Of a stretch of 64,000 bases of DNA, positions 1 through 64,000 are shown one piece after another. The position numbers were made by a program, and so were the translations under genes. Numbering within the stretch: position 1 is the stretch's first letter; each line of letters opens with the position of its first letter. This DNA is from Mesorhizobium sp. J8 (GTDB taxonomy: Bacteria; Pseudomonadota; Alphaproteobacteria; Rhizobiales; Rhizobiaceae): NCBI RefSeq assembly GCF_016591715.1, contig NZ_AP024109.1:1054001-1118000 (forward strand), read 5' to 3'. The notes under the pieces are model-generated. The model worked only from the letters and a program-made list of their open reading frames with translations, did not search any database and was not told the origin of the DNA.

Positions 1-251
1 GCATCGTCGTTGCGCTCGTCGCTGCGCGCCATGGCCGTTTCGAGCGCCTTCTGCGCCTTGCGCCGCTGCCAGAAGCGGACCCCGTAGAACAGCGCAAGCA
101 CCGCGACGGTGACGCCGATGATCGTGGCCCTGGGCCACACCGGACCAAGCGGGCGCGTATCGGCGAAACGGATCAGCGGCCCGGCATACCAGACCGCCGC
201 CGAGAAACCGGCAAGCGCGAGCACGCTGAAGATCCGCAGCAGCCAGCGCAT
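1..251 (-). CDS. tssM: TssM/IcmF N-terminus, second copy (partial)
   Basis: The first 83 residues of a T6SS TssM (IcmF-family) inner-membrane protein that runs off the left edge. The protein begins MRWLLRIFSVLALAG, then has a second hydrophobic helix (about residues 43-60) and a basic, Ala/Glu-rich cytoplasmic stretch. This is the usual TssM start: two transmembrane helices before the NTPase domain. The ATG overlaps the TGA of the upstream tssL by one base (TGATG), so the pair is translationally coupled, as tssL-tssM pairs usually are. A full-length tssM lies at 11280-14816, so this is a second copy. The Walker motifs and periplasmic domain lie outside the window, so whether it is intact cannot be judged. 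The family call rests on helix layout and the tssL partner. Confidence 0.72.
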   Translation of the reverse strand, partial: MRWLLRIFSVLALAGFSAAVWYAGPLIRFADTRPLGPVWPRATIIGVTVAVLALFYGVRFWQRRKAQKALETAMARSDERNDD

Positions 252-1783
252 CAGTCGCCGCTCTCTGCCGCGCCGGTCTGCAAGGTCGCCTGTCTCGGTA
301 TCATCACGTCGACGCGGCGGTTCCTGGCGCGGCCGTCAGCCGTGCCATTGTCGGCGATCGGTTCATCCTCACCCTTGCCGTCGGCACTGAGCCGCGACGG
401 ATCGTTCAACTGTTTGGCCATCATCGCCTCCACGGCCTTGGCACGGGCTACCGAGAGGTCGAAATTCGATTTGAACTGGCTCGACTTCTTCGGTTTCACA
501 TTGTCGGTGTGGCCGATGATGTTGATCGGTCCGGGTTCGGCGTCGAGCGCGGCGGCGAGATCGGCCGCGACCGGCTGGAACTGCGGCTTCAGGTCCGCCT
601 GGCCCGATGCAAACAAAAGCTGGTTGTTGATCTCGACCACGATGAATGCGCCCTTCTCGCCGACGCTCAGCCCGCCGCCTGCGATCTCCTTGGCAAGTGC
701 GGCGCGGATGCGGTCGATCTGGGCGGTATCCGGAGCCGCGGGCGGCGGCGGGCTGGCTTGCGCCGGCTCAGTGGGCGCCGCCACGCTGGCGCGCTCGATG
801 GTGACGGGCGTCGATGGATTGAGCGCCAGCAACTCGCCCGCGGTCGCGTCGCCTTCATCGGTGATCAGCACCCGCAACCCGAAAAAAACCGCCGTCACCA
901 GCGTCGCCGCGGCGGCCGCGACCGCCCAGAGCGGCAGCCGTGCCCTCGGCTTCGGCAGCGCCGCCGCCATGCCTTGCCAGCGTGGCGAGATGTCTTCGCC
1001 GGCGCGCGGTTTGAAGTAGCGCAGCGTGTCGTAGACGTCGCGCCGGACGCGTTCGAGCGTGTTTCGCTCCTTGGCCAGCCCCCGATACTGGCCCTCGAAG
1101 CCGAGCGACAGGCAGGCATGCATCAGCTCGAGCAGGTCGTAATGCGCTTCCGGCCTGGCGAGAATGTTGTTCAGCGCTTCGTAGAAGCCGGCGCCGGTCG
1201 GTTGGGTGTGGAAGAACCGCGCCACCAGGCTGTGCCGAAGCCAGCTGTCCTTGCTCGGCCAAGGCAAATTGCCGACAAGGTCGTCGGCGGTTTCGCAAAG
1301 GGCGAATTTGGCGATCCGTGCGTCTTGCTCGGCTACGCCTGCCTTCGCGATTGCAAGGTCGAAGGTCTCGATCGCATCGGCGATATGCTCTGCCAAGGGT
1401 GCGGCTTGCCGGTCGACCGGCATCAGCCGCAATTGGCCGAGAAGCATCAGCAGCGGCGCCGCCGCGGCGAGGATCGGATTGGCCGCGGTGTATTTCACGC
1501 CACTCGTGGCATCGAACAGGGCATCCTGCCGCACACCCGGCGCCGCATTCGCGGCTGTTCCCGGGGTTGGCCCTTGGAAGAGCACGGTTCCGGACGACCA
1601 GCCGGTGGGCATCTGCCGGCCGCCGCCGGGATCGAACACCGTCGCTTCGCGGGAGGGCGATGGGGTTGGCCGAGCGCCTTCCGGACCGGACCTCTCGGAG
1701 GCCGCAAGCGGCTTCTGCTTCGGCCGCGGCGCGCGGATGACGGTCTTGTCCGCCGGCTTGGAAGGATCGTCCTTCGAGCTCAT
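251..1783 (-). CDS. tssL: TssL (IcmH/DotU) with C-terminal OmpA-like domain, second copy
   Basis: Predicted 510-aa T6SS inner-membrane protein that, with TssM and TssJ, anchors the secretion apparatus. It has a Pro-rich N-terminus, then the DotU/IcmH cytoplasmic domain (about residues 90-280, with the family motif LGFEGQYRG), one transmembrane helix (about 285-310), and a periplasmic OmpA-like peptidoglycan-binding domain at the C-terminus (IIGHTDN, NFDLSVARA, RARNRRVDV). I chose the ATG at 1783; the frame stays open to a TTG at 1810, but the ATG start fits better. It is coupled to the partial tssM downstream. It is clearly diverged from the other OmpA-fused TssL at 14818-16143: the same architecture but a different linker and N-terminus. 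It may serve a second membrane complex or replace the first under other conditions; this is inference. Confidence 0.85.
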   Translation of the reverse strand: MSSKDDPSKPADKTVIRAPRPKQKPLAASERSGPEGARPTPSPSREATVFDPGGGRQMPTGWSSGTVLFQGPTPGTAANAAPGVRQDALFDATSGVKYTAANPILAAAAPLLMLLGQLRLMPVDRQAAPLAEHIADAIETFDLAIAKAGVAEQDARIAKFALCETADDLVGNLPWPSKDSWLRHSLVARFFHTQPTGAGFYEALNNILARPEAHYDLLELMHACLSLGFEGQYRGLAKERNTLERVRRDVYDTLRYFKPRAGEDISPRWQGMAAALPKPRARLPLWAVAAAAATLVTAVFFGLRVLITDEGDATAGELLALNPSTPVTIERASVAAPTEPAQASPPPPAAPDTAQIDRIRAALAKEIAGGGLSVGEKGAFIVVEINNQLLFASGQADLKPQFQPVAADLAAALDAEPGPINIIGHTDNVKPKKSSQFKSNFDLSVARAKAVEAMMAKQLNDPSRLSADGKGEDEPIADNGTADGRARNRRVDVMIPRQATLQTGAAESGD

Positions 1784-2066
1784 CGGGGGCGCCCCGCCTT
1801 CCCGCTGCAACGGGCATGTCTTCGGCCGGGGGAACGCATCTCAGGCTGAGCCTCGGCGGCGGGCCGCATGGAAAGGCTCATCTCGCCGAAACATGACATT
1901 GCTGCACACGCCCCAAGCCTCGCCGCCTTGCCCGCCGGGCCGGCGTCCCTGTGCATTCTAGTCGCCCGGATACCCAATTGAAACGGGCCGCGGATTGAAT
2001 CCGGAAGCACCATGCTCGAAGAGGCGGCTTCTTCTATGAGGCCGGTCACATACGGCGGACGCGGTC

Positions 2067-2122
2067 AGAGCAATTCCAGGAAAAGTGTGAGCGGTTTTCC
2101 GTCCGGAATTGTGTGAAAACAA
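2067..2122. repeat. Dispersed intergenic palindrome, family A
   Basis: Imperfect inverted repeat: CAATTCCAGGAAAA (2071-2084) pairs with TTTTCCGTCCGGAATTG (2095-2111), followed by GTGTGAAAACAA. I recognise this AATTCC...GGAATT type as a dispersed intergenic repeat of rhizobial genomes. A shorter relative is at 3305-3346, so the two copies bracket the FHA gene. Confidence 0.6.
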
Positions 2123-2128
2123 GAAGAT

Positions 2129-2167
2129 GGCGCATTTCACCGTCACCGTGAAACGGTGAAATGCGCC
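2129..2167 (-). terminator. Hairpin terminator behind the FHA gene
   Basis: Perfect 15-bp inverted repeat (2129-2143 with 2153-2167) and a 9-base loop, beginning 13 bases past the FHA stop codon. In the direction of transcription it is followed by a pyrimidine-rich run (CTTCTTGTTTTC). It probably ends the FHA transcript. The tail is not a pure T-run, so termination strength is uncertain. Confidence 0.6.
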
Positions 2168-2180
2168 AGTGCCCGTGCGG

Positions 2181-3260
2181 CTATTTCTGCTTGTCGGCCT
2201 TGGCGTAGGCTTCGGCGAAATAGGCGAGGAAGACATCCAGCATGCCGTTCTCATGCTTGTCTTCCATCGTCCGCCATGTCGCGACGAGGGCATCCCAGGC
2301 CTGGCTCTTTCTGGACGAGAAGGACGCGGGCGGGATCTTCTTGGCGATCGCTTCCGGCGACAGATCGTCGAGCAGCCGCGACAGTGCGGTCTGCATGGCG
2401 GCGTAGGTCGCGATCTCATGCGACTTCAGATCGTGGAACGCGTCCTCGACGCTGTGCCTGGCATCGAGATAGCCGGCCCTGCGCTTGGCGAACATGATCT
2501 CCAATATGTCGTCGGTGCCCGGCACGAATTTCAGCGGGTTATTGTCCTCGGCGCCGATCATCGTGCGGTGCGCGCTCTTGGCGAGCACCTTTGCCGCCGC
2601 GCGCGCCTTGAGCAGCAGGGACAGTTGCTCGACCGTGATCCTCAGCACCGCGCCGATCTCGGCCGCGACGTCATGCGGGTCGCGCGCCTGCAGCATGTCC
2701 GGCGGCATGCCGGCCGCTTTAGCTATCTCGCGCAATATAGCGTCCGCTTCCGCCGGCCGGCTGGGCGGGACCGCCGGCCCTGGCTGCAGCGCCGAGGACG
2801 TCGAGACAGACGCCGCTCCGGCGGAGCGCTGTCCCGCCGGACTGAAGAACGGCTCTTGGCCGGAATCCAGGGGCCGGCCGGTCGAGGGCGGCAGCTCGCG
2901 CTGCGTCGATCCGGTCCTGGTCTGCGGATATCCGCTCGCGGCGCGTTCCTCTTCGATCGAGACGCCGACGACATAACGGCCGATCAGCAGCCGGTCGCCC
3001 TGGGCCAGCCGGTGCGGCCCGGCCATGCGCTGGTTGGAACCATTGACGAAAGTGCCGTTGCGCGAAAGGTCGTAGAGCCAGAACGAACCCGCCTGGTAGC
3101 GGACCTCGCAGTGCCGGCCCGAGATGAACTTGTCCGGATCGGACAACGTCCAGTCGCAATTCTCGCGGCCGATCTCGAAGCTGCGGTCGCGAGCGGCATA
3201 GCTGGCGGCGGTCCCGGCCGGCAGCCTGTCGACATTGCTGATCTGGAGAGAGATGAACAT
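2181..3260 (-). CDS. T6SS-associated FHA-domain protein (TagH/ImpI-like), second copy
   Basis: A 359-aa protein with an N-terminal forkhead-associated domain (about residues 25-95: FEIGR, SGRH, NGTFVNG), a Pro/Ser-rich linker, and the C-terminal helical domain of T6SS FHA proteins (family name type VI secretion FHA/ImpI). FHA domains bind phosphothreonine; in known systems such proteins act with the kinase PpkA and phosphatase PppA to switch the apparatus on and off. Neither enzyme is in this window. It is divergent from vgrG and followed by its own terminator. A paralogue with a longer linker is at 17975-19411. Confidence 0.82.
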   Translation of the reverse strand: MFISLQISNVDRLPAGTAASYAARDRSFEIGRENCDWTLSDPDKFISGRHCEVRYQAGSFWLYDLSRNGTFVNGSNQRMAGPHRLAQGDRLLIGRYVVGVSIEEERAASGYPQTRTGSTQRELPPSTGRPLDSGQEPFFSPAGQRSAGAASVSTSSALQPGPAVPPSRPAEADAILREIAKAAGMPPDMLQARDPHDVAAEIGAVLRITVEQLSLLLKARAAAKVLAKSAHRTMIGAEDNNPLKFVPGTDDILEIMFAKRRAGYLDARHSVEDAFHDLKSHEIATYAAMQTALSRLLDDLSPEAIAKKIPPASFSSRKSQAWDALVATWRTMEDKHENGMLDVFLAYFAEAYAKADKQK

Positions 3261-3567
3261 CCGGAAGCGTCGCCGAACTTGGTCAACAAATGCTTATCTT
3301 TCGTGCAATTCCAGGCGGAAAGCCACGGGCGCTTTCCCGGAATTGCTTCGGTATTCTAGCAGCTTGCAAGCGGAGCGGGAGAGGAGCGTTTCACACCAGT
3401 GTGCGCGCGCGGTTTAGCTATCGCTGTTATTTGGCCTCCCTCAAACATGTGCTAGGCTGACCTCGGTACGGTGCGGTGAACTCGAGCGCTCCCGAACGTG
3501 ATGCAGTTAATAGAGCGGGGGCTTCAAACCATCACACTGGCGGCCGCGTCGAGGAGGGGCACCACCC
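3261..3567. promoter_or_regulatory. Divergent promoter region between FHA gene and vgrG
   Basis: A 307-base spacer between divergent genes that must hold promoters for both. It contains a palindromic repeat (3305-3346) and a short symmetrical ACAC-CA-GTGT element (3393-3402). A strong Shine-Dalgarno (GAGGAGGGG) ends 8 bases before the vgrG ATG and fixes that start. Confidence 0.6.
3305..3346. repeat. Dispersed intergenic palindrome, family A (short copy)
   Basis: GCAATTCC (3305-3312) pairs perfectly with GGAATTGC (3339-3346); an inner GGAAAG/CTTTCC pair extends the stem. Same AATTCC...GGAATT layout as the copy at 2067-2122. Confidence 0.5.
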
Positions 3568-5892
3568 ATGCCGAACGAACGTGCCACGGTTGTACAGACG
3601 CCGGCTGGCGCCGACCTGACCTTCACCCATCTCATCGGCCGCGATGAGATCAGCCGCTGTTTCGCCTATACGGTCGGCTTCGTCTCGAAGAACCGTGACA
3701 TCGACCCGTTGAAGATGCTGGGTGGTGTCGTCTCGGTCGAAGGCGAATCCGATCCGAAGCGCTGGTTCAGCGGCCTCGTGTCGGATTTCAAGCTGACCCG
3801 CATCGAGGACCGGCTGGCCTTCTACGAGGCGACCGTCAGGCCATGGCTCTGGTTCCTCGGTAACACCACCGATTGCCGCATCTTCCAGAATATGACGGCG
3901 GTGGAGATCGTCGAGAAGATCTTCTCGAAATACGGCATCGCCAAATTCGAGAAGCGGCTGCAGGGTTCCTATCCCCAGCGCGAGTACTGCGTCCAGTATG
4001 ACGAGAGCGACCTTGATTTCGTGCAGCGGCTGCTCGAGCACGAGGGCATCTTCTATTTCTTCGAGCATGACGAAGGCAAGCACACGCTCATCCTCTGCGA
4101 CGCGATGAGCAAGCTGAAGCCGGCGCCCGGTTATGAGAAGGTGCTCTACAACTTCGAGGGCCAGGCCTCCCGGCGCGATGTCGAATACATCACCGAATGG
4201 ATTCCAGGCAGCGCGGTGCGGCCGGGCGCCTATGCGCATACGGACTATGATTTCGAGAAGCCCGGTGCCGATCTGATGGCGAAATCCGCCCAGCCTTTCG
4301 CCCATAAGGAGGCCTCTGGCGAGAACTATCGCCAGCCCGGCGCGCATCTCGATGTCGGCCGCGGCGACAAGATCGCCGGGATCCGCCGCGAGGAACTCCA
4401 GGCGGTGCACCAGCACAGCACGGCGGTGGGCACCGTGCGCGGCCTTTTTTCCGGTTGCAAGTTCACGCTCGAAAGCTTTCCGCGCGACGACCAGAACCAG
4501 GACTATCTGGTGGTCAGCGCCGAATACCGGCTGTTCGATCCGGGCTACCGGACGCAGAACGAGGCCCACAGCGAGAATTTCAAGGTGGTGCTCGGCGTGG
4601 CGCCGACCAAGCTGCCCTACCGGCCGCCGCGCATCACGCCGCGGCCGATCATGCGCGGCCCCCAGACGGCAACGGTCGTCGGGCCTTCGGGCGAGGAGAT
4701 CTTCACCGACAAATACGCCCGGGTGAAGGTCCAGTTCCATTGGGACCGGCTCGGCAAGAAGGACCAGAACTCATCCTGCTTCGTGCGCGTCTCGCAGACC
4801 TGGGCCGGCAGCAACTGGGGCTTCATCCAAATTCCGCGCATCGGCCAGGAGGTCATCGTCGATTTCATAGAAGGCGATCCGGACCTGCCGATCATCACCG
4901 GCCGCGTCTACAACGCTTCGCAGATGCCGCCCTACGGGCTGCCGGGCAACGCCACGCAATCCGGATGGAAGTCGAATTCCTCGAAAGGTGGCGGCGGCTA
5001 CAACGAACTGATGTTCGAGGACAAGGCCGGCTCCGAGCTGGTCAATTTCCAGGCGCAGAAAGATCACCACCTGCTGATCAAGCACGACCGCAACAAGACG
5101 GTGCAGCACGACCAGTCCGACCGCATCGACCACGACGCCAAGCACTCCGTCGGCCACAATCTCGACGAGGACGTGGGCAACAACAAGACGGTCAAGATCG
5201 GCGTCGACCAGACCACCAACATCGGCTCGAACGACACTGAGACAGTGGGTGCGAACCGGTCGCTGACGGTTATGGCCAACGAGACGATCCACGTCGTCGC
5301 CAACTCGACCGAGAACATCGACGCCAACCATTCGCAGACCGTGGGGCTCAATCAGACGGTCACGGTGGGTGTGGCGCGCGTGGATACGGTGGGGGCAGCG
5401 GAAGCGAGGACGGTGGGCGCCACGCAGACAAACACCATCGGCGCGAGCCGCTCGGTGAGCGTTGGGATCAGTCAGAGCCACGACATAGGAGCCAATGACA
5501 GCTGGAATATCGGCGCCAATCAGGGCGTTGACATAGCAAGCAACCAGAGCGTCAATATCGGCGGCGGGCAGGCAACAGAGATAGGCAAGGCTCGGACTGC
5601 CAAGATAGCGGCCGATGACATTACCGATATCGGCGGCGCCCATGCACTCAAAATAGCCAAAGGCAGTGGAATCACCATTGGCGAGAACGGTTCGATTGGT
5701 GTCGGCAAGAAGTTGGTCATCGATGCAGGTGACGAAATCACCATCAAGTGCGGAGATGCTTCCATCATTATGAAGAAGGATGGAACGATTGGCATCAAGG
5801 GCAATGACATAACGATAACTGCAAGCGGCAAGATATTCGCCAAGGCATCGGGCGACATCGTCATGAAGGGTTCGGAAATCAAGCAGAACTGA
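3568..5892 (+). CDS. vgrG: VgrG spike protein (TssI) with C-terminal octad repeats
   Basis: A 774-aa T6SS spike that caps the Hcp tube and carries effectors. Residues 1 to about 480 form the conserved gp27/gp5-like body, including the DYLVVSAEY region and the RVKVQFHWDR and SCFVRVSQTWAG motifs of the OB-fold. From about residue 528 to 699 there are some 21 consecutive eight-residue repeats of the type (V/I)GxNxTxx, predicting an elongated triple-stranded beta-helix needle, followed by a Lys/Ile/Gly-rich tip. The last ~400 bases use noticeably less GC-rich codons than the rest of the gene, matching the low-GC cargo genes nearby. Followed after 10 bases by two small plus-strand genes. The partner PAAR-like tip is encoded on the other strand at 7525-8634. 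Confidence 0.95.
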   Translation: MPNERATVVQTPAGADLTFTHLIGRDEISRCFAYTVGFVSKNRDIDPLKMLGGVVSVEGESDPKRWFSGLVSDFKLTRIEDRLAFYEATVRPWLWFLGNTTDCRIFQNMTAVEIVEKIFSKYGIAKFEKRLQGSYPQREYCVQYDESDLDFVQRLLEHEGIFYFFEHDEGKHTLILCDAMSKLKPAPGYEKVLYNFEGQASRRDVEYITEWIPGSAVRPGAYAHTDYDFEKPGADLMAKSAQPFAHKEASGENYRQPGAHLDVGRGDKIAGIRREELQAVHQHSTAVGTVRGLFSGCKFTLESFPRDDQNQDYLVVSAEYRLFDPGYRTQNEAHSENFKVVLGVAPTKLPYRPPRITPRPIMRGPQTATVVGPSGEEIFTDKYARVKVQFHWDRLGKKDQNSSCFVRVSQTWAGSNWGFIQIPRIGQEVIVDFIEGDPDLPIITGRVYNASQMPPYGLPGNATQSGWKSNSSKGGGGYNELMFEDKAGSELVNFQAQKDHHLLIKHDRNKTVQHDQSDRIDHDAKHSVGHNLDEDVGNNKTVKIGVDQTTNIGSNDTETVGANRSLTVMANETIHVVANSTENIDANHSQTVGLNQTVTVGVARVDTVGAAEARTVGATQTNTIGASRSVSVGISQSHDIGANDSWNIGANQGVDIASNQSVNIGGGQATEIGKARTAKIAADDITDIGGAHALKIAKGSGITIGENGSIGVGKKLVIDAGDEITIKCGDASIIMKKDGTIGIKGNDITITASGKIFAKASGDIVMKGSEIKQN

Positions 5893-5902
5893 GGGATCGT
5901 CA

Positions 5903-6328
5903 GTGGCAAAGATCGTCGAACGAATCGAAGGCGTCGTAATTGGAATTTTTCTCGGCTTTGGCGAGGACGGGCCACTCGTTGTTTTTCCGGGCAACCCCCA
6001 AGAAACAGCTCTTCCGGCCCGCAGCCTCGCCGAGTTGAACTCCGATATGATTGGCTCCGAAGTTGCCCTGTTGTTTCAAGGGGGCGACCTTCGTCAGCCG
6101 CTAATTGTCGGACGCATCGTCGAACCGAAGGGAAAATCGGCCAACCCTCATGTCGTCCGCGATGGCGAGCGGGTGAGAATCACAGGCGAGGAGCGCATCG
6201 AACTGCGCTGTGGCAAGGCCGTGATCACCATGGAAAAAGACGGTCGGATCACCATTCGCGGCACCTATGTGACGAGTCACGCAAGTGCGGCGAACCGTAT
6301 TCGGGGCGGCTCGGTGAACCTGAACTGA
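5903..6328 (+). CDS. DUF6484 family protein linked to vgrG
   Basis: A 141-aa protein with a GTG start at 5903, preceded by GAGGGA that overlaps the vgrG stop. The N-terminal half matches my memory of DUF6484 proteins found next to vgrG: GVVIG, then VFPGN, LPARSLAEL, and EVALLFQGGDLRQPLIVGR. The C-terminal ~50 residues (VRITGEERIEL, ITMEKDGRITIRGTYVTS) resemble the beta-helical tip of VgrG, suggesting it packs against or extends the spike. The function of the family is not established to my knowledge; an adaptor or spike accessory role is inference from position. It is co-translated with the next gene through a TGATG overlap. Confidence 0.65.
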   Translation: MAKIVERIEGVVIGIFLGFGEDGPLVVFPGNPQETALPARSLAELNSDMIGSEVALLFQGGDLRQPLIVGRIVEPKGKSANPHVVRDGERVRITGEERIELRCGKAVITMEKDGRITIRGTYVTSHASAANRIRGGSVNLN

Positions 6329-6663
6329 TGTCTGCGCCAGTCCTGCGAGAGATTGTCCGCCAGCATGCCGAAATGGCAGCCTTTCTGTGGACGGTCTACG
6401 ACTACAATCTGTTGCATCCTGGCAAGAACCCTGAGATGGACGATGATCGGATGGCCAGGTTGGTCGAGCGGCTGGAAGCTCATCTCGATGGGCTGCGCGT
6501 TGCCGGAAGAGTGGGCCAGGAGATTGCTCAGCAGTGCCATGACGAATTTCCCGAGGCAGGCGAACTCTTTGTCTTGCGCATGCTGTCGAGCAAAACCGAA
6601 ATTCGTATCCTCGATCTCGATCTCGATAAGGTGAGGAAATTCCTTGCCCGCGCCGGCAAATAG
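6328..6663 (+). CDS. Short protein resembling the N-terminus of TIGR02270-family T6SS proteins
   Basis: A 111-aa protein whose ATG overlaps the previous stop. The motifs QHAEMAAFLW and RLEAHLDGLRVAGRVG match the N-terminus of TIGR02270 proteins, HEAT-repeat-like proteins of about 400 aa encoded beside T6SS genes. Here the reading frame stops after the first ~90 conserved residues, with a short charged tail. It is either a natural short form or a truncated remnant; no continuation is visible in the 20 bases before the convergent gene. Base composition is lower in GC than the T6SS core genes. The family call is from recall of motifs. Confidence 0.5.
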   Translation: MSAPVLREIVRQHAEMAAFLWTVYDYNLLHPGKNPEMDDDRMARLVERLEAHLDGLRVAGRVGQEIAQQCHDEFPEAGELFVLRMLSSKTEIRILDLDLDKVRKFLARAGK

Positions 6664-6682
6664 CACGGTGCCGAATTGCCGA

Positions 6683-7522
6683 TCAGTCTGGAATCGGTTT
6701 GCCGAAGAAATGGCGTACACCCGGTTTGAATTGATAAAGGTCGACTTCGTCGAATAGGCGCTCCAGCGCCGCCGCGGCGGCTATTCGGTCCAACTGGCTT
6801 TTCCGATAGAAATCCGAAAGGTCGAATCCCGTAAATGCCTCAATGGCATCGCGTGCGACGACCACATCTTCATTGTCGTGCGCCTTCGCCATCGAATTCA
6901 ACAAATTGAGTGCGGTCTCGGCTAGGTTGATCGGCTGACCATGCAGAAACGATACGCTGGCATGGCTGGGGTATCTTTTCCTGATTTCGTCGATCCGTGA
7001 CATTACCAATTGCGTATATTCTGCGACTTCGTACTGGGCGCGATCCGGGTCGAATTCGTCGATGGTGCCTGGAACCATGCGCGGGCCATAGAAGATGTCG
7101 CTGACCGAAGATTCCAACGCTATGGAAAGTTGATAAGGAAGATCTGAATCGGCAAAGTTCGAGGGACCTTGTTGGTAAATTGCGACGGCCAACTCGATCG
7201 GCCTCAGAAGGCCGCTTTTGGTCAAAGCAATACAGAGCCACTCGAGCATCTGGCCGTCATCCCGCAGAGAGAGGCGGATTGGGCTCGCAATTTCCAGCAG
7301 AGTGCTGCCCGGGGTGACATAGGGCATCAGGGTAAAAGCCGAAATCGCGGTGTCGATTGAAGGTGAGAGTTCAAATATGCTGGGGAACATGGACGAACTC
7401 GAGAAGTTCCCCGCCCTGCTTCTTTCGAATATGTCCAGAAGCAATCCTCCGCTTTCCGTGCGGGCGCCGCGAAAATCACTTGTTTTGAAGTGAAAGAGTT
7501 TTCCAAGCGACGAGAAAGCCAT
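6683..7522 (-). CDS. Candidate immunity protein of the DUF4150-HNH toxin
   Basis: A 279-aa soluble, mostly helical protein that I do not recognise. I chose the ATG at 7522 (MAFSSLGKLFHF), two bases after the toxin stop codon; the frame is open further upstream but only inside the toxin gene. There is no signal peptide or membrane segment, consistent with a cytoplasmic inhibitor of a nuclease. The reasons to call it immunity are position (last gene of the cargo module, tightly coupled to the toxin), reduced GC, and lack of similarity to T6SS structural proteins. Functional assignment is inference only. Confidence 0.55.
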   Translation of the reverse strand: MAFSSLGKLFHFKTSDFRGARTESGGLLLDIFERSRAGNFSSSSMFPSIFELSPSIDTAISAFTLMPYVTPGSTLLEIASPIRLSLRDDGQMLEWLCIALTKSGLLRPIELAVAIYQQGPSNFADSDLPYQLSIALESSVSDIFYGPRMVPGTIDEFDPDRAQYEVAEYTQLVMSRIDEIRKRYPSHASVSFLHGQPINLAETALNLLNSMAKAHDNEDVVVARDAIEAFTGFDLSDFYRKSQLDRIAAAAALERLFDEVDLYQFKPGVRHFFGKPIPD

Positions 7523-7524
7523 TG

Positions 7525-8634
7525 TCAATCCGATATGTCTTGCAGTGTTGTTTGGGCGGTGTCGATTTCCTTGCACTCCGGTGGCAGTGCGCCGTCTGAA
7601 ATCAAATTGTCGGGTGAGGTCGGACACCCGCCGGCGTCCAGGGGGGTCTTGTGATTGACCTGACCCGGGCCATCTCGCCTTTTAATGTCGTTTTTCTTTG
7701 CGCCTTTGAAGCCAAGAATTGTCTCGCGTACATGCTTCTTTACGTCCTTGTGTATAGCGGCCTTAATTTCCTTTGGATCCGTATATTTAGCATTCGCCTT
7801 TGCTTCGATGTTCGCAAGTTCCGCGGGATCCTCAGCTTTGATTATCTCGGAATAACTTCTCGTGCCTTTGAAATGAATTCCGCAATCTTTATCGGGCGGA
7901 TCATGAAGGTTCTTGCATTTCGAGCCAGAAGCCCTCGCATCGGCTATGGTCTTTCGAGCCTTTTTTCTTTTCTGGTACTGGCCCCAGGCTGCGGCATGGG
8001 TTTCTTTTGACAATTTCCCGGCGGCGAAATCTTCCTCGATCTGCTGGATCTTGGCATCAGCCTTCTCCATGCGGTCGTTATAGTACTCATTTTCAGTTGT
8101 CTGCTCGCACATTTCGCCGCTTGCTGAAACCTGGTTGGCATGCGCCGGAATTGCCCCGCAACAAGGGCATTTCGTCTTCGGCGCCGATCCGCTGCCTGGT
8201 CCTGGTTGCCCCACCTTGGGCTGCGGAGGCGTGTTTCCGACCTGACTGCTTGTATGATTGTTGGTCGAGATATCAGTGAATCTGCTGACCGGAAGACCGT
8301 CCGCCTTTACGTTGCTTGACCACGCCCGCGCGTACTCCTTGTTGGTGTTGGTGGATGAGATGACGCCTTTTTTGGCCGCGCTTCCTGCTTCGGTGCCCGT
8401 GGTCTTGCTGTAATCCGACTTGTCCTTTTGGGTGATGTTCTCGCCGCCAATTTTGACGGTTCCGGTCCCGTTCTCGGTATCGGAGTCCGTTCCAAACGAC
8501 GGATACGGGATTGGCACTCCCGGCGGTGTCGCGGGATTTTCGGGCGGCGTGAAACAAACGTCTGGAAATGCCGCGATAACCTTGTTGCCCTGGGCCTTCG
8601 CGGCTACCTCCAGTCCATTGGCAAAGACCGTCAC
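7525..8634 (-). CDS. PAAR-like (DUF4150) protein with C-terminal HNH-like nuclease toxin
   Basis: A 369-aa evolved effector. The GTG start at 8634 shares GTGA with the stop of the upstream gene and gives the expected DUF4150 N-terminus (TVFANGLEVAAKAQG, then the long PYPSFG...SSTNTNKEYARAW region), about residues 1-125. This PAAR-like domain should sharpen the VgrG tip. A middle region carries a CPCCG motif and a highly charged, Lys-rich coiled stretch. The C-terminal ~45 residues contain NHKTPLDAGGCP, then PDNL and a late Cys (residues about 327-354), an HNH-type metal-nuclease signature with His328 as the likely catalytic residue. It probably cleaves nucleic acid in target cells. GC content is clearly below that of the core genes, as expected for an exchanged cargo. 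The enzymatic class is inferred from a short motif. Confidence 0.75.
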   Translation of the reverse strand: MTVFANGLEVAAKAQGNKVIAAFPDVCFTPPENPATPPGVPIPYPSFGTDSDTENGTGTVKIGGENITQKDKSDYSKTTGTEAGSAAKKGVISSTNTNKEYARAWSSNVKADGLPVSRFTDISTNNHTSSQVGNTPPQPKVGQPGPGSGSAPKTKCPCCGAIPAHANQVSASGEMCEQTTENEYYNDRMEKADAKIQQIEEDFAAGKLSKETHAAAWGQYQKRKKARKTIADARASGSKCKNLHDPPDKDCGIHFKGTRSYSEIIKAEDPAELANIEAKANAKYTDPKEIKAAIHKDVKKHVRETILGFKGAKKNDIKRRDGPGQVNHKTPLDAGGCPTSPDNLISDGALPPECKEIDTAQTTLQDISD

Positions 8635-9656
8635 CGCGCAGCCCTCGCGACCAGCACGGCGGCTCCACAGGCGCCGACGTCGTTGGAAGCTTCGACAAGC
8701 ACGGGGTTGCCTGTCGCATAGTTCTTTCTTGCCGCCATAAATGCCATCCCTACCATCAGGGGTGTCACCGCCGCACCAATGTTGCCAAGCGTCTCCGCAG
8801 GTGACCACAAATCCTGGGGCGGACAAGGATTGCGCACCAGTCGTATCGATGCCAGCGCCGTTTGCTTGAACCAATATTGCTCGCCGATGAGGTCCGAGAT
8901 CCGGTAGCCAAGGCGGTTCATCTCTATCCCGCTTTCACCCAGCGCATGGCGATAGGCCGCCGTCATTCCATCTGCCCTGAGCGGCAAGTCCTGTTTGTTG
9001 TAGATAGAGGCCGGCTCGCGCGAAAGACCCAGTCCAATCAGCCGAAATCCGCCATGCCTCGGCGGGCCGCACAGGATCGCCGCCGCCGCTTCGCCAGGAA
9101 TAAACCCATTTGGATTGTCGGGCGTGAGGTGTCGACGTTCGCTAAGATAGTGCCGCGTGGCCAAAGTGGTAAGATAGCTGTCGACGCCGACAATCATCAC
9201 ATATGGTGTTTCGCCCGATGCAATCATCCGGCGTGCGTAGTCGAGCGCCACGTGTCCGGACGGTCGACCGTGGGCGATTACCCGTGATCGCGAATGTTTC
9301 TCGACTTCAGTGATCGCCGATATGCGGTCGAGCAGACGCAGCGTGCTTCCCATCGGCCGGCCCGGACGGTCTTCCTCCGCCACACAAAGGATCAGCGCAG
9401 TTTGACCTCTCGCCTCCGGAACCTCTTGGAATGCCTCGACAATGGCGCCGGCGGCGAGATGCGCCATTCGTTTCTCGCCGACCCAGTTGCGAGGCAGCGG
9501 AACGGGCGCACCGATCAACCACTCGCCGTTCTCGTCCTTGAAACGCGTTTCCTGAAAGCCGTCGATCCCGGCCCGGATCGCTGCGCAAGCCGATTGCGCG
9601 TCAAGGCCAACCGCCGTGACCATGCCTACCGAAAGGATATCGAGCGCCGGCTTCAC
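8631..9656 (-). CDS. Thiolase/ketoacyl-synthase-fold protein of T6SS cargo loci, active site degenerate
   Basis: A 341-aa protein with the fold signatures of beta-ketoacyl synthases: GFIPGEAAAAILC, a hydrophobic strand ending IVGVDSY, and LGNIGAAVTPLMVG near the C-terminus. By eye the catalytic Cys position (in RPSGHVALDYA, where synthases have ACxSG) has no Cys, and the His of the GHxGAA motif is Asn (GNIGAA), so I do not expect condensing activity. Genes of this type sit between DUF2169 adaptor and DUF4150 genes in other T6SS loci and are thought of as effector-loading or cargo-associated proteins; the role is unproven. The GTG start at 9656 overlaps the DUF2169 stop (GTGA), and its own stop overlaps the toxin start. 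Confidence 0.7.
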   Translation of the reverse strand: MKPALDILSVGMVTAVGLDAQSACAAIRAGIDGFQETRFKDENGEWLIGAPVPLPRNWVGEKRMAHLAAGAIVEAFQEVPEARGQTALILCVAEEDRPGRPMGSTLRLLDRISAITEVEKHSRSRVIAHGRPSGHVALDYARRMIASGETPYVMIVGVDSYLTTLATRHYLSERRHLTPDNPNGFIPGEAAAAILCGPPRHGGFRLIGLGLSREPASIYNKQDLPLRADGMTAAYRHALGESGIEMNRLGYRISDLIGEQYWFKQTALASIRLVRNPCPPQDLWSPAETLGNIGAAVTPLMVGMAFMAARKNYATGNPVLVEASNDVGACGAAVLVARAAR

Positions 9657-10756
9657 CTCGTCTCGATCTCCTGCGCAAACATCTTTTCATCGGAACGGGA
9701 ATAAACGCGACCCGTGGCATGTGCCCGCGCCATCGCTTCGGTCGGCGGCCCGATCCAGCATTCGGAAAAGTCCAGGATGGTTCGGTGAAGTCGCTGCGAC
9801 ACCCGCCAGACCAATGAGAAGCGGCGATTCTCCGGATCGAAAAGGATCGTGTCCGGATAGACGTTGGCGTCGAGAGACTTCCTTTGACCGTTGAACAGCG
9901 CCATGGGCAGCGCAGTCTGCGGCAGGCGGAAGTTCACTCGCCCATCCGGCGTCAGGTTTACCAGTTGCACGTCCTCGCCACCTTTTGGCGGGTCGATCTG
10001 CTGGTCTGGAGGAGCCATCTGGAAATAGCGGTCATCGAAATCCGGCGGCAGGAACGGAAAGATGTTGTTCGTCCAGTTGTCATCGTAGGTGCCGCCATAT
10101 TCGATACGTCCTGGCCAGCCCCTGCCCATCGGCCCGAAGCTCATCGGTCTGTAGTCGCCGAAGGGAGAGCGGACTTCCTCGCCTATGGCCTGCGTGTTCG
10201 GCAGCCGCAAGCCAGGAATCAGGCGTTGATTCTTGGTTCGCGACCAGCCGGTGCCGACGGGGTTGGATTTGTAGCTGGCAGGCAGCTTGTCCTCGGGGTC
10301 CAGCCCGTCGACGCCTCCCCATGCGACATCGTAGGAAATCGGCAGTTTCAGGAAGGGCAGCGGCGACGTGGCGCCAAACACCGGTCCCATGGAGCGCCAT
10401 TCACGATGGCCGACGACCTCGAACAGCTTTGACCAATTGCCGATCTTGAGACCGACCGGCACACGTTCGGCTGGCCTGCCGTTTGGCGCATAGGCAAAGC
10501 CGTTGGCGATGACATCGCAGCGCGGCTTGCGGAAAGCGAAATCCGTCTCCCACAATGTAGCCGAATGTCCGGGAATGCCCGTGTGCGTGTCAGCCATCAC
10601 CAGCGGAACCTGGTCCGTCGATCTTTGTGCCGCTTCGCCGGACTTCGTTGGGAAGTCGAATGTGCCTTTCACCACCACGACCAGCCAGTCGTGGCCCGAA
10701 ACATCGGTCGCCGTCGTGAATTCGTGAGGATAGCCAGTCTGGTTCCAGACCCTCAT
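9653..10756 (-). CDS. DUF2169 T6SS adaptor/chaperone
   Basis: A 367-aa DUF2169 protein (MRVWNQTGYPHEFTTATD, HDWLVVVVKGTFDF, AWGGVD, PNTQAIGEE and GFGP-like GRGWPGRI motifs). DUF2169 proteins are adaptors that hold PAAR-linked effectors and dock them to a specific VgrG, as shown for Agrobacterium T6SS effectors. The ATG at 10756 overlaps the tagF stop (TGATG); the open frame upstream of it is only a shadow of tagF. Being coupled to the last structural gene means that cargo and apparatus are co-expressed. It probably pairs the downstream DUF4150 toxin with the VgrG at 3568-5892. Confidence 0.85.
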   Translation of the reverse strand: MRVWNQTGYPHEFTTATDVSGHDWLVVVVKGTFDFPTKSGEAAQRSTDQVPLVMADTHTGIPGHSATLWETDFAFRKPRCDVIANGFAYAPNGRPAERVPVGLKIGNWSKLFEVVGHREWRSMGPVFGATSPLPFLKLPISYDVAWGGVDGLDPEDKLPASYKSNPVGTGWSRTKNQRLIPGLRLPNTQAIGEEVRSPFGDYRPMSFGPMGRGWPGRIEYGGTYDDNWTNNIFPFLPPDFDDRYFQMAPPDQQIDPPKGGEDVQLVNLTPDGRVNFRLPQTALPMALFNGQRKSLDANVYPDTILFDPENRRFSLVWRVSQRLHRTILDFSECWIGPPTEAMARAHATGRVYSRSDEKMFAQEIETR

Positions 10757-11298
10757 CAGCTGGTCTCCCAGCTCGCGGCGAAGATCTGCTCCAGCGTCGG
10801 CAGCGGCGCCTGCGGATCGACGTCGAAAATATCCGTATGCGCCGTCCACATGACGAGGTCGCCGATGACGTCGCCTTCGCCACCGACAAGCGGAACGGGC
10901 AAGGCGGCCAGCGCGGCATCCAACTCGTCGGGCGTCAGCTCCGCCCGCTGCGCGGTGAAGGCTGCGCTCTCGATGCCATCGAACCATCCATCGCAATAGG
11001 CAAGCTTCAGCGGCGCCTCCGGAAGCCGGGCGACGACGCTGAGCGGGAAGCGCCGGCCGACCCGATCGGCGCCCTGCAGCACGATGCCCGCCGCGGCGCC
11101 GAAGGCGCCAGGGCCGCTGAGGAAGCGCAGCGCTGTGCCCGTCGGCCAGGCTTCGAGCCCGAACAGCGGCACGATGTGTTGCGCCAGCCAGCGGTCCCAC
11201 ACGCGCACGAAATCGCCCGGCAGCCGGCGGGTCACGAAATCGCCGGCGGCGGGCATCTTGCCGTAGAAGCCGGGCAGGATCAGATCTGCGGCGGACAT
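10756..11298 (-). CDS. tagF: TagF (ImpM) T6SS post-translational regulator
   Basis: A 180-aa TagF/ImpM-family protein (LPGFYGKMPAAGDFVTRRLP, FVRVWDRWLAQ, GRRFPLSVVA motifs). In Pseudomonas and Agrobacterium TagF represses T6SS assembly, in part through the FHA protein. The ATG at 11298 lies 19 bases inside the 3' end of tssM, so the two are coupled. The long open frame upstream is a shadow of tssM. With two FHA proteins in the locus, its partner is uncertain. Confidence 0.88.
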   Translation of the reverse strand: MSAADLILPGFYGKMPAAGDFVTRRLPGDFVRVWDRWLAQHIVPLFGLEAWPTGTALRFLSGPGAFGAAAGIVLQGADRVGRRFPLSVVARLPEAPLKLAYCDGWFDGIESAAFTAQRAELTPDELDAALAALPVPLVGGEGDVIGDLVMWTAHTDIFDVDPQAPLPTLEQIFAASWETS

Positions 11299-14200
11299 GT
11301 GAACTTCTTGAACATTTCGAGCGTGTAGGGGTTCTCGACGCTGGCCGCCTTGAGCTCGAAATCGGCCCACATCCCCTTGGTGCCGAGCCGCAGGCTGTAG
11401 ACGTCGGTGAGCTTGGTCGCATTGAAGCGGCCACCGCGCAGCATTCTCAGCCACGCCCAGCTGCCGGTCTCGTTGAGCATCACCTCGGGCGAGCCGTCGA
11501 CCGGCTGGAAGGCGAGCGATATCACGCCCGTGCCATCCTTGCCGGGCCATGTCATCGGCTGCGGCCTCGTCGCGTTGTTGTAATAGACGAGGTTCTGGCC
11601 ATCGAGGTTGAGCGTCACCCGCGCCACGTTGGGCGACAGGTCCTTCGGCTCCAGGGTGAAATTCATCACCGGCCCGGTGCCGCCGGGGAACAGATCGTCG
11701 CGGATGTGGCGCGCCTGCTCGAAGGCCGCCAGCGCCGCCGGATCGAGACCGAAATCGGCGCGCCATTTCCACGGCTCGCTGGCGGTGTCGACATAGTTGA
11801 TCAAATGGTCGTTGGTGAAGGCATCGATCAGCCCGGTCGGTCCGAACAGGCGCTGGAAGTCGCGCACATTGACGTCGACCGCGCTGTCCGGGCTGAATGG
11901 ATAGCGGTTGTTGAGCGCCGCCTGGCAGAAGGGCAGGATGTCGGCGCGCCAGATGGCGTTGAGCTCGTTGGTGACCGCCTTCTGCGACAGACCGCTTGTG
12001 TCGCCGGCAATGCCGCCCAGCCAATCGTTGATCGGCGAGGGCAGGATCTGCGCTTGCCTCGCGACCGCGCCTGTCAGCTCGGCCAGGCCACCCTGCTTCT
12101 TGATGGCGTCCTGCGGATCGGGATTGGCGGTCACCGTCTGCAGTACATTGGACAGCGCCGTCAGCGCCACGACGGCGGCGTCGAGCGCCGGCGGCTGGCC
12201 GTCGACCTGGGCGATCGTCCCCTTGAGCGGCTTGAAATGCTCGGCCACCAGGCTGCCGGTCATGTCGACCTGGTCGGCCGAGCCCGCGCGAGGCAGCAAT
12301 TTCGCTCCCGTCTTCACCACCTTGCCCAATTTGCCGAGCTTGCTCAAAAGCTTCGAGCCGGTGTTGGCGCCGTTCTTGTCGTTGGCCGACGCGTCGTCGG
12401 AGCGGGTCAGGTCGGTCTCCTGCACCACCGCGGTCAGCAAGCGCTTCAGCGCGGAGTCGGCGCTGGAAAGATCCTTGAGGTTCTCGCTGGCGACGTTGAG
12501 GTCGGTCAGCGGTGCCAGCCGCATGTCGCGCAGAAAGGAGTCCCACTGCGCGATATAGTCGTCGTAATAGAGCTTCAGGATGTCTTCGGACAGCGCCGAG
12601 ACCGAGGTCTCCGAATTCTCCGAACAGCCGCCGGCGAACACGGCGCGGTCGAGCGCCGCCTGGCCGGCGACGTCCTCGACGCGGTCGAGAATGGCGTCAT
12701 GGAAGCCGGCATAAGTGTAGGGGCCCGGAACGCCGACGCGCAGCGTCTTGTCGGAGCGGCGCGCGAACACCTTGGCGCCGTTCGGTCCGGCGAAATTCGC
12801 CGGCACCCATTCCTTGACCGCCGCCACTTCCGGGTCTGCCAGAAGCTGCTTGTAGGCGCGCTCCGGCAGCGATATCGTGCACACCGTCTTCAGCGCCTCG
12901 GCGACCAGTTCCTTGTCCGGCGCGATGTAGCTGTCGTCGACCGCCATGCGGCGGATCGCGGCAAGCTGATGCTCTTCGGCGTCCGCGGTCGGGAAGGGCG
13001 GCGCGGGCGCGAATTGCGGCAGGCTGTTCACCCACCAGTTCTGGACGAAATCGGTGTCCATCTGCGACAGGCCGGTCATCATGCGGTAGGTCTTCAGCGC
13101 GCCGAGCATGAAATCCGGATCGCGGATCTGCCGCCACATCGTGGCCTCCAGCAGCGCGACCATATGCGGCTCGAGCACGTTGCGCAGGGCGTGCTCATAA
13201 GTGTCGGTCTGCGCGCGCACCAGCTCGGCCGAAGCGGTCGGGCCGAGCAGATTGTGGACCGCATCCGGTGGCGCCGTACGCGCCGCCGCCACCGCGTCCA
13301 TCGCCGCCAACGCACCGTCCATGGTCGGCTGCTCGACCGCGGCCGGCATCGCCGCGACGTCGGTCAGCGGCTGCTGCAGCGCCTCGAATTGGCCCGCCTG
13401 TTCGGTGATCGCATTGCGGTTGTCGAGATAGGACCAGGTGAACAGCCCGCCGGCGAGCAGGGCCGCGAGCGCGCAGGCGGCCGCCGCCCCTCGCCAGATC
13501 CAGGTGCGGCGACGCTGCGCCAGCGGATCGAATGTGCCGAGGCCGGCTTCCTTGAAGATGACTTCGGTGAGCAGGTTGCGCAGGAAGAAGCTGCGCTTCT
13601 CGACACGCGCCGCCGGCATGGCGCGGCGCGGCGGCAGCCCGAAGGATGACGACAGCGCCGCGGTCAGCCGGTCGATCGGCGCGCCTTCCTGCGTCGCCGA
13701 GGTCAGATAGAGGCCGCGCAGCCAGGCGGCCTCCTCATAGCGGCTTTCGCCGAACATCGCCTCGACCAGCACCTGGATCGGTTCCGACAGGCTGGCAAGC
13801 TGCGCCGGGAAGCGGAAGATCTCGGCGCGCTGGCCAAGCTTGTCCTCGTCTTCCAGCCGCGGCACCAGCCGCCGCTCCAGCTCGGCGGCAAGCTTAGCAA
13901 GCTCCGCCTGGACCGTGCCGGCGTTGACGCGGGCGTCGAGCGGGAAAGTGGTTCCCCACACCTGCTCGCGCGCCGTCGTCGACAAGCCGCCGAAATAGGG
14001 CTCGAAGCCTTTGATTAGGTCGGCCTTGGTCAGCATAAGGTAGACGGGCAGGCGGATCTCGAGCCGGTCGTTCAACTCCGCCAGCCGACGGCGGATTTTC
14101 CGGCCCTGCGCCTTGATCGCCTCGTCGCCTTCCGACAGCACGTCGATCGACAGCGCGACGATGATGCCGTTCAGCGCGCGCCGGCCCCGGTGCTTCTTCA

Positions 14201-14816
14201 AAAGGTCGAGGAAACCGAGCCACTCCGCCGCGTCGACATCCGGCTGGCTTTCCTGCTGGACGTAGCGGCCCGCGGTGTCGATCAGCACCGCGTTCTCGGA
14301 GAAGAACCAGTCGCAGTTGCGCGTGCCGCCGACACCTTGCAGGTCGTCGGTCAGGTCGATCGGGAAATTGAGGCCCGACTGGCGCAGTGCCGTGGTCTTG
14401 CCGGTGGCCGGTGGCCCGACGATGACATACCAGGGCATCTCGCGCAGGAATTTCCGGCCGCCGAGCTTGCGCCGCTTGAGCTCGGCCATCACCTCGCCGA
14501 ACTTGGCGCCGACGGCCGCGACGCTCTCTTCTCCGGGCGTGAGCTGCTTTTCCTGAACTGGCGCTGCGATCTCCGCGACGAACATGCGGTTGGCGCGGAT
14601 CGCGCGGCGCTGCGCGATGATCAGCCAGACCAGCCACAGGATGATCAGCCCGGCGATGATGGCGATGCGCACATTGTCGGATTCGAACGGCGCATAAGGG
14701 CCGACCTGCACGATCGGGCCGAACACCCAGATCAGCAGCGAAAGCAGCGCGATGCCGATCAGCGTCCAGAGAAAACGCGAGGTGAAGACCGCCCAGAGGA
14801 AGCGCAGGATGAACAT
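11280..14816 (-). CDS. tssM: TssM (IcmF/ImpL) T6SS membrane-complex protein
   Basis: A 1178-aa inner-membrane protein that spans the periplasm to contact TssJ. Two transmembrane helices (about 16-36 and 51-69) precede a cytoplasmic NTPase domain with an intact Walker A (GPPATGKT, 134-141) and Walker B (VLIDTAG, 177-183). A third helix lies near 447-467, followed by the large periplasmic region ending in the beta-rich domain (FTCPPQI at the C-terminus). Length is normal for the family. It starts one base after the tssL stop and overlaps tagF by 19 bases. Confidence 0.95.
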   Translation of the reverse strand: MFILRFLWAVFTSRFLWTLIGIALLSLLIWVFGPIVQVGPYAPFESDNVRIAIIAGLIILWLVWLIIAQRRAIRANRMFVAEIAAPVQEKQLTPGEESVAAVGAKFGEVMAELKRRKLGGRKFLREMPWYVIVGPPATGKTTALRQSGLNFPIDLTDDLQGVGGTRNCDWFFSENAVLIDTAGRYVQQESQPDVDAAEWLGFLDLLKKHRGRRALNGIIVALSIDVLSEGDEAIKAQGRKIRRRLAELNDRLEIRLPVYLMLTKADLIKGFEPYFGGLSTTAREQVWGTTFPLDARVNAGTVQAELAKLAAELERRLVPRLEDEDKLGQRAEIFRFPAQLASLSEPIQVLVEAMFGESRYEEAAWLRGLYLTSATQEGAPIDRLTAALSSSFGLPPRRAMPAARVEKRSFFLRNLLTEVIFKEAGLGTFDPLAQRRRTWIWRGAAAACALAALLAGGLFTWSYLDNRNAITEQAGQFEALQQPLTDVAAMPAAVEQPTMDGALAAMDAVAAARTAPPDAVHNLLGPTASAELVRAQTDTYEHALRNVLEPHMVALLEATMWRQIRDPDFMLGALKTYRMMTGLSQMDTDFVQNWWVNSLPQFAPAPPFPTADAEEHQLAAIRRMAVDDSYIAPDKELVAEALKTVCTISLPERAYKQLLADPEVAAVKEWVPANFAGPNGAKVFARRSDKTLRVGVPGPYTYAGFHDAILDRVEDVAGQAALDRAVFAGGCSENSETSVSALSEDILKLYYDDYIAQWDSFLRDMRLAPLTDLNVASENLKDLSSADSALKRLLTAVVQETDLTRSDDASANDKNGANTGSKLLSKLGKLGKVVKTGAKLLPRAGSADQVDMTGSLVAEHFKPLKGTIAQVDGQPPALDAAVVALTALSNVLQTVTANPDPQDAIKKQGGLAELTGAVARQAQILPSPINDWLGGIAGDTSGLSQKAVTNELNAIWRADILPFCQAALNNRYPFSPDSAVDVNVRDFQRLFGPTGLIDAFTNDHLINYVDTASEPWKWRADFGLDPAALAAFEQARHIRDDLFPGGTGPVMNFTLEPKDLSPNVARVTLNLDGQNLVYYNNATRPQPMTWPGKDGTGVISLAFQPVDGSPEVMLNETGSWAWLRMLRGGRFNATKLTDVYSLRLGTKGMWADFELKAASVENPYTLEMFKKFTCPPQI

Positions 14817-14817
14817 C

Positions 14818-16143
14818 TCAGAGCCTCTTCTCGACCAGGACCTCGACGCGCCGGTTGAGCGCGCGGCCTTCCCGAGTGGAATTGTCGGCTACCGGATCGG
14901 TTTCGGCGCGACCCTCGGAAGAGATGCTCTCCTGCGACACGCCGGCTTGCACCAGAAGCTTGGCTATGGTTTCGGCGCGCGCTTCCGATAGGCGCTGGTT
15001 GCTGGCCAGCGGATTCGACTTTTGCAGGCGCACATTGTCAGTATGGCCGACGACGGTGATTTTTCCGATCAGCTCCTTGTTTTCCAGGATCACCTTGGCG
15101 ATCGACGCGATCAGCGGCTCATAGCCCTCGGTCAGTGTCGGTCGGGAGGATTGGAAGAGCTCGGGATTGGAGGACTGGATGATAAGCTTGGCCAGCGAGA
15201 CGCTCTCGGTGCCGCTGAGCGCCCCCTTGAGATTGTCCGGCGCTTCGGCCTTGAATTCCGGCAGCAGGGCGAAGTCGACCGGTTGGGGCTCGGGCGCGGG
15301 TGCATCCTGCTTGGGCGCGGCGCGGGTGATGTCGCCGCGCGAGGCCGGCGGCAGCGTGCGCACCAGCGCGGAGAGCTCGACCGCCTGGCTGCTCAATCCC
15401 ATCGACAGGCCGATATAGGCGGCAGCGGCGACGACGACCGCGGCAAGCGCCATCACCCAGATCGGTACGATGAAGCGCTGCGGTTCGTCGGAGGCGACCA
15501 CGCCCTTCCAGTTCGGCGACAGCGGCGCGTCCTCGGCGTCGGCATTGCGCAGGAAGCGTGCCGCCGCTACGCGCACGGCATTGAGCGAACGGTCGCCGGC
15601 CCGGCCGGGCACCCGGTACTTGCCACGGAACCCGAGCGCCAGGCAGTAATATTGCAGCTCCAGCATTTCGCGGTCGCGATTGGGATGGCGCTCCAACTCG
15701 TCCAGGCGGGTGAAGAACTGGGTACCGGCATCGACGTCGCCGCGCAGCATCACCACAAGCGGCTGGCGCGGCCAGGCGCTGGCGCCGCCCCACGGCGTGT
15801 TGAGCGCGAGATCGTCGAGCAGGGCCGCCACGGCCCAGGCCGCCTGGTCGGCGCGCTCCAGCGATGAGCCCGCGGCAACAGCGGCGTCGCGCGCCCGTAC
15901 CAACTCGTCGAGCAGGCGCGTGCGCATCACTTCCGGGTTCTCCGGCGCCACCGCGCTCTCGAGCTCGGGCGCGAATTCGAGCAACGGCGCGAAGATGTTG
16001 ATGAGCGTGTTGGGGTGGGAACGCGCCCGCTTGACCGGCGCGCCAGGCGCCAGCGGCGCCATCGGCCGGGGCGTGGCGCCCGTCAGCCGGATGCGTGTGC
16101 GCTCGCGATCCTCCGACAGTCCGAAAGGATCATCCCGGCTCAT
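14818..16143 (-). CDS. tssL: TssL (IcmH/DotU) with C-terminal OmpA-like domain
   Basis: A 441-aa protein. The DotU domain occupies about residues 45-215 (LALNTPWGG, LGFRGKYRV), with one transmembrane helix near 228-250 and an OmpA-like peptidoglycan-binding domain at 325-441 (VVGHTDNVR, NQRLSEARAE, GRALNRRVEV). It couples the secretion complex to the cell wall. It sits in the canonical tssK-tssL-tssM order, four bases after tssK begins its downstream neighbour. This is the main copy; the paralogue is at 251-1783. Confidence 0.93.
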   Translation of the reverse strand: MSRDDPFGLSEDRERTRIRLTGATPRPMAPLAPGAPVKRARSHPNTLINIFAPLLEFAPELESAVAPENPEVMRTRLLDELVRARDAAVAAGSSLERADQAAWAVAALLDDLALNTPWGGASAWPRQPLVVMLRGDVDAGTQFFTRLDELERHPNRDREMLELQYYCLALGFRGKYRVPGRAGDRSLNAVRVAAARFLRNADAEDAPLSPNWKGVVASDEPQRFIVPIWVMALAAVVVAAAAYIGLSMGLSSQAVELSALVRTLPPASRGDITRAAPKQDAPAPEPQPVDFALLPEFKAEAPDNLKGALSGTESVSLAKLIIQSSNPELFQSSRPTLTEGYEPLIASIAKVILENKELIGKITVVGHTDNVRLQKSNPLASNQRLSEARAETIAKLLVQAGVSQESISSEGRAETDPVADNSTREGRALNRRVEVLVEKRL

Positions 16144-16147
16144 GGCC

Positions 16148-17482
16148 TCACCTGTTCACCGAATAGCAGTCGACCTGCGGCTCGCTGGGCAGCACGCCGG
16201 AAACGCCGATGACGAAGCCGGGGGCATCGAGCAGCGAGGCCCAATGCTCGCTCTTCTGGTCGAGCTCCAGGCACAGACGGTCGCCGTCATAGGGGATCTC
16301 GCGCGGCTGCGAATGTAGCGGCTTCAGCGGAATGCCCGGCAGGCGCGACTTCCACAGGCCCTCGAATTGGTCCGCCGAGCCGACCGTCGCCTGGTTGACG
16401 AAGATCTTGCGCAGTGCGTCTTCCGAAAGCTCGGAGCCGACGCGGATGACGATGCGGCTGGCGACAAGCAGCTTCGGATTGTCGATGCGCACCTTCCAGA
16501 CATTGGTCGCGTGACGCATGACCGGCAGCGCACGCGACTTCGGCTCGATGTAGCGCAGGCTGAGGATCAGCGAACGCAATGCGTCGGCAAGCGCCATATA
16601 GGCGGGGCCGGGCGCCATGTGGTCGTAGGCCGGCAATTCGCCGAGCCGCCGCGAGCTCGAGCCGTAGGTGGCCATCTCGCCGGCGAGGCCGGCAAGCTCG
16701 AGGTAGAGCTCGGCCGGATGGAAGACATCCTGCGCCAGCATGTGGGCAAGACGTGGCCGCGCGGCGTTGGCGAGATGCAGCATCAAGAGGTCCTCGACGC
16801 TGCGGCCGGCACCGCCCATCACCATCTTGCCATGCGCCTCGGCGATCTGGTCGAGGCCGGTGACGACCTCCTGCAGCAATTGCCGGTACCAGTGCACGGC
16901 GCCGGTGATCAGCGTCGGCGGCAGGAAGGCCTGGTCGAGCGAGACGCCGCCATCGGCGCGCACGCCCATGACATCGGCGATCGGCAGCGCCGTGTAGCCG
17001 CCAACCGACTTGCCGGGGGCCAGAAGCACCGCTTGCGGCCGGGCGATTTCGATGTCTTCCGGATCGGCGCCGCCCTGCACGGCATCGCGCACCGGGACAA
17101 TCTTGCCGCGATAGCGCGCACCTGTCGACGCGGCATGCGCCGGATCGAACCCGACGCCGCCGGGCGGCTCCAGCGGCAGGGCGAGCAGCACCGGTCCGGC
17201 GCCGGTGTCGGCCGTCACCGGCAATGGCTTTGGCGCGTCCATCAGCTCCGGGATGGAGAAAGGCGTGCCGTCCGGGAAGATGCCCCGGGCGGACACGATC
17301 GACACCTGGCCGGCGTCGAGCAGAGACTGGTCGAGCGTCAGCTGCTGGAAGCCGAACGTGTGGAGCTGGCCGGCCTGCAACGCGCCGCGCACCATCCCCT
17401 CGAAGAACCGGTCCTGCTGCTGGAAGTGCTGGGTCCTCAAGAAGAGTCCCTCGGACCACAGCACCCTGTTTGCGTCGCTCAT
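16148..17482 (-). CDS. tssK: TssK baseplate protein
   Basis: A 444-aa TssK that links the T6SS baseplate to the TssL/TssM membrane complex. It begins MSDANRVLWSEGLFLRTQHF, the highly conserved TssK N-terminus (W-x-EGLFL-x-Q-HFQQQDR). The reading frame is open to 17914, but that extension lies inside tssJ and is a shadow, so the ATG at 17482 is the start. Length equals the family norm. Confidence 0.94.
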   Translation of the reverse strand: MSDANRVLWSEGLFLRTQHFQQQDRFFEGMVRGALQAGQLHTFGFQQLTLDQSLLDAGQVSIVSARGIFPDGTPFSIPELMDAPKPLPVTADTGAGPVLLALPLEPPGGVGFDPAHAASTGARYRGKIVPVRDAVQGGADPEDIEIARPQAVLLAPGKSVGGYTALPIADVMGVRADGGVSLDQAFLPPTLITGAVHWYRQLLQEVVTGLDQIAEAHGKMVMGGAGRSVEDLLMLHLANAARPRLAHMLAQDVFHPAELYLELAGLAGEMATYGSSSRRLGELPAYDHMAPGPAYMALADALRSLILSLRYIEPKSRALPVMRHATNVWKVRIDNPKLLVASRIVIRVGSELSEDALRKIFVNQATVGSADQFEGLWKSRLPGIPLKPLHSQPREIPYDGDRLCLELDQKSEHWASLLDAPGFVIGVSGVLPSEPQVDCYSVNR

Positions 17483-17517
17483 GCCACTGCTCTCTGCACT
17501 GCCCTGTCGTCGGTTCG

Positions 17518-17970
17518 CTAGGCGGAGATGCCGCCCTTGCCGAGGCTGACATTGATGGTGAATTTCGACCCTGGCGAAACCGACTTGGTCGTGCGCCAGT
17601 TGCGGCCGCCCGGTTCGCGGATCAGCGCCACGAAGCCGAGCGCCGTGGCGTTCGGCTCGACCGTGATGGTCTTTGCCGCCGTCTTGCCCGGTGCCACCGA
17701 GATCGTGTCCATGCCGATCAGATCGGCCCCCAGCGCCCCACTGGCGCCCCCCTGTAGCGCGAAATAATCGGCCGAATTGAACTTGCCGGTGCTGGCAAGC
17801 CGCATCACCAGCACGGTCACCGGCCTGTCGCCGCCGCCCGGTCCCGGATTCATGCCGGCGCCGCCGGTCACGTTGACCGAGATCACCGATGGCTTCGGCG
17901 GGCCGCTCTGGCAAGCCGCAAGCAGCCCCGTGGCGCCGATGGCAACGATGAATTCGCGTCTGTCGATCAT
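17518..17970 (-). CDS. tssJ: TssJ outer-membrane lipoprotein
   Basis: A 150-aa lipoprotein anchoring the T6SS to the outer membrane. The short N-terminus MIDRREF is followed by a hydrophobic segment and lipobox LLAAC (Cys20). The mature part is a beta-sandwich-like sequence with DRPVTVLVMRL and a long polar loop. I chose the ATG at 17970 because GAGGAG lies seven bases upstream; an ATG at 17988 would put six more residues before the signal and would start inside the FHA gene. It begins four bases after the FHA stop. Confidence 0.88.
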   Translation of the reverse strand: MIDRREFIVAIGATGLLAACQSGPPKPSVISVNVTGGAGMNPGPGGGDRPVTVLVMRLASTGKFNSADYFALQGGASGALGADLIGMDTISVAPGKTAAKTITVEPNATALGFVALIREPGGRNWRTTKSVSPGSKFTINVSLGKGGISA

Positions 17971-17974
17971 GTCC

Positions 17975-19411
17975 CTACTCCTCTTCATAGGCGTCCCTGA
18001 AGTCCGCGCCGATCTCGCCCAGGAAGCTCGATTCCGCGCTCTGGGCGATATCGCGATGGCGTTTCTGGTAGAGCTCCCACAGCTTGGCGTTCCGCCCGCC
18101 AGCGAGCAGATTGCCGATCGCGGAATTGGACTTGAGCTCTTCCTCGATCACGGCCGGATCGAAACGGTCGATCATGCGCCGAAGCGCCGCCTGCACGCCG
18201 CGCCAGGCGCGCACGTGATGCTGCGCGAGATCCTTGACCGCATCGCTGATCGCCGCCTCGCCGGAGAGAAAGCCGGGGCTGCGTTCGGCGATGATGGTGA
18301 CGATGACATCCTCGACCGTCGGCAGGAATTTGAGCGGGTTGACTTCCGAAGATCCGACCACAGTCTGGGCGACGCGCGCGCTGCCCTTCTCCTCGGCTCG
18401 CTTCCGCAAGAGCTGCATCAGGCCGTCGAGCATCAGCCTGTATTCGCGCCCGAACTTCTCCATTTCGGCGATCGGATCGCGCCCGGGAAAATCGGCCTCC
18501 TCGACGCCCATGCCGCGCAGGAATGCCGCGCGCAGCGCCATGTCGCTCGGCGCCGGCTGCGTCGGACGTGACGGCCTTGGCGCGGAAACGGGGCGAAATG
18601 GCGGGGCAGGAGGCATCTCCCAAGGGCGGGCGGCCTTCGGCTTCTCGGCGGGCTGCTCGACGCGATCGGTTGGATCGGCGCCGTGGCCGGAAGCAGGCGT
18701 CGCGGCTGGCCCGAAGCTGAAATCGTCGAAACCGGACGGTTTCGACGCAGGCTCGGGCATATCGCTGCGCGATGGCATGTCACCGAAGCCGAATGGGTCC
18801 GGCCGGTCGGCGGCGTGCTCTTCGTTGGAGGCCGGTGTCGCCACCGGATCGAGGCTGAACGGGTCGTCAAAGGCCGGCGAGCTGCGCTGGTTGGAGGCGC
18901 GATCGTAGGCTCCGGGCACGGGCTGCTCGAACGGATCGGGCAGTCCTGCCGGGCGCGGCCGCTGCGGCTCCTCCTCGATCTTGGCCGAGAAGAAGTCGTC
19001 GCCGCCGAGGCTGGCAGGCGTCCGCGCCTGCGGCGACGACCATGCCGGCGCGGCGTTGGCGATCGGCGCCTGACCGATCGAGGTATGGCCGGCGCTGGGC
19101 TGCACCTCGACATGAAGCACGTAGTCGCCCATGCGCAGACGCATGCCGCTCCGCAGGCGTGTCGACCTGCCGGTGCCGAGCGGGCTGTCGGAATCGTCGA
19201 TGAACAATCCGCTGCTCGACGTGTCGGTGACGTAATAGCCGTCGCGGCCGCCGCTGATCTTGCAATGGGCGCGCGAGACGAACATGTCCGGATCGTCGAT
19301 CTGCCAGCCGGCATCGGCGCTGCGCCCGATCACCAGCTCGCCCTCGTCCAGCCGGGTTTGCCTGACCACCTGCGAGCGCGGGCCTTGTTCCAGGGTCAGC
19401 AGCAGGCTCAT
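17975..19411 (-). CDS. tagH: T6SS FHA-domain protein (TagH)
   Basis: A 478-aa protein. The N-terminal FHA domain (about residues 22-100: VIGRSADAGW, FVSRAHCKI, TSSSGLFID) binds phosphothreonine in known systems. A ~180-residue linker rich in Pro, Ser and DPF/FDDPF motifs follows, then the C-terminal T6SS FHA domain (from about 290; MGVEEADFPG, VGSSEVNPLKFLP, GVQAALRRMIDRFDP). It overlaps tssG by four bases (ATGA). Partner kinase and phosphatase genes are not in the window. The paralogue is at 2181-3260. Confidence 0.88.
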   Translation of the reverse strand: MSLLLTLEQGPRSQVVRQTRLDEGELVIGRSADAGWQIDDPDMFVSRAHCKISGGRDGYYVTDTSSSGLFIDDSDSPLGTGRSTRLRSGMRLRMGDYVLHVEVQPSAGHTSIGQAPIANAAPAWSSPQARTPASLGGDDFFSAKIEEEPQRPRPAGLPDPFEQPVPGAYDRASNQRSSPAFDDPFSLDPVATPASNEEHAADRPDPFGFGDMPSRSDMPEPASKPSGFDDFSFGPAATPASGHGADPTDRVEQPAEKPKAARPWEMPPAPPFRPVSAPRPSRPTQPAPSDMALRAAFLRGMGVEEADFPGRDPIAEMEKFGREYRLMLDGLMQLLRKRAEEKGSARVAQTVVGSSEVNPLKFLPTVEDVIVTIIAERSPGFLSGEAAISDAVKDLAQHHVRAWRGVQAALRRMIDRFDPAVIEEELKSNSAIGNLLAGGRNAKLWELYQKRHRDIAQSAESSFLGEIGADFRDAYEEE

Positions 19412-20475
19412 GCGGCTGCCTCCGCCATGTCCGGCCGCCAGCCGACGATGGTGCGCAACCTGAGATCGTCGGCGTCGCCCTTTTCGGCCGGGCGCGAAAG
19501 CCAGGACGTCCGGCCGAGCTGGATGGCCCCCATCTTCGGCGCGGGCACTGCGTCGCGCGCGAGAACGATCCTGAGATCGACGTCGAGGGCCTCGCCGATC
19601 ATGTCGCGCACCGCCTTCTTGAACAGGGCAAGCCGCCGTTCGCCGGGCAGGAAGGACTTGAAATCGTCGAGGCCGAGCGGGCCGACGCGCAACTCGATCC
19701 GGCTTTGGCGGCTGAAGACGCGCGGCCCGATCGTCGCGCCACCGCCGAGCGACGCATAAGCCTTGCCGATGCGGCTCTGCAGCGCCTTCGGAATGGTGAT
19801 CCAGGCGGCGACGAATTCCTTTATCTCAACAGGCACCTTGAAGGCGGTGGCGAGAAACAGCGTCAGCCGCTCGGCGCCGTCGACCTGGTTGGCCAGCGAT
19901 CCGGCTTGGCGCAGCCGCACGGTGTCCAGCTCGGGGTCCCGCGTGCCGGGAAGCCCGATGCCGGCCATGGCCTCCAGCATGGCGCGCACGCGCCCGCCGA
20001 CCGAACGTTCGACCTGTACCGCCGGATGCGCGTCCGCCCATGCGCGGTAATAGAGCGCAATCATGCGGTGCTGGAGGATGTTGACGAAATCGACGAAGGT
20101 CGTGTCGCTGGTCTGCTCGGCTTCGGCGCCGGTGAACCAGCGCTGCGACAGCCGGTCGAGCACCCAGCGTGTCAGATGCAGCGGCATCGGCCCTTCCGGC
20201 CCGAGCAGGCCGAGATTGGCGACGGTCACCCTTGCCGGAGCCTTGTCCCCGGCATCCTGGAATTTGACGACATCCCGGGCCGTGAAGCTCAGGCGCACAT
20301 GTTGGCCGAGCCTTGCCGGCTCGCGCTCCGCCGTCCCGGAATGCCCGAACAGTCCGCGCCGCTGCTCCAGCCGGCGCAACAGCTCGAAGAAGTCATACCC
20401 TTCCGACAGCGGCTCCGCCTCGGTCGGGGCCGGCCGCGCTAGATCAGGTAGCGATTGCCGGGCGTCATCGGCCAT
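19408..20475 (-). CDS. tssG: TssG baseplate protein
   Basis: A 355-aa TssG (ImpH). The start at ATG 20475 (MADDARQSLPD) lies 37 bases inside tssF; the frame open beyond it is a shadow. Conserved features include YDFFELLRRLEQ near the N-terminus, a GPEGPMPLHLT motif, and RVGPLGLDDFKSFLPG near the C-terminus. TssG and TssF form the wedge of the T6SS baseplate with TssE and TssK. Confidence 0.93.
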   Translation of the reverse strand: MADDARQSLPDLARPAPTEAEPLSEGYDFFELLRRLEQRRGLFGHSGTAEREPARLGQHVRLSFTARDVVKFQDAGDKAPARVTVANLGLLGPEGPMPLHLTRWVLDRLSQRWFTGAEAEQTSDTTFVDFVNILQHRMIALYYRAWADAHPAVQVERSVGGRVRAMLEAMAGIGLPGTRDPELDTVRLRQAGSLANQVDGAERLTLFLATAFKVPVEIKEFVAAWITIPKALQSRIGKAYASLGGGATIGPRVFSRQSRIELRVGPLGLDDFKSFLPGERRLALFKKAVRDMIGEALDVDLRIVLARDAVPAPKMGAIQLGRTSWLSRPAEKGDADDLRLRTIVGWRPDMAEAAA

Positions 20476-22313
20476 GGCACATCCTCCTGCTTCTGCAGCA
20501 GCCGCGTACGCGTCCGCACGAAACCGTTTATCCCGGCATGACGGGCGAACAGCCGCGCCAGCAAGGCCGAAAGCAACAACGTGCTCTGGCCCGCCAGCAC
20601 CGACTGGTCGACATGCAATGTCACTTCCGTGCCGCGCCCGAAGCACATCGGCCCGTCGATCTGCAGCCGCTCGATCACTGGGCGCGAGTCGATGCGGGTG
20701 ATCGAATGCACATTGCGGGCAAGGCTCGGATCGCCGCGATCGGCGTAGAGGTCGAGCAAGGCATGCAGCGGATCGACGCCGCGGCCTTCCTTGGCGAGGC
20801 TGAGGAAATTGAGCGAGAGCTGCGCCACCAGGCGCCAGGCGAGATTGTCGGCGCGGGATTCGCCTTCCGCGCCGGCCGGGAGCGCTGCCGGGATCGCCGG
20901 CTGCGGCGGCCGCAGCGCGCCGAGCAGCCGCACCGCTTCCACCGGATCGGCGGTCTCCAGCGTCAGCGTCGGCGTGTCGTCCAGGATCGGCAGGTCGCGG
21001 TTGGTGCAGAGCGCCATGACGTCGAGCCGCTTGGGCGGCCGGTTTGCCGGGCTTCCCGCCGGGCGCGAGACCGCGATGAAGACATCGTCGCCGGTGTAGG
21101 AGGTGCGGGTCAGGCCGTCGCGCCGTTCGTCCTCCGTTGCCCGGCGCGGACGCCGCTCCGTTGAATAGACCCAGCCGCTGCCGCGGTTCTGCCCCAGGCT
21201 GAACAATTCGGGAATGACCGCATCGCTGCCTTCGGCATCGGCGTCCTCAACGCGGGTGACGCGGAAGATCTCGAAGTCGCGCGCCCGCGTGCGGTCGGCA
21301 TGGAGCACCTGGCGCGTCCGGCGCGGGTCGATCTCGATGACGTTGCACTCGCGTTCGAAGAGATTGATGATCGGCGTCGCGAAAAGTTCGAAATCGGCCA
21401 CCGTCACATCGGCGAGTTCCGGCACCGGGCGCCGGAACAGGAAGATGATCTCCAATCCCGCATCGCACTTGCGCACCACAGGTTGCAGGCCGGGGACGCG
21501 TACATAATGGAAGCGCTCCGGGATCATGAAATATTCGCGCAGCAGCCGGTACCCCTCGAAGGTCGGGCGTGTGCGCGGCATCAGCGCTTCATCGTCATGG
21601 ATCCCGATCATCTCGGGTTCGGGCAGCGCCGTGAGAGGATCGGTCTTGCCTTCCGCCCGCGCCAGGGCGGCCGAGCAGGCGCCGAAGATCGCGTCGAAGA
21701 GGAGCGGCGCCTTGCTGCGTCCCGCGAAATAAAGGTCCAGGCGGTCGAGCGACAATTCGCTGAGCTTGCCTTTGCCGGTCCGCGCGAGCGTGATGCGGAA
21801 CGCCGCTTCGCCGCGCACGCCGCCGACCTGCGCGATGCCGGCGGCGGCCAGCGCGCTGCGGTCCTGGAAATAGCTGACCGAGGTGATCGCGATCGGCCAC
21901 AGCATGACCTCTTGCGCGGTGGTGAAGGTCGACCGTGTCGACAATCCCGGATGCAGGCCGGAGACCAGCCGCGTGCCGCGCGCGACCGCGTGGCCGGCGA
22001 TCATCGACTGCACCTGCTGTCCAGGTTTCAGCACGGCCATCGCCGTCGCGGGTGCCGGCGACACCAGGTCCGGATAGAGAACGTCGAGCACGGCGCGCGA
22101 AAAGCGCGAGCGCTCCGCGTCGACCTTGAGCCGCGTGCGCGCTGCAAGGAAGGCCACACCGTCGAGCAGCCGTTCGACATAGGGATCGGGGCAGGGGACG
22201 GTGTCGAGGGAAAGGTTGCGGGCGACCGCCGGATGCATGTCGGCGAATTCCGCGGCCAGCGCCCGGATATGGGTCAGTTCCTCTTCGTAATACTCCACGA
22301 AGACCCGATCCAT
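20439..22313 (-). CDS. tssF: TssF baseplate protein
   Basis: A 624-aa TssF (ImpG). It begins MDRVFVEYYEEELTHIRALA, and contains DPYVERLLDGVAFLAAR and other family landmarks, including SLNFLSLAKEGRGVDPLHALL near residue 500. It ends GNRYLI and overlaps tssG by 37 bases. Normal length. It forms the baseplate wedge with TssG. Confidence 0.94.
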   Translation of the reverse strand: MDRVFVEYYEEELTHIRALAAEFADMHPAVARNLSLDTVPCPDPYVERLLDGVAFLAARTRLKVDAERSRFSRAVLDVLYPDLVSPAPATAMAVLKPGQQVQSMIAGHAVARGTRLVSGLHPGLSTRSTFTTAQEVMLWPIAITSVSYFQDRSALAAAGIAQVGGVRGEAAFRITLARTGKGKLSELSLDRLDLYFAGRSKAPLLFDAIFGACSAALARAEGKTDPLTALPEPEMIGIHDDEALMPRTRPTFEGYRLLREYFMIPERFHYVRVPGLQPVVRKCDAGLEIIFLFRRPVPELADVTVADFELFATPIINLFERECNVIEIDPRRTRQVLHADRTRARDFEIFRVTRVEDADAEGSDAVIPELFSLGQNRGSGWVYSTERRPRRATEDERRDGLTRTSYTGDDVFIAVSRPAGSPANRPPKRLDVMALCTNRDLPILDDTPTLTLETADPVEAVRLLGALRPPQPAIPAALPAGAEGESRADNLAWRLVAQLSLNFLSLAKEGRGVDPLHALLDLYADRGDPSLARNVHSITRIDSRPVIERLQIDGPMCFGRGTEVTLHVDQSVLAGQSTLLLSALLARLFARHAGINGFVRTRTRLLQKQEDVPWPMTPGNRYLI

Positions 22314-22314
22314 C

Positions 22315-23067
22315 TCAGGTCTCCCGGAATTCGGTTCGCGCCAGGCCGTTGTCGAGATTGATCGTGGTGCGCAGCCGCATGCGCTCCGGCGTCGGCGTCA
22401 TGATCAGCACGGCGTCGATCTCGATCTTGAGGCCGACGCTCTTGTCGCCGAGCGTGACGTTGACGGTCGTGGCGCTCTCCTTGAGACGCGGCTCGAAAGT
22501 GGCGAGCACCGCGCGGATCTCACGCGCCAGGGTATCGCGGTCGAAATCCCGCGACGATCGGCCGGAGAAGGAGGGCACACCGTAATTGACGACGCTGCGG
22601 CGCACTTCCGGAAAATCGGCGAGCGACGGTAGCTCATCCAGGGGCTGTTCGTGCTCGGCATCGGAAAGCATCGGCACGGACTCGAAGCGCTCGGTGTTGA
22701 ACAGCGCCTCGATGTCGCGCCGGACGGCTTCGCGCAGAACGCGCGCCGACACCACCACGCCGCGGCTTTCGATTTCGGCGCGATGCTCGGTCTGGAACAC
22801 CAGCCGGTGCAGGCGCCGTTTCTGCTCGGATGTAAGGTCGGGATCGGCATCGATGGCACGCGCGCTGCCGGCAAGAAGAGCCTCGACGCGCTCGGCGCCG
22901 AGCTCTTCATCCAGCAGGCGGCGCAGCCCGTCGATCTCCGACGTCAGCCCGGGCAGATCGTTGACGAGGCGGTCCCAGAGGGAGGGCTGGACCGCCTCGC
23001 GCTTTGCACGAGAGCTGCCGGCGAGCTGCGCCTTCGCGCCCGGCCGCTTGGCCTCACTTGCCGACAT
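22315..23067 (-). CDS. tssE: TssE baseplate protein (gp25-like) with extended N-terminus
   Basis: A 250-aa protein whose C-terminal ~130 residues carry the gp25-like domain (RRSVVNYGVPSFSGRSSRDF, EIRAVLATFEPRL). Typical TssE proteins are about 130-180 aa; here a ~110-residue N-terminal extension precedes the domain, with predicted helices and a QPSLWDRLVND motif that TssE normally carries at its start. Overlaps the 3' end of hcp by 14 bases. The function is standard: nucleating the sheath at the baseplate. Confidence 0.9.
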   Translation of the reverse strand: MSASEAKRPGAKAQLAGSSRAKREAVQPSLWDRLVNDLPGLTSEIDGLRRLLDEELGAERVEALLAGSARAIDADPDLTSEQKRRLHRLVFQTEHRAEIESRGVVVSARVLREAVRRDIEALFNTERFESVPMLSDAEHEQPLDELPSLADFPEVRRSVVNYGVPSFSGRSSRDFDRDTLAREIRAVLATFEPRLKESATTVNVTLGDKSVGLKIEIDAVLIMTPTPERMRLRTTINLDNGLARTEFRET

Positions 23068-23530
23068 AGACGTCCATTTCGATCTCGTCGTCCTTGTCGT
23101 AGACGAACTTGATCTTCTTGTAGGCGAAGCTGACCTCTTCCTCGATCAGGTCTGGCTCGTCGTGCGCCTGCCGCATGTCGTATTCCATGATCGAGGCGTC
23201 GGTGAGCGTCACCACCAGATAGTCGCTCGTCTCGCCGTCGATGGTGCGGCGGGCCGAGAACACCACCTCGTCGAGCGCCTTGTTCTCGAACAGTGCCTTC
23301 TTCAGGTAGGGCGACGACTTGTCGTAGTGCTTGAAGAATTTGATCATACCCATCGACACGCGGCCGCGCCGCGACAGCGAATTCGGATCGTAGGGCGCGA
23401 TCATCTTGTAATCGACGCCATGGATCTCGATCTCGTCCTCATGGCCGTCGCGCTTGCTCGGACCCTTGATGTCCGGGACTTTCAGGAAGCCGTCGATCTT
23501 CATCGAAGGCGCATCGGTTCTGTCTGGCAT
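23054..23530 (-). CDS. hcp: Hcp tube protein (TssD)
   Basis: A 158-aa Hcp, the hexameric ring protein that stacks into the expelled tube. Landmarks are MKIDGFLKVPDIKG near the start, EIEIHGVDY, and KIKFVYDKDDE near the C-terminus. There is no C-terminal toxin extension. It is the only hcp in the window, placed in the main operon 41 bases after tssC. Confidence 0.93.
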   Translation of the reverse strand: MPDRTDAPSMKIDGFLKVPDIKGPSKRDGHEDEIEIHGVDYKMIAPYDPNSLSRRGRVSMGMIKFFKHYDKSSPYLKKALFENKALDEVVFSARRTIDGETSDYLVVTLTDASIMEYDMRQAHDEPDLIEEEVSFAYKKIKFVYDKDDEIEMDVYVGK

Positions 23531-23571
23531 TGTCTTTCTCCACCGCTACGAAACAAGATGACTTTACGAGT

Positions 23572-25077
23572 TCAGCCCTTCACCGACGGCAGCTCCGACA
23601 CCAGCCGCAGCGAGGCGTTGATGCCTTCCAGCTGGTAGTGCGGGCGCAGATAGAAACGGGCATTGTAGTAACCGGGCCGGCCTTCGACGCTGTCGACCTG
23701 GACCTCGGCCGCGGCGAGCGGGCGCTTGGCGCGCGCCTTGTCGTCGGCAAAGGCTGGATTGGCCAGCACGTACCGGTTGATCCATTCGGTCAACCAGATC
23801 TCCATGTCGGCGCGCTCCTTGAACGAGCCGATCTTGTCGCGCGCGATCGCCTTGAGGTAGTGCGCGAAGCGCGAGACCGGGAAGAGATAGGGTAGGTTGG
23901 CGCTGAGCCGCTCGTTCGACTGCGCGTCCGGATCGACCAGGCGCCCGGCGCGCGTCTCGTCGTCCTGCAGCGAATGCGCGCCGATGAAGGCAGCGAGATC
24001 GGTGTTCTTGCGGTGCAGGATCGGCATCAGGCCGAGCTTCGCCAGTTCCGCCTCGCGCCGGTCGTCGATGGCGACCTCGGTCGGGCATTTCATCGCGATC
24101 GACCCGTCGTCGGTCGGGAAGGCGTGCACCGGCAGGTTGAGCACCGTGCCGCCGTTCTCGACGCCGCGGATCTGCGTGCCCCAGCCATAGAGCTTGTGGC
24201 TGCGGTTGATGTTGACGCCCATCGGGAAGGCGGCGTTCATCCAGACATATTTGTTGTGGTCGCCGCCCACTTCCTCCTCGAAGGTGAAGCCCTTCACCGG
24301 AACGGTCTCGGAGCCGTAGGGCAGGCGCGCCAGCACGCGCGGCATGGTAAGCCCGATATAGCGGGCATCCTCGCTTTCGCGCAGCGACTGCCAGGAGGCG
24401 TATGCCGGATTGTTGACGATCATCTGCAGGTCCTGCGGGTTCGGCAGTTCCTGCCAGCTGTCCATGCGGAACAGCCGCGGCGAAGCGGCGGCTATGAACG
24501 GCGTGTGCGCGGAGGCGCAGATGCCGGAAATGTTGCGCAGCAGGCTTACGTCGCGCGGATGGTTGGAGAACTCGTAGGCGCCGATGATGCAGCCGATCGG
24601 CTCGCCGCCCAGCATCGAATATTCGTCCGTGTAGACCTTCTTGAAGATCGGGCTCTGGTCCCACATCTGGCCTTCATAGTCTTCCAGCGTGTCGGCCAGC
24701 TGGTCCTTGGAGATGTTCATCACCCGGATCTTGAGCTTGGTATCCGTCTCGGTGTTGTTGACGAGGTACCAGAGGCCGCGCCAGGTGCCTTCCATCTCGC
24801 GCACTTCCGGCGCGTGCAGGATCTCGTTGACCTGCGTCGTCAGCATCTTGTCGATGCCGGCGATCAGCGACTTGATCGACTTGATCGCGTTGGACGAGAT
24901 CGTCGTCGTCTCGGAGCGCGATTGCGCGGCCAAAGCCAGGTTGCGCACCAGCTGTTGCAGCTTCTCGCTGTCATCCTTCTTGACCTTGAAATCCTTTTCA
25001 AGGAGTCCGCTGAACTCGCCGAGATCGATGGCTTCCGCCTCGGCGGTGGCGGTTGCGGTCTTTTGCTGTTCGGCCAT
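23572..25077 (-). CDS. tssC: TssC sheath large subunit (VipB)
   Basis: A 501-aa TssC. Conserved stretches: EGTWRGLWYLVNN, DQSPIFKKVYTDEYS, FGGEP-like LGGEPIGCIIGAYEF, and a long FIGAHSLQ C-terminal region. With TssB it forms the contractile sheath that is recycled by ClpV. It starts three bases after tssB and is followed by hcp. Confidence 0.96.
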   Translation of the reverse strand: MAEQQKTATATAEAEAIDLGEFSGLLEKDFKVKKDDSEKLQQLVRNLALAAQSRSETTTISSNAIKSIKSLIAGIDKMLTTQVNEILHAPEVREMEGTWRGLWYLVNNTETDTKLKIRVMNISKDQLADTLEDYEGQMWDQSPIFKKVYTDEYSMLGGEPIGCIIGAYEFSNHPRDVSLLRNISGICASAHTPFIAAASPRLFRMDSWQELPNPQDLQMIVNNPAYASWQSLRESEDARYIGLTMPRVLARLPYGSETVPVKGFTFEEEVGGDHNKYVWMNAAFPMGVNINRSHKLYGWGTQIRGVENGGTVLNLPVHAFPTDDGSIAMKCPTEVAIDDRREAELAKLGLMPILHRKNTDLAAFIGAHSLQDDETRAGRLVDPDAQSNERLSANLPYLFPVSRFAHYLKAIARDKIGSFKERADMEIWLTEWINRYVLANPAFADDKARAKRPLAAAEVQVDSVEGRPGYYNARFYLRPHYQLEGINASLRLVSELPSVKG

Positions 25078-25080
25078 GAC

Positions 25081-25617
25081 TTACTCCTCGCCCTTGCCGT
25101 CATCCATCGCCTGGCTGGCGATCTTGCTCAGCAGCGGCTCGTTGTTCAGAAGCTGCGCGATGCGCTTTTCGGCGTCGACGCGGCCGTCCATGAAGCCCAG
25201 CAGCTCCTCGAGCTGGCGGCGCATCTTCAGGATCTCGGCCAGTTGCGGGACCTGCTCGGCGATCTTGTCCGGCGCGAAGTCGCCCATTTTGGAGAAGGTG
25301 AGGTCGATGGCGAGCTCTTCGTCCCGTTCCTGGCCTTCTGCCTGCGGCAGCGTGTTCTTCACCCTCGCCTTCACGCGTGGCCCCATCGCTTCCATGAATT
25401 TCGGGAAACGGTTGGCATCAGTTTCGACGAAGTTGCGGTCGAGGACCGACTTCGACGCTTCCTTGGTCTGCGACGCGCCGGCAAGGTCGGCCATCACGGC
25501 CATCACGAACGGCAGCTCGATCGTCGTCGGGCTGCCATAGGTTTCGACGTCGTAGGCGATCTGCACGCGCGGCGCGCGGTTTCTTTCGATGACCTTCGCT
25601 TTGCTCTCTGCTGGCAT
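25081..25617 (-). CDS. tssB: TssB sheath small subunit (VipA)
   Basis: A 178-aa TssB beginning MPAESKAKVIERNRAPRVQI, with the conserved YDVETYG and ELPFVMAVMADL motifs and a helical C-terminus (LLGFMDGRVDAEKRI). It forms the sheath with TssC. It lies five bases downstream of tssA. Confidence 0.95.
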   Translation of the reverse strand: MPAESKAKVIERNRAPRVQIAYDVETYGSPTTIELPFVMAVMADLAGASQTKEASKSVLDRNFVETDANRFPKFMEAMGPRVKARVKNTLPQAEGQERDEELAIDLTFSKMGDFAPDKIAEQVPQLAEILKMRRQLEELLGFMDGRVDAEKRIAQLLNNEPLLSKIASQAMDDGKGEE

Positions 25618-25622
25618 GCTGG

Positions 25623-26798
25623 TTACCTTTCATCCTTCTGGGCCGGCTTCTTGGGATCGGCGACACCGGCAAGCAGCCGGAATTCCTTCAGCCCTGACGG
25701 GGCGAGATCTTCCATCAGTTCCACGAAATCCATGTGCACCATCCGGCGCACGCGCCGGGCGAGATGCGGGATGGGGCTGGATGGCTCGGTACGGTCGTAG
25801 AAGGCGACGACGAGATCCAGGCATTTGACGACTTCGTCGCGCGAGTTGATGCGCTCCGGTAGACCGGCGCTCGCTTCCACGGGGCTTGCCACACTTGCCA
25901 TCGTCTCGGCTCCATGACCGTTGCGGGCGGGCGTTGCTGGCTCTGCTGCCGCCTGCGGAGCGGGCTTCGCAGCGCCGTTCGCCGTGGCGCCGGCGCCGGA
26001 ATTCCGCTCCAGCGTCGTCAGCAAACGCTGCAGGAACTTCTTCAATTCCGGGACGGTGGCGCCATGGCCTTCGATGCGGGCGTTGAGTGCGGCGTCCACG
26101 GCGTCGAGGGCGGCGATCGCGGCACGCGCGTCGGCCAGCAGCGAGATCATCGCCTCGCCGGCTTGATCGATTTGCGCCGCGCATCCGGCGCGCACGCGAT
26201 TCAGCAACTGGTTGTGCGCGCTCGCCAATGCCGCCTTTTCGGCGGCGTTCAGTCCCGACGCAGCTTCCTGCAGCATGACGCGCTCGTCGAGCGCGCCCTG
26301 TTCCAGGTCGCGCCCACTGATCGGCCCCACCTGGCGCGGCGAAAAGAAAACGGTTCCCCGCAGGTTCGCCAGCAGGCCTTCCTGGGCGTTCTGGAGATCG
26401 AGCAGCGCGTTGATGCGGCGCAAGGCGGCGTCGCGCGGCGGCGCGTTTGCCCGCAATGCCGGATGCATCGTGTCCCAATGCTGGTCGAAGGTCCTCGCGA
26501 TGAGCGTCAGGCCCTGGGCGAGGCCGGCCAGCCCTTCCTCGCCGGCCAGGGCACGCACGACGATGACCAGCAGGCGCAGGTCCCGGCCGCGGGAGCGCAA
26601 CTCTTCGGCCCTTTCGAGCACCGCCGCCCAATCGACCGGACTGGATTGCGACGTCGGCTTGCCGTTGCCGTCGTGAACGACCTTGAGCTGGGGCTCGGTC
26701 AGGCGCTCCAGCTCGTGAAAGGCCGGGTCGTTGCGCAAGTCCTCTCCCGACGGATTCTCACCGTTCAGAGGATTCAGCCAGAGTGCGAGATCAATCAC
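25623..26798 (-). CDS. tssA: TssA
   Basis: A 391-aa TssA, first gene of the main operon. The N-terminal ImpA domain is clear (LNGENPSGEDLRNDPAFHEL), and the C-terminus carries the conserved EPSSPIPHLARRVRRMV segment. A Pro/Ala-rich linker lies around residues 275-310. The start codon is GTG at 26798 (GTG-ATT-GAT-CTC); no in-frame ATG is nearby. TssA helps build the baseplate and sheath. Confidence 0.92.
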   Translation of the reverse strand: MIDLALWLNPLNGENPSGEDLRNDPAFHELERLTEPQLKVVHDGNGKPTSQSSPVDWAAVLERAEELRSRGRDLRLLVIVVRALAGEEGLAGLAQGLTLIARTFDQHWDTMHPALRANAPPRDAALRRINALLDLQNAQEGLLANLRGTVFFSPRQVGPISGRDLEQGALDERVMLQEAASGLNAAEKAALASAHNQLLNRVRAGCAAQIDQAGEAMISLLADARAAIAALDAVDAALNARIEGHGATVPELKKFLQRLLTTLERNSGAGATANGAAKPAPQAAAEPATPARNGHGAETMASVASPVEASAGLPERINSRDEVVKCLDLVVAFYDRTEPSSPIPHLARRVRRMVHMDFVELMEDLAPSGLKEFRLLAGVADPKKPAQKDER

Positions 26799-27130
26799 AC
26801 TAACCCCCAGCCAGCGGCCCTGAGACCCCTATGTGACGTAACGTTATCACTGGCCTCATGCGACGACAATTGAGCATCTGCGCAAAAACTAACGGAAGCT
26901 AAACGCGACCGTTCTCTTCGGCGAAACCCATTGCGCGATTGCCGGACCCGGTATGTGAAATGGCTCGCATAGCCTGGACAGCAATCGTGTTTGTTGGCCA
27001 CGAGTTTGCAAGGCTTGTGTAACCGGGCGGTGCCGCCCGGGTAGGTCCAGAGGCCGTATCCGTCACACGGCTTTGTCAAGCAGCCGCTTATATGGCAGGG
27101 TACGGTCGGCAGGTTGCGGGAGCAGGTTCG
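26799..27130. promoter_or_regulatory. Divergent promoter region tssA/clpV
   Basis: A 332-base spacer that must hold the promoters of the main T6SS operon and clpV. It contains a self-complementary TAACGTTA (26839-26846) framed by GTGA (26833) and TCAC (26847), a plausible operator, and a GC hairpin CCGGGCGG-TG-CCGCCCGG (27023-27040). No convincing small gene. I could not assign sigma-factor boxes with confidence. Confidence 0.6.
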
Positions 27131-29962
27131 ATGGAACAGCGCCGGTCATCGCAGAGCTTCAAGCGTAAGGAACTGGTCGCCAAGCTCAACGCCACGGGGG
27201 TGCGCGCCTTCAAGGCCGCGGCCGACACGGCCAAGCTGCGCGGCAACCCCTATGTCGAGCTTGCCCATTTCATCCAGCAACTGGTGCTCTCCGAGCGCTC
27301 GGATGTGCAGATGATCGTCGCCGACGCCGGGTTGGATGTCAGCCGGCTGACGGCCGACATGACCCGCGCCATCGATAAGCTGCCCTATGGCGCCACCTCC
27401 GTGGAGGAATTCTCCGACCATATCTTCCACGCCATCCAGGAAGGTTGGAACCTGGCGACGCTGGAGTTCGGCGTCGAAGAGGTCCGCAGCGCCCATATCC
27501 TGCTTGCCTGCCTGAAGACGCCGGCTCTGGAAGGTCTGGTTTCCAAGATCAGCGCCGAGTTCGACAAGATCGACGCCGAGGGAGTGATTTCCCGCTTCGC
27601 CGATGTCACAGAAGGCTCGCTCGAAGCCGGCTCACCTCCCGCTGCCGCTTCTACCGAGACGCCGGTGAAGCGCGGTCCGGGCGGGGATTCGGCGCTGGCG
27701 AAATACGCGACCGACCTCACCCAGCGCGCCCGTGACGGCAAAATCGATCCCGTCGTCGGCCGCGATCCGGAGATCAGGCAGATCGTCGACATCCTGATGC
27801 GACGCCGGCAAAACAACCCGATCCTCACCGGCGAGGCCGGCGTCGGCAAGACGGCGGTGGTCGAGGGCTTTGCGCTCCGCATCGCCCAGGGCGACGTGCC
27901 GCCGGCATTGCAGAACGTCAGCGTGCGCATGCTCGATGTCGGGCTGATGCAGGCGGGCGCCAGCGTCAAGGGCGAGTTCGAGAAGCGGCTGAAGGCCGTC
28001 ATCGACGAGGTGCAGGCCTCCGAAGTGCCGATCATCCTGTTCATCGACGAGGCGCATACGCTGATCGGCGCCGGAGGTGCCGCGGGCACCGGCGATGCGG
28101 CCAATCTTCTTAAGCCGGCGCTGGCGCGCGGCGAACTGCGCACCATCGCCGCCACGACCTGGGCCGAATACAAGCAGCATATCGAGAAGGACCCGGCGCT
28201 CACCCGTCGCTTCCAGGTGGTCAAGATCGACGAGCCCTCGGAAGCGGTGGCCGTGCTGATGCTGCGCGGCGTCGCCGGCGTCCTGGAGCAGCACCACAAG
28301 GTGCAGATCCTGGACGAGGCGATCGAGGCGGCGGTCTCGCTTTCGCATCGTTACATCCCGGCCAGGCAGCTACCGGACAAGGCGGTCAGCCTGCTCGACA
28401 CCGCCTGTGCCCGCGTCGCGGTCTCGCAGCATGCGACGCCGGCCGAGGTCGAGGACATATTGCGCCGCCGTCAGGCGCTGGAGGTCGAGAGCGGCATTAT
28501 CGGCCGCGAGGCGGCGATCGGCATCGACGTCGCCGACCGGCAGGCCCGCGTCGATGCCGGGCTGGCGGAAACCGAGACGACCTTGGCCGCAGCCCAAGCG
28601 CGTTGGAACCGGGAAAAGGCGCTGGTCACCGAGATACTCGATTTGCGCGCGAGATTGCGTGGCGAAGGCGTGCCGCTCGACGAGGCGGCGGGCGAAGAGG
28701 CCGCCGCGGACACGGCGAGTTCGGAGGGTGCGGCTAAGGTGCCTGAGCAAAAAACTCCCGATAGCAAGACTAGCGAGAGCACGGCTGAAGAGATCAAGAA
28801 GACCAAAGGCTCGAAGGCCAAGTCGGCTAAAGCCGCGAAGGCCGAAACAGCGACCGTCGAGCCGGAGGGTGAAGCCGCCGCCGACCTCGCGCGGCTGCGT
28901 GAACTGATGGCGGAATTGGCCACAGCGCAGGGCGAGTCTCCGCTCATCCTCCCGTCGGTCGACCGCAATGCGATCGCCGCCGTCGTGCAGGATTGGACAG
29001 GCATTCCGACCGGGCGCATGCTCTCCAGCCAGACCGAAAAGGCGCTGAAGCTCGCCGCGACCCTGTCCGAGCGCGTGGTCGGCCAGGATCATGCGATGGA
29101 GATGATCGCCAGGCGCGTGCAGACCAGCCGCGCCGGCCTCGGCGCGCCGGAAAAGCCGGTCGGCGTGTTCCTGCTTTGCGGCCCTTCCGGCGTAGGAAAG
29201 ACCGAGACCGCGCTGGCGCTTGCAGAGACGCTTTACGGCGGCGAGCAGAACCTGATCTCGATCAACATGTCGGAGTTCCAGGAAGCCCACACCGTCTCGA
29301 CGCTGAAAGGCGCGCCGCCCGGCTATGTCGGTTACGGCAAGGGCGGCATCCTCACCGAGGCGGTGCGCAGGAAACCCTATTCGGTGATCCTGCTCGACGA
29401 GGTCGAGAAGGCGCATCCCGACGTGCACGAGATCTTCTTCCAGGTCTTCGACAAGGGCATGATGGACGACAGCGAAGGCCGCCGCATCGATTTCAAGAAC
29501 ACGCTGATCCTGCTCACCTCGAATGTCGGTTCCGAAGTCATCATGGATCGCACGAAGAACGGTACGGTGCGTGCCGGCATCGACGATCTCGACACCGCGC
29601 TGCGCGCCCCGCTGCTGAAAGTCTTCCCGGCCGCCTTCCTCGGCCGCGTCGTCACGATACCCTATTACCCGTTGTCGGATACCATGATCGAGGCGATCGC
29701 CAGGCATCAGTTCGGCAAGATCGCGCGCCGCCTCAAGGCCACGAACGACGCCGAGCTGGTGATCGGCGACGGCGTGATGGATCTGGTCAAGGCGCGCTGC
29801 ACCGAAATCGAATCCGGCGGCCGCATGATCGACGCCATCCTCACCAACACGCTGCTGCCGGAACTCAGCCGCGGCGTGCTCAACCGCTCGCTCGAGGGCA
29901 AGAAGATGGCGAAGGTCACGGTGGGTGCGTCGCCGGAAGGATTTACCTATTCGTTCGAATAG
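27131..29962 (+). CDS. clpV: ClpV (TssH) AAA+ ATPase
   Basis: A 943-aa Clp-family ATPase that disassembles contracted sheaths. I chose the ATG at 27131 (MEQRRSSQSFKRKELVAKLN), with GGGAG nine bases upstream; an ATG at 27092 adds 13 unlikely residues. Domains: ClpV N-domain (1-150), first AAA+ with Walker A GEAGVGKT (about 234-241) and Walker B LFIDEAH, middle helices, second AAA+ with Walker A GPSGVGKT (about 684-691). Between the middle helices, about residues 520-583, lies an unusual low-complexity insert rich in Ala, Glu, Lys, Ser and Thr. It is divergent from tssA and is not in the main operon. Confidence 0.94.
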   Translation: MEQRRSSQSFKRKELVAKLNATGVRAFKAAADTAKLRGNPYVELAHFIQQLVLSERSDVQMIVADAGLDVSRLTADMTRAIDKLPYGATSVEEFSDHIFHAIQEGWNLATLEFGVEEVRSAHILLACLKTPALEGLVSKISAEFDKIDAEGVISRFADVTEGSLEAGSPPAAASTETPVKRGPGGDSALAKYATDLTQRARDGKIDPVVGRDPEIRQIVDILMRRRQNNPILTGEAGVGKTAVVEGFALRIAQGDVPPALQNVSVRMLDVGLMQAGASVKGEFEKRLKAVIDEVQASEVPIILFIDEAHTLIGAGGAAGTGDAANLLKPALARGELRTIAATTWAEYKQHIEKDPALTRRFQVVKIDEPSEAVAVLMLRGVAGVLEQHHKVQILDEAIEAAVSLSHRYIPARQLPDKAVSLLDTACARVAVSQHATPAEVEDILRRRQALEVESGIIGREAAIGIDVADRQARVDAGLAETETTLAAAQARWNREKALVTEILDLRARLRGEGVPLDEAAGEEAAADTASSEGAAKVPEQKTPDSKTSESTAEEIKKTKGSKAKSAKAAKAETATVEPEGEAAADLARLRELMAELATAQGESPLILPSVDRNAIAAVVQDWTGIPTGRMLSSQTEKALKLAATLSERVVGQDHAMEMIARRVQTSRAGLGAPEKPVGVFLLCGPSGVGKTETALALAETLYGGEQNLISINMSEFQEAHTVSTLKGAPPGYVGYGKGGILTEAVRRKPYSVILLDEVEKAHPDVHEIFFQVFDKGMMDDSEGRRIDFKNTLILLTSNVGSEVIMDRTKNGTVRAGIDDLDTALRAPLLKVFPAAFLGRVVTIPYYPLSDTMIEAIARHQFGKIARRLKATNDAELVIGDGVMDLVKARCTEIESGGRMIDAILTNTLLPELSRGVLNRSLEGKKMAKVTVGASPEGFTYSFE

Positions 29963-29987
29963 ACCCCGACCGTGAGGGAAGCCGCCG

Positions 29988-30722
29988 TCAGATCGACCAG
30001 AGCGCGCCGCCGTCGCAGGCGACGGCCTGGCCGGTGATGTAGGAGGCGCGGTCGGAGGCGAGGAAGGCGGCCAGCGCCGCAAATTCCTCGGGACGGCCGA
30101 TGCGCCTGGCGGGTATCGCCTGGCTCACCTTCTCCAGGTCGAGCTTCGCGTCCGCCAGCCTCTCGGTCAGCGTATAGCCCGGCATCAGCGCGTTGAAAGT
30201 GATGCCGTTCGCCGCTTCTTCCTTGCTCAACGTGTTGATCAGTCCGTGGATGCCGGCGCGCAGCGAGTTGGAGAGGGCGAAGCGGTTGATCGGCTCCTTC
30301 GCGGCGATGGAGGTCACGAACAGCACGCGGCCCCATTTCTTCTCGCGCATCGAAGGCAGCACCGCCCGCACGATCTCCACCGCGCTCATGAACAGATTGT
30401 CGAACGCGGCGCGCCATTGCTCGATGGTGATCTCGTCGAAGGGTGCGGTGGGCGGCCCGCCGGTGTTGACCACCACGATATCCGGGGCACCGAGCGTCGC
30501 CTTGGTCCGCTCCACTAGTTCCGTAGCCGCGCCCGGCTTCGCGAGGTCGCAGACGAGCGCCGTCGCGCCGATCTCGCGGGCCGTCTGCTCCAGCGCCGCG
30601 GCGGTGCGGGCACAGATCGCCACGCGCGCGCCCTCATCCAGCAACTCCTTGGCCACGGCGCGGCCTAACCCCTTTGAAGCGCCCAGCACGAGCGCGTTCC
30701 TGCCCTTCAATCCAAGATCCAT
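29988..30722 (-). CDS. SDR-family protein lacking the usual Tyr/Lys catalytic pair
   Basis: A 244-aa short-chain dehydrogenase/reductase with a Rossmann start (LVLGASKGLG, 12-20), CDL after strand 3, and NTGGPP where NNAG is usual. Ser138 is present, but the YxxxK positions read F148-A-L-S-N152. This belongs to an SDR subgroup with an (E/N)-x-x-A-L-S-N-x-x-R-A pattern, which is common but poorly characterised. Substrate unknown. It is convergent with clpV and directly downstream of the hydratase, 24 bases apart, likely the same transcript and pathway. Confidence 0.75.
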   Translation of the reverse strand: MDLGLKGRNALVLGASKGLGRAVAKELLDEGARVAICARTAAALEQTAREIGATALVCDLAKPGAATELVERTKATLGAPDIVVVNTGGPPTAPFDEITIEQWRAAFDNLFMSAVEIVRAVLPSMREKKWGRVLFVTSIAAKEPINRFALSNSLRAGIHGLINTLSKEEAANGITFNALMPGYTLTERLADAKLDLEKVSQAIPARRIGRPEEFAALAAFLASDRASYITGQAVACDGGALWSI

Positions 30723-30746
30723 CCGTCCTCTCCGATGATGCCGCGC

Positions 30747-31517
30747 TCAGGCGCCGCTGACCTCGACACTGCCAAGACCGGCAATGTCGAACCGATAGGA
30801 AAACGCCTTGTCGGGGAAGCGCGTGCGCACGATGCTGCCCGTCATGACGATGTCGCCCGCCTTCATGCCTCTGCCGGAAGCGCCGAGATGGTCGGCCAGC
30901 CAGGCCAGCGGCTCATAGGGGTGCCCGAGCGCATCGGCGCCGACCCCTCTGCCGATCTCGACACCGTCCTGATAGACGACCGCCTCGACTTTCTCGAGCG
31001 CTTCGGGCGGGGCGACGAAATCGCCCAGCACCACGCCGGCATTCCACGAATTATCGGCTACCAGCGAGCGGACATCCAGCACCGAATAATCGGCGTGGCG
31101 ATCGTCCACTACTTCGACCGCCGCGCAGACGCCGTCGACCGCCGCGGCGACCTCGCTGCGTGTATAGGGTGCGGCGCGCGGCGCAAGATCGCGGCCGAGC
31201 CGGGCGCAGATCTCGAATTCCACGCCGAGATGGCCGTAACCGGTCAGCGAGAGCTTGGCTCCGCTGTGCATCACGCGGCGCCCGAAGACAGTGCCGGCGA
31301 CGGGATGGTCGATCCCGCACATGCTCTGCATGCTGCGCGAGGTCAGGCCGATCTTGTAGCCGGCTATGCGGTCGTCGCCGATGATCGCCCCGACATAGGC
31401 GTCCTGCACCTTGTAGGCGGAGGCAAGGTCCGACAATCCCTCGATCGTCACGAACTGCGTGTTGTCCCGATGGGCGCGCACCAGCGCTTGCGCCGCACCA
31501 ATGATATCGAATGCCAT
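30747..31517 (-). CDS. 2-keto-4-pentenoate hydratase / fumarylacetoacetase-fold family enzyme
   Basis: A 256-aa MhpD-like protein: GYKIGLTSRSMQ, HLGVEFEICARLG with the metal-binding Glu residues, and GDIVMTGSIVR near the end. Enzymes of this family hydrate 2-hydroxypenta-2,4-dienoates or decarboxylate related oxo-acids in meta-cleavage pathways; the exact substrate cannot be told. I chose ATG 31517, which has GGAGG seven bases upstream; upstream in-frame sequence is not needed. Neighbours are an SDR enzyme and a divergent-style Lrp regulator gene on the same strand. Confidence 0.82.
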   Translation of the reverse strand: MAFDIIGAAQALVRAHRDNTQFVTIEGLSDLASAYKVQDAYVGAIIGDDRIAGYKIGLTSRSMQSMCGIDHPVAGTVFGRRVMHSGAKLSLTGYGHLGVEFEICARLGRDLAPRAAPYTRSEVAAAVDGVCAAVEVVDDRHADYSVLDVRSLVADNSWNAGVVLGDFVAPPEALEKVEAVVYQDGVEIGRGVGADALGHPYEPLAWLADHLGASGRGMKAGDIVMTGSIVRTRFPDKAFSYRFDIAGLGSVEVSGA

Positions 31518-31622
31518 GTCAGATCCTCCATTCCCGTCCGACGGTTCACTAACCGATTGCCGGATCAATTTTGTCGTAAGCTGTGGACCGCTAAGGACGA
31601 TGTTTTCCGCATCAGCGTTTCC
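31518..31622 (-). promoter_or_regulatory. Promoter region of the hydratase-SDR pair
   Basis: A 105-base spacer between the Lrp gene and the hydratase. It contains ATTTTGTCGT (31568-31577), nearly repeated as AATTTGTCGT (32140-32149) in the Lrp gene's own upstream region, and a CGGTT-AGTG-AACCG dyad near 31542-31555. A binding site of the adjacent Lrp-type regulator is possible. Confidence 0.35.
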
Positions 31623-32072
31623 CTAGAGATTGGTCTCGTCGGGATTGAGCACCACCATCGTCGACGTCTCGGCCACCGATGGAATCGATTGCAGCACGTT
31701 GCTGATGAATTCCCGAAGCGCCGCAATGTCCTTCACCCATACCCGCAGCAGGTAGTCGATGTTTCCCGTCACCAACAGGCATTCGGTAATCTCCGGGTGT
31801 TTCGCCACTTCATCCAGAAACTGGCCGGCCCCCTCCGGACCTTGCTGCCCCAGGCGCACGGAGACCATCACGCACACCCCCAGGCCCAGCGCCGCCGGAT
31901 TGATGCGGGCCGCGTAGCCCTGGATCACGCCCGTCTCCTCGAGCCGCTTCAGCCGGCGTGCGCAGGGCGTGGGCGAAAGGCCGACGCGCTCGGCCAGATC
32001 CACCGTCGAGACGCGGCCGTCCTGCCGCAGCTCGCGCAGGATGCGATGGTCGATGGCGTCCAGTGGAACCAT
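31623..32072 (-). CDS. Lrp/AsnC-family transcriptional regulator
   Basis: A 149-aa regulator: an N-terminal helix-turn-helix (LDAIDHRILRELRQDGRVS, then VDLAERVGLSPTPCARRLKRL) and the RAM ligand-binding domain (VTGNIDYLLRVWVKDIAAL). I chose ATG 32072, giving the normal family length; a TTG at 32135 would add 21 atypical residues. It probably senses an amino acid or related metabolite and controls the adjacent hydratase-SDR genes and/or the divergent DUF1330 gene. Confidence 0.87.
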   Translation of the reverse strand: MVPLDAIDHRILRELRQDGRVSTVDLAERVGLSPTPCARRLKRLEETGVIQGYAARINPAALGLGVCVMVSVRLGQQGPEGAGQFLDEVAKHPEITECLLVTGNIDYLLRVWVKDIAALREFISNVLQSIPSVAETSTMVVLNPDETNL

Positions 32073-32200
32073 GGCGCTTTCAGCTACGATTTCATCGAAA
32101 CTTGGCGGTTGTACGCGCAAAATCGATAATGGCAAACGAAATTTGTCGTGAACGCGCTTTGATAAGGCTATAAGCTCGATCGAAAAGCTGCGAGGAATCC

Positions 32201-32521
32201 ATGGCCGCCTATATGATCTGCACGATGAGGGTCAACGACCCCGAGACGTACAAGAAATACACCGCGCTCACCCCCGCCACGCTGAAGAAATACGGCGGGA
32301 AGTTCCTGACGCGCGGCGATCCGGTGACCACCTGCGAGGGCGAGACCTTCACCGACCGCATGGTCATCCTCGAGTTTCCGGACGAGGCCACAGCCCGGGC
32401 CTGGTACAACGACACCGACTATCAGGCGGCGTCGAAGTTCCGCCGCGCCTCTTCTGACCGCGGACGGATGATCCTGCAGCAGGGTCGCGGCGAAAGCGCG
32501 GCTCCCGATCCGCTCGTCTGA
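32201..32521 (+). CDS. DUF1330 family protein
   Basis: A 106-aa small ferredoxin-like alpha/beta barrel protein (YMICTMRVNDPETYKKY; RMVILEFPDEATARAWYND), the DUF1330 signature. Members resemble monooxygenase-type dimeric barrels, but no activity is generally established. The ATG at 32201 follows GAGGA by five bases. It is divergent from the Lrp gene with a 128-base shared promoter region, so it may be its target. Confidence 0.82.
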   Translation: MAAYMICTMRVNDPETYKKYTALTPATLKKYGGKFLTRGDPVTTCEGETFTDRMVILEFPDEATARAWYNDTDYQAASKFRRASSDRGRMILQQGRGESAAPDPLV

Positions 32522-32553
32522 GCGACCAGGCCGTTGAGCCGGCAAAGTGCGTT

Positions 32554-32597
32554 GCATGTCGCCCAGAAGGTGCAGCGGTTCTGGGATAACGACATGC
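32554..32597. repeat. Dispersed intergenic palindrome, family B
   Basis: GCATGTC (32554-32560) pairs with GACATGC (32591-32597); an inner CCCAGAA/TTCTGGG pair (32562-32568 with 32579-32585) extends the stem, and ATAAACAAAA follows. I recognise this GCATGTC...GACATGCATAAA element as a dispersed repeat of rhizobial genomes. A second copy is at 33730-33774, so the two copies bracket the AraC gene. Confidence 0.65.
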
Positions 32598-32621
32598 ATA
32601 AACAAAAGCTTGGAGCGCGGT

Positions 32622-32648
32622 CCGGGGGTGGCGTCTTGCGACCCCCGG
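32622..32648. other. GC hairpin upstream of the AraC gene
   Basis: Perfect 8-bp inverted repeat CCGGGGGT / ACCCCCGG with an 11-base loop, about 110 bases before the AraC start. There is no T-run, so it is not a clear terminator. Role unknown. Confidence 0.4.
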
Positions 32649-32756
32649 AAAAGTTCATGCTACTAACGCGAGCGGGGCAATGCGAGTTTTCCTTGAAACG
32701 CCGATGCGCTTCGGGTCGAATTTGCGAAGCGAAGTTTGGTTCCTTGGAGGCCGGTC

Positions 32757-33674
32757 ATGAGGACCGAGAATGCGCAGGTCGCGCGGGAAGCGTATGAGAA
32801 TTATGCGGAGTTCTACCGCAAGTCTTCCTATTCCGCCTTCCCCCAGCAGCATCGCACCATCGAGGGCACCGGACGCTACAGCATGATACTGGTCGAGCAG
32901 GGACGGCATGAGCTTGCCGACCCGGCCGTCGAGGAAGTCGTCATATCGACGCCGCTGTCGGCGCCGGCCTGTTCCTACGACTGGAACATGGGGGCCGGGT
33001 GGGCAGGGGGAAAGTCCCGAACCGGGGATCTCATCGTGGTGCCGCCCAATGTCGAGAGCCGTTGGCGCGTCGGCGGTCCCCGCAAGCTGGTCATCCTGGC
33101 GGTGCCGGTCGACCATGTCAGAAACCTGCTCGGCCCGGAATGTCCCGACGACCTGTCATCGGCGCTCGAGCCGCTGTCCGGATCCACGGCGCCCAACACC
33201 GTTGTGACCACGCTTCTTCAGCAGCTTTGGACGCTCGGCGATCCGGACGGTCCGCTCGGCCGCATGCTGGTGGACAGCATGGTGCTTGCGCTGATCTGCC
33301 AGGTTCTCATCCTTGCGAAAGCCGGGACTCCCCATCCGGCGACCGGCGCCTTCTCCTCCCGCGAATGGCGGCGTGTCTGCGAGTACATAGACGCCCATCT
33401 GCAGGAGGAAATCGCGCTCGCCGACCTCGCCCGTTTGGCTGGGTGGAGCGTGCGGCATTTCACGCGCATGTTCCGCCAGTCCACGGGCCAGACCCCGCAC
33501 AATTTCATCGTGCTCCGGCGCGTCGAGCGCGCCAAGGATCTGCTGAGGAAACAGAAGCTGCAACTGGCCGATGTCGCGCTCACCTGCGGTTTCGCCGACC
33601 AGAGCCATTTTACCACCAGTTTCCGCAAGGCGACCGGCCTGACGCCGATGCGCTGGCGGCGCGAGCTCGTCTGA
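32757..33674 (+). CDS. AraC-family transcriptional regulator
   Basis: A 305-aa regulator. The N-terminal ~190 residues are a cupin-like sensor region; the C-terminal ~100 hold two helix-turn-helix units (LADLARLAGWSVRHFTRMF; LADVALTCGFADQSHFTTSF) ending in the typical TGLTPMRWRR. I chose ATG 32757, with GGAGG seven bases upstream; the frame is open to a TTG at 32736. It is followed by a plus-strand catabolic and transport cluster (33911-44036), which is its most likely target. Bracketed by two copies of a dispersed palindrome. Confidence 0.88.
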   Translation: MRTENAQVAREAYENYAEFYRKSSYSAFPQQHRTIEGTGRYSMILVEQGRHELADPAVEEVVISTPLSAPACSYDWNMGAGWAGGKSRTGDLIVVPPNVESRWRVGGPRKLVILAVPVDHVRNLLGPECPDDLSSALEPLSGSTAPNTVVTTLLQQLWTLGDPDGPLGRMLVDSMVLALICQVLILAKAGTPHPATGAFSSREWRRVCEYIDAHLQEEIALADLARLAGWSVRHFTRMFRQSTGQTPHNFIVLRRVERAKDLLRKQKLQLADVALTCGFADQSHFTTSFRKATGLTPMRWRRELV

Positions 33675-33729
33675 AGGGACAGGCCGGCCCGCACGGACGC
33701 CGGCCATGGCCGATCTGCGAAAGATCGGT

Positions 33730-33831
33730 GCATGTCTCCCGAAAGTGGGGACCGGTTTCGGGACAAAGACATGCATAAAATCAATAACTAAAGCGCATGG
33801 AACGAATCTGAAGGATTCGCGACGCGCTTTA
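33730..33831. repeat. Composite palindromic repeat (family B plus a second hairpin)
   Basis: First hairpin 33730-33774: GCATGTCT with AGACATGC, inner TCCCGAAA with TTTCGGGA. Second hairpin 33789-33831: TAAAGCGC with GCGCTTTA, inner CGAATC with GATTCG. The second unit is also of a type I recognise from rhizobial intergenic regions. The mosaic occupies most of the spacer between the AraC gene and the deacylase gene and could end transcription between them. Confidence 0.65.
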
Positions 33832-33910
33832 GGCCCTATTGCGCAAGACTTGCCGTTCTCGCTCGCCCTACGCTTGCCGGTCGATGCGGAAGAAGCATGG
33901 GAGAGATGCG

Positions 33911-34930
33911 ATGAGCGACGACAAGTCCATGATCGGAACGAATATCGACTTCGATCGCGACGGCCTGCAGACGGGCACGCTGCGGCTGCCGCATTCCGTG
34001 CATCGCTCCGCCTATGGCCACATCGCCATCCCCATCGCGGCGGCGAAGAACGGTCATGGCCCGACGGTCCTTTTGACGGGCGGCGTCCATGGCGACGAAT
34101 ATGAGGGTCCGATCGCGCTGGCGCGGCTCGTTCGCGAGCTCGACCTTTCCCGGCTTTCGGGACGGCTGATCGTCGTCCCAGCGGTCAACTATCCGGCCTT
34201 CGTCGCCGGCACCCGCACCTCGCCCATCGACGACATCAACCTCAATCGCACCTTCCCCGGCAAGCGCAACGGCACGGCGACGGAGATGATCGCGCATTAC
34301 GTGACCACCGAGCTGCTGCCTCGCTCGGACTATCTGGTCGATTTCCACGCCGGCGGCAGCTCGCTGCAATATCTGCCGACGCTGCTCGCGCCGCGCTGGT
34401 CCGATCCCGCGCAAAAGGAGCGTCTGGAAGAATTCATCGACGCCTTCGACCCGCCGAACGTGGTCTATTTCGACAGCATCCGGGCGTTGAGCGGCGAAGA
34501 CCGCGTCATCGGCAACTATGCGCACCAGAACAACGTCTTCTTCGTCACTGGAGAGTTCGGCGGCGGCTCGACGGTCAACATCGAAGGGTTGGCCGTGGTT
34601 GAGAACGGCCTTCGCTCGGTGCTGTCGCATCTGAAGGTATTGGCGCCCGCAACACCTTTGCCGAAGCGGCGCGGAAAGGTGCGCCGGCTGGTGATGGACG
34701 ATCCGGGCCTCTATGCCTTCGCGCCGCGCCGGGGCTTCTTCGAGCCGCGCTTCGCGCTCGGCGACGAGGTGCCGGCCGGCGCGCTTGCCGGTCTGATCTA
34801 CGATCTGGACAATCCCTGGGCCGAGCCGGTGTCCGTTCATTTCAGGCATGGCGGTTTCGCCGTCTGCATCCGCACCTTCTCGCTGGTGGAGGCCGGCGAC
34901 TGCCTGGGCCATCTGGCGTCCCCGGCCTGA
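33911..34930 (+). CDS. Zinc deacylase of the succinylglutamate desuccinylase/aspartoacylase family, DoeB/EutE-like
   Basis: A 339-aa metal-dependent amidase. Zinc ligands are visible in GGVHGDEYEG (His60, Glu63) and DFHAGG (His146). The stretches GPTVLLTGG and PAFVAGTRTSPID resemble the DoeB/EutE subgroup, which removes the acetyl group from N-alpha-acetyl-diaminobutyrate in ectoine breakdown. However, ectoine hydrolase DoeA and the later enzymes are not nearby, so the substrate here may be another N-acyl amino compound. The ATG at 33911 follows GGAGAG. It is the first enzyme gene after the AraC regulator, followed by an aminotransferase. Confidence 0.8.
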   Translation: MSDDKSMIGTNIDFDRDGLQTGTLRLPHSVHRSAYGHIAIPIAAAKNGHGPTVLLTGGVHGDEYEGPIALARLVRELDLSRLSGRLIVVPAVNYPAFVAGTRTSPIDDINLNRTFPGKRNGTATEMIAHYVTTELLPRSDYLVDFHAGGSSLQYLPTLLAPRWSDPAQKERLEEFIDAFDPPNVVYFDSIRALSGEDRVIGNYAHQNNVFFVTGEFGGGSTVNIEGLAVVENGLRSVLSHLKVLAPATPLPKRRGKVRRLVMDDPGLYAFAPRRGFFEPRFALGDEVPAGALAGLIYDLDNPWAEPVSVHFRHGGFAVCIRTFSLVEAGDCLGHLASPA

Positions 34931-34995
34931 GCGACACCGCGGTTGCGCGGGCACGGCCCGCGGCCCTCATCGACAATCAGGATATCCATAGCATC

Positions 34996-36063
34996 ATGCA
35001 TGACATTCCCGTCACGCGCGCCGCGGCGCGCAAGCCCCTCCCGCAAGACCTCAAGGCGAGCTTCGGCGATTACTTCTCCGACCACATGTTCCAGATGGAG
35101 TATACGGAAGGACGTGGCTGGCACGACCCGCGCATCGTGCCGTTCGGCCCGCTGCAACTCCACCCCTCATCCTCCGTCATCCAATATGCCCAGTCGATCT
35201 TCGACGGGTCCAAGGGCTATCGCCGAGAGGACGGCTCGGTCCATCTTTTCCGGCCGCAGGCCCATATCGCGCGCCTCAACCGCAGCGCCGGCGAGCTGTG
35301 TATGCCGGCGGTCGATCCCGACCTCGTGCTTGCCGCGATGCGCAAGTTGATCGATCTTGATCGCGACTGGGTGCCGGCCAAGCGTGGCAACGCCATCTAT
35401 GTGCGCCAGACCATGGTGGGGACCGAGGGCTACATGGTGGTGCGGCCTTCCAGCACCTACACCTATCTCATCTTCCTCTGCCCCGTCGGCTCTTACTACT
35501 CGGAGGGCGCCGGCCCGGTCCGCATCCTCGTCTCCGAGACGCGCGTGCGCGCGGCCAAGGGCGCGATCGGCTCGGCCAAGGCCGGCGCCAACTATGCCGC
35601 CAGCCTCAAGGTGGGCCGCGAGGCCGCCGCGGCCGGCTTCAGCCAGGTTTTGTGGCTGGACAGCGTCCAGCGCCGCTATCTGGAGGAGGTCGGCACCATG
35701 AACATCATGGTGAAGATCGGCGGCCGCATTCTCACGCCGCCATTGAGCGATTCGATCCTGCCGGGCATCACGCGCCACAGCGTGCTCACGCTCATGCGCG
35801 ACTGGGGCATGGAGGTGGCCGAGGCGCCCATCGACATCGAGGACGTCGTGGCGGCATCGAGGGCCGGCACGCTGGAGGAGATGTGGGGCGTCGGCACGGC
35901 CGCCGTGATCTCTCCCGTGGGTGAGCTCGCCTGGCGCGGCGAAAAGATCGTCGTCAACGGCGGCCGGACGGGGCCGGTGGCGGCGAAGCTGTTCGAGCAC
36001 CTGACGGGCCTGCATGCCGGGACCGTGCCCGACAGGCATGGCTGGTCGGTCGCTGTCGACTGA
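34996..36063 (+). CDS. Class IV (branched-chain type) aminotransferase
   Basis: A 355-aa fold-type IV PLP enzyme like IlvE. The PLP lysine is Lys195 in SAKAGANYAAS; LSDSILPGITRHS is the family phosphate-binding region. It transfers an amino group between a hydrophobic or similar amino acid and 2-oxoglutarate. Placed between deacylases and an amino-acid-type ABC importer, it more likely acts in breakdown of the imported compound than in biosynthesis. A terminator follows directly. Confidence 0.86.
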   Translation: MHDIPVTRAAARKPLPQDLKASFGDYFSDHMFQMEYTEGRGWHDPRIVPFGPLQLHPSSSVIQYAQSIFDGSKGYRREDGSVHLFRPQAHIARLNRSAGELCMPAVDPDLVLAAMRKLIDLDRDWVPAKRGNAIYVRQTMVGTEGYMVVRPSSTYTYLIFLCPVGSYYSEGAGPVRILVSETRVRAAKGAIGSAKAGANYAASLKVGREAAAAGFSQVLWLDSVQRRYLEEVGTMNIMVKIGGRILTPPLSDSILPGITRHSVLTLMRDWGMEVAEAPIDIEDVVAASRAGTLEEMWGVGTAAVISPVGELAWRGEKIVVNGGRTGPVAAKLFEHLTGLHAGTVPDRHGWSVAVD

Positions 36064-36068
36064 GATGG

Positions 36069-36126
36069 ATGCCGGTGGAGTCCTTTCTGCGAAATCGTGT
36101 CCCGGAAAGACAATACCGGCATTTTT
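36069..36126 (+). terminator. Rho-independent terminator after the aminotransferase gene
   Basis: ATGCCGGT (36069-36076) pairs with ACCGGCAT (36115-36122), an inner CTTTC/GAAAG pairing shortens the loop, and TTTT follows at once. It begins six bases past the stop codon. Genes after it (36249 onward) probably have their own promoter. Confidence 0.68.
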
Positions 36127-36248
36127 GTTGCAATCACTATGACTGCTTGAGTTGCGGACCGGACAGGGACGGTTAGCATGCGGGTTCCGGTAGGAGTCGT
36201 GAACGCTGACCTTCCCGGTTTGGCCGCGTCTCCACACCGGGAGTATTC

Positions 36249-37145
36249 ATGTATTCGGGACCGATCATCGATTCGCACCATCACCTGTGGGACCTTTCCA
36301 TGGGCAAGCATCCATGGCTGCTGCCCACGGACCCTTCCGTGCAGGCGGTAGCCGGTCTTTCCGAGATCGCCACCAATTATCTGGTGGACGATTATGTCCG
36401 CGATTCCAGCGGCCATAATATCGTCGCCACGGTGCATATCGAGGCGTTGTGGGCCGGCGATCCGGTGGGGGAGACCCGCTGGCTGGAAACCCTGGACAAG
36501 TCGAAGGGCGTGGCCTCGCGTTACGTGGGCGGCGCTTCGCTGGGCAAGCCGGAGGCGGCGGACGCCATCGCGAGACAGGCGGCGTTCGACCGGATGACCG
36601 GCATCCGGGGTATTTTGAGCTGGCACCCGGACCCCAAGAAATGCTTCGTGACCGATCCCGAGCTCGGGCGCAACCCGCAGTGGCGCCGCGATATCGCCCG
36701 GCTGCAGGAGCATGGGCTCAATCTCGAGCTGATGATGTATCCCTACCAGGCCGGCGTCGTGCGGGAGATCGCCGAGGCGCTTCCCGGCCTGCAGATCATC
36801 ATCAATCATTGCGGCAGCCCGATCGACCGCGATCCGGAAGGCATGCAGCGCTGGCGCGACGGCCTGAAGCACATCTGCGCCTGTCCCAACATCGCCATCA
36901 AGATTTCGAACCCGGGCGCCTACGACCACAACTGGACGCTGGAAAGCGTTCGCGACGTCGCCATGCATTGCATCGACTGTTTCGGCACCGAGCGCAGCAT
37001 GTTCGGCACGGATTATCCGGTCTCGAAGATCCAGATGAGCTTCGACCAGATCTACGACACCTTCAAGAAGATCGCCGCCGTCCTGTCGCCTCAGGAGCAA
37101 TCGCGATTGTTCCACGACAACGCCAAGCGCTTTTACCGGCTGTGA
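36249..37145 (+). CDS. Amidohydrolase family (Amidohydro_2) protein
   Basis: A 298-aa TIM-barrel metal hydrolase. It has the HxH metal motif in DSHHHLWD (residues 8-15), a later His in IINHCGSP, and the Asp of FGTDYP. Relatives hydrolyse lactones or amides or decarboxylate. The ATG follows GGGAG. It starts a second transcript of the cluster, followed by an M20 deacylase and an ABC importer, suggesting ring opening or amide cleavage of an imported compound. Confidence 0.82.
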   Translation: MYSGPIIDSHHHLWDLSMGKHPWLLPTDPSVQAVAGLSEIATNYLVDDYVRDSSGHNIVATVHIEALWAGDPVGETRWLETLDKSKGVASRYVGGASLGKPEAADAIARQAAFDRMTGIRGILSWHPDPKKCFVTDPELGRNPQWRRDIARLQEHGLNLELMMYPYQAGVVREIAEALPGLQIIINHCGSPIDRDPEGMQRWRDGLKHICACPNIAIKISNPGAYDHNWTLESVRDVAMHCIDCFGTERSMFGTDYPVSKIQMSFDQIYDTFKKIAAVLSPQEQSRLFHDNAKRFYRL

Positions 37146-37188
37146 CCGGCAATCACCGCTGTTTCGAACCGGCGAACCAGGACTGATA

Positions 37189-38349
37189 ATGACACATTCT
37201 TCCGCGATCGAACTCTTGGGCCGGCTGGTCGGGTTCAACACCGTCAGCAGCCGGTCGAATCTGGAGGCGATCGACTTCATCAAGGCCTACCTTGCCGGTT
37301 TCGGGGTGCAGAGCGTCATCATCCCCGACGCGACCGGCACCAAGGCCAACCTGCTCGCCACGATCGGGCCGGCCGACCGTCCGGGCTATGTGCTGAGCGG
37401 CCATACCGATGTCGTCCCGGTCGAGGGGCAGGAGTGGTCGCGCGACCCGTTCAACATGTGGCGTGACGGCGACAGGCTCTATGGCCGCGGCACGTCGGAC
37501 ATGAAGGGTTTCATCGCCTGCGCGCTGGCCGGCGTACCCGCCATGCTGGAGAAGCCGCTTGCCGCCCCCATCCATCTGGCCTGGTCCTATGACGAGGAGG
37601 TCGGATGCCTGGGCGTGCACGGCATCATCGAGCACATGGCGAAGACCTTGCCGCCGCAGCTTGCCGTCTTCGTCGGCGAGCCGACCGGCATGGGCGTTGT
37701 CGGCGGCCATAAGGGAAGCGCCGGCCTGCTCACCACGGTGACAGGCAAGGCCTGCCATTCGTCTCGCCCCGACCTCGGCGTGAACGCCATCTTCCACGCC
37801 ATGGACCTGATGGGAGAATTGCGCTCCTACGCGAACGAACTTCGTTCTGCCCCCGAGGCCGACTCGCCGTTCGAGGTGCCCTACACGACGGTGAGCGTCG
37901 GCGTCGTCCAGGGCGGCACGGCGCGCAACGCCATACCGGGCGATTGTGCCTTCCAGTGGGACATCCGCGCCACACGCAGCGGCGTGCTGGAGACGCTGGT
38001 GAACAGGTTTCGGGCGTTCAGCGACAGCAAGGTCGTTCCGGCCATGAAGGAAGGCTTCGCCGGCTCCGCCGTGGTGACCAATATCGCCTATGACGTTCCG
38101 CCCTTCATTCCCGACGCGGGCTCGCACGCCGAAACGCTTGCCAAACGTTTTGCCGGCCGCAACGAGGTGACGGCCGTGAACTATGGGTCCGAAGCCGGCA
38201 TCTTCCAGTCCGCCGGCATGTCGACCATCATCTGCGGTCCGGGGCGCGACAGCGAAGCGCACATAACCGACGAATGGATCGCCGTCGAGCAGCTCGAACG
38301 TTGTGTCGGCTTCGTCGACCGGCTGATTGACCATGCGCGTCATGCCTGA
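37189..38349 (+). CDS. M20-family deacylase (ArgE/DapE-like)
   Basis: A 386-aa zinc peptidase/deacylase like acetylornithine deacetylase. Metal and catalytic residues are visible: GHTD (His72), GRGTSDMKG (Asp104), YDEEVG (Glu136/Glu137), VGEPTG, and a C-terminal SEAHITDEW. It removes an acyl group from the alpha-nitrogen of an amino acid; ArgE itself is possible, but the catabolic context favours another N-acyl substrate. The next gene begins about 50 bases later. Confidence 0.86.
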   Translation: MTHSSAIELLGRLVGFNTVSSRSNLEAIDFIKAYLAGFGVQSVIIPDATGTKANLLATIGPADRPGYVLSGHTDVVPVEGQEWSRDPFNMWRDGDRLYGRGTSDMKGFIACALAGVPAMLEKPLAAPIHLAWSYDEEVGCLGVHGIIEHMAKTLPPQLAVFVGEPTGMGVVGGHKGSAGLLTTVTGKACHSSRPDLGVNAIFHAMDLMGELRSYANELRSAPEADSPFEVPYTTVSVGVVQGGTARNAIPGDCAFQWDIRATRSGVLETLVNRFRAFSDSKVVPAMKEGFAGSAVVTNIAYDVPPFIPDAGSHAETLAKRFAGRNEVTAVNYGSEAGIFQSAGMSTIICGPGRDSEAHITDEWIAVEQLERCVGFVDRLIDHARHA

Positions 38350-38398
38350 AAAGGGCCTGCCGCGAAGACTGAACATCGCAAAAATGGGGAATGATCTC

Positions 38399-39646
38399 AT
38401 GCAGAGGGGACTACTGAGACAATTGCTTCTTGTCGGCGCGCTAAGCGCGTCGGCCCTGGGCACGGCAATGGGCGCGGCGGCTGCCGACGTCGTCAAGATC
38501 GGCGTGCTCGCGCCGCTTTCCGGACCTTCGGCCTCCGACGGCGCGGACTTCGTCAAGGGCGTGGAACTCGCCGTCGACGAGCGGAACGCCAAGGGCGGCG
38601 TGGCCGGCCACACGTTCGAGATCGTCTCGGCGGACGTCAAGGACGGATCGCCCGACAATGTCAGCAGCGCGGCGCAGCGCCTCATCAACACGGAAGGCGT
38701 GCAGGTCGTGCTGACCGGCTATGCGAGCCTGTCGCTCTTCGAGGTCGATCTCTTCGCCGACGCCAACATGCCCTACATCTCGTCCGGCCCGTCCGGTTCG
38801 TTTGCCGGCATCGTGAGCAAGGACCCGGGCAACTACAATTGCTGCTGGTCGCTGTCGCCGTCCTACAAGGGCTACGAGACGGACGTGCTTCCGCTGGTGG
38901 AAGGGCTGATCGCCGACGGCAAGTTCAAGCCGGCGGGCAAGAAGCTGGCGATGATCTCGTCCGACAATCCTTATTCCAAGGTCATCTCGGAAGGCATGAA
39001 GAAGTCCTTCTCCGCCGCCGGCTGGACCGTGACCGTGGATGAGATGGTGCCGTTCGGCCCCGTCAACGACTGGCGCGCCATCCTTGCCAAGGTGCGGCAG
39101 GACCCGCCCGACCTCGTGGTCAACACCGATTATCAGCCCTCGAACTCCGCCCTGTTTCTGAAACAGTTCCTGGAACAGCCGACCCAGAGCCTGGTGTTCC
39201 TGCAATACGCGCCGTCGGTGCCCGAATTCGTCGACCTGACCAAGGAACAGTCGAACGGCGTCCTCTACAACCTGATCGGCGGCGCCATCGACTCGCCCGG
39301 CTGGCCGCGCGGACAGGAAGTGCTGAAGAAATACCAGGACAAGTTCAAGGTCGCCTCCGGCGTCTACGGCTCGGCCCTCTACGAAGAGGCGGAGATGTAT
39401 TTCGCGGCGCTGGAGAAGGTCGGCGATCCCAAGGATCACGACGCGATCGGCAAGGCGCTCGGCGAAACCAAGGTCGACGCCGCGCCGGGGCCGGTCGAAT
39501 TCGACCAGGCGACTCATCTTGCCGTGCAGGACGAGAACCACATTCCGGTGACCTTCTACCAGATCTGGGACGGCAAGCGCTTCCTGATCGGGCCGAAGAA
39601 ATACGCGACTGGCGATTTCAAGCTTCCGCCTTGGATCAAGCAGTAG
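38399..39646 (+). CDS. Branched-chain-amino-acid-type ABC transporter substrate-binding protein
   Basis: A 415-aa periplasmic binding protein of the LivJ/Peripla_BP_6 type (KIGVLAPLSGPSAS after the signal; VDERNAKGGVAG; SAAQRLINTEGV). The start ATG 38399 gives a clean Sec signal (MQRGLLRQLLLVGALSASAL...ADVV); the frame extends upstream into the M20 gene. Ligand unknown. A strong terminator behind it would make it more abundant than the downstream ATPase and permease subunits. Confidence 0.9.
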   Translation: MQRGLLRQLLLVGALSASALGTAMGAAAADVVKIGVLAPLSGPSASDGADFVKGVELAVDERNAKGGVAGHTFEIVSADVKDGSPDNVSSAAQRLINTEGVQVVLTGYASLSLFEVDLFADANMPYISSGPSGSFAGIVSKDPGNYNCCWSLSPSYKGYETDVLPLVEGLIADGKFKPAGKKLAMISSDNPYSKVISEGMKKSFSAAGWTVTVDEMVPFGPVNDWRAILAKVRQDPPDLVVNTDYQPSNSALFLKQFLEQPTQSLVFLQYAPSVPEFVDLTKEQSNGVLYNLIGGAIDSPGWPRGQEVLKKYQDKFKVASGVYGSALYEEAEMYFAALEKVGDPKDHDAIGKALGETKVDAAPGPVEFDQATHLAVQDENHIPVTFYQIWDGKRFLIGPKKYATGDFKLPPWIKQ

Positions 39647-39683
39647 CAGAAGCCTTCCGGTCGGCACCCGAAATGTTCGATGT

Positions 39684-39714
39684 GCCGGCGCGACCTGTCG
39701 CGCCGGCGCTTTTT
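39684..39714 (+). terminator. Strong hairpin terminator/attenuator between binding-protein and ATPase genes
   Basis: Perfect 10-bp GC-rich stem (39684-39693 with 39698-39707), a CCTG loop, then GC-TTTTT. It lies inside what is functionally one importer operon and probably gives partial read-through, lowering ATPase and permease levels relative to the binding protein. Confidence 0.85.
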
Positions 39715-39764
39715 CCCGGCGCCGAAGCCCAACAGCGCTCCGCTTTCGTCAAAGCAGTCTTCGC

Positions 39765-40490
39765 ATGATCCTTACGGCCGAAAATCTCACCAAGTCCTTC
39801 GGCGGCTTGCGCGCCGTGGGGGGCGTCAGCTTTGCGCTGGCCGAGAACGAAATACTCGGCGTCGCCGGGCCGAACGGCAGCGGCAAGAGCACACTGTTCA
39901 ACATACTGACCAACATCCCCTTTCCGGCCGACAGCGGTCGCGTCGTTTTCGATGGCAGGGAAATCCAGAACGTGGCCCCGGAGGAGGTGAGCCGTTCCGG
40001 CATCGCCCGCACCTTCCAGCGCGAAAGCATCTTCACCTCGCTGAGCGCTATCGACAACGTGCTGGTGGCCATCGAGCATAGTGGCAAGCGGCAGGGGCAG
40101 AAAGAGAATGAGGCCGCTGCGATCGGGGTGCTCGACATGGTGGGCTTTCCCCAGACCCTGCACAATGCGCCGACCGCAACGCTCCCCATCTTCTTCCGCA
40201 AGATACTGATGATAGCCAGCGCCCTGGCCATGTCGCCGCGCGTGCTTTTGCTCGACGAGCCGGCGTCGAGCCTGACGCCCGGCGAGATCGAACATATGAA
40301 GGCGCTCATTCTCGGGCTGCGCCGGCGCGGCATCGCCATCCTGCTCATCGAGCACGTCCTGCCGCTGCTGATGGCCGTCTGTGACCGGCTTATCGTCCTC
40401 GACCAGGGCCGGGTGATCGCCCAGGGGCTCCCCTCCGAAGTCGTTGCCGATCCGAAAGTGGTCGAAGCCTATCTGGGGCAGGCACGATGA
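39765..40490 (+). CDS. livG: ABC transporter ATPase, LivG type, with degenerate signature motif
   Basis: A 241-aa ATPase. Walker A GPNGSGKS (35-42), Walker B VLLLDEP (160-166) and the switch His197 are present. Where the ABC signature should be, residues 139-146 read TLPIFFRK instead of a (S/P)xGxQ(R/K)-type motif, so one of the two composite ATP sites of the LivG/LivF pair is probably weak. Overlaps livF by four bases (ATGA). Energises the importer encoded by the following genes. Confidence 0.88.
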   Translation: MILTAENLTKSFGGLRAVGGVSFALAENEILGVAGPNGSGKSTLFNILTNIPFPADSGRVVFDGREIQNVAPEEVSRSGIARTFQRESIFTSLSAIDNVLVAIEHSGKRQGQKENEAAAIGVLDMVGFPQTLHNAPTATLPIFFRKILMIASALAMSPRVLLLDEPASSLTPGEIEHMKALILGLRRRGIAILLIEHVLPLLMAVCDRLIVLDQGRVIAQGLPSEVVADPKVVEAYLGQAR

Positions 40491-41278
40491 CGGACACGCT
40501 TCTCCTCGATGTCAGGGGCCTCGATGGCGGCTACGAGCCGCTGCAGATCTTCCGCAAGATCGACCTTTCGCTGGTGCAGGGCGCCAGCGTGGGGTTGTTC
40601 GGCCCGAACGGCCACGGCAAGACGACCTTCCTGAGGACCCTGTCCGGTATCATCGATCCGTGGGATGGGGACATTTTCTTCGACGGTGTCCAGCTCAACC
40701 GTCCGGGCGCGCGCGGCAGCAGGCGCTGGCGCAATTTCAACTACGACGCCATAACCCGGCGCCGGATGGATCCGAAAGCGGTGGCGCGCGCCGGGCTGAT
40801 CCATGTCCCGCAGGGAAACCTGCTGTTTCCGGACATGACCGTCGCCGAAACGCTGTCGATCGCACCCTATGCCTCCCGCGGGCGCGCCAATGCGGCGGAG
40901 ACGCTGGACAAGGTCTTCCGGCTCTTTCCCCGGGTGCACGAGCGGCTCGGCCACAAGATACGCTTCCTTTCGGGCGGCGAGCGCCAGATGGTGGCCATCG
41001 GCGTCGGGCTGATGGCGGCGCCGAAGCTACTCATCCTCGACGAGCCGACGCTGGGACTGTCGCCCAAGCTGCGCGGGGAACTCGCTTCGGCGATCCAGAC
41101 CATCCGGGAATCCGGCGTGCCGCTGATCGTGGTCGATCAGGACATCGCCTTCCTCGAGGAGCTGATCGACACGCTCTACCTGTTCGACCACGGCCGCATC
41201 TCGCGCCGCATCGAGAAGGCCGACATGCCGACGCATGAAGAGATCATGAACCTGATGTTCGGCGAGGATCACCATTGA
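40487..41278 (+). CDS. livF: ABC transporter ATPase, LivF type
   Basis: A 263-aa ATPase. Walker A GPNGHGKT (39-46), signature LSGGERQ (161-167), Walker B LLILDEP. An insertion rich in Arg (about residues 73-99) follows the first beta-sheet. Intact motifs suggest this subunit completes the active ATP site with LivG. Four-base overlap with the next gene. Confidence 0.9.
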   Translation: MTDTLLLDVRGLDGGYEPLQIFRKIDLSLVQGASVGLFGPNGHGKTTFLRTLSGIIDPWDGDIFFDGVQLNRPGARGSRRWRNFNYDAITRRRMDPKAVARAGLIHVPQGNLLFPDMTVAETLSIAPYASRGRANAAETLDKVFRLFPRVHERLGHKIRFLSGGERQMVAIGVGLMAAPKLLILDEPTLGLSPKLRGELASAIQTIRESGVPLIVVDQDIAFLEELIDTLYLFDHGRISRRIEKADMPTHEEIMNLMFGEDHH

Positions 41279-42162
41279 CCCTTGAGACGCTTAACCTGAT
41301 CCTGCTTGGCGGCATCGTGCTGGGCGCGCTCTATGCGCTGATGGCGACCGGGCTGGCGCTCGTGTGGACGACGCTCGGCATCTTCAATTTCGCCCACGGC
41401 ACGTTCATTGCGCTCGGCGCCTATATTGCCTGGCAGATCGCCAGCACCGAGGCCTCGGGCGCCGGCCTGCTGGCCGGGGCGGCGGTCTCCATCATCGGCA
41501 TGTTCGTCATCGGTATGCTGGTCTACTATCTCCTCATCAAGCCTTTCGAACGAAACCCGGACATCGTGGTGAAATCCGTCATCACCACGCTCGCGGGCGC
41601 CACCATCCTGGAAAACGTCATCAATCTCGTCTGGGGGCCGCGCAACAAGCAGCTCTCTCCGCTGCTCGGCGGCGACATGTCGATGCTCGGCATCACCATA
41701 TCCCGCAACGAGATGGCGGTGGTGGCGCTGGCGCTGGTCATCCTGGCGGCGCTCGGCGTGTTCCTGCAGCGCGCGCCGCTTGGCCGCGCCATGCGCGCCG
41801 TGGCGCAGAACCGTGAGGCGGCGCAACTCATGGGCATCGATGTCGAGCGGCTCTACGCGATCGCCTTCGGCCTGTCGGCGGCGCTGGCGGCACTGGCCGG
41901 CATCCTGATCGGCTCCACCCGCTTCATGAACCCCTCGATGGGCTCCGACCCGCTGATGAAAGCGCTGATCGTGGTGATCTTCGGCGGCATCGCGCGCTTC
42001 ACCGGCCCGATCTACGCGGCCTTCATCGTTGGCTTGCTCGAGGCGGTCATGACCTACCTCGTCGGCCTCTACTGGAGCCCGACGGTGCTTTTCGCCATCA
42101 TGATCGTCGTGCTTGTCGCCAAGCCAGAAGGCCTGTTTGGCCGATACAGGAAATCCGTCTGA
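41275..42162 (+). CDS. livH: ABC transporter permease, LivH type
   Basis: A 295-aa membrane protein with about eight hydrophobic helices, GxALVWTTLGIFNFAHGTF near the N-terminus as in LivH, and AIIVVIFGG-like ALIVVIFGGIA near the C-terminus. The start is TTG at 41275, sharing TTGA with the livF stop; no ATG fits. Pairs with the LivM-type permease encoded next. Confidence 0.9.
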   Translation: MTLETLNLILLGGIVLGALYALMATGLALVWTTLGIFNFAHGTFIALGAYIAWQIASTEASGAGLLAGAAVSIIGMFVIGMLVYYLLIKPFERNPDIVVKSVITTLAGATILENVINLVWGPRNKQLSPLLGGDMSMLGITISRNEMAVVALALVILAALGVFLQRAPLGRAMRAVAQNREAAQLMGIDVERLYAIAFGLSAALAALAGILIGSTRFMNPSMGSDPLMKALIVVIFGGIARFTGPIYAAFIVGLLEAVMTYLVGLYWSPTVLFAIMIVVLVAKPEGLFGRYRKSV

Positions 42163-44036
42163 TGCGGTACAGCCCGTCCTTCGCCCGCAGTTCCGGGCTG
42201 ATCCCGGTCCTGATCGTCCTGGCCGTGCTTGCGCTCGTGCCGCTGCTTTCATCGAGCATGTATCTGCGGCATCTCCTGGTGCTGGCCTTCGTGTTCGGCA
42301 TCGTCGCCTCGAGCTGGGACCTTAGCCTTGGGTATGGCGGCCTGTTCAATTTCGCCCATGTCGCGCTCTTTACCATTGGCACCTATGCGTTCGGACTCGT
42401 CGGCCAGACCCTCGGCCTGTCGCCATGGCTGGGCATAGCCTTCGCCGGTATCGCCGCGGGGCTTGTCGCGGCTCTCATAACGCTGCCCATCCTGAGGCTT
42501 TCAGGCATCTACATCATCCTGGTGACCATCGCCGCCTCACAGGTGCTCTACCAGATCATCATCAGCCAATCCGACATAACCGGCGGCACGTCGGGCATGG
42601 TGAGCCTGCCGGCGCTCGAGCTCTTCGGCTACCGCTTCAACCGCGGCGGCAAGGTCGGTTATTATTACCTGGCCCTGCTGATGCTGGTGGCCTCCACCAT
42701 CATCCTCTACAAGATCACCCGCTCGCGTTTCGGCCGCGCCATCGTGGCCATGCGCGACCACAAATATTACGCCATCTCGCGCGGCATGTCCGAAACGCGC
42801 ACCCGGCTGTTCACGCTGACGGTGAGCGCGGCGCTGAGCGGCGTGGCCGGCGGCTTCTACGGCTCCTACATGCGGGTTGCCTCTCCCGACAATTTCGGCC
42901 TCGGGCTGCTCGGCCTGCTGCTCTCGATGCTTTTGCTCGGCGGCGCCGGAACGATCTGGGGCCCTATCCTTGCGGCCTTCTTCGTGACCATGGTGTCGGA
43001 GGTCTTCGCCGCCTACGGCGCCTGGCGCAACATCATCATGTCGCTGTTGCTGATCGTCATCCTGATCTTCTATCCGGGCGGGCTGTGGGCATTGCTGCAG
43101 ACGCTTCGCGAAGCGCTCGACGTGGCGCGCTCGCAGACGACGGCCAGGCTGCGCCGCCGCTTCGGTCTCGCCCAACGTGAAGCGATGACCGGAGCGCGTG
43201 AGACGATGGTCGCCACCCGCCATGGCAGGATCGCCGTTGCGGACACCGGCGGCGACAAGCCGGCGCTTCTCCTCGTCCACGGCAACTCCTCCGCCAAGGA
43301 GGTGTTCGCCAACCAGTTCAAGGCGCTCCGCGACCGCTATCGGGTCATCTCCTTCGACCTGCCGGGCCATGGCGTGTCCGACAATGCCGATCCGGAAAAG
43401 GACTATAGCGTCGAGGCCTTCGCCGACGTCGCCGAAGACGTGCTGAAGGCGCTCGGCGCGGCAAACCCTTTTGTGTTCGGATGGTCGCTGGGCGGGTATA
43501 TCGCCATCGAGCTCGCGGCCCGCGGCTATCCCGTGCGGGCGCTTGCCATTTCGGGCACGCCGCCGCTCAGGGTCGTTCCGGAAGATGTCGGCCGCGCCTA
43601 TGACGCGACCAGCCATTTCGTTCTTGCGAGCAAGACCTTCCTGTCGCCGGCCGAGAGCCGCGACTTCGCCGCTTCGACGACCGGCCCGAAGACGGCGGAG
43701 ACGCTTCACTTCCACCGAGCCGTGCGAAGGACCGACGGGCGCGCCCGCGCCTACACGCTGGGCAAGCTCCAGATCGTCGACTGGCCGCGACAGATGCGGT
43801 TCCTGCGTTCGAGTGCGGTGCCGTTCGCCATCCTGAACGGCTCGGACGATCCGTTCCTGAACCATCAGTATTTCCGGGAATTGAAGCTTGAGCAGTGGAC
43901 CGGCGAGCCGGACGACATCCAAGGCGGCAAGCACGCGCCCTTCCTGCTGAAGCCGGCGATCTTCAACGAAAAGCTCGCCGCTTTCCTGCAGGCCGCCGAA
44001 GCAACAAGCCGGCATGGCGCCGACGCGGTCGCCTGA
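42162..44036 (+). CDS. LivM-type permease fused to an alpha/beta hydrolase
   Basis: A 624-aa fusion. Residues 1 to about 310 are a normal LivM permease (hydrophobic helices; SWDLSLGYGGLFNFAHVALF; GRAIVAMRDHKYYAISRGMS; end IFYPGGLW). A ~35-residue Arg-rich linker follows, then a complete alpha/beta hydrolase (about 345-612): LVHG oxyanion loop (His373), nucleophile elbow GWSLGG (Ser442), acid Asp562 or Asp563 in NGSDDPF, and catalytic His591 in GGKHAPF. The frame is continuous with no stop between the parts; an internal ATG (residue 342) might also allow separate translation. The hydrolase would face the cytoplasm, placed to process the substrate as it enters. The ATG overlaps the livH stop (TGATG). 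Last gene of the importer operon. Confidence 0.88.
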   Translation: MRYSPSFARSSGLIPVLIVLAVLALVPLLSSSMYLRHLLVLAFVFGIVASSWDLSLGYGGLFNFAHVALFTIGTYAFGLVGQTLGLSPWLGIAFAGIAAGLVAALITLPILRLSGIYIILVTIAASQVLYQIIISQSDITGGTSGMVSLPALELFGYRFNRGGKVGYYYLALLMLVASTIILYKITRSRFGRAIVAMRDHKYYAISRGMSETRTRLFTLTVSAALSGVAGGFYGSYMRVASPDNFGLGLLGLLLSMLLLGGAGTIWGPILAAFFVTMVSEVFAAYGAWRNIIMSLLLIVILIFYPGGLWALLQTLREALDVARSQTTARLRRRFGLAQREAMTGARETMVATRHGRIAVADTGGDKPALLLVHGNSSAKEVFANQFKALRDRYRVISFDLPGHGVSDNADPEKDYSVEAFADVAEDVLKALGAANPFVFGWSLGGYIAIELAARGYPVRALAISGTPPLRVVPEDVGRAYDATSHFVLASKTFLSPAESRDFAASTTGPKTAETLHFHRAVRRTDGRARAYTLGKLQIVDWPRQMRFLRSSAVPFAILNGSDDPFLNHQYFRELKLEQWTGEPDDIQGGKHAPFLLKPAIFNEKLAAFLQAAEATSRHGADAVA

Positions 44037-44405
44037 TATCCAGACCGGAAACCTGCAAGGAGAGCCGGGCGCAACCAAAGAGCTCCAGCCTCCGGGAGCC
44101 CTGCTTGCGGGCGCTTTCGCTTCACTCCACCGAGCGCGTGCCGGAGTGGCTCTGACGAGCGAGCCGGCGCCTGCAGGATCGAACATCTTCGAAATCTGTG
44201 AAAGGCGTTGAAGCCCGTCATACGCTTTGAATGGACACAGGTGTACATTCGCGCTAGATGTGCGCTCGGCTTTGCTTTGGGATGTTCGGCACCAACAGCA
44301 AAGCAGGTATAAGGGGCAATCGATGCACATGTTCGAGCTGGGGACACGGCGGCCAGGTCCTTGCGGTGGAGCGACGTCTCCGGCCTGCGACGACGGTTTG
44401 CGCGC
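44037..44405 (+). promoter_or_regulatory. Promoter region of the sox operon
   Basis: A 369-base spacer with no convincing gene. It holds the operator-like motif at 44232-44249. The soxB frame is open to a TTG at 44361, but ATG 44406 gives the family-typical start. Confidence 0.6.
44232..44249 (-). promoter_or_regulatory. Operator-like motif upstream of soxB
   Basis: On the minus strand it reads AATGTACACCTGTGTCCA. It is identical at 15 of 18 positions to the site at 58788-58805 (AATGTACACTGGTGTCTA) and shares TACAC-N2-xTGTC with 57609-57624. The core ACAC-N2-GTGT is a dyad. Which regulator binds is unknown; the TetR protein encoded at 49388-50050 is a candidate. Confidence 0.5.
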
Positions 44406-45659
44406 ATGACGAGGCAGTACTCGGCGCTTTCGCTCTTCAAGGAAGGCATCGCCGGCCAGACCGGCTGGGAAAAGGCCTGGCGCTCTCCCGACCCGAAACC
44501 GCGCTACGACGCGATCATCATCGGCGGCGGTGGGCACGGGCTTGCCACCGCCTATTACCTGGCGAAGAATCACGGCGTCACCAATGTCGCGCTGCTCGAG
44601 AAGGGCTGGATCGGCGGCGGCAATACCGGCCGCAACACCACGGTGGTGCGGTCGAACTACTTCTACCCTGAAAGCGCGGCGATCTACGGGCTGGCTCACA
44701 GCCTCTACAAGACGTTGTCGACGGACCTGAACTACAATGTGATGTTTTCGGCGCGCGGCATCCTCACCCTCGCGCACAGCGAAGCGGGAATGGAAACCGC
44801 CGCGCGGTCGGTCAACGCCATCCAGGTCAACGGCATCGACTGCGAACTGTTCTCGGTCGAGGATGTGCGGCGCGTCGTGCCGATCTACAATTTCAGCCCG
44901 GACACACGCTTCCCCGTCTATGGCGGCACCTGGCAGCCGAGCGGCGGCACCGCCCGCCACGACGCCGTCGCCTGGGGCTATGCGCGTGCGGCGAGCCGTC
45001 TCGGCGTCGACATCATCCAGAACTGCGAGATCACCGACTTCATCATCGAGAACGGGCGCTGCCGCGGCGTCGTCACCTCGCGCGGCGCTATCCGGGCCGA
45101 GCGTACGGGCATGGCGGTCGCCGGTCATTCGTCGGTGCTGGCGGCGAAAGCCGGTTTCCGGCTGCCGGTCAATTCCTACGCGCTGCAGGCCTGCGTGTCC
45201 GAACCGGTCAAGCCGATCATCGACACGGTGGTGATCTCGCCGGACACGGGCGTCTATGTCAGCCAGTCGGATAAGGGTGAACTGGTGATCGGCGGCGCGC
45301 TTGACCGCATCCCGTCCTACGGCCAGCGCGGCAACCTGCCGGTGCTGGAAGGCGTAATCGCCGGCATGCTCGAGATGTTCCCGATCTTCGGCCAGTTGAA
45401 GATGATGCGGCAATGGGCCGGCATCGTCGACGTCGTCCCGGATTCTTCGCCCATCATCGGCGAGTCGCCGCTGCCCGGCCTGTTCCTCAACTGCGGCTGG
45501 GGCACGGGCGGCTTCAAGGCGATTCCCGCCGGCGGCACGCTGCTTGCCCATCTGCTTGCCACCGGCAGGCATCACGACATCAGCCGTCCCTTCGATCTCG
45601 ACCGCTTCGCCCGCGGCCGTCTGATCGACGAGGCCGCCGGCTCCGGCATTGCCCATTGA
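44406..45659 (+). CDS. soxB: Sarcosine oxidase subunit beta
   Basis: A 417-aa flavoprotein. N-terminal TRQYSALSLFKEGIAG, then the FAD-binding GGGGHGLATAYYLAKNHG, and GTARHDAVAW with His185 at the position that binds FMN covalently in heterotetrameric enzymes. It oxidises sarcosine (N-methylglycine), passing the methyl group as formaldehyde to folate bound by the alpha subunit. First gene of soxBDAG. Confidence 0.93.
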   Translation: MTRQYSALSLFKEGIAGQTGWEKAWRSPDPKPRYDAIIIGGGGHGLATAYYLAKNHGVTNVALLEKGWIGGGNTGRNTTVVRSNYFYPESAAIYGLAHSLYKTLSTDLNYNVMFSARGILTLAHSEAGMETAARSVNAIQVNGIDCELFSVEDVRRVVPIYNFSPDTRFPVYGGTWQPSGGTARHDAVAWGYARAASRLGVDIIQNCEITDFIIENGRCRGVVTSRGAIRAERTGMAVAGHSSVLAAKAGFRLPVNSYALQACVSEPVKPIIDTVVISPDTGVYVSQSDKGELVIGGALDRIPSYGQRGNLPVLEGVIAGMLEMFPIFGQLKMMRQWAGIVDVVPDSSPIIGESPLPGLFLNCGWGTGGFKAIPAGGTLLAHLLATGRHHDISRPFDLDRFARGRLIDEAAGSGIAH

Positions 45660-45673
45660 AGGTTTAGAACAAA

Positions 45674-45943
45674 ATGCAGCTCTTTCCCTGCCCCTTCTGC
45701 GGGCCGCGCGAAGAAAGCGAATTCCATTATGGCGGCGAGGCCGGCAATCTGAGGCCAGACGGCAGTGATGTGACCGCCGAGCGCTGGGCCGGTTATCTCC
45801 ATATGCGCGACAATCCGAAAGGACCGGCCCGCGAGATCTGGGTGCATCTGACCTGCGGCGAGTTCTTCGCGATGAGCCGCGACAGCGTCAATCACAAGGT
45901 GTCCGGCTCGTCCGTGCTTGGCGAAGCGGAGCACGGACGATGA
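45674..45943 (+). CDS. soxD: Sarcosine oxidase subunit delta
   Basis: An 89-aa zinc-binding subunit. Ligands CPFC (Cys6, Cys9) and VHLTC (His58, Cys61) are all present, as is the RWAGYLHMRDNPKGPAREIWVH stretch typical of the family. It stabilises the tetrameric complex. Four-base overlap with soxA (ATGA). Confidence 0.95.
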   Translation: MQLFPCPFCGPREESEFHYGGEAGNLRPDGSDVTAERWAGYLHMRDNPKGPAREIWVHLTCGEFFAMSRDSVNHKVSGSSVLGEAEHGR

Positions 45944-48819
45944 GCGCTTCCCGTCTCGCAACCGGTGGCAGCGACATCGATCGCGACCATCCGCTGAGCT
46001 TCACCTTTGACGGCAGGCGCGTGCAGGGTTTCGCGGGCGACACGATCGCCTCCGCCTTGCTCGCGAGTGGCCAGGCAATCGTCGGCCGTAGCTTCAAATA
46101 TCATCGCCCGCGCGGCATCTGGGGCTCCGGCGTCGAAGAGCCCAACGCGTTGGTCGATGTCGAGAGCGCGGCGGGCGGCGTGCCGAATGCCCGCGCCACG
46201 ACCGTAAAAGCCGTGGAAGGCACGAAGGTCAGGAGCGTCAACGCTTCGCCGACGGCCGAGAACGACCGCAACGCCGTTCTGGATCGCTTTGCGCGCTTCC
46301 TGCCCGCCGCCTTCTACTACAAGACCTTCATGTGGCCGGACTGGCACCTGTTCGAGCCGCGCATCCGCGCCATGGCAGGACTTGGCGTCGTCGATCCAGA
46401 CTGGCAGCCGCGTCAGGTCTCGGACCAGGTCAACCATCATTGCGATGTCCTTGTGGTCGGCGCCGGGCCGGCCGGCCTTGCCGCGGCAGCCAGCGCGGCG
46501 GCGGCTGGGCACTCGGTCGTGCTGGCCGACGACCGGGCGCATCCCGGCGGGTCGCTGCGCCATCGCGCCGGCGAAGTCGATGGCATCGAGGGTAGGGCGT
46601 GGGTCGAGGCGACGGTTGCCAGGCTGAAGGATGGCGGCCAGCTGGTGCTGAGCGAGACGACCGCTTTCGGCCTCTACGACCACAATCTGGTCGCGCTCAA
46701 CCAACGCCACTCCGACGGCCGGCCGGACACGCTGTGGCGTGTGCGGCCCCGCCGCATCGTGCTTGCGACGGGCGCGATCGAACGGCCCGTGCCGTTCGCC
46801 AACAACGACCTGCCCGGAATCCTGTCCGCTGATGCCGCGCTCAGCTATCTGCGCCGGCATGGCGTGCTTGTCGGCCGGGAAATCGTCGTCGCGACCAACA
46901 ACGACAGCGCCTATGAGCCGGCCTCGGCGTTGGCCGCGGCCGGCGCTTCGGTGACGGTGGTCGACTGCCGGCGCGACGACGCTGCGCAAGCGAAGGGCGG
47001 TATTCGCGTCCTGGCGGGTCGTACCATCACGGCGGCGCGCGGTCGCAACGCCGTCCAGGGTGTCCTGCTGGACGATAGCACGGTGCTTGCCGCCGACTGC
47101 GTTCTCGTCTCCGGCGGCTGGACACCCACCGTGCACCTGTTCTCGCAGGCGAAAGGCAAGCTCGCCTGGAGCGATCAGCTGGCGGCCTTCATTCCCGGCG
47201 AAACCATCGACGGGATCGGCGTCGCCGGCGCCGTGGCCGGCACGGTCTCGCTTTCGGAGGCCTTGGCCGGCGGCGTCGCGGCCGTTGGCGACTTCGGCTC
47301 GTCGTCGGCCGCGCCTCGCGGTACGGGAGCGGAAGCAACGCTTGGCGTCGTCAGCCTGTGGCCGAAGCCCAAGGCCAGGGGTCGCGTCTGGATCGACTAC
47401 CAGAGCGACGTCACCGCCAAGGATGTCGAGCTGGCGGCGCGGGAGAACTTCGTCTCGGTCGAGCACCTGAAGCGCTACACCACGCTCGGCATGGCGACCG
47501 ACCAGGGCAAGACCTCGAACTTGAATGGGTTAGCGCTGCTGGCGGACATCACCGGGCGCGGCATGGCGGAAGTCGGCACCACGACCTACCGGCCGCCCTT
47601 CACGCCTGTCCCGTTCGCCAGCCTTGCGGGAGCGCGCCGGGGCAGCATGCACGCTCCGGTCCGCCGTCTGCCGCTGGAGGCAAACCATCGCGCCGCAGGC
47701 GCCGTGTTCCAGGAATATGGCGGATGGCTGAGGCCTGCCTACTATGGTGGCGGTGAAGCCGGTGCCTCGATCCAGGACGAGGCGCGGCGGGCCCGGCAAT
47801 CCGTGGCGCTCTTCGACGGCTCGACGCTGGGCAAGATCGAGGTGATCGGCCCGCGCGCGGCCGAGTTTGTCGACTTCATCTATTACAACACCATGTCGAC
47901 CCTGAAGCCGGGCCATTGCCGCTACGGCTTCATGCTGTCTGAAAATGGCGTCGTCTTCGATGACGGCGTCCTGGTTCGTCTCGACGAGCATCGCTTCATC
48001 GTCTCCTGCTCGTCCTCGCATGTCGCCGCGGTCCACGCGCGCCTCGAGGAGTGGCGGCAGGACCGCTTTGGCCGCGATGCGGTCTATATCCACAACGCCA
48101 CCGCGCAATACGCCACCTTGACGGTGTCGGGTCCGAATGCGCGCCAGGTCGTCGAAGCGCTCGATCTGGGCGCGGCACTGGATGACGCCAGCCTGCCGCA
48201 CATGGCGGTCGCCGCTGGCCGCTTTGCCGGAGACGAGGTGCGCATCGCGCGTGTCTCCTTCACCGGCGACCGCAGCTACGAGATCTCAATCCGAGCCGAT
48301 CGGGCGGAGGCGCTCTGGGCAAGGATGCGGCAGGAGGGCCGCGCCTTCGACGCCGTGCTGCTTGGGCTCGAATCGCTGATGATCCTGCGCGCCGAGAAGG
48401 GCTACATCGTCATCGGCAAGGACACCGACGGAACCACAATGCCGCACGATCTCGGCGTCGCCGGACCGCGGACCAAACGCGCCAGCGAGTTCGTCGGCCG
48501 GCGCTCGCTTTTCACGGAAGCGGCAAACAGCACGGACCGCAATCAGCTCGTCGGCCTTGCGCTGCGCGAAGGCGAGGCGCCGCTGGCGACCGGCGCGCAT
48601 GGCGTCGAGAAGCGCGACGGCCGGCTCAGAAGCATCGGCTTCGTCACCTCCAGCTACCGGAGCCCGACCCTGGGACGCCCGGTTGCGCTCGCGCTCATCG
48701 AGCGGGGAGCGGCGCGGCACGGCGAAACCATCGACGTTCAACACCTGGGTGTCGTGCGGCGGGCGACGATTGTCGCGCCCTGCGCCTTCGATCCGGAGGG
48801 GAGGCGGCTCCATGCGTAA
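45940..48819 (+). CDS. soxA: Sarcosine oxidase subunit alpha
   Basis: A 959-aa subunit. Order of domains: N-terminal Fer2_4-like domain (SFTFDGRRVQGFAGDTIASAL; GRSFKYHRPRG), a nucleotide-binding Rossmann region (VLVVGAGPAGLAAAASA, about 169-185) that holds NAD in known enzymes, and a C-terminal GCV_T-like folate domain (from about 590; EYGGWLRPAYYGG) where methylene-tetrahydrofolate is formed. Full length. No folate-metabolism genes (folD, purU, glyA) are adjacent, unlike many sox loci. Confidence 0.95.
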   Translation: MSASRLATGGSDIDRDHPLSFTFDGRRVQGFAGDTIASALLASGQAIVGRSFKYHRPRGIWGSGVEEPNALVDVESAAGGVPNARATTVKAVEGTKVRSVNASPTAENDRNAVLDRFARFLPAAFYYKTFMWPDWHLFEPRIRAMAGLGVVDPDWQPRQVSDQVNHHCDVLVVGAGPAGLAAAASAAAAGHSVVLADDRAHPGGSLRHRAGEVDGIEGRAWVEATVARLKDGGQLVLSETTAFGLYDHNLVALNQRHSDGRPDTLWRVRPRRIVLATGAIERPVPFANNDLPGILSADAALSYLRRHGVLVGREIVVATNNDSAYEPASALAAAGASVTVVDCRRDDAAQAKGGIRVLAGRTITAARGRNAVQGVLLDDSTVLAADCVLVSGGWTPTVHLFSQAKGKLAWSDQLAAFIPGETIDGIGVAGAVAGTVSLSEALAGGVAAVGDFGSSSAAPRGTGAEATLGVVSLWPKPKARGRVWIDYQSDVTAKDVELAARENFVSVEHLKRYTTLGMATDQGKTSNLNGLALLADITGRGMAEVGTTTYRPPFTPVPFASLAGARRGSMHAPVRRLPLEANHRAAGAVFQEYGGWLRPAYYGGGEAGASIQDEARRARQSVALFDGSTLGKIEVIGPRAAEFVDFIYYNTMSTLKPGHCRYGFMLSENGVVFDDGVLVRLDEHRFIVSCSSSHVAAVHARLEEWRQDRFGRDAVYIHNATAQYATLTVSGPNARQVVEALDLGAALDDASLPHMAVAAGRFAGDEVRIARVSFTGDRSYEISIRADRAEALWARMRQEGRAFDAVLLGLESLMILRAEKGYIVIGKDTDGTTMPHDLGVAGPRTKRASEFVGRRSLFTEAANSTDRNQLVGLALREGEAPLATGAHGVEKRDGRLRSIGFVTSSYRSPTLGRPVALALIERGAARHGETIDVQHLGVVRRATIVAPCAFDPEGRRLHA

Positions 48820-49336
48820 CCTTGCCGAAAAATGGCCGGCGGCGCCCGACTGGGCGAGCGCCACGCTCAGCAAAGGCAGCGTCAGCGTGCGGACGGTTGG
48901 CGGGCTGAACCAGCTTCTGGTCAGCGGCGACCTCGCTGCCTGGTCGAAGGCGTCAAGGCTCGCCGGCGAAGGCGTAGGCGCCGGCGCAATCGCCAGCGGC
49001 GACAGATACATGGTGCGGATCGCGCGCGACCGCCTCCTTGCCGTCGGCGAACAGCCGTTCCCCGTTGCCGCCGGTTGGCACGCGGCCGGTTTCGCGGCCA
49101 CGGTCATGGATGCCGGACTCCACGTGTTCGAGATCGAGGGGTCGGATGTGGAGCGCCTGATCGCCAGGGGCACGGCGCTCGATCCGGCAGCGGCAAGCCG
49201 CTCGGCTTCGATTCTTTTCGCCGGCGTCGGCGTTCTCTTCTACCGGTTCGGCACCCCCGATCGGGTGCGTCTCCACGTCGACCGGGGCCTTGCTCCCTAT
49301 CTCTGGGAGTGGCTCGAACAGGTGCAAGTGTTGTAG
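48812..49336 (+). CDS. soxG: Sarcosine oxidase subunit gamma
   Basis: A 174-aa gamma subunit (MRNLAEKWPAAPDWA; ending LYRF-type VLFYRFGTPDRVRLHVDRGLA). The ATG at 48812 lies eight bases before the soxA stop, with GGAGGGGAGG upstream; the longer open frame is a shadow of soxA. The family is poorly conserved, so position carries much of the call. Confidence 0.85.
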   Translation: MRNLAEKWPAAPDWASATLSKGSVSVRTVGGLNQLLVSGDLAAWSKASRLAGEGVGAGAIASGDRYMVRIARDRLLAVGEQPFPVAAGWHAAGFAATVMDAGLHVFEIEGSDVERLIARGTALDPAAASRSASILFAGVGVLFYRFGTPDRVRLHVDRGLAPYLWEWLEQVQVL

Positions 49337-49387
49337 CGTGGTGGTTTCAGGTCTATCTAGCCGGCGTTCAAACTTGGCCGGTACGCT

Positions 49388-50050
49388 ATGCTCTCCGATT
49401 CCAATGCTGATGAAGTCGTGCGGCGGTCCGGTCTGATCGGCAACACCAAGGTGACGCGCGAGGACTGGATGAGCCTCGCGCTGGAGACGTTGATCTCCGA
49501 GGGCGTGGAAGCCGTGCGCGTGCTTGCGCTCGGGCAGAAGCTGAACGTCTCGCGTTCCAGTTTCTACTGGTACTTCGAGAGCCGCCAGGACCTGCTCGAC
49601 CAATTGCTGGACTACTGGCGCAACAACAACACCCGTTTCATCGTCGAGCAGGCCGGACGGCCGGCCACGTCGATCACGCAGGCGGTGCTCAATGTCTTCG
49701 AGTGCTGGCTGGATGAGAAGCTGTTCAATCCGCGGCTGGATTTCGCCGTGCGCGCCTGGTCGCGCCAGTCCGCCGAAGTGCATCGGATCGTCAACGAGGA
49801 AGACGACACGCGGGTCGACGCCATACGGGCGATGTTCTCACGGCACGGTTATGCCGAGACGGAAGCGTTCGTGCGGGCGCGCGTGCTCTATTTCACGCAG
49901 ATCGGCTATTACTCGCTCGAGATCGTCGAGCCGGTAAGCAACCGTCTTTTCTTGACCCCGGCCTACCTGCTCACGCATACCGGCAAGGAACCTCGCGCAG
50001 GGGAGGTCGAGGCCTTCGCCGAAAAGATGCTGCTGAAAAGCCCCGGCTGA
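49388..50050 (+). CDS. TetR-family transcriptional regulator
   Basis: A 220-aa regulator. The helix-turn-helix occupies about residues 23-70 (WMSLALETLISEGVEAVRV; LNVSRSSFYWYFESRQDLL). The C-terminal ligand domain is helical and unassigned. Located 51 bases after soxG on the same strand and convergent with the CocE gene. It is a candidate controller of the sox and peptide-uptake genes through the shared operator motif, though I see no clear copy of that motif directly in front of it. Confidence 0.9.
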   Translation: MLSDSNADEVVRRSGLIGNTKVTREDWMSLALETLISEGVEAVRVLALGQKLNVSRSSFYWYFESRQDLLDQLLDYWRNNNTRFIVEQAGRPATSITQAVLNVFECWLDEKLFNPRLDFAVRAWSRQSAEVHRIVNEEDDTRVDAIRAMFSRHGYAETEAFVRARVLYFTQIGYYSLEIVEPVSNRLFLTPAYLLTHTGKEPRAGEVEAFAEKMLLKSPG

Positions 50051-50073
50051 CCGGTCCCCCGCCCGCGACCACG

Positions 50074-52101
50074 TCAATTCAGGTCTCGTGGAAATTCCTT
50101 GACCTCCTCGCGATCGACCACGACCTCATCACCGGCGCGCGCGACGAGATGCGTTTCCATGCGCCAGACATCGCGCAACGCACGCACCGTGGCGGATACC
50201 GAAACGCGAGCGTTCCAGTCGCCGCGCGAATAGGTCTTGTCCCAGGTCACGGTTCCGCGCGCAGAGTTCGGATCGTCCGGATGGACGGTGAAGATCTCGG
50301 TCTGTCGCTGCGACAGGGTCATGCCGGTGTGGGGATGGTGCACCGTTCCCGCGTCGCTGACGATCGTGTAGGTGGATTCCCCGGTGATCTGGTCCGTGGT
50401 TACCTCGCGCCGGAAAGGCTCGCCCGCCTTGATCACCTCCTGAGCCATCGGCGTGGCGCTTTCCGGTCCCTTGAATTCCGGGAGCGTCTTGTCGAGCGGC
50501 TGCGGCTTGCGCACCGGCAGGATCAGCCTGCTTCCGGCACAATGGATCGACAGCGTCGCGTTCTCCGGTCCCGGGAAGACGATCGGCCAATGCCCGGTGG
50601 CGATGGCGAGCCGGATGCGCTGGCCCTTCTCGAAGCGCTGGCCGCAGCAGCGCAATTTGAGGCGCACCGTCTCGGCCTCGCCCGGTGTCATCGGCTTGAG
50701 ATCGAGATCGTCATGCCTGTGGGTGAGATTGAGGATGCCGTAGCTGACGCGCGAGGCGGCACCGTCTTCCAGCACCAATGACAGGGTCGCCGAGATCAGC
50801 GCGACCGGTTTGTCCGAGGCGAGCTTCACCTCGAATTCCGGGAAGCCGAGGATCTCCACGGCTTCCTTCAGCGGCTCGGTCTCGAAGACGAGCGCATTGC
50901 CGGCTTCCATGCGCTGGTCGACCGGCAAGGTCGGCAGCACGCCGTAGCCACACCACGCGCCGGACGAGAGCCCCGCCGTGGAGGGCGAGCGGATCGTCAG
51001 CACGTCGTCGCTGCCGGCGTCCTCGGCAAGTTTGCCGGGCGAGAGCGCGAGCGTATATTCGCCGACGCCAGGTCCCGGCCAGGACGGCTCGGCCACCCAG
51101 CGCCCGGGACGCTCGTCATAGATCGCGGCCGGTGCCGCCGGTTCCTGCATCCAGGCGCGCAGCATAGGTTCGTCGGCGATGCCTGTGTCGATGCCCTTGA
51201 GATACTGGTCCCACCAGCGCAGGCATTCCTGGAGGAAGCCCATGCGCGGCCCGGGCATGGCGAAGTGCGGGTATTTGTGGCCCCACGGGCCGATCAGTCC
51301 CTTGCGGATACCCGGCAGATGTTCAAGCATACGGAAGATCGGGTTCGGATAACCGTCCGCCCAGCCGCCGACCGCATAGACCGGGATCTCGACGTCCGCG
51401 TAATCCTCGCAGATCGAGCCGTGCTTGTAGAAGTCGTCGCGGCGCTGGTGCTCGAACCAGTCCTGCATCCAGATGCCGTTGCCTTCGAGGCGCCCCTCCC
51501 ACAGCTCGCGCCAACGGTCGCCGACGATCAGCGGATCGGGCGGCGTCATGGCGATCGCCCAGGCGGTCGTGCCCCACATCAGATTGTCGCACATCTGCGC
51601 GCCGCCGAGATAGTGGACGTCGTCGTTGTAACGGTCGTCGGTGGAGCAGAGCGAGATCACCGCCTTCAGCGCCGGCGGGCGGCGGGCGGCAACCTGGAGC
51701 CCGTTGAAGCCGCCCCAGCTGATGCCGATCATGCCGACCGCGCCCGAGCACCAGGGCTGCTTCGCCAGCCATTCGATGACGGCGAGACAATCGTCCTGTT
51801 CCTGCTTCAGATATTCGCCCTTGCAGACGCCTTCGCTGTCGCCGGTGCCGCGCATGTCGACACGCACGCCGGCATAGCCGTGGCCGGCGAAATAAGGATG
51901 GGTGAGCGCATCGCGCTCCACCGTTCCGTCGCGCTTGCGGTAGGGCAGGTATTCGAGGATGGCCGGCACCGGATCGGCTTCGGCGTCCTGTGGTAGCCAG
52001 ATGCGCGCGGCGAGCTTCACGCCGTCCGGCATCGGGATCCACAGGTTCTCGATCTCGCGGACCTTGCGCGGGAAATCGGTGACCACGCGGATGTCTTTCA
52101 T
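50074..52101 (-). CDS. CocE/NonD-type (S15 family) serine hydrolase
   Basis: A 675-aa alpha/beta hydrolase: VDMRGTGDSEG, nucleophile elbow GISWGGFNG (Ser128), and a C-terminal jelly-roll domain (from about 470; RCCGQRFEKGQRIRLAIATG). Relatives are X-Pro dipeptidyl-peptidases, cocaine esterase and glutaryl-acylases. There is no signal peptide, so it acts in the cytoplasm. Last gene of the opp-type operon, it probably cleaves the imported peptide, amide or ester. Confidence 0.87.
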   Translation of the reverse strand: MKDIRVVTDFPRKVREIENLWIPMPDGVKLAARIWLPQDAEADPVPAILEYLPYRKRDGTVERDALTHPYFAGHGYAGVRVDMRGTGDSEGVCKGEYLKQEQDDCLAVIEWLAKQPWCSGAVGMIGISWGGFNGLQVAARRPPALKAVISLCSTDDRYNDDVHYLGGAQMCDNLMWGTTAWAIAMTPPDPLIVGDRWRELWEGRLEGNGIWMQDWFEHQRRDDFYKHGSICEDYADVEIPVYAVGGWADGYPNPIFRMLEHLPGIRKGLIGPWGHKYPHFAMPGPRMGFLQECLRWWDQYLKGIDTGIADEPMLRAWMQEPAAPAAIYDERPGRWVAEPSWPGPGVGEYTLALSPGKLAEDAGSDDVLTIRSPSTAGLSSGAWCGYGVLPTLPVDQRMEAGNALVFETEPLKEAVEILGFPEFEVKLASDKPVALISATLSLVLEDGAASRVSYGILNLTHRHDDLDLKPMTPGEAETVRLKLRCCGQRFEKGQRIRLAIATGHWPIVFPGPENATLSIHCAGSRLILPVRKPQPLDKTLPEFKGPESATPMAQEVIKAGEPFRREVTTDQITGESTYTIVSDAGTVHHPHTGMTLSQRQTEIFTVHPDDPNSARGTVTWDKTYSRGDWNARVSVSATVRALRDVWRMETHLVARAGDEVVVDREEVKEFPRDLN

Positions 52102-52116
52102 CGGACGGACCTTCTC

Positions 52117-53127
52117 TTAGCTTGCAGCGGTTGCCTTGACGGCGCTCGGGCCGGCATTGAGCGGGAAGTGACAGGTGAGCCGGCTCGAGCCGGCTGCGGA
52201 AGAGGTCGGCGCCTGCGTCGTGCAGATATCTTGCGCGAACGGGCAGCGTGTGTGGAACTCGCATCCCGAAGGCCTGTCGAGCAGCGACGGCACTTCGGCC
52301 GGCAGCGCGATGCGGTTATGCACCTTGTCCGGATCGGGCTCGGGGTTCGCGGACAGCAGCGCCGCCGTGTAGGGATGATGCGGCGCCCGGAAAATCGCCT
52401 CGGTCTCGCCTTCCTCCACGAATCGTCCGAGATACATCACCGCCATCCGGTCAGCGATCTGGCGCACGACGTGCAGATTGTGCGTGATGATGAGCATCGA
52501 CAGACCCATGCGGTCGCGCAGGTCGTTGAGCAGGTTGAGCACCTCGCCCTGGATCGATACGTCGAGCCCGGCTGTTGGTTCGTCGGCGATGATCAGCACC
52601 GGATCCAGAGCCACGGCTCTTGCGACGCCGACACGACGTGCCTGGCCGCCGGAGAGCTGGTGCGGATAGCGATCAGCGAAATCGCGCGGAAGTCCGACAA
52701 GGGCGAGCAGGCGCTCCACCTCGGCTTCGAGGCTGCGGCCGGACAGGCCGTGGATGGCGAACGGCTCCGCCAGCAGCGAGCGAACGCTGAGGCGCGGCGA
52801 CAGCGAGCCGACCGGATCCTGGAACATCATCGACATCTTGCACCGGAGCGGCTTCCAGTCCTTCTTCGGCAGGTCGCGCAACTCGCGGCCCTCGAAGCGG
52901 ATCGAGCCGCTCGCGGCCGGCTGCAGGCCGTCGACGGCGCGCGCCAGCGTGGTCTTGCCCGATCCGGATTCGCCGACCAGCGCAAGCGTCTGGCCGCGCT
53001 CCAGCGTAAAGCCGACACCGGAGACGGCTTCGATTTCTGTCCGCCGGCCGGTGAGCGCGCTCATCATGCCGCCGACGCGGAAGCGTACCCGAAGATCGGA
53101 AACCGAAAGCAGGGGTTCTGTCGTCAT
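52117..53127 (-). CDS. Oligopeptide/dipeptide ABC transporter ATPase (OppF/DppF type)
   Basis: A 336-aa ATPase: Walker A GESGSGKT (52-59), signature LSGGQARR, Walker B LIIADEP, and the C-terminal OppD/F domain with the Cys pattern CEFHTRCPFAQDIC for an iron-sulfur cluster. The ATG at 53127 overlaps the previous stop (ATGA). Confidence 0.93.
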   Translation of the reverse strand: MTTEPLLSVSDLRVRFRVGGMMSALTGRRTEIEAVSGVGFTLERGQTLALVGESGSGKTTLARAVDGLQPAASGSIRFEGRELRDLPKKDWKPLRCKMSMMFQDPVGSLSPRLSVRSLLAEPFAIHGLSGRSLEAEVERLLALVGLPRDFADRYPHQLSGGQARRVGVARAVALDPVLIIADEPTAGLDVSIQGEVLNLLNDLRDRMGLSMLIITHNLHVVRQIADRMAVMYLGRFVEEGETEAIFRAPHHPYTAALLSANPEPDPDKVHNRIALPAEVPSLLDRPSGCEFHTRCPFAQDICTTQAPTSSAAGSSRLTCHFPLNAGPSAVKATAAS

Positions 53128-54104
53128 GCGGCCGCTCCGGCCGTCTCGTCGGTATGCCAGCACCGCGCGACGTGAGACGCGCTCAGCGCGCTATCGGGCG
53201 GCATCGTGGCGCAGGCATCGTCCGCGAGTTCGCAGCGTGACTGGAAAACGCAGCCCTTGGGACGGTTGCGCAGGTCCGGCAGCGTACCGGGAATGGTGGG
53301 CAGCCGCGACTCGCGTCGCGAGAGCCTTGCCGGATCGCAAGCGAGCAGCTTCTTCGTGTAGGGATGGCGCGGGTTGTGGAAGATGTCGCGGGTCGAGCCG
53401 CGTTCGACCACTTCGCCGGCATACATGACGATCATCTCGTCGCACAGCTCGGCTATGACGCCGAGATGATGCGAGATGAACAGCACGGAGCAGCCGATCT
53501 GCTTCTGCAGGTCCTTGAGCAACTCGATGATGGCGACTTCGAGCGTGGCGTCGAGGGCCGTCGTCGGCTCGTCGGCGATGAGCAGCGAGGGCCGCATCAG
53601 CAGCGCCATGGCGATGGCGATGCGCTGCTTCATGCCGCCCGAGAATTCGTGCGGAAACTGCGCCAGCCGGCGCTCGGGATCGGGGATACGGACCTTGCGC
53701 AGCATCTCGACCGAGAGCGCGTCCTTTGCCTTGCGCGGCAGGCCGGAGCGGTACTGGATGTCGCGCATCTGCTTGCCCACCGAAAGCACCGGGTTCAGCG
53801 CTCCCATCGGGTCCTGGAAGACGGTCGCGATCTTCTGGCCGCGCAGCGCCCGCATGCCATTGCCGTCGAGATGGACGAGATCGCTTTTGCCCTCGAACAG
53901 GATCTGGCCCGCCGTGACCGTGCCATTGTCGGCAAGCAGGCCGAGAACGGCGTTGATCAGCGTCGACTTTCCGCAGCCCGACTCGCCGACGACGCCGACG
54001 ATCCGGTTCGCCGGCACCTCCAGGCTCACCTTGCGCAGCGCCTGCAACGTGCCTGCTTCGGTGGCGAAGTCGACGCTGAGGTCCTTGACGTCGAGGACGG
54101 TCAT
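53124..54104 (-). CDS. Oligopeptide/dipeptide ABC transporter ATPase (OppD/DppD type)
   Basis: A 326-aa ATPase: Walker A GESGCGKS (40-47), signature FSGGMKQR, Walker B LLIADEP, C-terminal Cys motif CVFQSRCELADDAC. Couples ATP hydrolysis to peptide import with OppF. Overlaps both neighbours by four bases. Confidence 0.93.
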   Translation of the reverse strand: MTVLDVKDLSVDFATEAGTLQALRKVSLEVPANRIVGVVGESGCGKSTLINAVLGLLADNGTVTAGQILFEGKSDLVHLDGNGMRALRGQKIATVFQDPMGALNPVLSVGKQMRDIQYRSGLPRKAKDALSVEMLRKVRIPDPERRLAQFPHEFSGGMKQRIAIAMALLMRPSLLIADEPTTALDATLEVAIIELLKDLQKQIGCSVLFISHHLGVIAELCDEMIVMYAGEVVERGSTRDIFHNPRHPYTKKLLACDPARLSRRESRLPTIPGTLPDLRNRPKGCVFQSRCELADDACATMPPDSALSASHVARCWHTDETAGAAA

Positions 54105-54988
54105 TCGCGCCTCTTCAGCCTGGGGTCGAAAACGTCGCGCAAGGTCTCGCCGAGGAAGGTGAAGCCGAGCGTTGTGAGGATGATCGGCAGGCCGCCGGCG
54201 ACCACGATCCAGTATGAATCGCGGATGTTGACGAAGCCGTCGTTCAGGATCGCGCCCCAGCTTGGCAGAGGCGGTCTGACGCCGAGGCCGAGAAAGCTTA
54301 GGCCCGCCTCGATCGCCACGACGACCGGGATGTCCATCGATGCGAGGATGAGGATCGGGCCGATGACGTTGGGCAATATGTGGACGGTGAGGATTCGTGC
54401 GGTGCTCGCGCCCATCGAGCGCGCCGCCATGACATGCTCGGCCGACTTCAGGACCAACGTCTGTGTCCTGATGATACGGGCATAGCCGGGCACATTGACC
54501 AGCACGACCACGATCAGCACGGCGAGCAGCGACGGTCCGGTCAGCGTGACCAGTGTCAGCGCCAGCATCACGGTCGGGAAGCTCTTGATGGCATCGAAGA
54601 GCAGGAGCATCAGATTGTCGAGCCAGCGCGGCCCGTAGCCGGCGATGAGCCCGAGCACGATGCCGCCGATGAGCGACAGGCCGGTCGCGCCAAGCGCAAT
54701 GGCGAGCGCGATACGGCCGCCATGGAGCACGCGCGAGAACAGGTCGCGTCCGAGATGATCCGTGCCGAGCAGGTGCTGCAGGCTTGCGGGCGCGAAACGC
54801 TCGGCGGGGGCGAGTTTGGTTGGTGGATAGCTGGTGAGCACGTCGGCGAAGAGAGCCGACAGAACGACGATCACGACCAGGGTGAGACCGAACGCGCCGA
54901 GCGGCTCGCGAAGGATGCGCCGAAGCACGCGGCCAGCCTTGCCGATGCGCACGCGCGGCTGCCGCTCAATCAAAGCTTGTTCTGACAC
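54101..54988 (-). CDS. Peptide ABC transporter permease (OppC/DppC type)
   Basis: About 295 aa with an N-terminal helix, HLLGTDHLGRDLFSRVLHGG and the cytoplasmic EAA-like loop (ARSMGASTARILTVHILPN). The start is uncertain: GTG 54988 (VSEQALIERQ) gives the usual N-terminal length, while GTG 55003 and TTG 55006 are alternatives. All overlap the end of the upstream permease gene. Confidence 0.9.
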   Translation of the reverse strand: MSEQALIERQPRVRIGKAGRVLRRILREPLGAFGLTLVVIVVLSALFADVLTSYPPTKLAPAERFAPASLQHLLGTDHLGRDLFSRVLHGGRIALAIALGATGLSLIGGIVLGLIAGYGPRWLDNLMLLLFDAIKSFPTVMLALTLVTLTGPSLLAVLIVVVLVNVPGYARIIRTQTLVLKSAEHVMAARSMGASTARILTVHILPNVIGPILILASMDIPVVVAIEAGLSFLGLGVRPPLPSWGAILNDGFVNIRDSYWIVVAGGLPIILTTLGFTFLGETLRDVFDPRLKRRE

Positions 54989-55913
54989 GGGGGTCCAACG
55001 CACCAATGAGGATGTCGGCGAGAGCGTTCACGACGACGAAGAAAGCGGTCGTCACCAGCACGGCGCCGGTGACGACCGGATAATTGCGCACCGAGATCGC
55101 CTCGTAGACCAGCTTGCCGATGCCGGGGCGGGCAAAGACGATCTCGGCGAAGACGGCCGAAGACACCATATTGCCGATGCCGACGCCGAGCAGCGTGACG
55201 GTCGGCAGGATGGCGATGCGCAAGGCATAGGAATAGGTGATGCGCCGGTCGGTCAGGCCGAAAGCGCGGGCGGTGCGGATGTGGCTGGCTTCCAGCGTTT
55301 CCAGCATGGAAGCACGCACCATGCGCGCGATGTAGCCGACCCAGCCGACGCCGATCGCGAGTGACGGCAAGGCAAGATGCTTCAATTGGCTGGCCAGATT
55401 GCCGGGTTCGCCGGCGCCGATGGCCGGCAGCCACTGCAGGGCGACGGCGAAGATCAGCAGGGAATAGATCGCGATGACGAAGGACGGCACCGCGATCACC
55501 GCGACCGAGAGCACGCCGATGACGCGATCGACGAAGCCGCCGCGCCGCACCGCCGCGATGCAGCCCAGCGGAATGCCGAGCAGCACGGACCACGAGATCG
55601 CGCCCGCGATCAGCGCAAGCGTGTAGGGCAACTGCTCGAACACGACGTCGAGCACCGGTCGCCCGGACAGCACCTCGGTGCCCAGGTCGCCGCGCAGCGC
55701 GGAGAAATAGAATCTGAGGAACTGGATCCAGATCGGCTGGTCCAGCCCCATGCGGCTGCGCAGTGCCTGGACCATCTCGGGCGTGGCGCGCGGCCCGAGC
55801 GCCACCGATGCCGGATCGCCCGGGATCACATAGATCATGGCAAACAGCATCACCATCGCAACGCTCACGATGATGATGCCCAGGCCCAGTCGTTTCAGCG
55901 AATAGCGGAGCAT
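54966..55913 (-). CDS. Peptide ABC transporter permease (OppB/DppB type)
   Basis: A 315-aa membrane protein of about six helices: N-terminal MLRYSLKRLGLG, IPGDPASVALGPRATPE, and the EAA-like loop (ARAFGLTDRRITYSYALR). Forms the transport channel with the OppC-type subunit. Confidence 0.93.
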   Translation of the reverse strand: MLRYSLKRLGLGIIIVSVAMVMLFAMIYVIPGDPASVALGPRATPEMVQALRSRMGLDQPIWIQFLRFYFSALRGDLGTEVLSGRPVLDVVFEQLPYTLALIAGAISWSVLLGIPLGCIAAVRRGGFVDRVIGVLSVAVIAVPSFVIAIYSLLIFAVALQWLPAIGAGEPGNLASQLKHLALPSLAIGVGWVGYIARMVRASMLETLEASHIRTARAFGLTDRRITYSYALRIAILPTVTLLGVGIGNMVSSAVFAEIVFARPGIGKLVYEAISVRNYPVVTGAVLVTTAFFVVVNALADILIGALDPRVRTSFD

Positions 55914-55963
55914 CTCAGGAGCCGGCCAATCCGACCCGCGCCGTGCCGTGGTCTTCCATCACG

Positions 55964-57523
55964 TCAGGCAGGTTTGAAGTCCGCGAAGCAGGGCTCGCCG
56001 TTCGGCTTGAGGCCGGCCGCCACACTCTTGCGGTACATCACGCCGGTGACCTCATGGGTGAGGAAGACGTAGCAGCCGCTCTCCTCCATCAGGTCCTGCA
56101 TCTTCTTGTACATGACATCGCGCTTGGCCGGGTCGAGCTCGATCTTGCCTTCGGTGACCAGCTTGTCGAATTCGGCGTTGCTGAACTGCTCCCAATTCCA
56201 CTCGCCGATCTGGCTGGTCGTGTACCACTCCGTCGCCCAGCTCGGATCAGGCTGCATCGAGAAGCGCGACAGCACCATCTGGAGCTTCTTGTAGTAAGGG
56301 TTTTGCTTCGACCCCAGCGTCCAGAACGTGCCGCTGTCGTTCTGCTTGATTTCAACGTTGATGCCGATGTCCTGCAGATTGGCCTGCACGACCTGCGCCG
56401 CCGACAGGCGCTCCGCCTTGTTGAGGATGTCGAGCGTGACGGTGAGGCCGCTGGCGCCGGCCTTGTTGACCAGCTCGCGCGCCTTGTCCGGATCATATTC
56501 GTAGAGGTTCTTCTCGCGATGGCCGATCAGGCCGGGCGCGATGATGCCGGTGGACGTGGCGGCGGCGCCGAAATAGGCTGCGTCCACCACGGCCTTGCGG
56601 TCGACGCCGTATTGGACGGCGCGGCGCAGGTCCGGATTGTCGAAGGGCGCCGCGATCTGGTTCATGCCGAGCCAGACGAAGGCGAGCGATGGCTTCTCGA
56701 CCACGACGGTGTCGGCCGGCGGCGTTTCCTTCAGCCGCTTGATCGAGGACACGGACGTCCAGGTATAGTCGAGGTCGCCCGCCTCATAGCCGAGCTCGGC
56801 GGTCTTTTCGTCCTCGATCGGGTGGACGTGGATCTCGTCGTAGCCGCCCTGCTCGTATTTCCAGTCCGGGTTGCGAACGAGCACGGTGCGCTGCTTGGGC
56901 GTCCATTCCTTGAGCAGATAGGGGCCCGACTGCGCCACGGGCTTCACGCCGAGCTTGCCCCCGGCCTCGGTCACGGCGCGCTTGGACAGGATCGTGCTCG
57001 ACGGCGTCGGCAAGGTCGAGGTCCACAGCGGCGCGAATGCTTTGCTCAGATGGATGATGCCCGAGAGCTTGTCCTTGACCTCGACTTCCTTGAGCGTCGC
57101 CCAGTCGCCCGCATAGGGGGACTTGTTGGCGGGATCGGCGAGGCGCTCGATCGAGAACTTCACGTCCTCCGCCGTCATCTGGCCGAAACCGTCGGTGAAG
57201 CCGATATTGTCGCGCAGCTTGAAGGCGATGGTGAGCGGATCGAGCTGCTCGATCTTTTCCACGGCCATCGGCTTCCAGCCCCAGCTGTCGCCCGGCGTGG
57301 CGACGACCAGGCCGGCGAAAATGACATTGGTGATGTCGCCTTCGGGCGCGGCAAGCCGAAAGGCCGGATCGAGCGTCTGGATATCGCCATATGAGCGCAC
57401 CCTGAGGACGGACGCCGCCGCCTGCGAGCGTTTGGTGGAGTAGATCAGCGAGGCGAGGCCGAGCGCCCCGGCGCCGGCCAGCATCCCACGGCGTGTCATG
57501 TTGATGTTCGCGGCCTTCGTCAT
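55964..57523 (-). CDS. Peptide-type ABC transporter substrate-binding protein (SBP family 5)
   Basis: A 519-aa periplasmic binding protein. The N-terminus has a twin-arginine-like signal (NMTRRGMLAGAGALGLASL), then RSYGDIQTLDPAF and the family-5 landmarks DVKFSIERL and RRAVQYGVDRKAV. These proteins bind peptides, opines or other bulky solutes. The ATG follows GTAGAGG. First gene of the importer operon, with an operator-like site about 85 bases upstream. Confidence 0.92.
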   Translation of the reverse strand: MTKAANINMTRRGMLAGAGALGLASLIYSTKRSQAAASVLRVRSYGDIQTLDPAFRLAAPEGDITNVIFAGLVVATPGDSWGWKPMAVEKIEQLDPLTIAFKLRDNIGFTDGFGQMTAEDVKFSIERLADPANKSPYAGDWATLKEVEVKDKLSGIIHLSKAFAPLWTSTLPTPSSTILSKRAVTEAGGKLGVKPVAQSGPYLLKEWTPKQRTVLVRNPDWKYEQGGYDEIHVHPIEDEKTAELGYEAGDLDYTWTSVSSIKRLKETPPADTVVVEKPSLAFVWLGMNQIAAPFDNPDLRRAVQYGVDRKAVVDAAYFGAAATSTGIIAPGLIGHREKNLYEYDPDKARELVNKAGASGLTVTLDILNKAERLSAAQVVQANLQDIGINVEIKQNDSGTFWTLGSKQNPYYKKLQMVLSRFSMQPDPSWATEWYTTSQIGEWNWEQFSNAEFDKLVTEGKIELDPAKRDVMYKKMQDLMEESGCYVFLTHEVTGVMYRKSVAAGLKPNGEPCFADFKPA

Positions 57524-57608
57524 CCTCTACCCCTCTTGGTTATGTTGCGCGCTTCGCGGCTTGCCGGAGACCTGTCGACGGCTCCATTTTGGTTAGCCTG
57601 CCCCGGCT

Positions 57609-57624
57609 ATACACATATGTCTAG
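57609..57624 (+). promoter_or_regulatory. Operator-like motif upstream of the peptide importer
   Basis: ATACACATATGTCTAG, sharing TACAC-N2-xTGTCTAG with the site at 58791-58806. It lies in the 181-base spacer between the M19 dipeptidase gene and the binding-protein gene, where the importer promoter should be; nothing else is evident in that spacer. Confidence 0.42.
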
Positions 57625-57704
57625 TGAAAAAAATACATCATATATCGCGAAGCCGGAGGCTTGTTCCAGCCATTGATCGATCGGCGCGACGGTTGTTCCG
57701 GGGG

Positions 57705-58697
57705 CTATTTCCAGATCTCGCGCGCCAGCCGCATGAAGTTGCCGCCCATCACGTCGCGAACCGTGCGCTCCGGCTGGCCGCGCCGAAGCAGGACCTCGAT
57801 GAGTTCTTTCATCTGACCCGGGCTCGAGTAGGTGGTCTTGCCTTCCGGATATTCGTTCTTCGGCCAGAAATGCGGATTGCTGGAGATGATGTCCTCGATG
57901 CCTTCGACCTCGACCGGGAAAGCATAGTCGAGCCCGATGCCGACATGGCGCGGGCCGGCGAGGTCGATGAGATATTCGACGTGATCGGCCAGCCGTTTGG
58001 AATCGGTGCGGCCCTCGCCCAGGAAGCGGTTGAGGCCGACGACGCCGATGATGCCGCCGGTTCGGGCGCAGGCCTTGATCTGCTCGTCGGTGATGTTGCG
58101 CCCATGGGCGCAGAGCGCCTTCGGATTGGAGTGCGAGAAGATAACGGGACGGTCCGTATATTCCATCACCTCCATCGTGGTGCGATAGCCCGTATGGGTT
58201 ACGTCCACGAACATGCCGAGACGGTTCATCTCGTCGATCACCTGCCGGCCGAACGCTGTGAGGCCCTTGTCCTCGTCGTGGCACCCTCCGCCCGCGAGGT
58301 TGTTGCGGTTGTAGGCGAACAGCATCTGTCTGACGCCGAGGCGATGGTAGAACGCGACCATCTCGACCCGGCCGTTCAGCGCGTTCATGCCTTCGATATC
58401 GAAGGTGACCGCCAGCTTGCCTTGCGCCTTCGCGGCGAGAATTTCGTCGGTCGACGAGACGAGCGCGTAGTCGGCCGGGCGCGCCAGGATCCAGTGCCGG
58501 AAACAGGCAAGCGTGGCGACCGTCTTTTCCCAGGGCAGGAGATCGAAGCCGACATCGATGGAAAGATAATCGACGCCGGCGTCGCGCCAGATCCGCAGAT
58601 TGTTCAGATCCGCGGCCGGGTCGGGCATGAAGCCGGAATGCGCGTCCCAGATGACTTCGCTCGTCAGGATCGACCGGACTTTGTCGTCAAGGCTCAT
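57705..58697 (-). CDS. Membrane-dipeptidase-like protein (peptidase M19)
   Basis: A 330-aa M19-family enzyme. The metal site is mostly visible: FDIEGMNAL (Glu), THTG and SHSNPKAL (His), HGRNITDE, GLDY (Asp). The first motif, normally HxD, reads DAHSGF, so one zinc-ligand Asp is missing; a subgroup of the family has this. There is no signal peptide, so it is cytoplasmic despite the name. It probably splits dipeptides delivered by the adjacent importer. I chose ATG 58697; the upstream open frame runs into the promoter region. Confidence 0.85.
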   Translation of the reverse strand: MSLDDKVRSILTSEVIWDAHSGFMPDPAADLNNLRIWRDAGVDYLSIDVGFDLLPWEKTVATLACFRHWILARPADYALVSSTDEILAAKAQGKLAVTFDIEGMNALNGRVEMVAFYHRLGVRQMLFAYNRNNLAGGGCHDEDKGLTAFGRQVIDEMNRLGMFVDVTHTGYRTTMEVMEYTDRPVIFSHSNPKALCAHGRNITDEQIKACARTGGIIGVVGLNRFLGEGRTDSKRLADHVEYLIDLAGPRHVGIGLDYAFPVEVEGIEDIISSNPHFWPKNEYPEGKTTYSSPGQMKELIEVLLRRGQPERTVRDVMGGNFMRLAREIWK

Positions 58698-58787
58698 CGC
58701 TTCTGTATCCGGATTGTTTCGTCGCCTTCGAAATCTGCGCATCCCGATCGGGGCGGGTCAACCGCTCATCGGTCGCTGGTCCAATCT

Positions 58788-58809
58788 AATGTACACTGGT
58801 GTCTAGACA
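58788..58809 (+). promoter_or_regulatory. Operator-like motif between divergent M19 and S9 genes
   Basis: AATGTACACTGGTGTCTA (58788-58805), directly merging into a perfect palindrome TGTCTAGACA (58800-58809). It lies in the 193-base spacer between the two divergent peptidase genes and could control both. It is the best-formed of three related sites. Confidence 0.52.
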
Positions 58810-58890
58810 ATGCGTCGACGGCCGTTATGGTTGGCTCTGTGATCTTGCCGCGGCGATGGCGCCCGGTTGAGCGCGATGCTGGGAGTCGAG

Positions 58891-60921
58891 ATGAGCAGGA
58901 CGCGGAATTCCGGATCTGAGGACGCGCCGGTTGCCGGCCGGATGTCCCGGGATTTCCGCTCCGCCGCGGAATTCGCTGAGGCGCAGGGCCTCTATGCCGC
59001 CCTGTTCGGGCTGAACGGGCACGTCTTCGCGGCCCGCTCTCTTTGTGGTCATGCCTCCAACGAGGCGGTGTTTTTCATCGGCCAGAGCTTCGAGGGCGGC
59101 CTCGACCGTGCGCCGGTCAGCCGTCTCTACCAAATGCGACGTGGCGATCGCTCTCCTCAACGGCTCAACGATGCGGAGACCAGGCAAATCAGCCTTGCGC
59201 CGGACGGGCAGGTCCTGGCGGTCGCTTACGCCGGTGGAGAGCCGGGCGTCGACTGTATCGAGATCTGGTCCGCCGGCGAAGGCATCGCGGTGGCGGATGT
59301 GCCCGGCCGGATCGAGCTGATCGACTGGTCGCCCGACGGCCAGAAGCTGCTGCTGGTCGTTGCCGGCGCCGGCGCGGATCTGGCAGGAATTCACGGCGGC
59401 TATGCGCAGAAGCAGAAGACGGATGCGCCCGCGTGGCTGCCCGAAATCGGTTGGGGCGAGGGCGAGGATCTTTGGCGCCGGATTTGGCTCTGGGACACGA
59501 GGGCCAAACCTGAGCCGCTCACATCGGCGCCCGTCAATGTCTGGGAGGCGAGCTGGTGCGGCGCCGACAAGATCGCTGCCGTGACCAGCGATGACCATGT
59601 CGAGGGCAGCTGGTATGCGGCGAAGCTTTCGCTCATCGATGCGAAGTCGGGATCCGTGAGTCTTCTTCACACGCCGCGCGACCAGATCGGCGTTCCGCGC
59701 GGCTCGCCCGACGGTGCTCGCATCGCCTTCATCCAGGCCTTCTGCAGCGACCGCGGCCTCGTTGCCGGGCAGCTGTCGATCCTCGATCCGGCGGGCGGCG
59801 AAGTTGCCATCGTCCCGACCAATTCGATCGACGTCACGTCGATCGAATGGCGCTCCGCCACCAGCCTGCATATGGCGGGCATCCGCGGCCACGAGACGGT
59901 GGTGGCCGATTGCGATGCCTCCGGCGCGGGGGTGACCGAACGCTGGTCGTCGACCGAATTGACCTGCGGCGAGTGGGCGCCCTCCAGCGTGCCGGTCGGC
60001 GCCGCGGGCTCGCTCTTCATCGCGGAGGCTTACGACCGGGCGCCGTTCCTTGCCGAGGTCGCCGACGGCGAACTGCGGCAGATCGCGTCTCTCGCGTCGG
60101 CCGACGCGCGATCCACGATGGCCGGCCGCGGCAAGGCCGAGCCGTTTTCCTGGCGTGCCGCGGACGGGCTGGAAATCCAGGGTTGGCTTGTCCGCCCGTC
60201 GGCGGCGGCCGGGCCGACGCCGCTGCTGGTCGACATCCATGGCGGTCCGATCTCGTCCCATCGCAACCGCTGGATGGCCCGAATGCGTTCGGCTCCCCTT
60301 CTGGTCGCGCGCGGCTGGACGATTTTCTTCCCCAATCCGAGGGGCAGCACGGGACGTGGGGACGCCTTTGCCCGCGCGGTGCAGGGCGACATGGGCGGCG
60401 CCGATGCCGACGACATCTTGAGCGGCATCGATGCCCTGGTGCGAAAAGGCCTGGTCGATCCGGACCGTGTCGCCGTCACCGGCACCAGCTATGGCGGCTT
60501 CATGTCCGCATGGCTGCCGACGCGCAGCGACCGCTTCGCCGCCGCCATTCCGATCTCCCCCGTCGGCGACTGGTACAGCCAGCATCGCACGACGCAGATA
60601 CCGGAATTCGACGCGCTGATGCTGGAATCCTCGCCATGGGAGGAAGGCGGCGCCTATTTCACCCGCAGCCCCGCTTTCCACAGGCAGCTCAAGAGCGTGC
60701 CGACGCTGGTCATGGCCGGCGGCATCGACAAGAGCACGCCGCCAGGGCAGGCGCTGGAGTGCCATTTCGCCGCGCTGCGCTCAGGCTCGCCAAGCGCGCT
60801 CGCGATCTATCCGAATGCCGGCCACAGCCTGCGCGGTTATCCGGAATATATCGACACAGCCGCCCGCATCGTCTGGTGGCTCGACACCTATGTTGGCGGT
60901 CCTGCGGCCGCGACGATCTGA
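58891..60921 (+). CDS. S9-family (acylaminoacyl-peptidase-like) serine peptidase
   Basis: A 676-aa prolyl-oligopeptidase-family enzyme: N-terminal beta-propeller-like region (to about 420) with DWSPDGQKLL-type repeats, then a catalytic domain with LLVDIHGGP, nucleophile GTSYGGFMS, acid in GGIDKSTPP, and His in AGHSLRG. No signal peptide, so cytoplasmic cleavage of short or N-capped peptides is expected. I chose ATG 58891, with GGGAG seven bases upstream; ATG 58876 is an alternative. Followed after 12 bases by an FAD oxidoreductase gene. Confidence 0.88.
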   Translation: MSRTRNSGSEDAPVAGRMSRDFRSAAEFAEAQGLYAALFGLNGHVFAARSLCGHASNEAVFFIGQSFEGGLDRAPVSRLYQMRRGDRSPQRLNDAETRQISLAPDGQVLAVAYAGGEPGVDCIEIWSAGEGIAVADVPGRIELIDWSPDGQKLLLVVAGAGADLAGIHGGYAQKQKTDAPAWLPEIGWGEGEDLWRRIWLWDTRAKPEPLTSAPVNVWEASWCGADKIAAVTSDDHVEGSWYAAKLSLIDAKSGSVSLLHTPRDQIGVPRGSPDGARIAFIQAFCSDRGLVAGQLSILDPAGGEVAIVPTNSIDVTSIEWRSATSLHMAGIRGHETVVADCDASGAGVTERWSSTELTCGEWAPSSVPVGAAGSLFIAEAYDRAPFLAEVADGELRQIASLASADARSTMAGRGKAEPFSWRAADGLEIQGWLVRPSAAAGPTPLLVDIHGGPISSHRNRWMARMRSAPLLVARGWTIFFPNPRGSTGRGDAFARAVQGDMGGADADDILSGIDALVRKGLVDPDRVAVTGTSYGGFMSAWLPTRSDRFAAAIPISPVGDWYSQHRTTQIPEFDALMLESSPWEEGGAYFTRSPAFHRQLKSVPTLVMAGGIDKSTPPGQALECHFAALRSGSPSALAIYPNAGHSLRGYPEYIDTAARIVWWLDTYVGGPAAATI

Positions 60922-60933
60922 GGAGGAAGACAA

Positions 60934-62193
60934 ATGCCGGCAGCAACCAACAGCAAGCATATCGTGGTCGTGGGTGGCGGCATCATCGGCTGCTCCACCG
61001 CCTATCACCTCTTGAAATCGGGCGTGAAGACCGTGACGCTCGTAGAAGCGACCGAGCCCGGCGCGGCAACGACCAGCGCCGGCGCCGGCTTCGTCTCGCA
61101 TTGGTCGGCCGGCATGATCCCGGCCGGCGAGGAGGGCCTTCGCCTGCAACAATACGGCCTCGACTTCTACCGGATGCTGAGCGAGCTCGGCACCGAGATC
61201 GGCTACCGGCCGAACGGCACGCTGATCATGGCGCTCACGCCGCAAGGGCGCGAGGATTTCGTCATGCCTGTGCTCAGCTCGCCCTATGCGCCGAAGGAGA
61301 TGCAGGATCTCAACGCCGCGCGGATCGGCGAGAAGATGGGCGGGCTGGTCGATCCGGCGAAGGTTCACTCCGGCGCCTACAATCCGCACGGCATCCAACT
61401 CGACACCAAGCTAGCGCTCGGCGTGCTGGTGAACGAGATCAAGAAGCTCGGCGGCGTCGCGCGCGACAGGACCAGGGTGCGGAAGATCAACGACGTCGGC
61501 GGCAAGGTCACGCTCAAGACCGACCACGACATCATCGAGGCCGACGGCGCGGTCGTGGCGGCGGGCGCCTGGAACAACGAGGTCCTCGCCGGCCTCGACT
61601 GGCGCCTGCCGCTGCTGCGGGTGCTGGCCACGCGGGTGGTCACCGACGACCGAGGCTTGCCTTCGACGCTGCCGACCATCCAATGCCGCGAGCTCAGGCT
61701 TTGGCTGCGGGAGACCTTCGGCGCCATCATGTGGGGCACGGGCAGCCACTACACGCCGATGCATCGCCTGGAGGAGAGCGACCTCGAACCCGGCCAGCCG
61801 CACAACCGCGAGCTGATGCAGTCCATGGTCGACCACCAGATGGAGAAGCTGCAGGACGTCTTCCCGCCGCTTCGCGGCTCGAAGGTCGCGAACTGGTCGC
61901 AGGGCATTCCCTGCTATACGCCCGATGTCGGCTTGATGGTCGGGCATGTGCCGGGCCACGCGAACATCGTCGTCGCGGGTGGCGACAACGAGACCGGCGT
62001 CAGCCATGGACCGGGCCTCGGCAGGCTGGCGACCGAGATCCTGCTGGATACGCCGCGCCTGGTCGATCCGGCTCGGTTCAGGATCGACCGCTACGCGCGC
62101 GACGCCTTCCCGAGCGAGGAAGATGTCGAGGCCTCGATGCCCGCGTGGAGCGCGCGCCACGGCGCCAGGCGTTTCGCCACCGCGGCGGAGTAG
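60934..62193 (+). CDS. FAD-dependent amine/amino-acid oxidoreductase (DAO family)
   Basis: A 419-aa flavoprotein: ADP-binding VVGGGIIGCSTAYHLLKSG, GAGFVSHWSAG near the flavin site, and a C-terminal VGHVPGHANIVVAGGDNETG. The family includes D-amino-acid, sarcosine and glycine oxidases. A strong GAGGAGGAAG precedes the ATG. Co-transcription with a peptidase suggests it oxidises an amino acid released from a peptide, possibly an N-methylated or D-amino acid. Confidence 0.85.
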   Translation: MPAATNSKHIVVVGGGIIGCSTAYHLLKSGVKTVTLVEATEPGAATTSAGAGFVSHWSAGMIPAGEEGLRLQQYGLDFYRMLSELGTEIGYRPNGTLIMALTPQGREDFVMPVLSSPYAPKEMQDLNAARIGEKMGGLVDPAKVHSGAYNPHGIQLDTKLALGVLVNEIKKLGGVARDRTRVRKINDVGGKVTLKTDHDIIEADGAVVAAGAWNNEVLAGLDWRLPLLRVLATRVVTDDRGLPSTLPTIQCRELRLWLRETFGAIMWGTGSHYTPMHRLEESDLEPGQPHNRELMQSMVDHQMEKLQDVFPPLRGSKVANWSQGIPCYTPDVGLMVGHVPGHANIVVAGGDNETGVSHGPGLGRLATEILLDTPRLVDPARFRIDRYARDAFPSEEDVEASMPAWSARHGARRFATAAE

Positions 62194-62203
62194 CTGACGA
62201 AGG

Positions 62204-63097
62204 TCAGCGGGCCGTTGCGCTGTCGAGCAAAGCCTGCGCCACCATCTGTTCGGTTGGCGTCGCCTTCCTTCGGGTGAGGATGTAGAACGCGTCGGCATGG
62301 CGGCGCGGAGTTTTGGTCAACCGCACCAATTGCCCGAGCTTCAGCTGCTCCTCGACGAAGCCGGCCCAGGCCAGCGCCGCGCCGCGGCCGGCTATCGCCT
62401 CATGCATCATCGACAGGTAGCTGGAGAATGTCGGTCCGCGCAGGCTCCGGCCGGTGCCGATCCAGGATCTCCAATTGTCGATCGCGTCTTCGGGAGCGGC
62501 GAGATGCAGCAGCGGCACGTCGAGGAAGGTTGCCGGATCCTCCGAGGCCAGAGCAGGGTGCCGTTCGAGTAAGCCCGGCGAGCAGACGGGAAACCACTCC
62601 CCGTCGAACAGCTTGCGGGCGACGAAGCCGGGCCAAAGCTCGGGGCGCCCGAAACGTATCGAAATCCCCACCTCTGGCCGGCCGAAATCGTCGGGATTGC
62701 TGGAGGTCAGCAGCGTGACACGGCCATGGGTGACGAGCGAGGTCACAAGATCGAAGCGCGGCATCAGCCACGCCTGGACGAGGTCGTAGCCGCTGGCGAT
62801 GACGAGGGAACCGCGATCGGCCTCCTGCAGCCGCGCGACGGCGTCGCGGATCGTGCCCAGCCCGTCCCGGATCGCCTCCGCCAGCGCGGCGCCGTTTTCG
62901 GTCAGCGAGACGCGGTTGCCCTTGCGCGCCAGAAGGTCGATCGCGAGCCGCTTTTCCAGATTGGCGATGTGGCGCGAGACGGCCGATTGCGCGATGGCGA
63001 GCTCCTCGGCTGCGGCCGTCAGGTTGCCGCGTCGCGCGGTCGCTTCGAATGCGACCATGGCATTGAGCAAGGGAAGCGAGGCTTTGAGCGTCTTCAT
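62204..63097 (-). CDS. LysR-family regulator (GcvA-like)
   Basis: A 297-aa regulator. The N-terminal helix-turn-helix (FEATARRGNLTAAAEELAIAQSAVSRHIANLE) is clear and the rest is the substrate-binding domain (LDVPLLHL; GAALAWAGFVEEQL). I chose ATG 63097 (MKTLKASLPLLNAM). It is divergent from the Rieske oxygenase gene with a long inverted repeat between them, the usual layout for a LysR regulator and its target. Confidence 0.9.
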   Translation of the reverse strand: MKTLKASLPLLNAMVAFEATARRGNLTAAAEELAIAQSAVSRHIANLEKRLAIDLLARKGNRVSLTENGAALAEAIRDGLGTIRDAVARLQEADRGSLVIASGYDLVQAWLMPRFDLVTSLVTHGRVTLLTSSNPDDFGRPEVGISIRFGRPELWPGFVARKLFDGEWFPVCSPGLLERHPALASEDPATFLDVPLLHLAAPEDAIDNWRSWIGTGRSLRGPTFSSYLSMMHEAIAGRGAALAWAGFVEEQLKLGQLVRLTKTPRRHADAFYILTRRKATPTEQMVAQALLDSATAR

Positions 63098-63151
63098 CGA
63101 AGGCAAGAGTATTGCATGACTTTTTGAGATGGAAGCCTGCCAAATCCATGG

Positions 63152-63187
63152 TTGATCAGGGTCGCAATTCGCTGCAAGCCTGATCAA
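63152..63187. promoter_or_regulatory. Inverted repeat between LysR and Rieske oxygenase genes
   Basis: TTGATCAGG (63152-63160) pairs perfectly with CCTGATCAA (63179-63187) across an 18-base spacer, in the 132-base divergent promoter region. A likely LysR-type operator. Confidence 0.55.
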
Positions 63188-63229
63188 AAGGCATTAGCCA
63201 GCCCTGGAGCCCGTCCCCCGGAGTCCGCC

Positions 63230-64000
63230 ATGTATGCAAACGACAAGACGTTGTCCGGCCTCGATCGCGCGCGCGTGGTCAGATTGATCGACGAGCACCG
63301 CAAGGACTGGTCCCTGCAGCAGGCCTTCTATCTCGACCCGGATATCTTCGCGCTCGAGCGCGAATTGTGGTTCCCTCGCCAATGGGTCATCGTTGCCCAT
63401 GCCAGCGAGGTGGCGGAGAAGGGCAGCTACATCATCCGTCAATTGTTCGACGAGGAGATCATCGTCGCTCGTCATGGCGATGGCGAGGATGACATTGCCG
63501 CTTACTACAACGTCTGCACCCATCGCGGCTCGCGGTTATGCGTCAAGGATGGCCGCGGCAAGCTGCTGGTCTGCCCCTACCATGCCTGGTCCTTCCGGCT
63601 GACCGGTGAGCTGCAGACCCGGCGCGACCTGCCCGAAGGCGTCGACGGCGACAGCCTCGGGCTGCACAAGGTCCCGACCAAGGTGATCGGTGGCCTGGTG
63701 ATGTGCGGCCTCGACCCCTCCAGCCTGCCCGACATCGAGCCGGCGGCGGCCGGCCTGACCGATCTTCTGCGCGAGAACGGGGTCGCCGACGCGCGTATCG
63801 TCGCGCGCAAGAATTACCTGACCAAGGCGAACTGGAAGCTGGTCCTGGAGAATTTCCTCGAGTGCTACCACTGCCGCCCGGCCCACCCCGAATATTTCCG
63901 CGTCAACGGCCATGTGAAGGTGACCGCCATGCGCGACGGCTACAACGCCGCTGAATGGAAGCAGGAGATCGACGCCTGGCACAGCGTCATCGGCGACGCC
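63230..64000 (+). CDS. Rieske non-heme iron oxygenase alpha subunit (partial)
   Basis: The first 257 residues of a ring-hydroxylating-dioxygenase-type protein that runs off the right edge with no stop codon. The Rieske cluster ligands are complete (CTHRG, Cys96/His98; CPYHAW, Cys115/His118). The mononuclear iron site begins with ENFLECYHCRPAHPEY (His214, His219). The N-terminus (SLQQAFYLDPDIFALERELWF) and the iron-site region resemble GbcA-type enzymes that demethylate glycine betaine or related quaternary amines, which would fit the sarcosine oxidase in this window. The start ATG 63230 has GGAG seven bases upstream. The substrate is inference. Confidence 0.87.
   Translation, partial: MYANDKTLSGLDRARVVRLIDEHRKDWSLQQAFYLDPDIFALERELWFPRQWVIVAHASEVAEKGSYIIRQLFDEEIIVARHGDGEDDIAAYYNVCTHRGSRLCVKDGRGKLLVCPYHAWSFRLTGELQTRRDLPEGVDGDSLGLHKVPTKVIGGLVMCGLDPSSLPDIEPAAAGLTDLLRENGVADARIVARKNYLTKANWKLVLENFLECYHCRPAHPEYFRVNGHVKVTAMRDGYNAAEWKQEIDAWHSVIGDA

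Follow-up and report, generated by a model that had tools for sequence, protein, structure and literature searches.

Does the long reading frame at positions 42162..44036 of the analyzed window encode a genuine fusion of an importer permease with a hydrolase, and if so, which compound might such a protein take up and cleave? The window, that is, the whole 64,000-nucleotide stretch of DNA analyzed here, corresponds to positions 1054001-1118000 of a single-contig genome of 6.69 Mb, and its closest named loci come from Mesorhizobium. All positions below are those of the window and on the + strand unless stated otherwise.

The frame is open over 624 aa, and Pfam confirmed the two parts that the preliminary description of this DNA had read in it: a LivM-type permease (BPD_transp_2, 132 bits, residues 37-301, 42270..43064) and an alpha/beta hydrolase (Abhydrolase_1/_6, 76-77 bits, inside residues 367-599) of the AidH type, which extends over about residues 346-617 (43197..44012). 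The reported catalytic triad is also intact. Ser442 (codon at 43485-43487), Asp563 (43848-43850) and His591 (43932-43934) are invariant in 121/121 fused proteins, as are His373 and Asn375, and Gly374 is found in 120 of them. Two neighboring residues had been offered as the catalytic acid; of these, Asp563 is the conserved residue, position 562 being Asp in 90/121. Between the two domains lies a largely helical linker of approximately 31 residues, and the stretch from Arg316 to Glu347 measures 30-32 residues in every one of the 121 homologs. In the structure model of the fused protein (mean pLDDT 77, about 90 across much of the hydrolase), most of the linker region (residues 304-345, 43071..43196) is helical, and helix 305-334 runs out of the membrane part. 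This region is rich in Arg (seven Lys and Arg, three Asp and Glu) and would be cytoplasmic by the positive-inside rule, which agrees with the cytoplasmic placement first suggested for the hydrolase tail.

To begin with, the fusion is genuine. A protein search with 8000 scored candidates yielded 343 relatives at E≤0.001, and the best 120 of them all contain both domains, with lengths of 614-640 aa. A scan of named genomes, in which the best 80 of 120 confirmed relatives were kept as loci, likewise recovered the same domain order: 48 loci are fused (some cut by contig ends), 26 have solo hydrolases, five (L055, L056, L057, L061 and L062) have the permease and hydrolase as adjacent separate genes, and L059 has an unfused permease with a hydrolase gene nearby on the opposite strand. 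The protein is thus not the singular LivM variant that it had seemed to be, and the two parts are not generally separate genes elsewhere. An assembly error or a frameshift that joins two genes has a negligible probability and, like a chance join, is rejected because so many fused proteins and loci come from many sources; the single stop inside any fused frame was seen in a MAG contig (L033) with 1.18x coverage according to its title. A full-length fused match was present in 2/398 genomes drawn from the phylum (the window's own and one congener), indicating that the fusion is widespread but sparse, and a plasmid collection gave partial matches only, in three records (two solo hydrolases and one unannotated there). 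Judging from these sequences, the fusion is a conserved architecture, mainly of Alphaproteobacteria. Trees that included 29 of the fused proteins group their permeases in a single clade (support 99/100) and their hydrolases likewise (82/68), which would fit a single fusion event, with only moderate support on the hydrolase side. The permeases of the split-gene loci group in another clade, suggesting that importer and hydrolase have been joined in more than one way.

It had also been asked whether translation could start inside the gene at residue 342. This position is Met in 26, Leu in 48 and Arg in 45 of the 121 fused proteins, and it is therefore rejected as a conserved start, although a single species may still use it. 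Met349 is commoner (76/121), and an SD-like stretch precedes an in-frame ATG or GTG of the linker in 19/43 loci, a raw count without a chance level, so that some initiation inside the fused gene is possible. That a free hydrolase is also, or even mainly, produced in this way is nevertheless unlikely, given that residue 342 is not conserved as Met and that both the fused frame and the linker length are retained in every homolog.

The genes around the fused frame identify the transporter. Immediately upstream are a second permease of the LivH type (41275..42162), LivF-like (40487..41278, ABC_tran) and LivG-like (39765..40490, ABC_tran and BCA_ABC_TP_C) ATPases, and a periplasmic binding protein (38327..39646, start approximate, Peripla_BP_6). 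On the same strand, each of the ATPase, permease and fused genes overlaps the next by 1-4 bases, and LivM with a second permease, two ATPases and a Peripla_BP protein in one operon make up an importer of the LIV/HAAT type. The neighboring deacylase and amidohydrolase noticed earlier were confirmed as an ArgE-type M20 deacylase (37189..38349, above the NCBIfam cut-off) and an Amidohydro_2 enzyme (36249..37145), whose best NCBIfam match, L-fuconolactonase, falls under its cut-off. An ilvE-type branched-chain aminotransferase gene (34996..36063) precedes them; its membership in the operon is uncertain because it is found upstream in L009, L010, L011 and L014 and is absent from this place in L012 and L013. 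Downstream, sarcosine-oxidase-family genes (44361..49336, soxB and soxA above cut-off) start 324 bp after the fused gene and probably form a separate unit; a Pfam scan of their 3' frame, ending at 49336, gave no match. They are followed by a TetR-type regulator (49388..50050) and, convergent with it, a CocE/NonD-family hydrolase above the NCBIfam cut-off (50074-52101, - strand). Sarcosine-oxidase-like genes, such as those at 44361-48819 of the window, also adjoin the solo AidH-type hydrolase of L078.

A paralogous importer operon was observed in the same genome (L089, C1:1314000-1333000), with a binding protein 51% and a LivM 44% identical to those of the window. It also holds M20, isochorismatase-like, N-formylglutamate-amidohydrolase-like and RpiR genes, and no AidH-type hydrolase was detected within the 19 kb around it. 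In addition, genes of one family follow the fused gene in seven other loci (L016-L019, L025, L026 and L046); the one member scanned, that of L016, is a threonine synthase, which may be a sign of homoserine use or an ordinary chromosomal neighbor.

With regard to the hydrolase, its closest solved relative, by far and in both sequence and fold, is the N-acyl-homoserine-lactone (AHL) lactonase AidH of Ochrobactrum (PDB 4g5x, 4g8b-d, 4g9e and 4g9g; PMC3532132, in excerpt), to which the window's hydrolase is 37-38% identical; the fold-search matches, and hence the structural comparison, cover the hydrolase half of the fused protein. The two share the fold with its cap, the Ser-His-acid triad and the oxyanion positions: Ser102, His248 and acid 219 of AidH correspond to S442, H591 and D563, Asn33 to the invariant N375, and Leu103 to L443 (kept in 120/121). 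They differ in the catalytic acid, which is Glu in AidH and Asp in the fused hydrolase, and in the attached permease, which AidH lacks. The pocket differs as well. Tyr160, which holds the ring oxygen in AidH, is Phe502 in the window, and this position is Tyr in 62 and Phe in 59 of the 121 fused proteins; the position of His106 is Tyr in all of them; and Phe138, Phe189 and Phe192 of the hydrophobic tunnel are mostly replaced in the fused family, the window having Tyr480, Leu533 and Leu536, which are changed and still bulky. By kinship in sequence and fold, the fused hydrolase is assigned to the AidH subfamily of alpha/beta hydrolases. Within the hydrolase tree, the enzyme of a record titled Bacillus subtilis SK6B4 (L067) is near-identical to that of Pseudochrobactrum (branches of 0.027), and this label, or the assembly itself, looks wrong.

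Besides the fused loci, the importer accompanies AidH relatives that are separate proteins. A draw of 394 genomes from the window's family contained 33 in which the AidH relative P0163 had a hit at E≤1e-70, and 31 loci from 31 of these genomes were inspected, an importer being counted as nearby when a binding protein at least 40% identical to the window's lay within about 10 kb. Such a protein was found at 23/31 loci, usually with an unfused hydrolase; four of them (L175-L178) are, judged by the length of their contigs, L055, L057, L056 and L061 again, and 19 are new. L176 additionally holds a fused-type operon. At 17 loci, a complete SBP-LivGFHM set is oriented divergently from the hydrolase gene, and an M20 gene lies on the far side of the set; AidH is the best match of the hydrolase in 16 of these (56-72% identity). 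Among the 23 importer-linked relatives, Met77, Phe138, Met144, Tyr160 and Phe221 of AidH are each kept in 22 or 23 (Tyr160 in 22), Phe192 in 19 and Phe189 in only 13. No importer was found near the closest copies of AidH (85-93% identity; L160, L162, L165 and L166) or near the hydrolases of the 26 solo loci. In the genome of L057 and L176, a LuxR-linked operon of the fused type stands back to back with one of the split type, and both operon types also occur in Hoeflea poritis (L031 and L056) and in MAG bin.49 (L036 and L061). Genes of the N-formylglutamate-amidohydrolase-like, isochorismatase-like and RpiR kinds also occur in the split and divergent operons, and this set looks like one for breaking down a compound that contains several amide bonds. 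Since the isochorismatase-like protein HqiA is an AHL lactonase (PMC5430456, in excerpt), the isochorismatase-like gene decides nothing about the substrate; by analogy, HqiA offers a lead for what that gene may encode.

Further examination of the neighborhoods pointed to a regulator. Open frames flanking 55 loci (L009-L062 and L089) were clustered, and the most frequent family apart from the importer genes was a regulator present at 34 loci, the other non-importer families occurring at seven or fewer. Autoind_bind and GerE domains were found in all four scanned members, and the solved structure that best matched the one member tested is 3szt, a quorum-sensing control repressor. An HMM was built from this cluster and then used for counting, and the LuxR counts given here cover that family. 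Among the 42 fused operons with a readable upstream side, 35 have such a LuxR-type gene near them (34 divergent and adjacent, and that of L042 2.9 kb away), and the family is absent at the other seven (L009-L014 and L044), including loci of the window's kind: none lies beside the near-identical L009-L011 and L014. Members of the same family also adjoin the operon of L059, which is unfused, and the second operon of L057, whereas none of the 26 solo-hydrolase loci gave a match to its HMM. The window's genome has five Autoind_bind genes, all away from the fused-gene operon; one of them (L101, C1:1551910-1552353) has Cys at the position of Tyr61 and, unlike the other four, its nearest AHL-synthase match is approximately 65 kb off.

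The TraR residues Y53, W57, Y61, D70, P71, W85 and G113, several of which we take to contact the AHL head group, are retained in 37/37 regulators found. The plant-responsive PipR/OryR subgroup of LuxR proteins has changes at positions 57 and 61, and an OryR-type identity was rejected because every copy has W57 and Y61. A palindrome, ACTAnCA-N4 or N6-TGnTAGT, scored at least 10 matches out of 12 positions in 12/36 shared divergent regions, as compared with 0.42% of shuffled sequences and 0.15% of a set of 1349 random windows; its consensus was drawn from the very regions on which it was counted, and the first consensus, with the 4-base spacer alone, reached this level in only eight regions. The 24 regions outside those 12 lack a strong lux-box-like palindrome. 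AHL-synthase matches were obtained in 33/44 carrier genomes (fused, split and unfused together), and the search had no match in the other 11; the window's genome has four such matches.

Several features bear on the substrate. The binding proteins of the window and of 48/48 relatives have Asn in place of the Glu of 4n0q, an amino-acid binder, in a low-identity alignment; this Glu presumably anchors the amino group of the ligand in amino-acid binders. The exchange would fit a ligand without a free amine and makes an importer of free amino acids less likely, with the same caution about the alignment. Three features hint at an N-acyl lactone, namely the subfamily of the hydrolase, the LuxR residues and the repeated presence of an M20 deacylase, an enzyme that could take the acyl group off a ring-opened product. 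The preliminary description had envisaged an ester- or amide-linked compound; the AidH kinship together with the LuxR-type gene near most fused operons shifts the likely substrate towards an N-acyl lactone.

We infer, with a probability of about 0.5, that the fused protein belongs to an import-and-cleave module whose cargo is an N-acyl lactone resembling AHLs. An AidH-family serine hydrolase would be tethered to the cytoplasmic end of LivM; the binding protein would catch the lactone, or a close analog, in the periplasm; the importer would carry it across the membrane; and the hydrolase, facing the cytoplasm with the imported molecule as its substrate, would open the ester or lactone bond at the channel exit and so trap the product inside. 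Control of the operon would, in most carriers, rest with the divergently encoded LuxR protein that resembles AHL receptors, and sensing and destruction of the ligand would thus form a single loop. The Mesorhizobium-type version has no LuxR gene and has the M20 and Amidohydro_2 enzymes upstream, which suggests that the opened N-acyl amino acid would be deacylated and then used as food. The stricter proposal of a dedicated, signal-regulated AHL-type ABC importer with a quenching enzyme built into the channel and an AHL receptor in most carriers is put forward only tentatively.

Several observations speak against the import-and-cleave reading. AHLs are regarded as diffusing into cells (PMC4981722, in excerpt); the window has Phe for Tyr160, and His106 and the tunnel Phe residues are exchanged in the fused family; the window operon and six other fused loci have no LuxR gene of this family; two-thirds of the divergent regions have no strong palindrome, and a quarter of the carrier genomes no AHL-synthase match; the split operons look catabolic, and the closest AidH copies stand without an importer. 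In an alternative reading, the importer serves catabolism and its cargo is a nutrient, namely a non-signal N-acyl ester, lactone or amide: the tethered hydrolase would cut first, the M20 and Amidohydro_2 enzymes would follow, LuxR would sense the nutrient, and the AHL activity of AidH relatives would be a side activity. The altered pocket, the lack of need for active AHL import (PMC4981722, in excerpt) and the recurrence of M20, Amidohydro_2, N-formylglutamate-amidohydrolase-like and isochorismatase-like genes near the importer make this reading quite possible; the AHL-receptor residues kept in all LuxR copies and the position of AidH as the closest relative of the hydrolase argue against it. 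The permease could also be a mere membrane anchor for a hydrolase that destroys signals diffusing in, its substrate unrelated to the cargo of the importer. AHLs can indeed diffuse, solo AidH-type enzymes function without an importer (PMC3532132, in excerpt), and the 26 solo loci have none nearby. Against this, the linker length is fixed, and the importer also occurs, divergent or adjacent, close to AidH relatives that are unfused, for which a mere anchor would have no use; we consider the anchor improbable.

The import-and-cleave reading, if true, contradicts the widely shared opinion that no importer is needed for AHLs and provides a natural setting and a physiological partner for AidH-type lactonases; the physiological role of AHL-degrading enzymes has been called not settled (PMC5430456, in excerpt). 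Transport and signal destruction would be testable together in a single protein. Even with another lactone, a fixed catalytic tail on a subunit of a widespread ABC importer is unusual.

No description of a LivM-AidH-type fusion was found among top-ranked results of the open-access literature, and the accessible parts of the literature on LuxR solos (PMC10134790, PMC4338825 and PMC8546723) contain no mention of a LIV importer together with a hydrolase. Known systems share single features with the fused one. The LIV/HAAT importer of branched-chain amino acids (LivJKHMGF) has the same gene set and protein families as the window operon; only the latter has a hydrolase tail on LivM and the change from Glu to Asn in the binding protein. 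In the Lsr system for AI-2, an ABC importer takes in a quorum-sensing signal that is processed inside; the signal is different, a kinase takes the place of the hydrolase, and there is no fusion. The PipR system of Pseudomonas GM79 likewise brings together a LuxR-type regulator, an ABC importer and hydrolytic enzymes; the latter are peptidases believed to break down the signal after import (PMC4981722, in excerpt). It differs in its peptide-type importer, its peptidases, an OryR-type receptor deaf to AHLs and the lack of a fusion, and is, as far as the excerpt goes, the closest precedent in logic without the fused architecture. The closest precedent for a transporter-borne lactonase, again without the fused LivM architecture, is QsdH of Pseudoalteromonas byunsanensis (PMC3466314, in excerpt), which also places an AHL lactonase and a membrane transporter on one chain; there, a GDSL hydrolase, predicted to be periplasmic, is attached to an RND efflux pump and not to an ABC importer. 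The novelty of the present system is the combination of known parts, namely a LIV importer, an AidH-type hydrolase and a LuxR neighbor.
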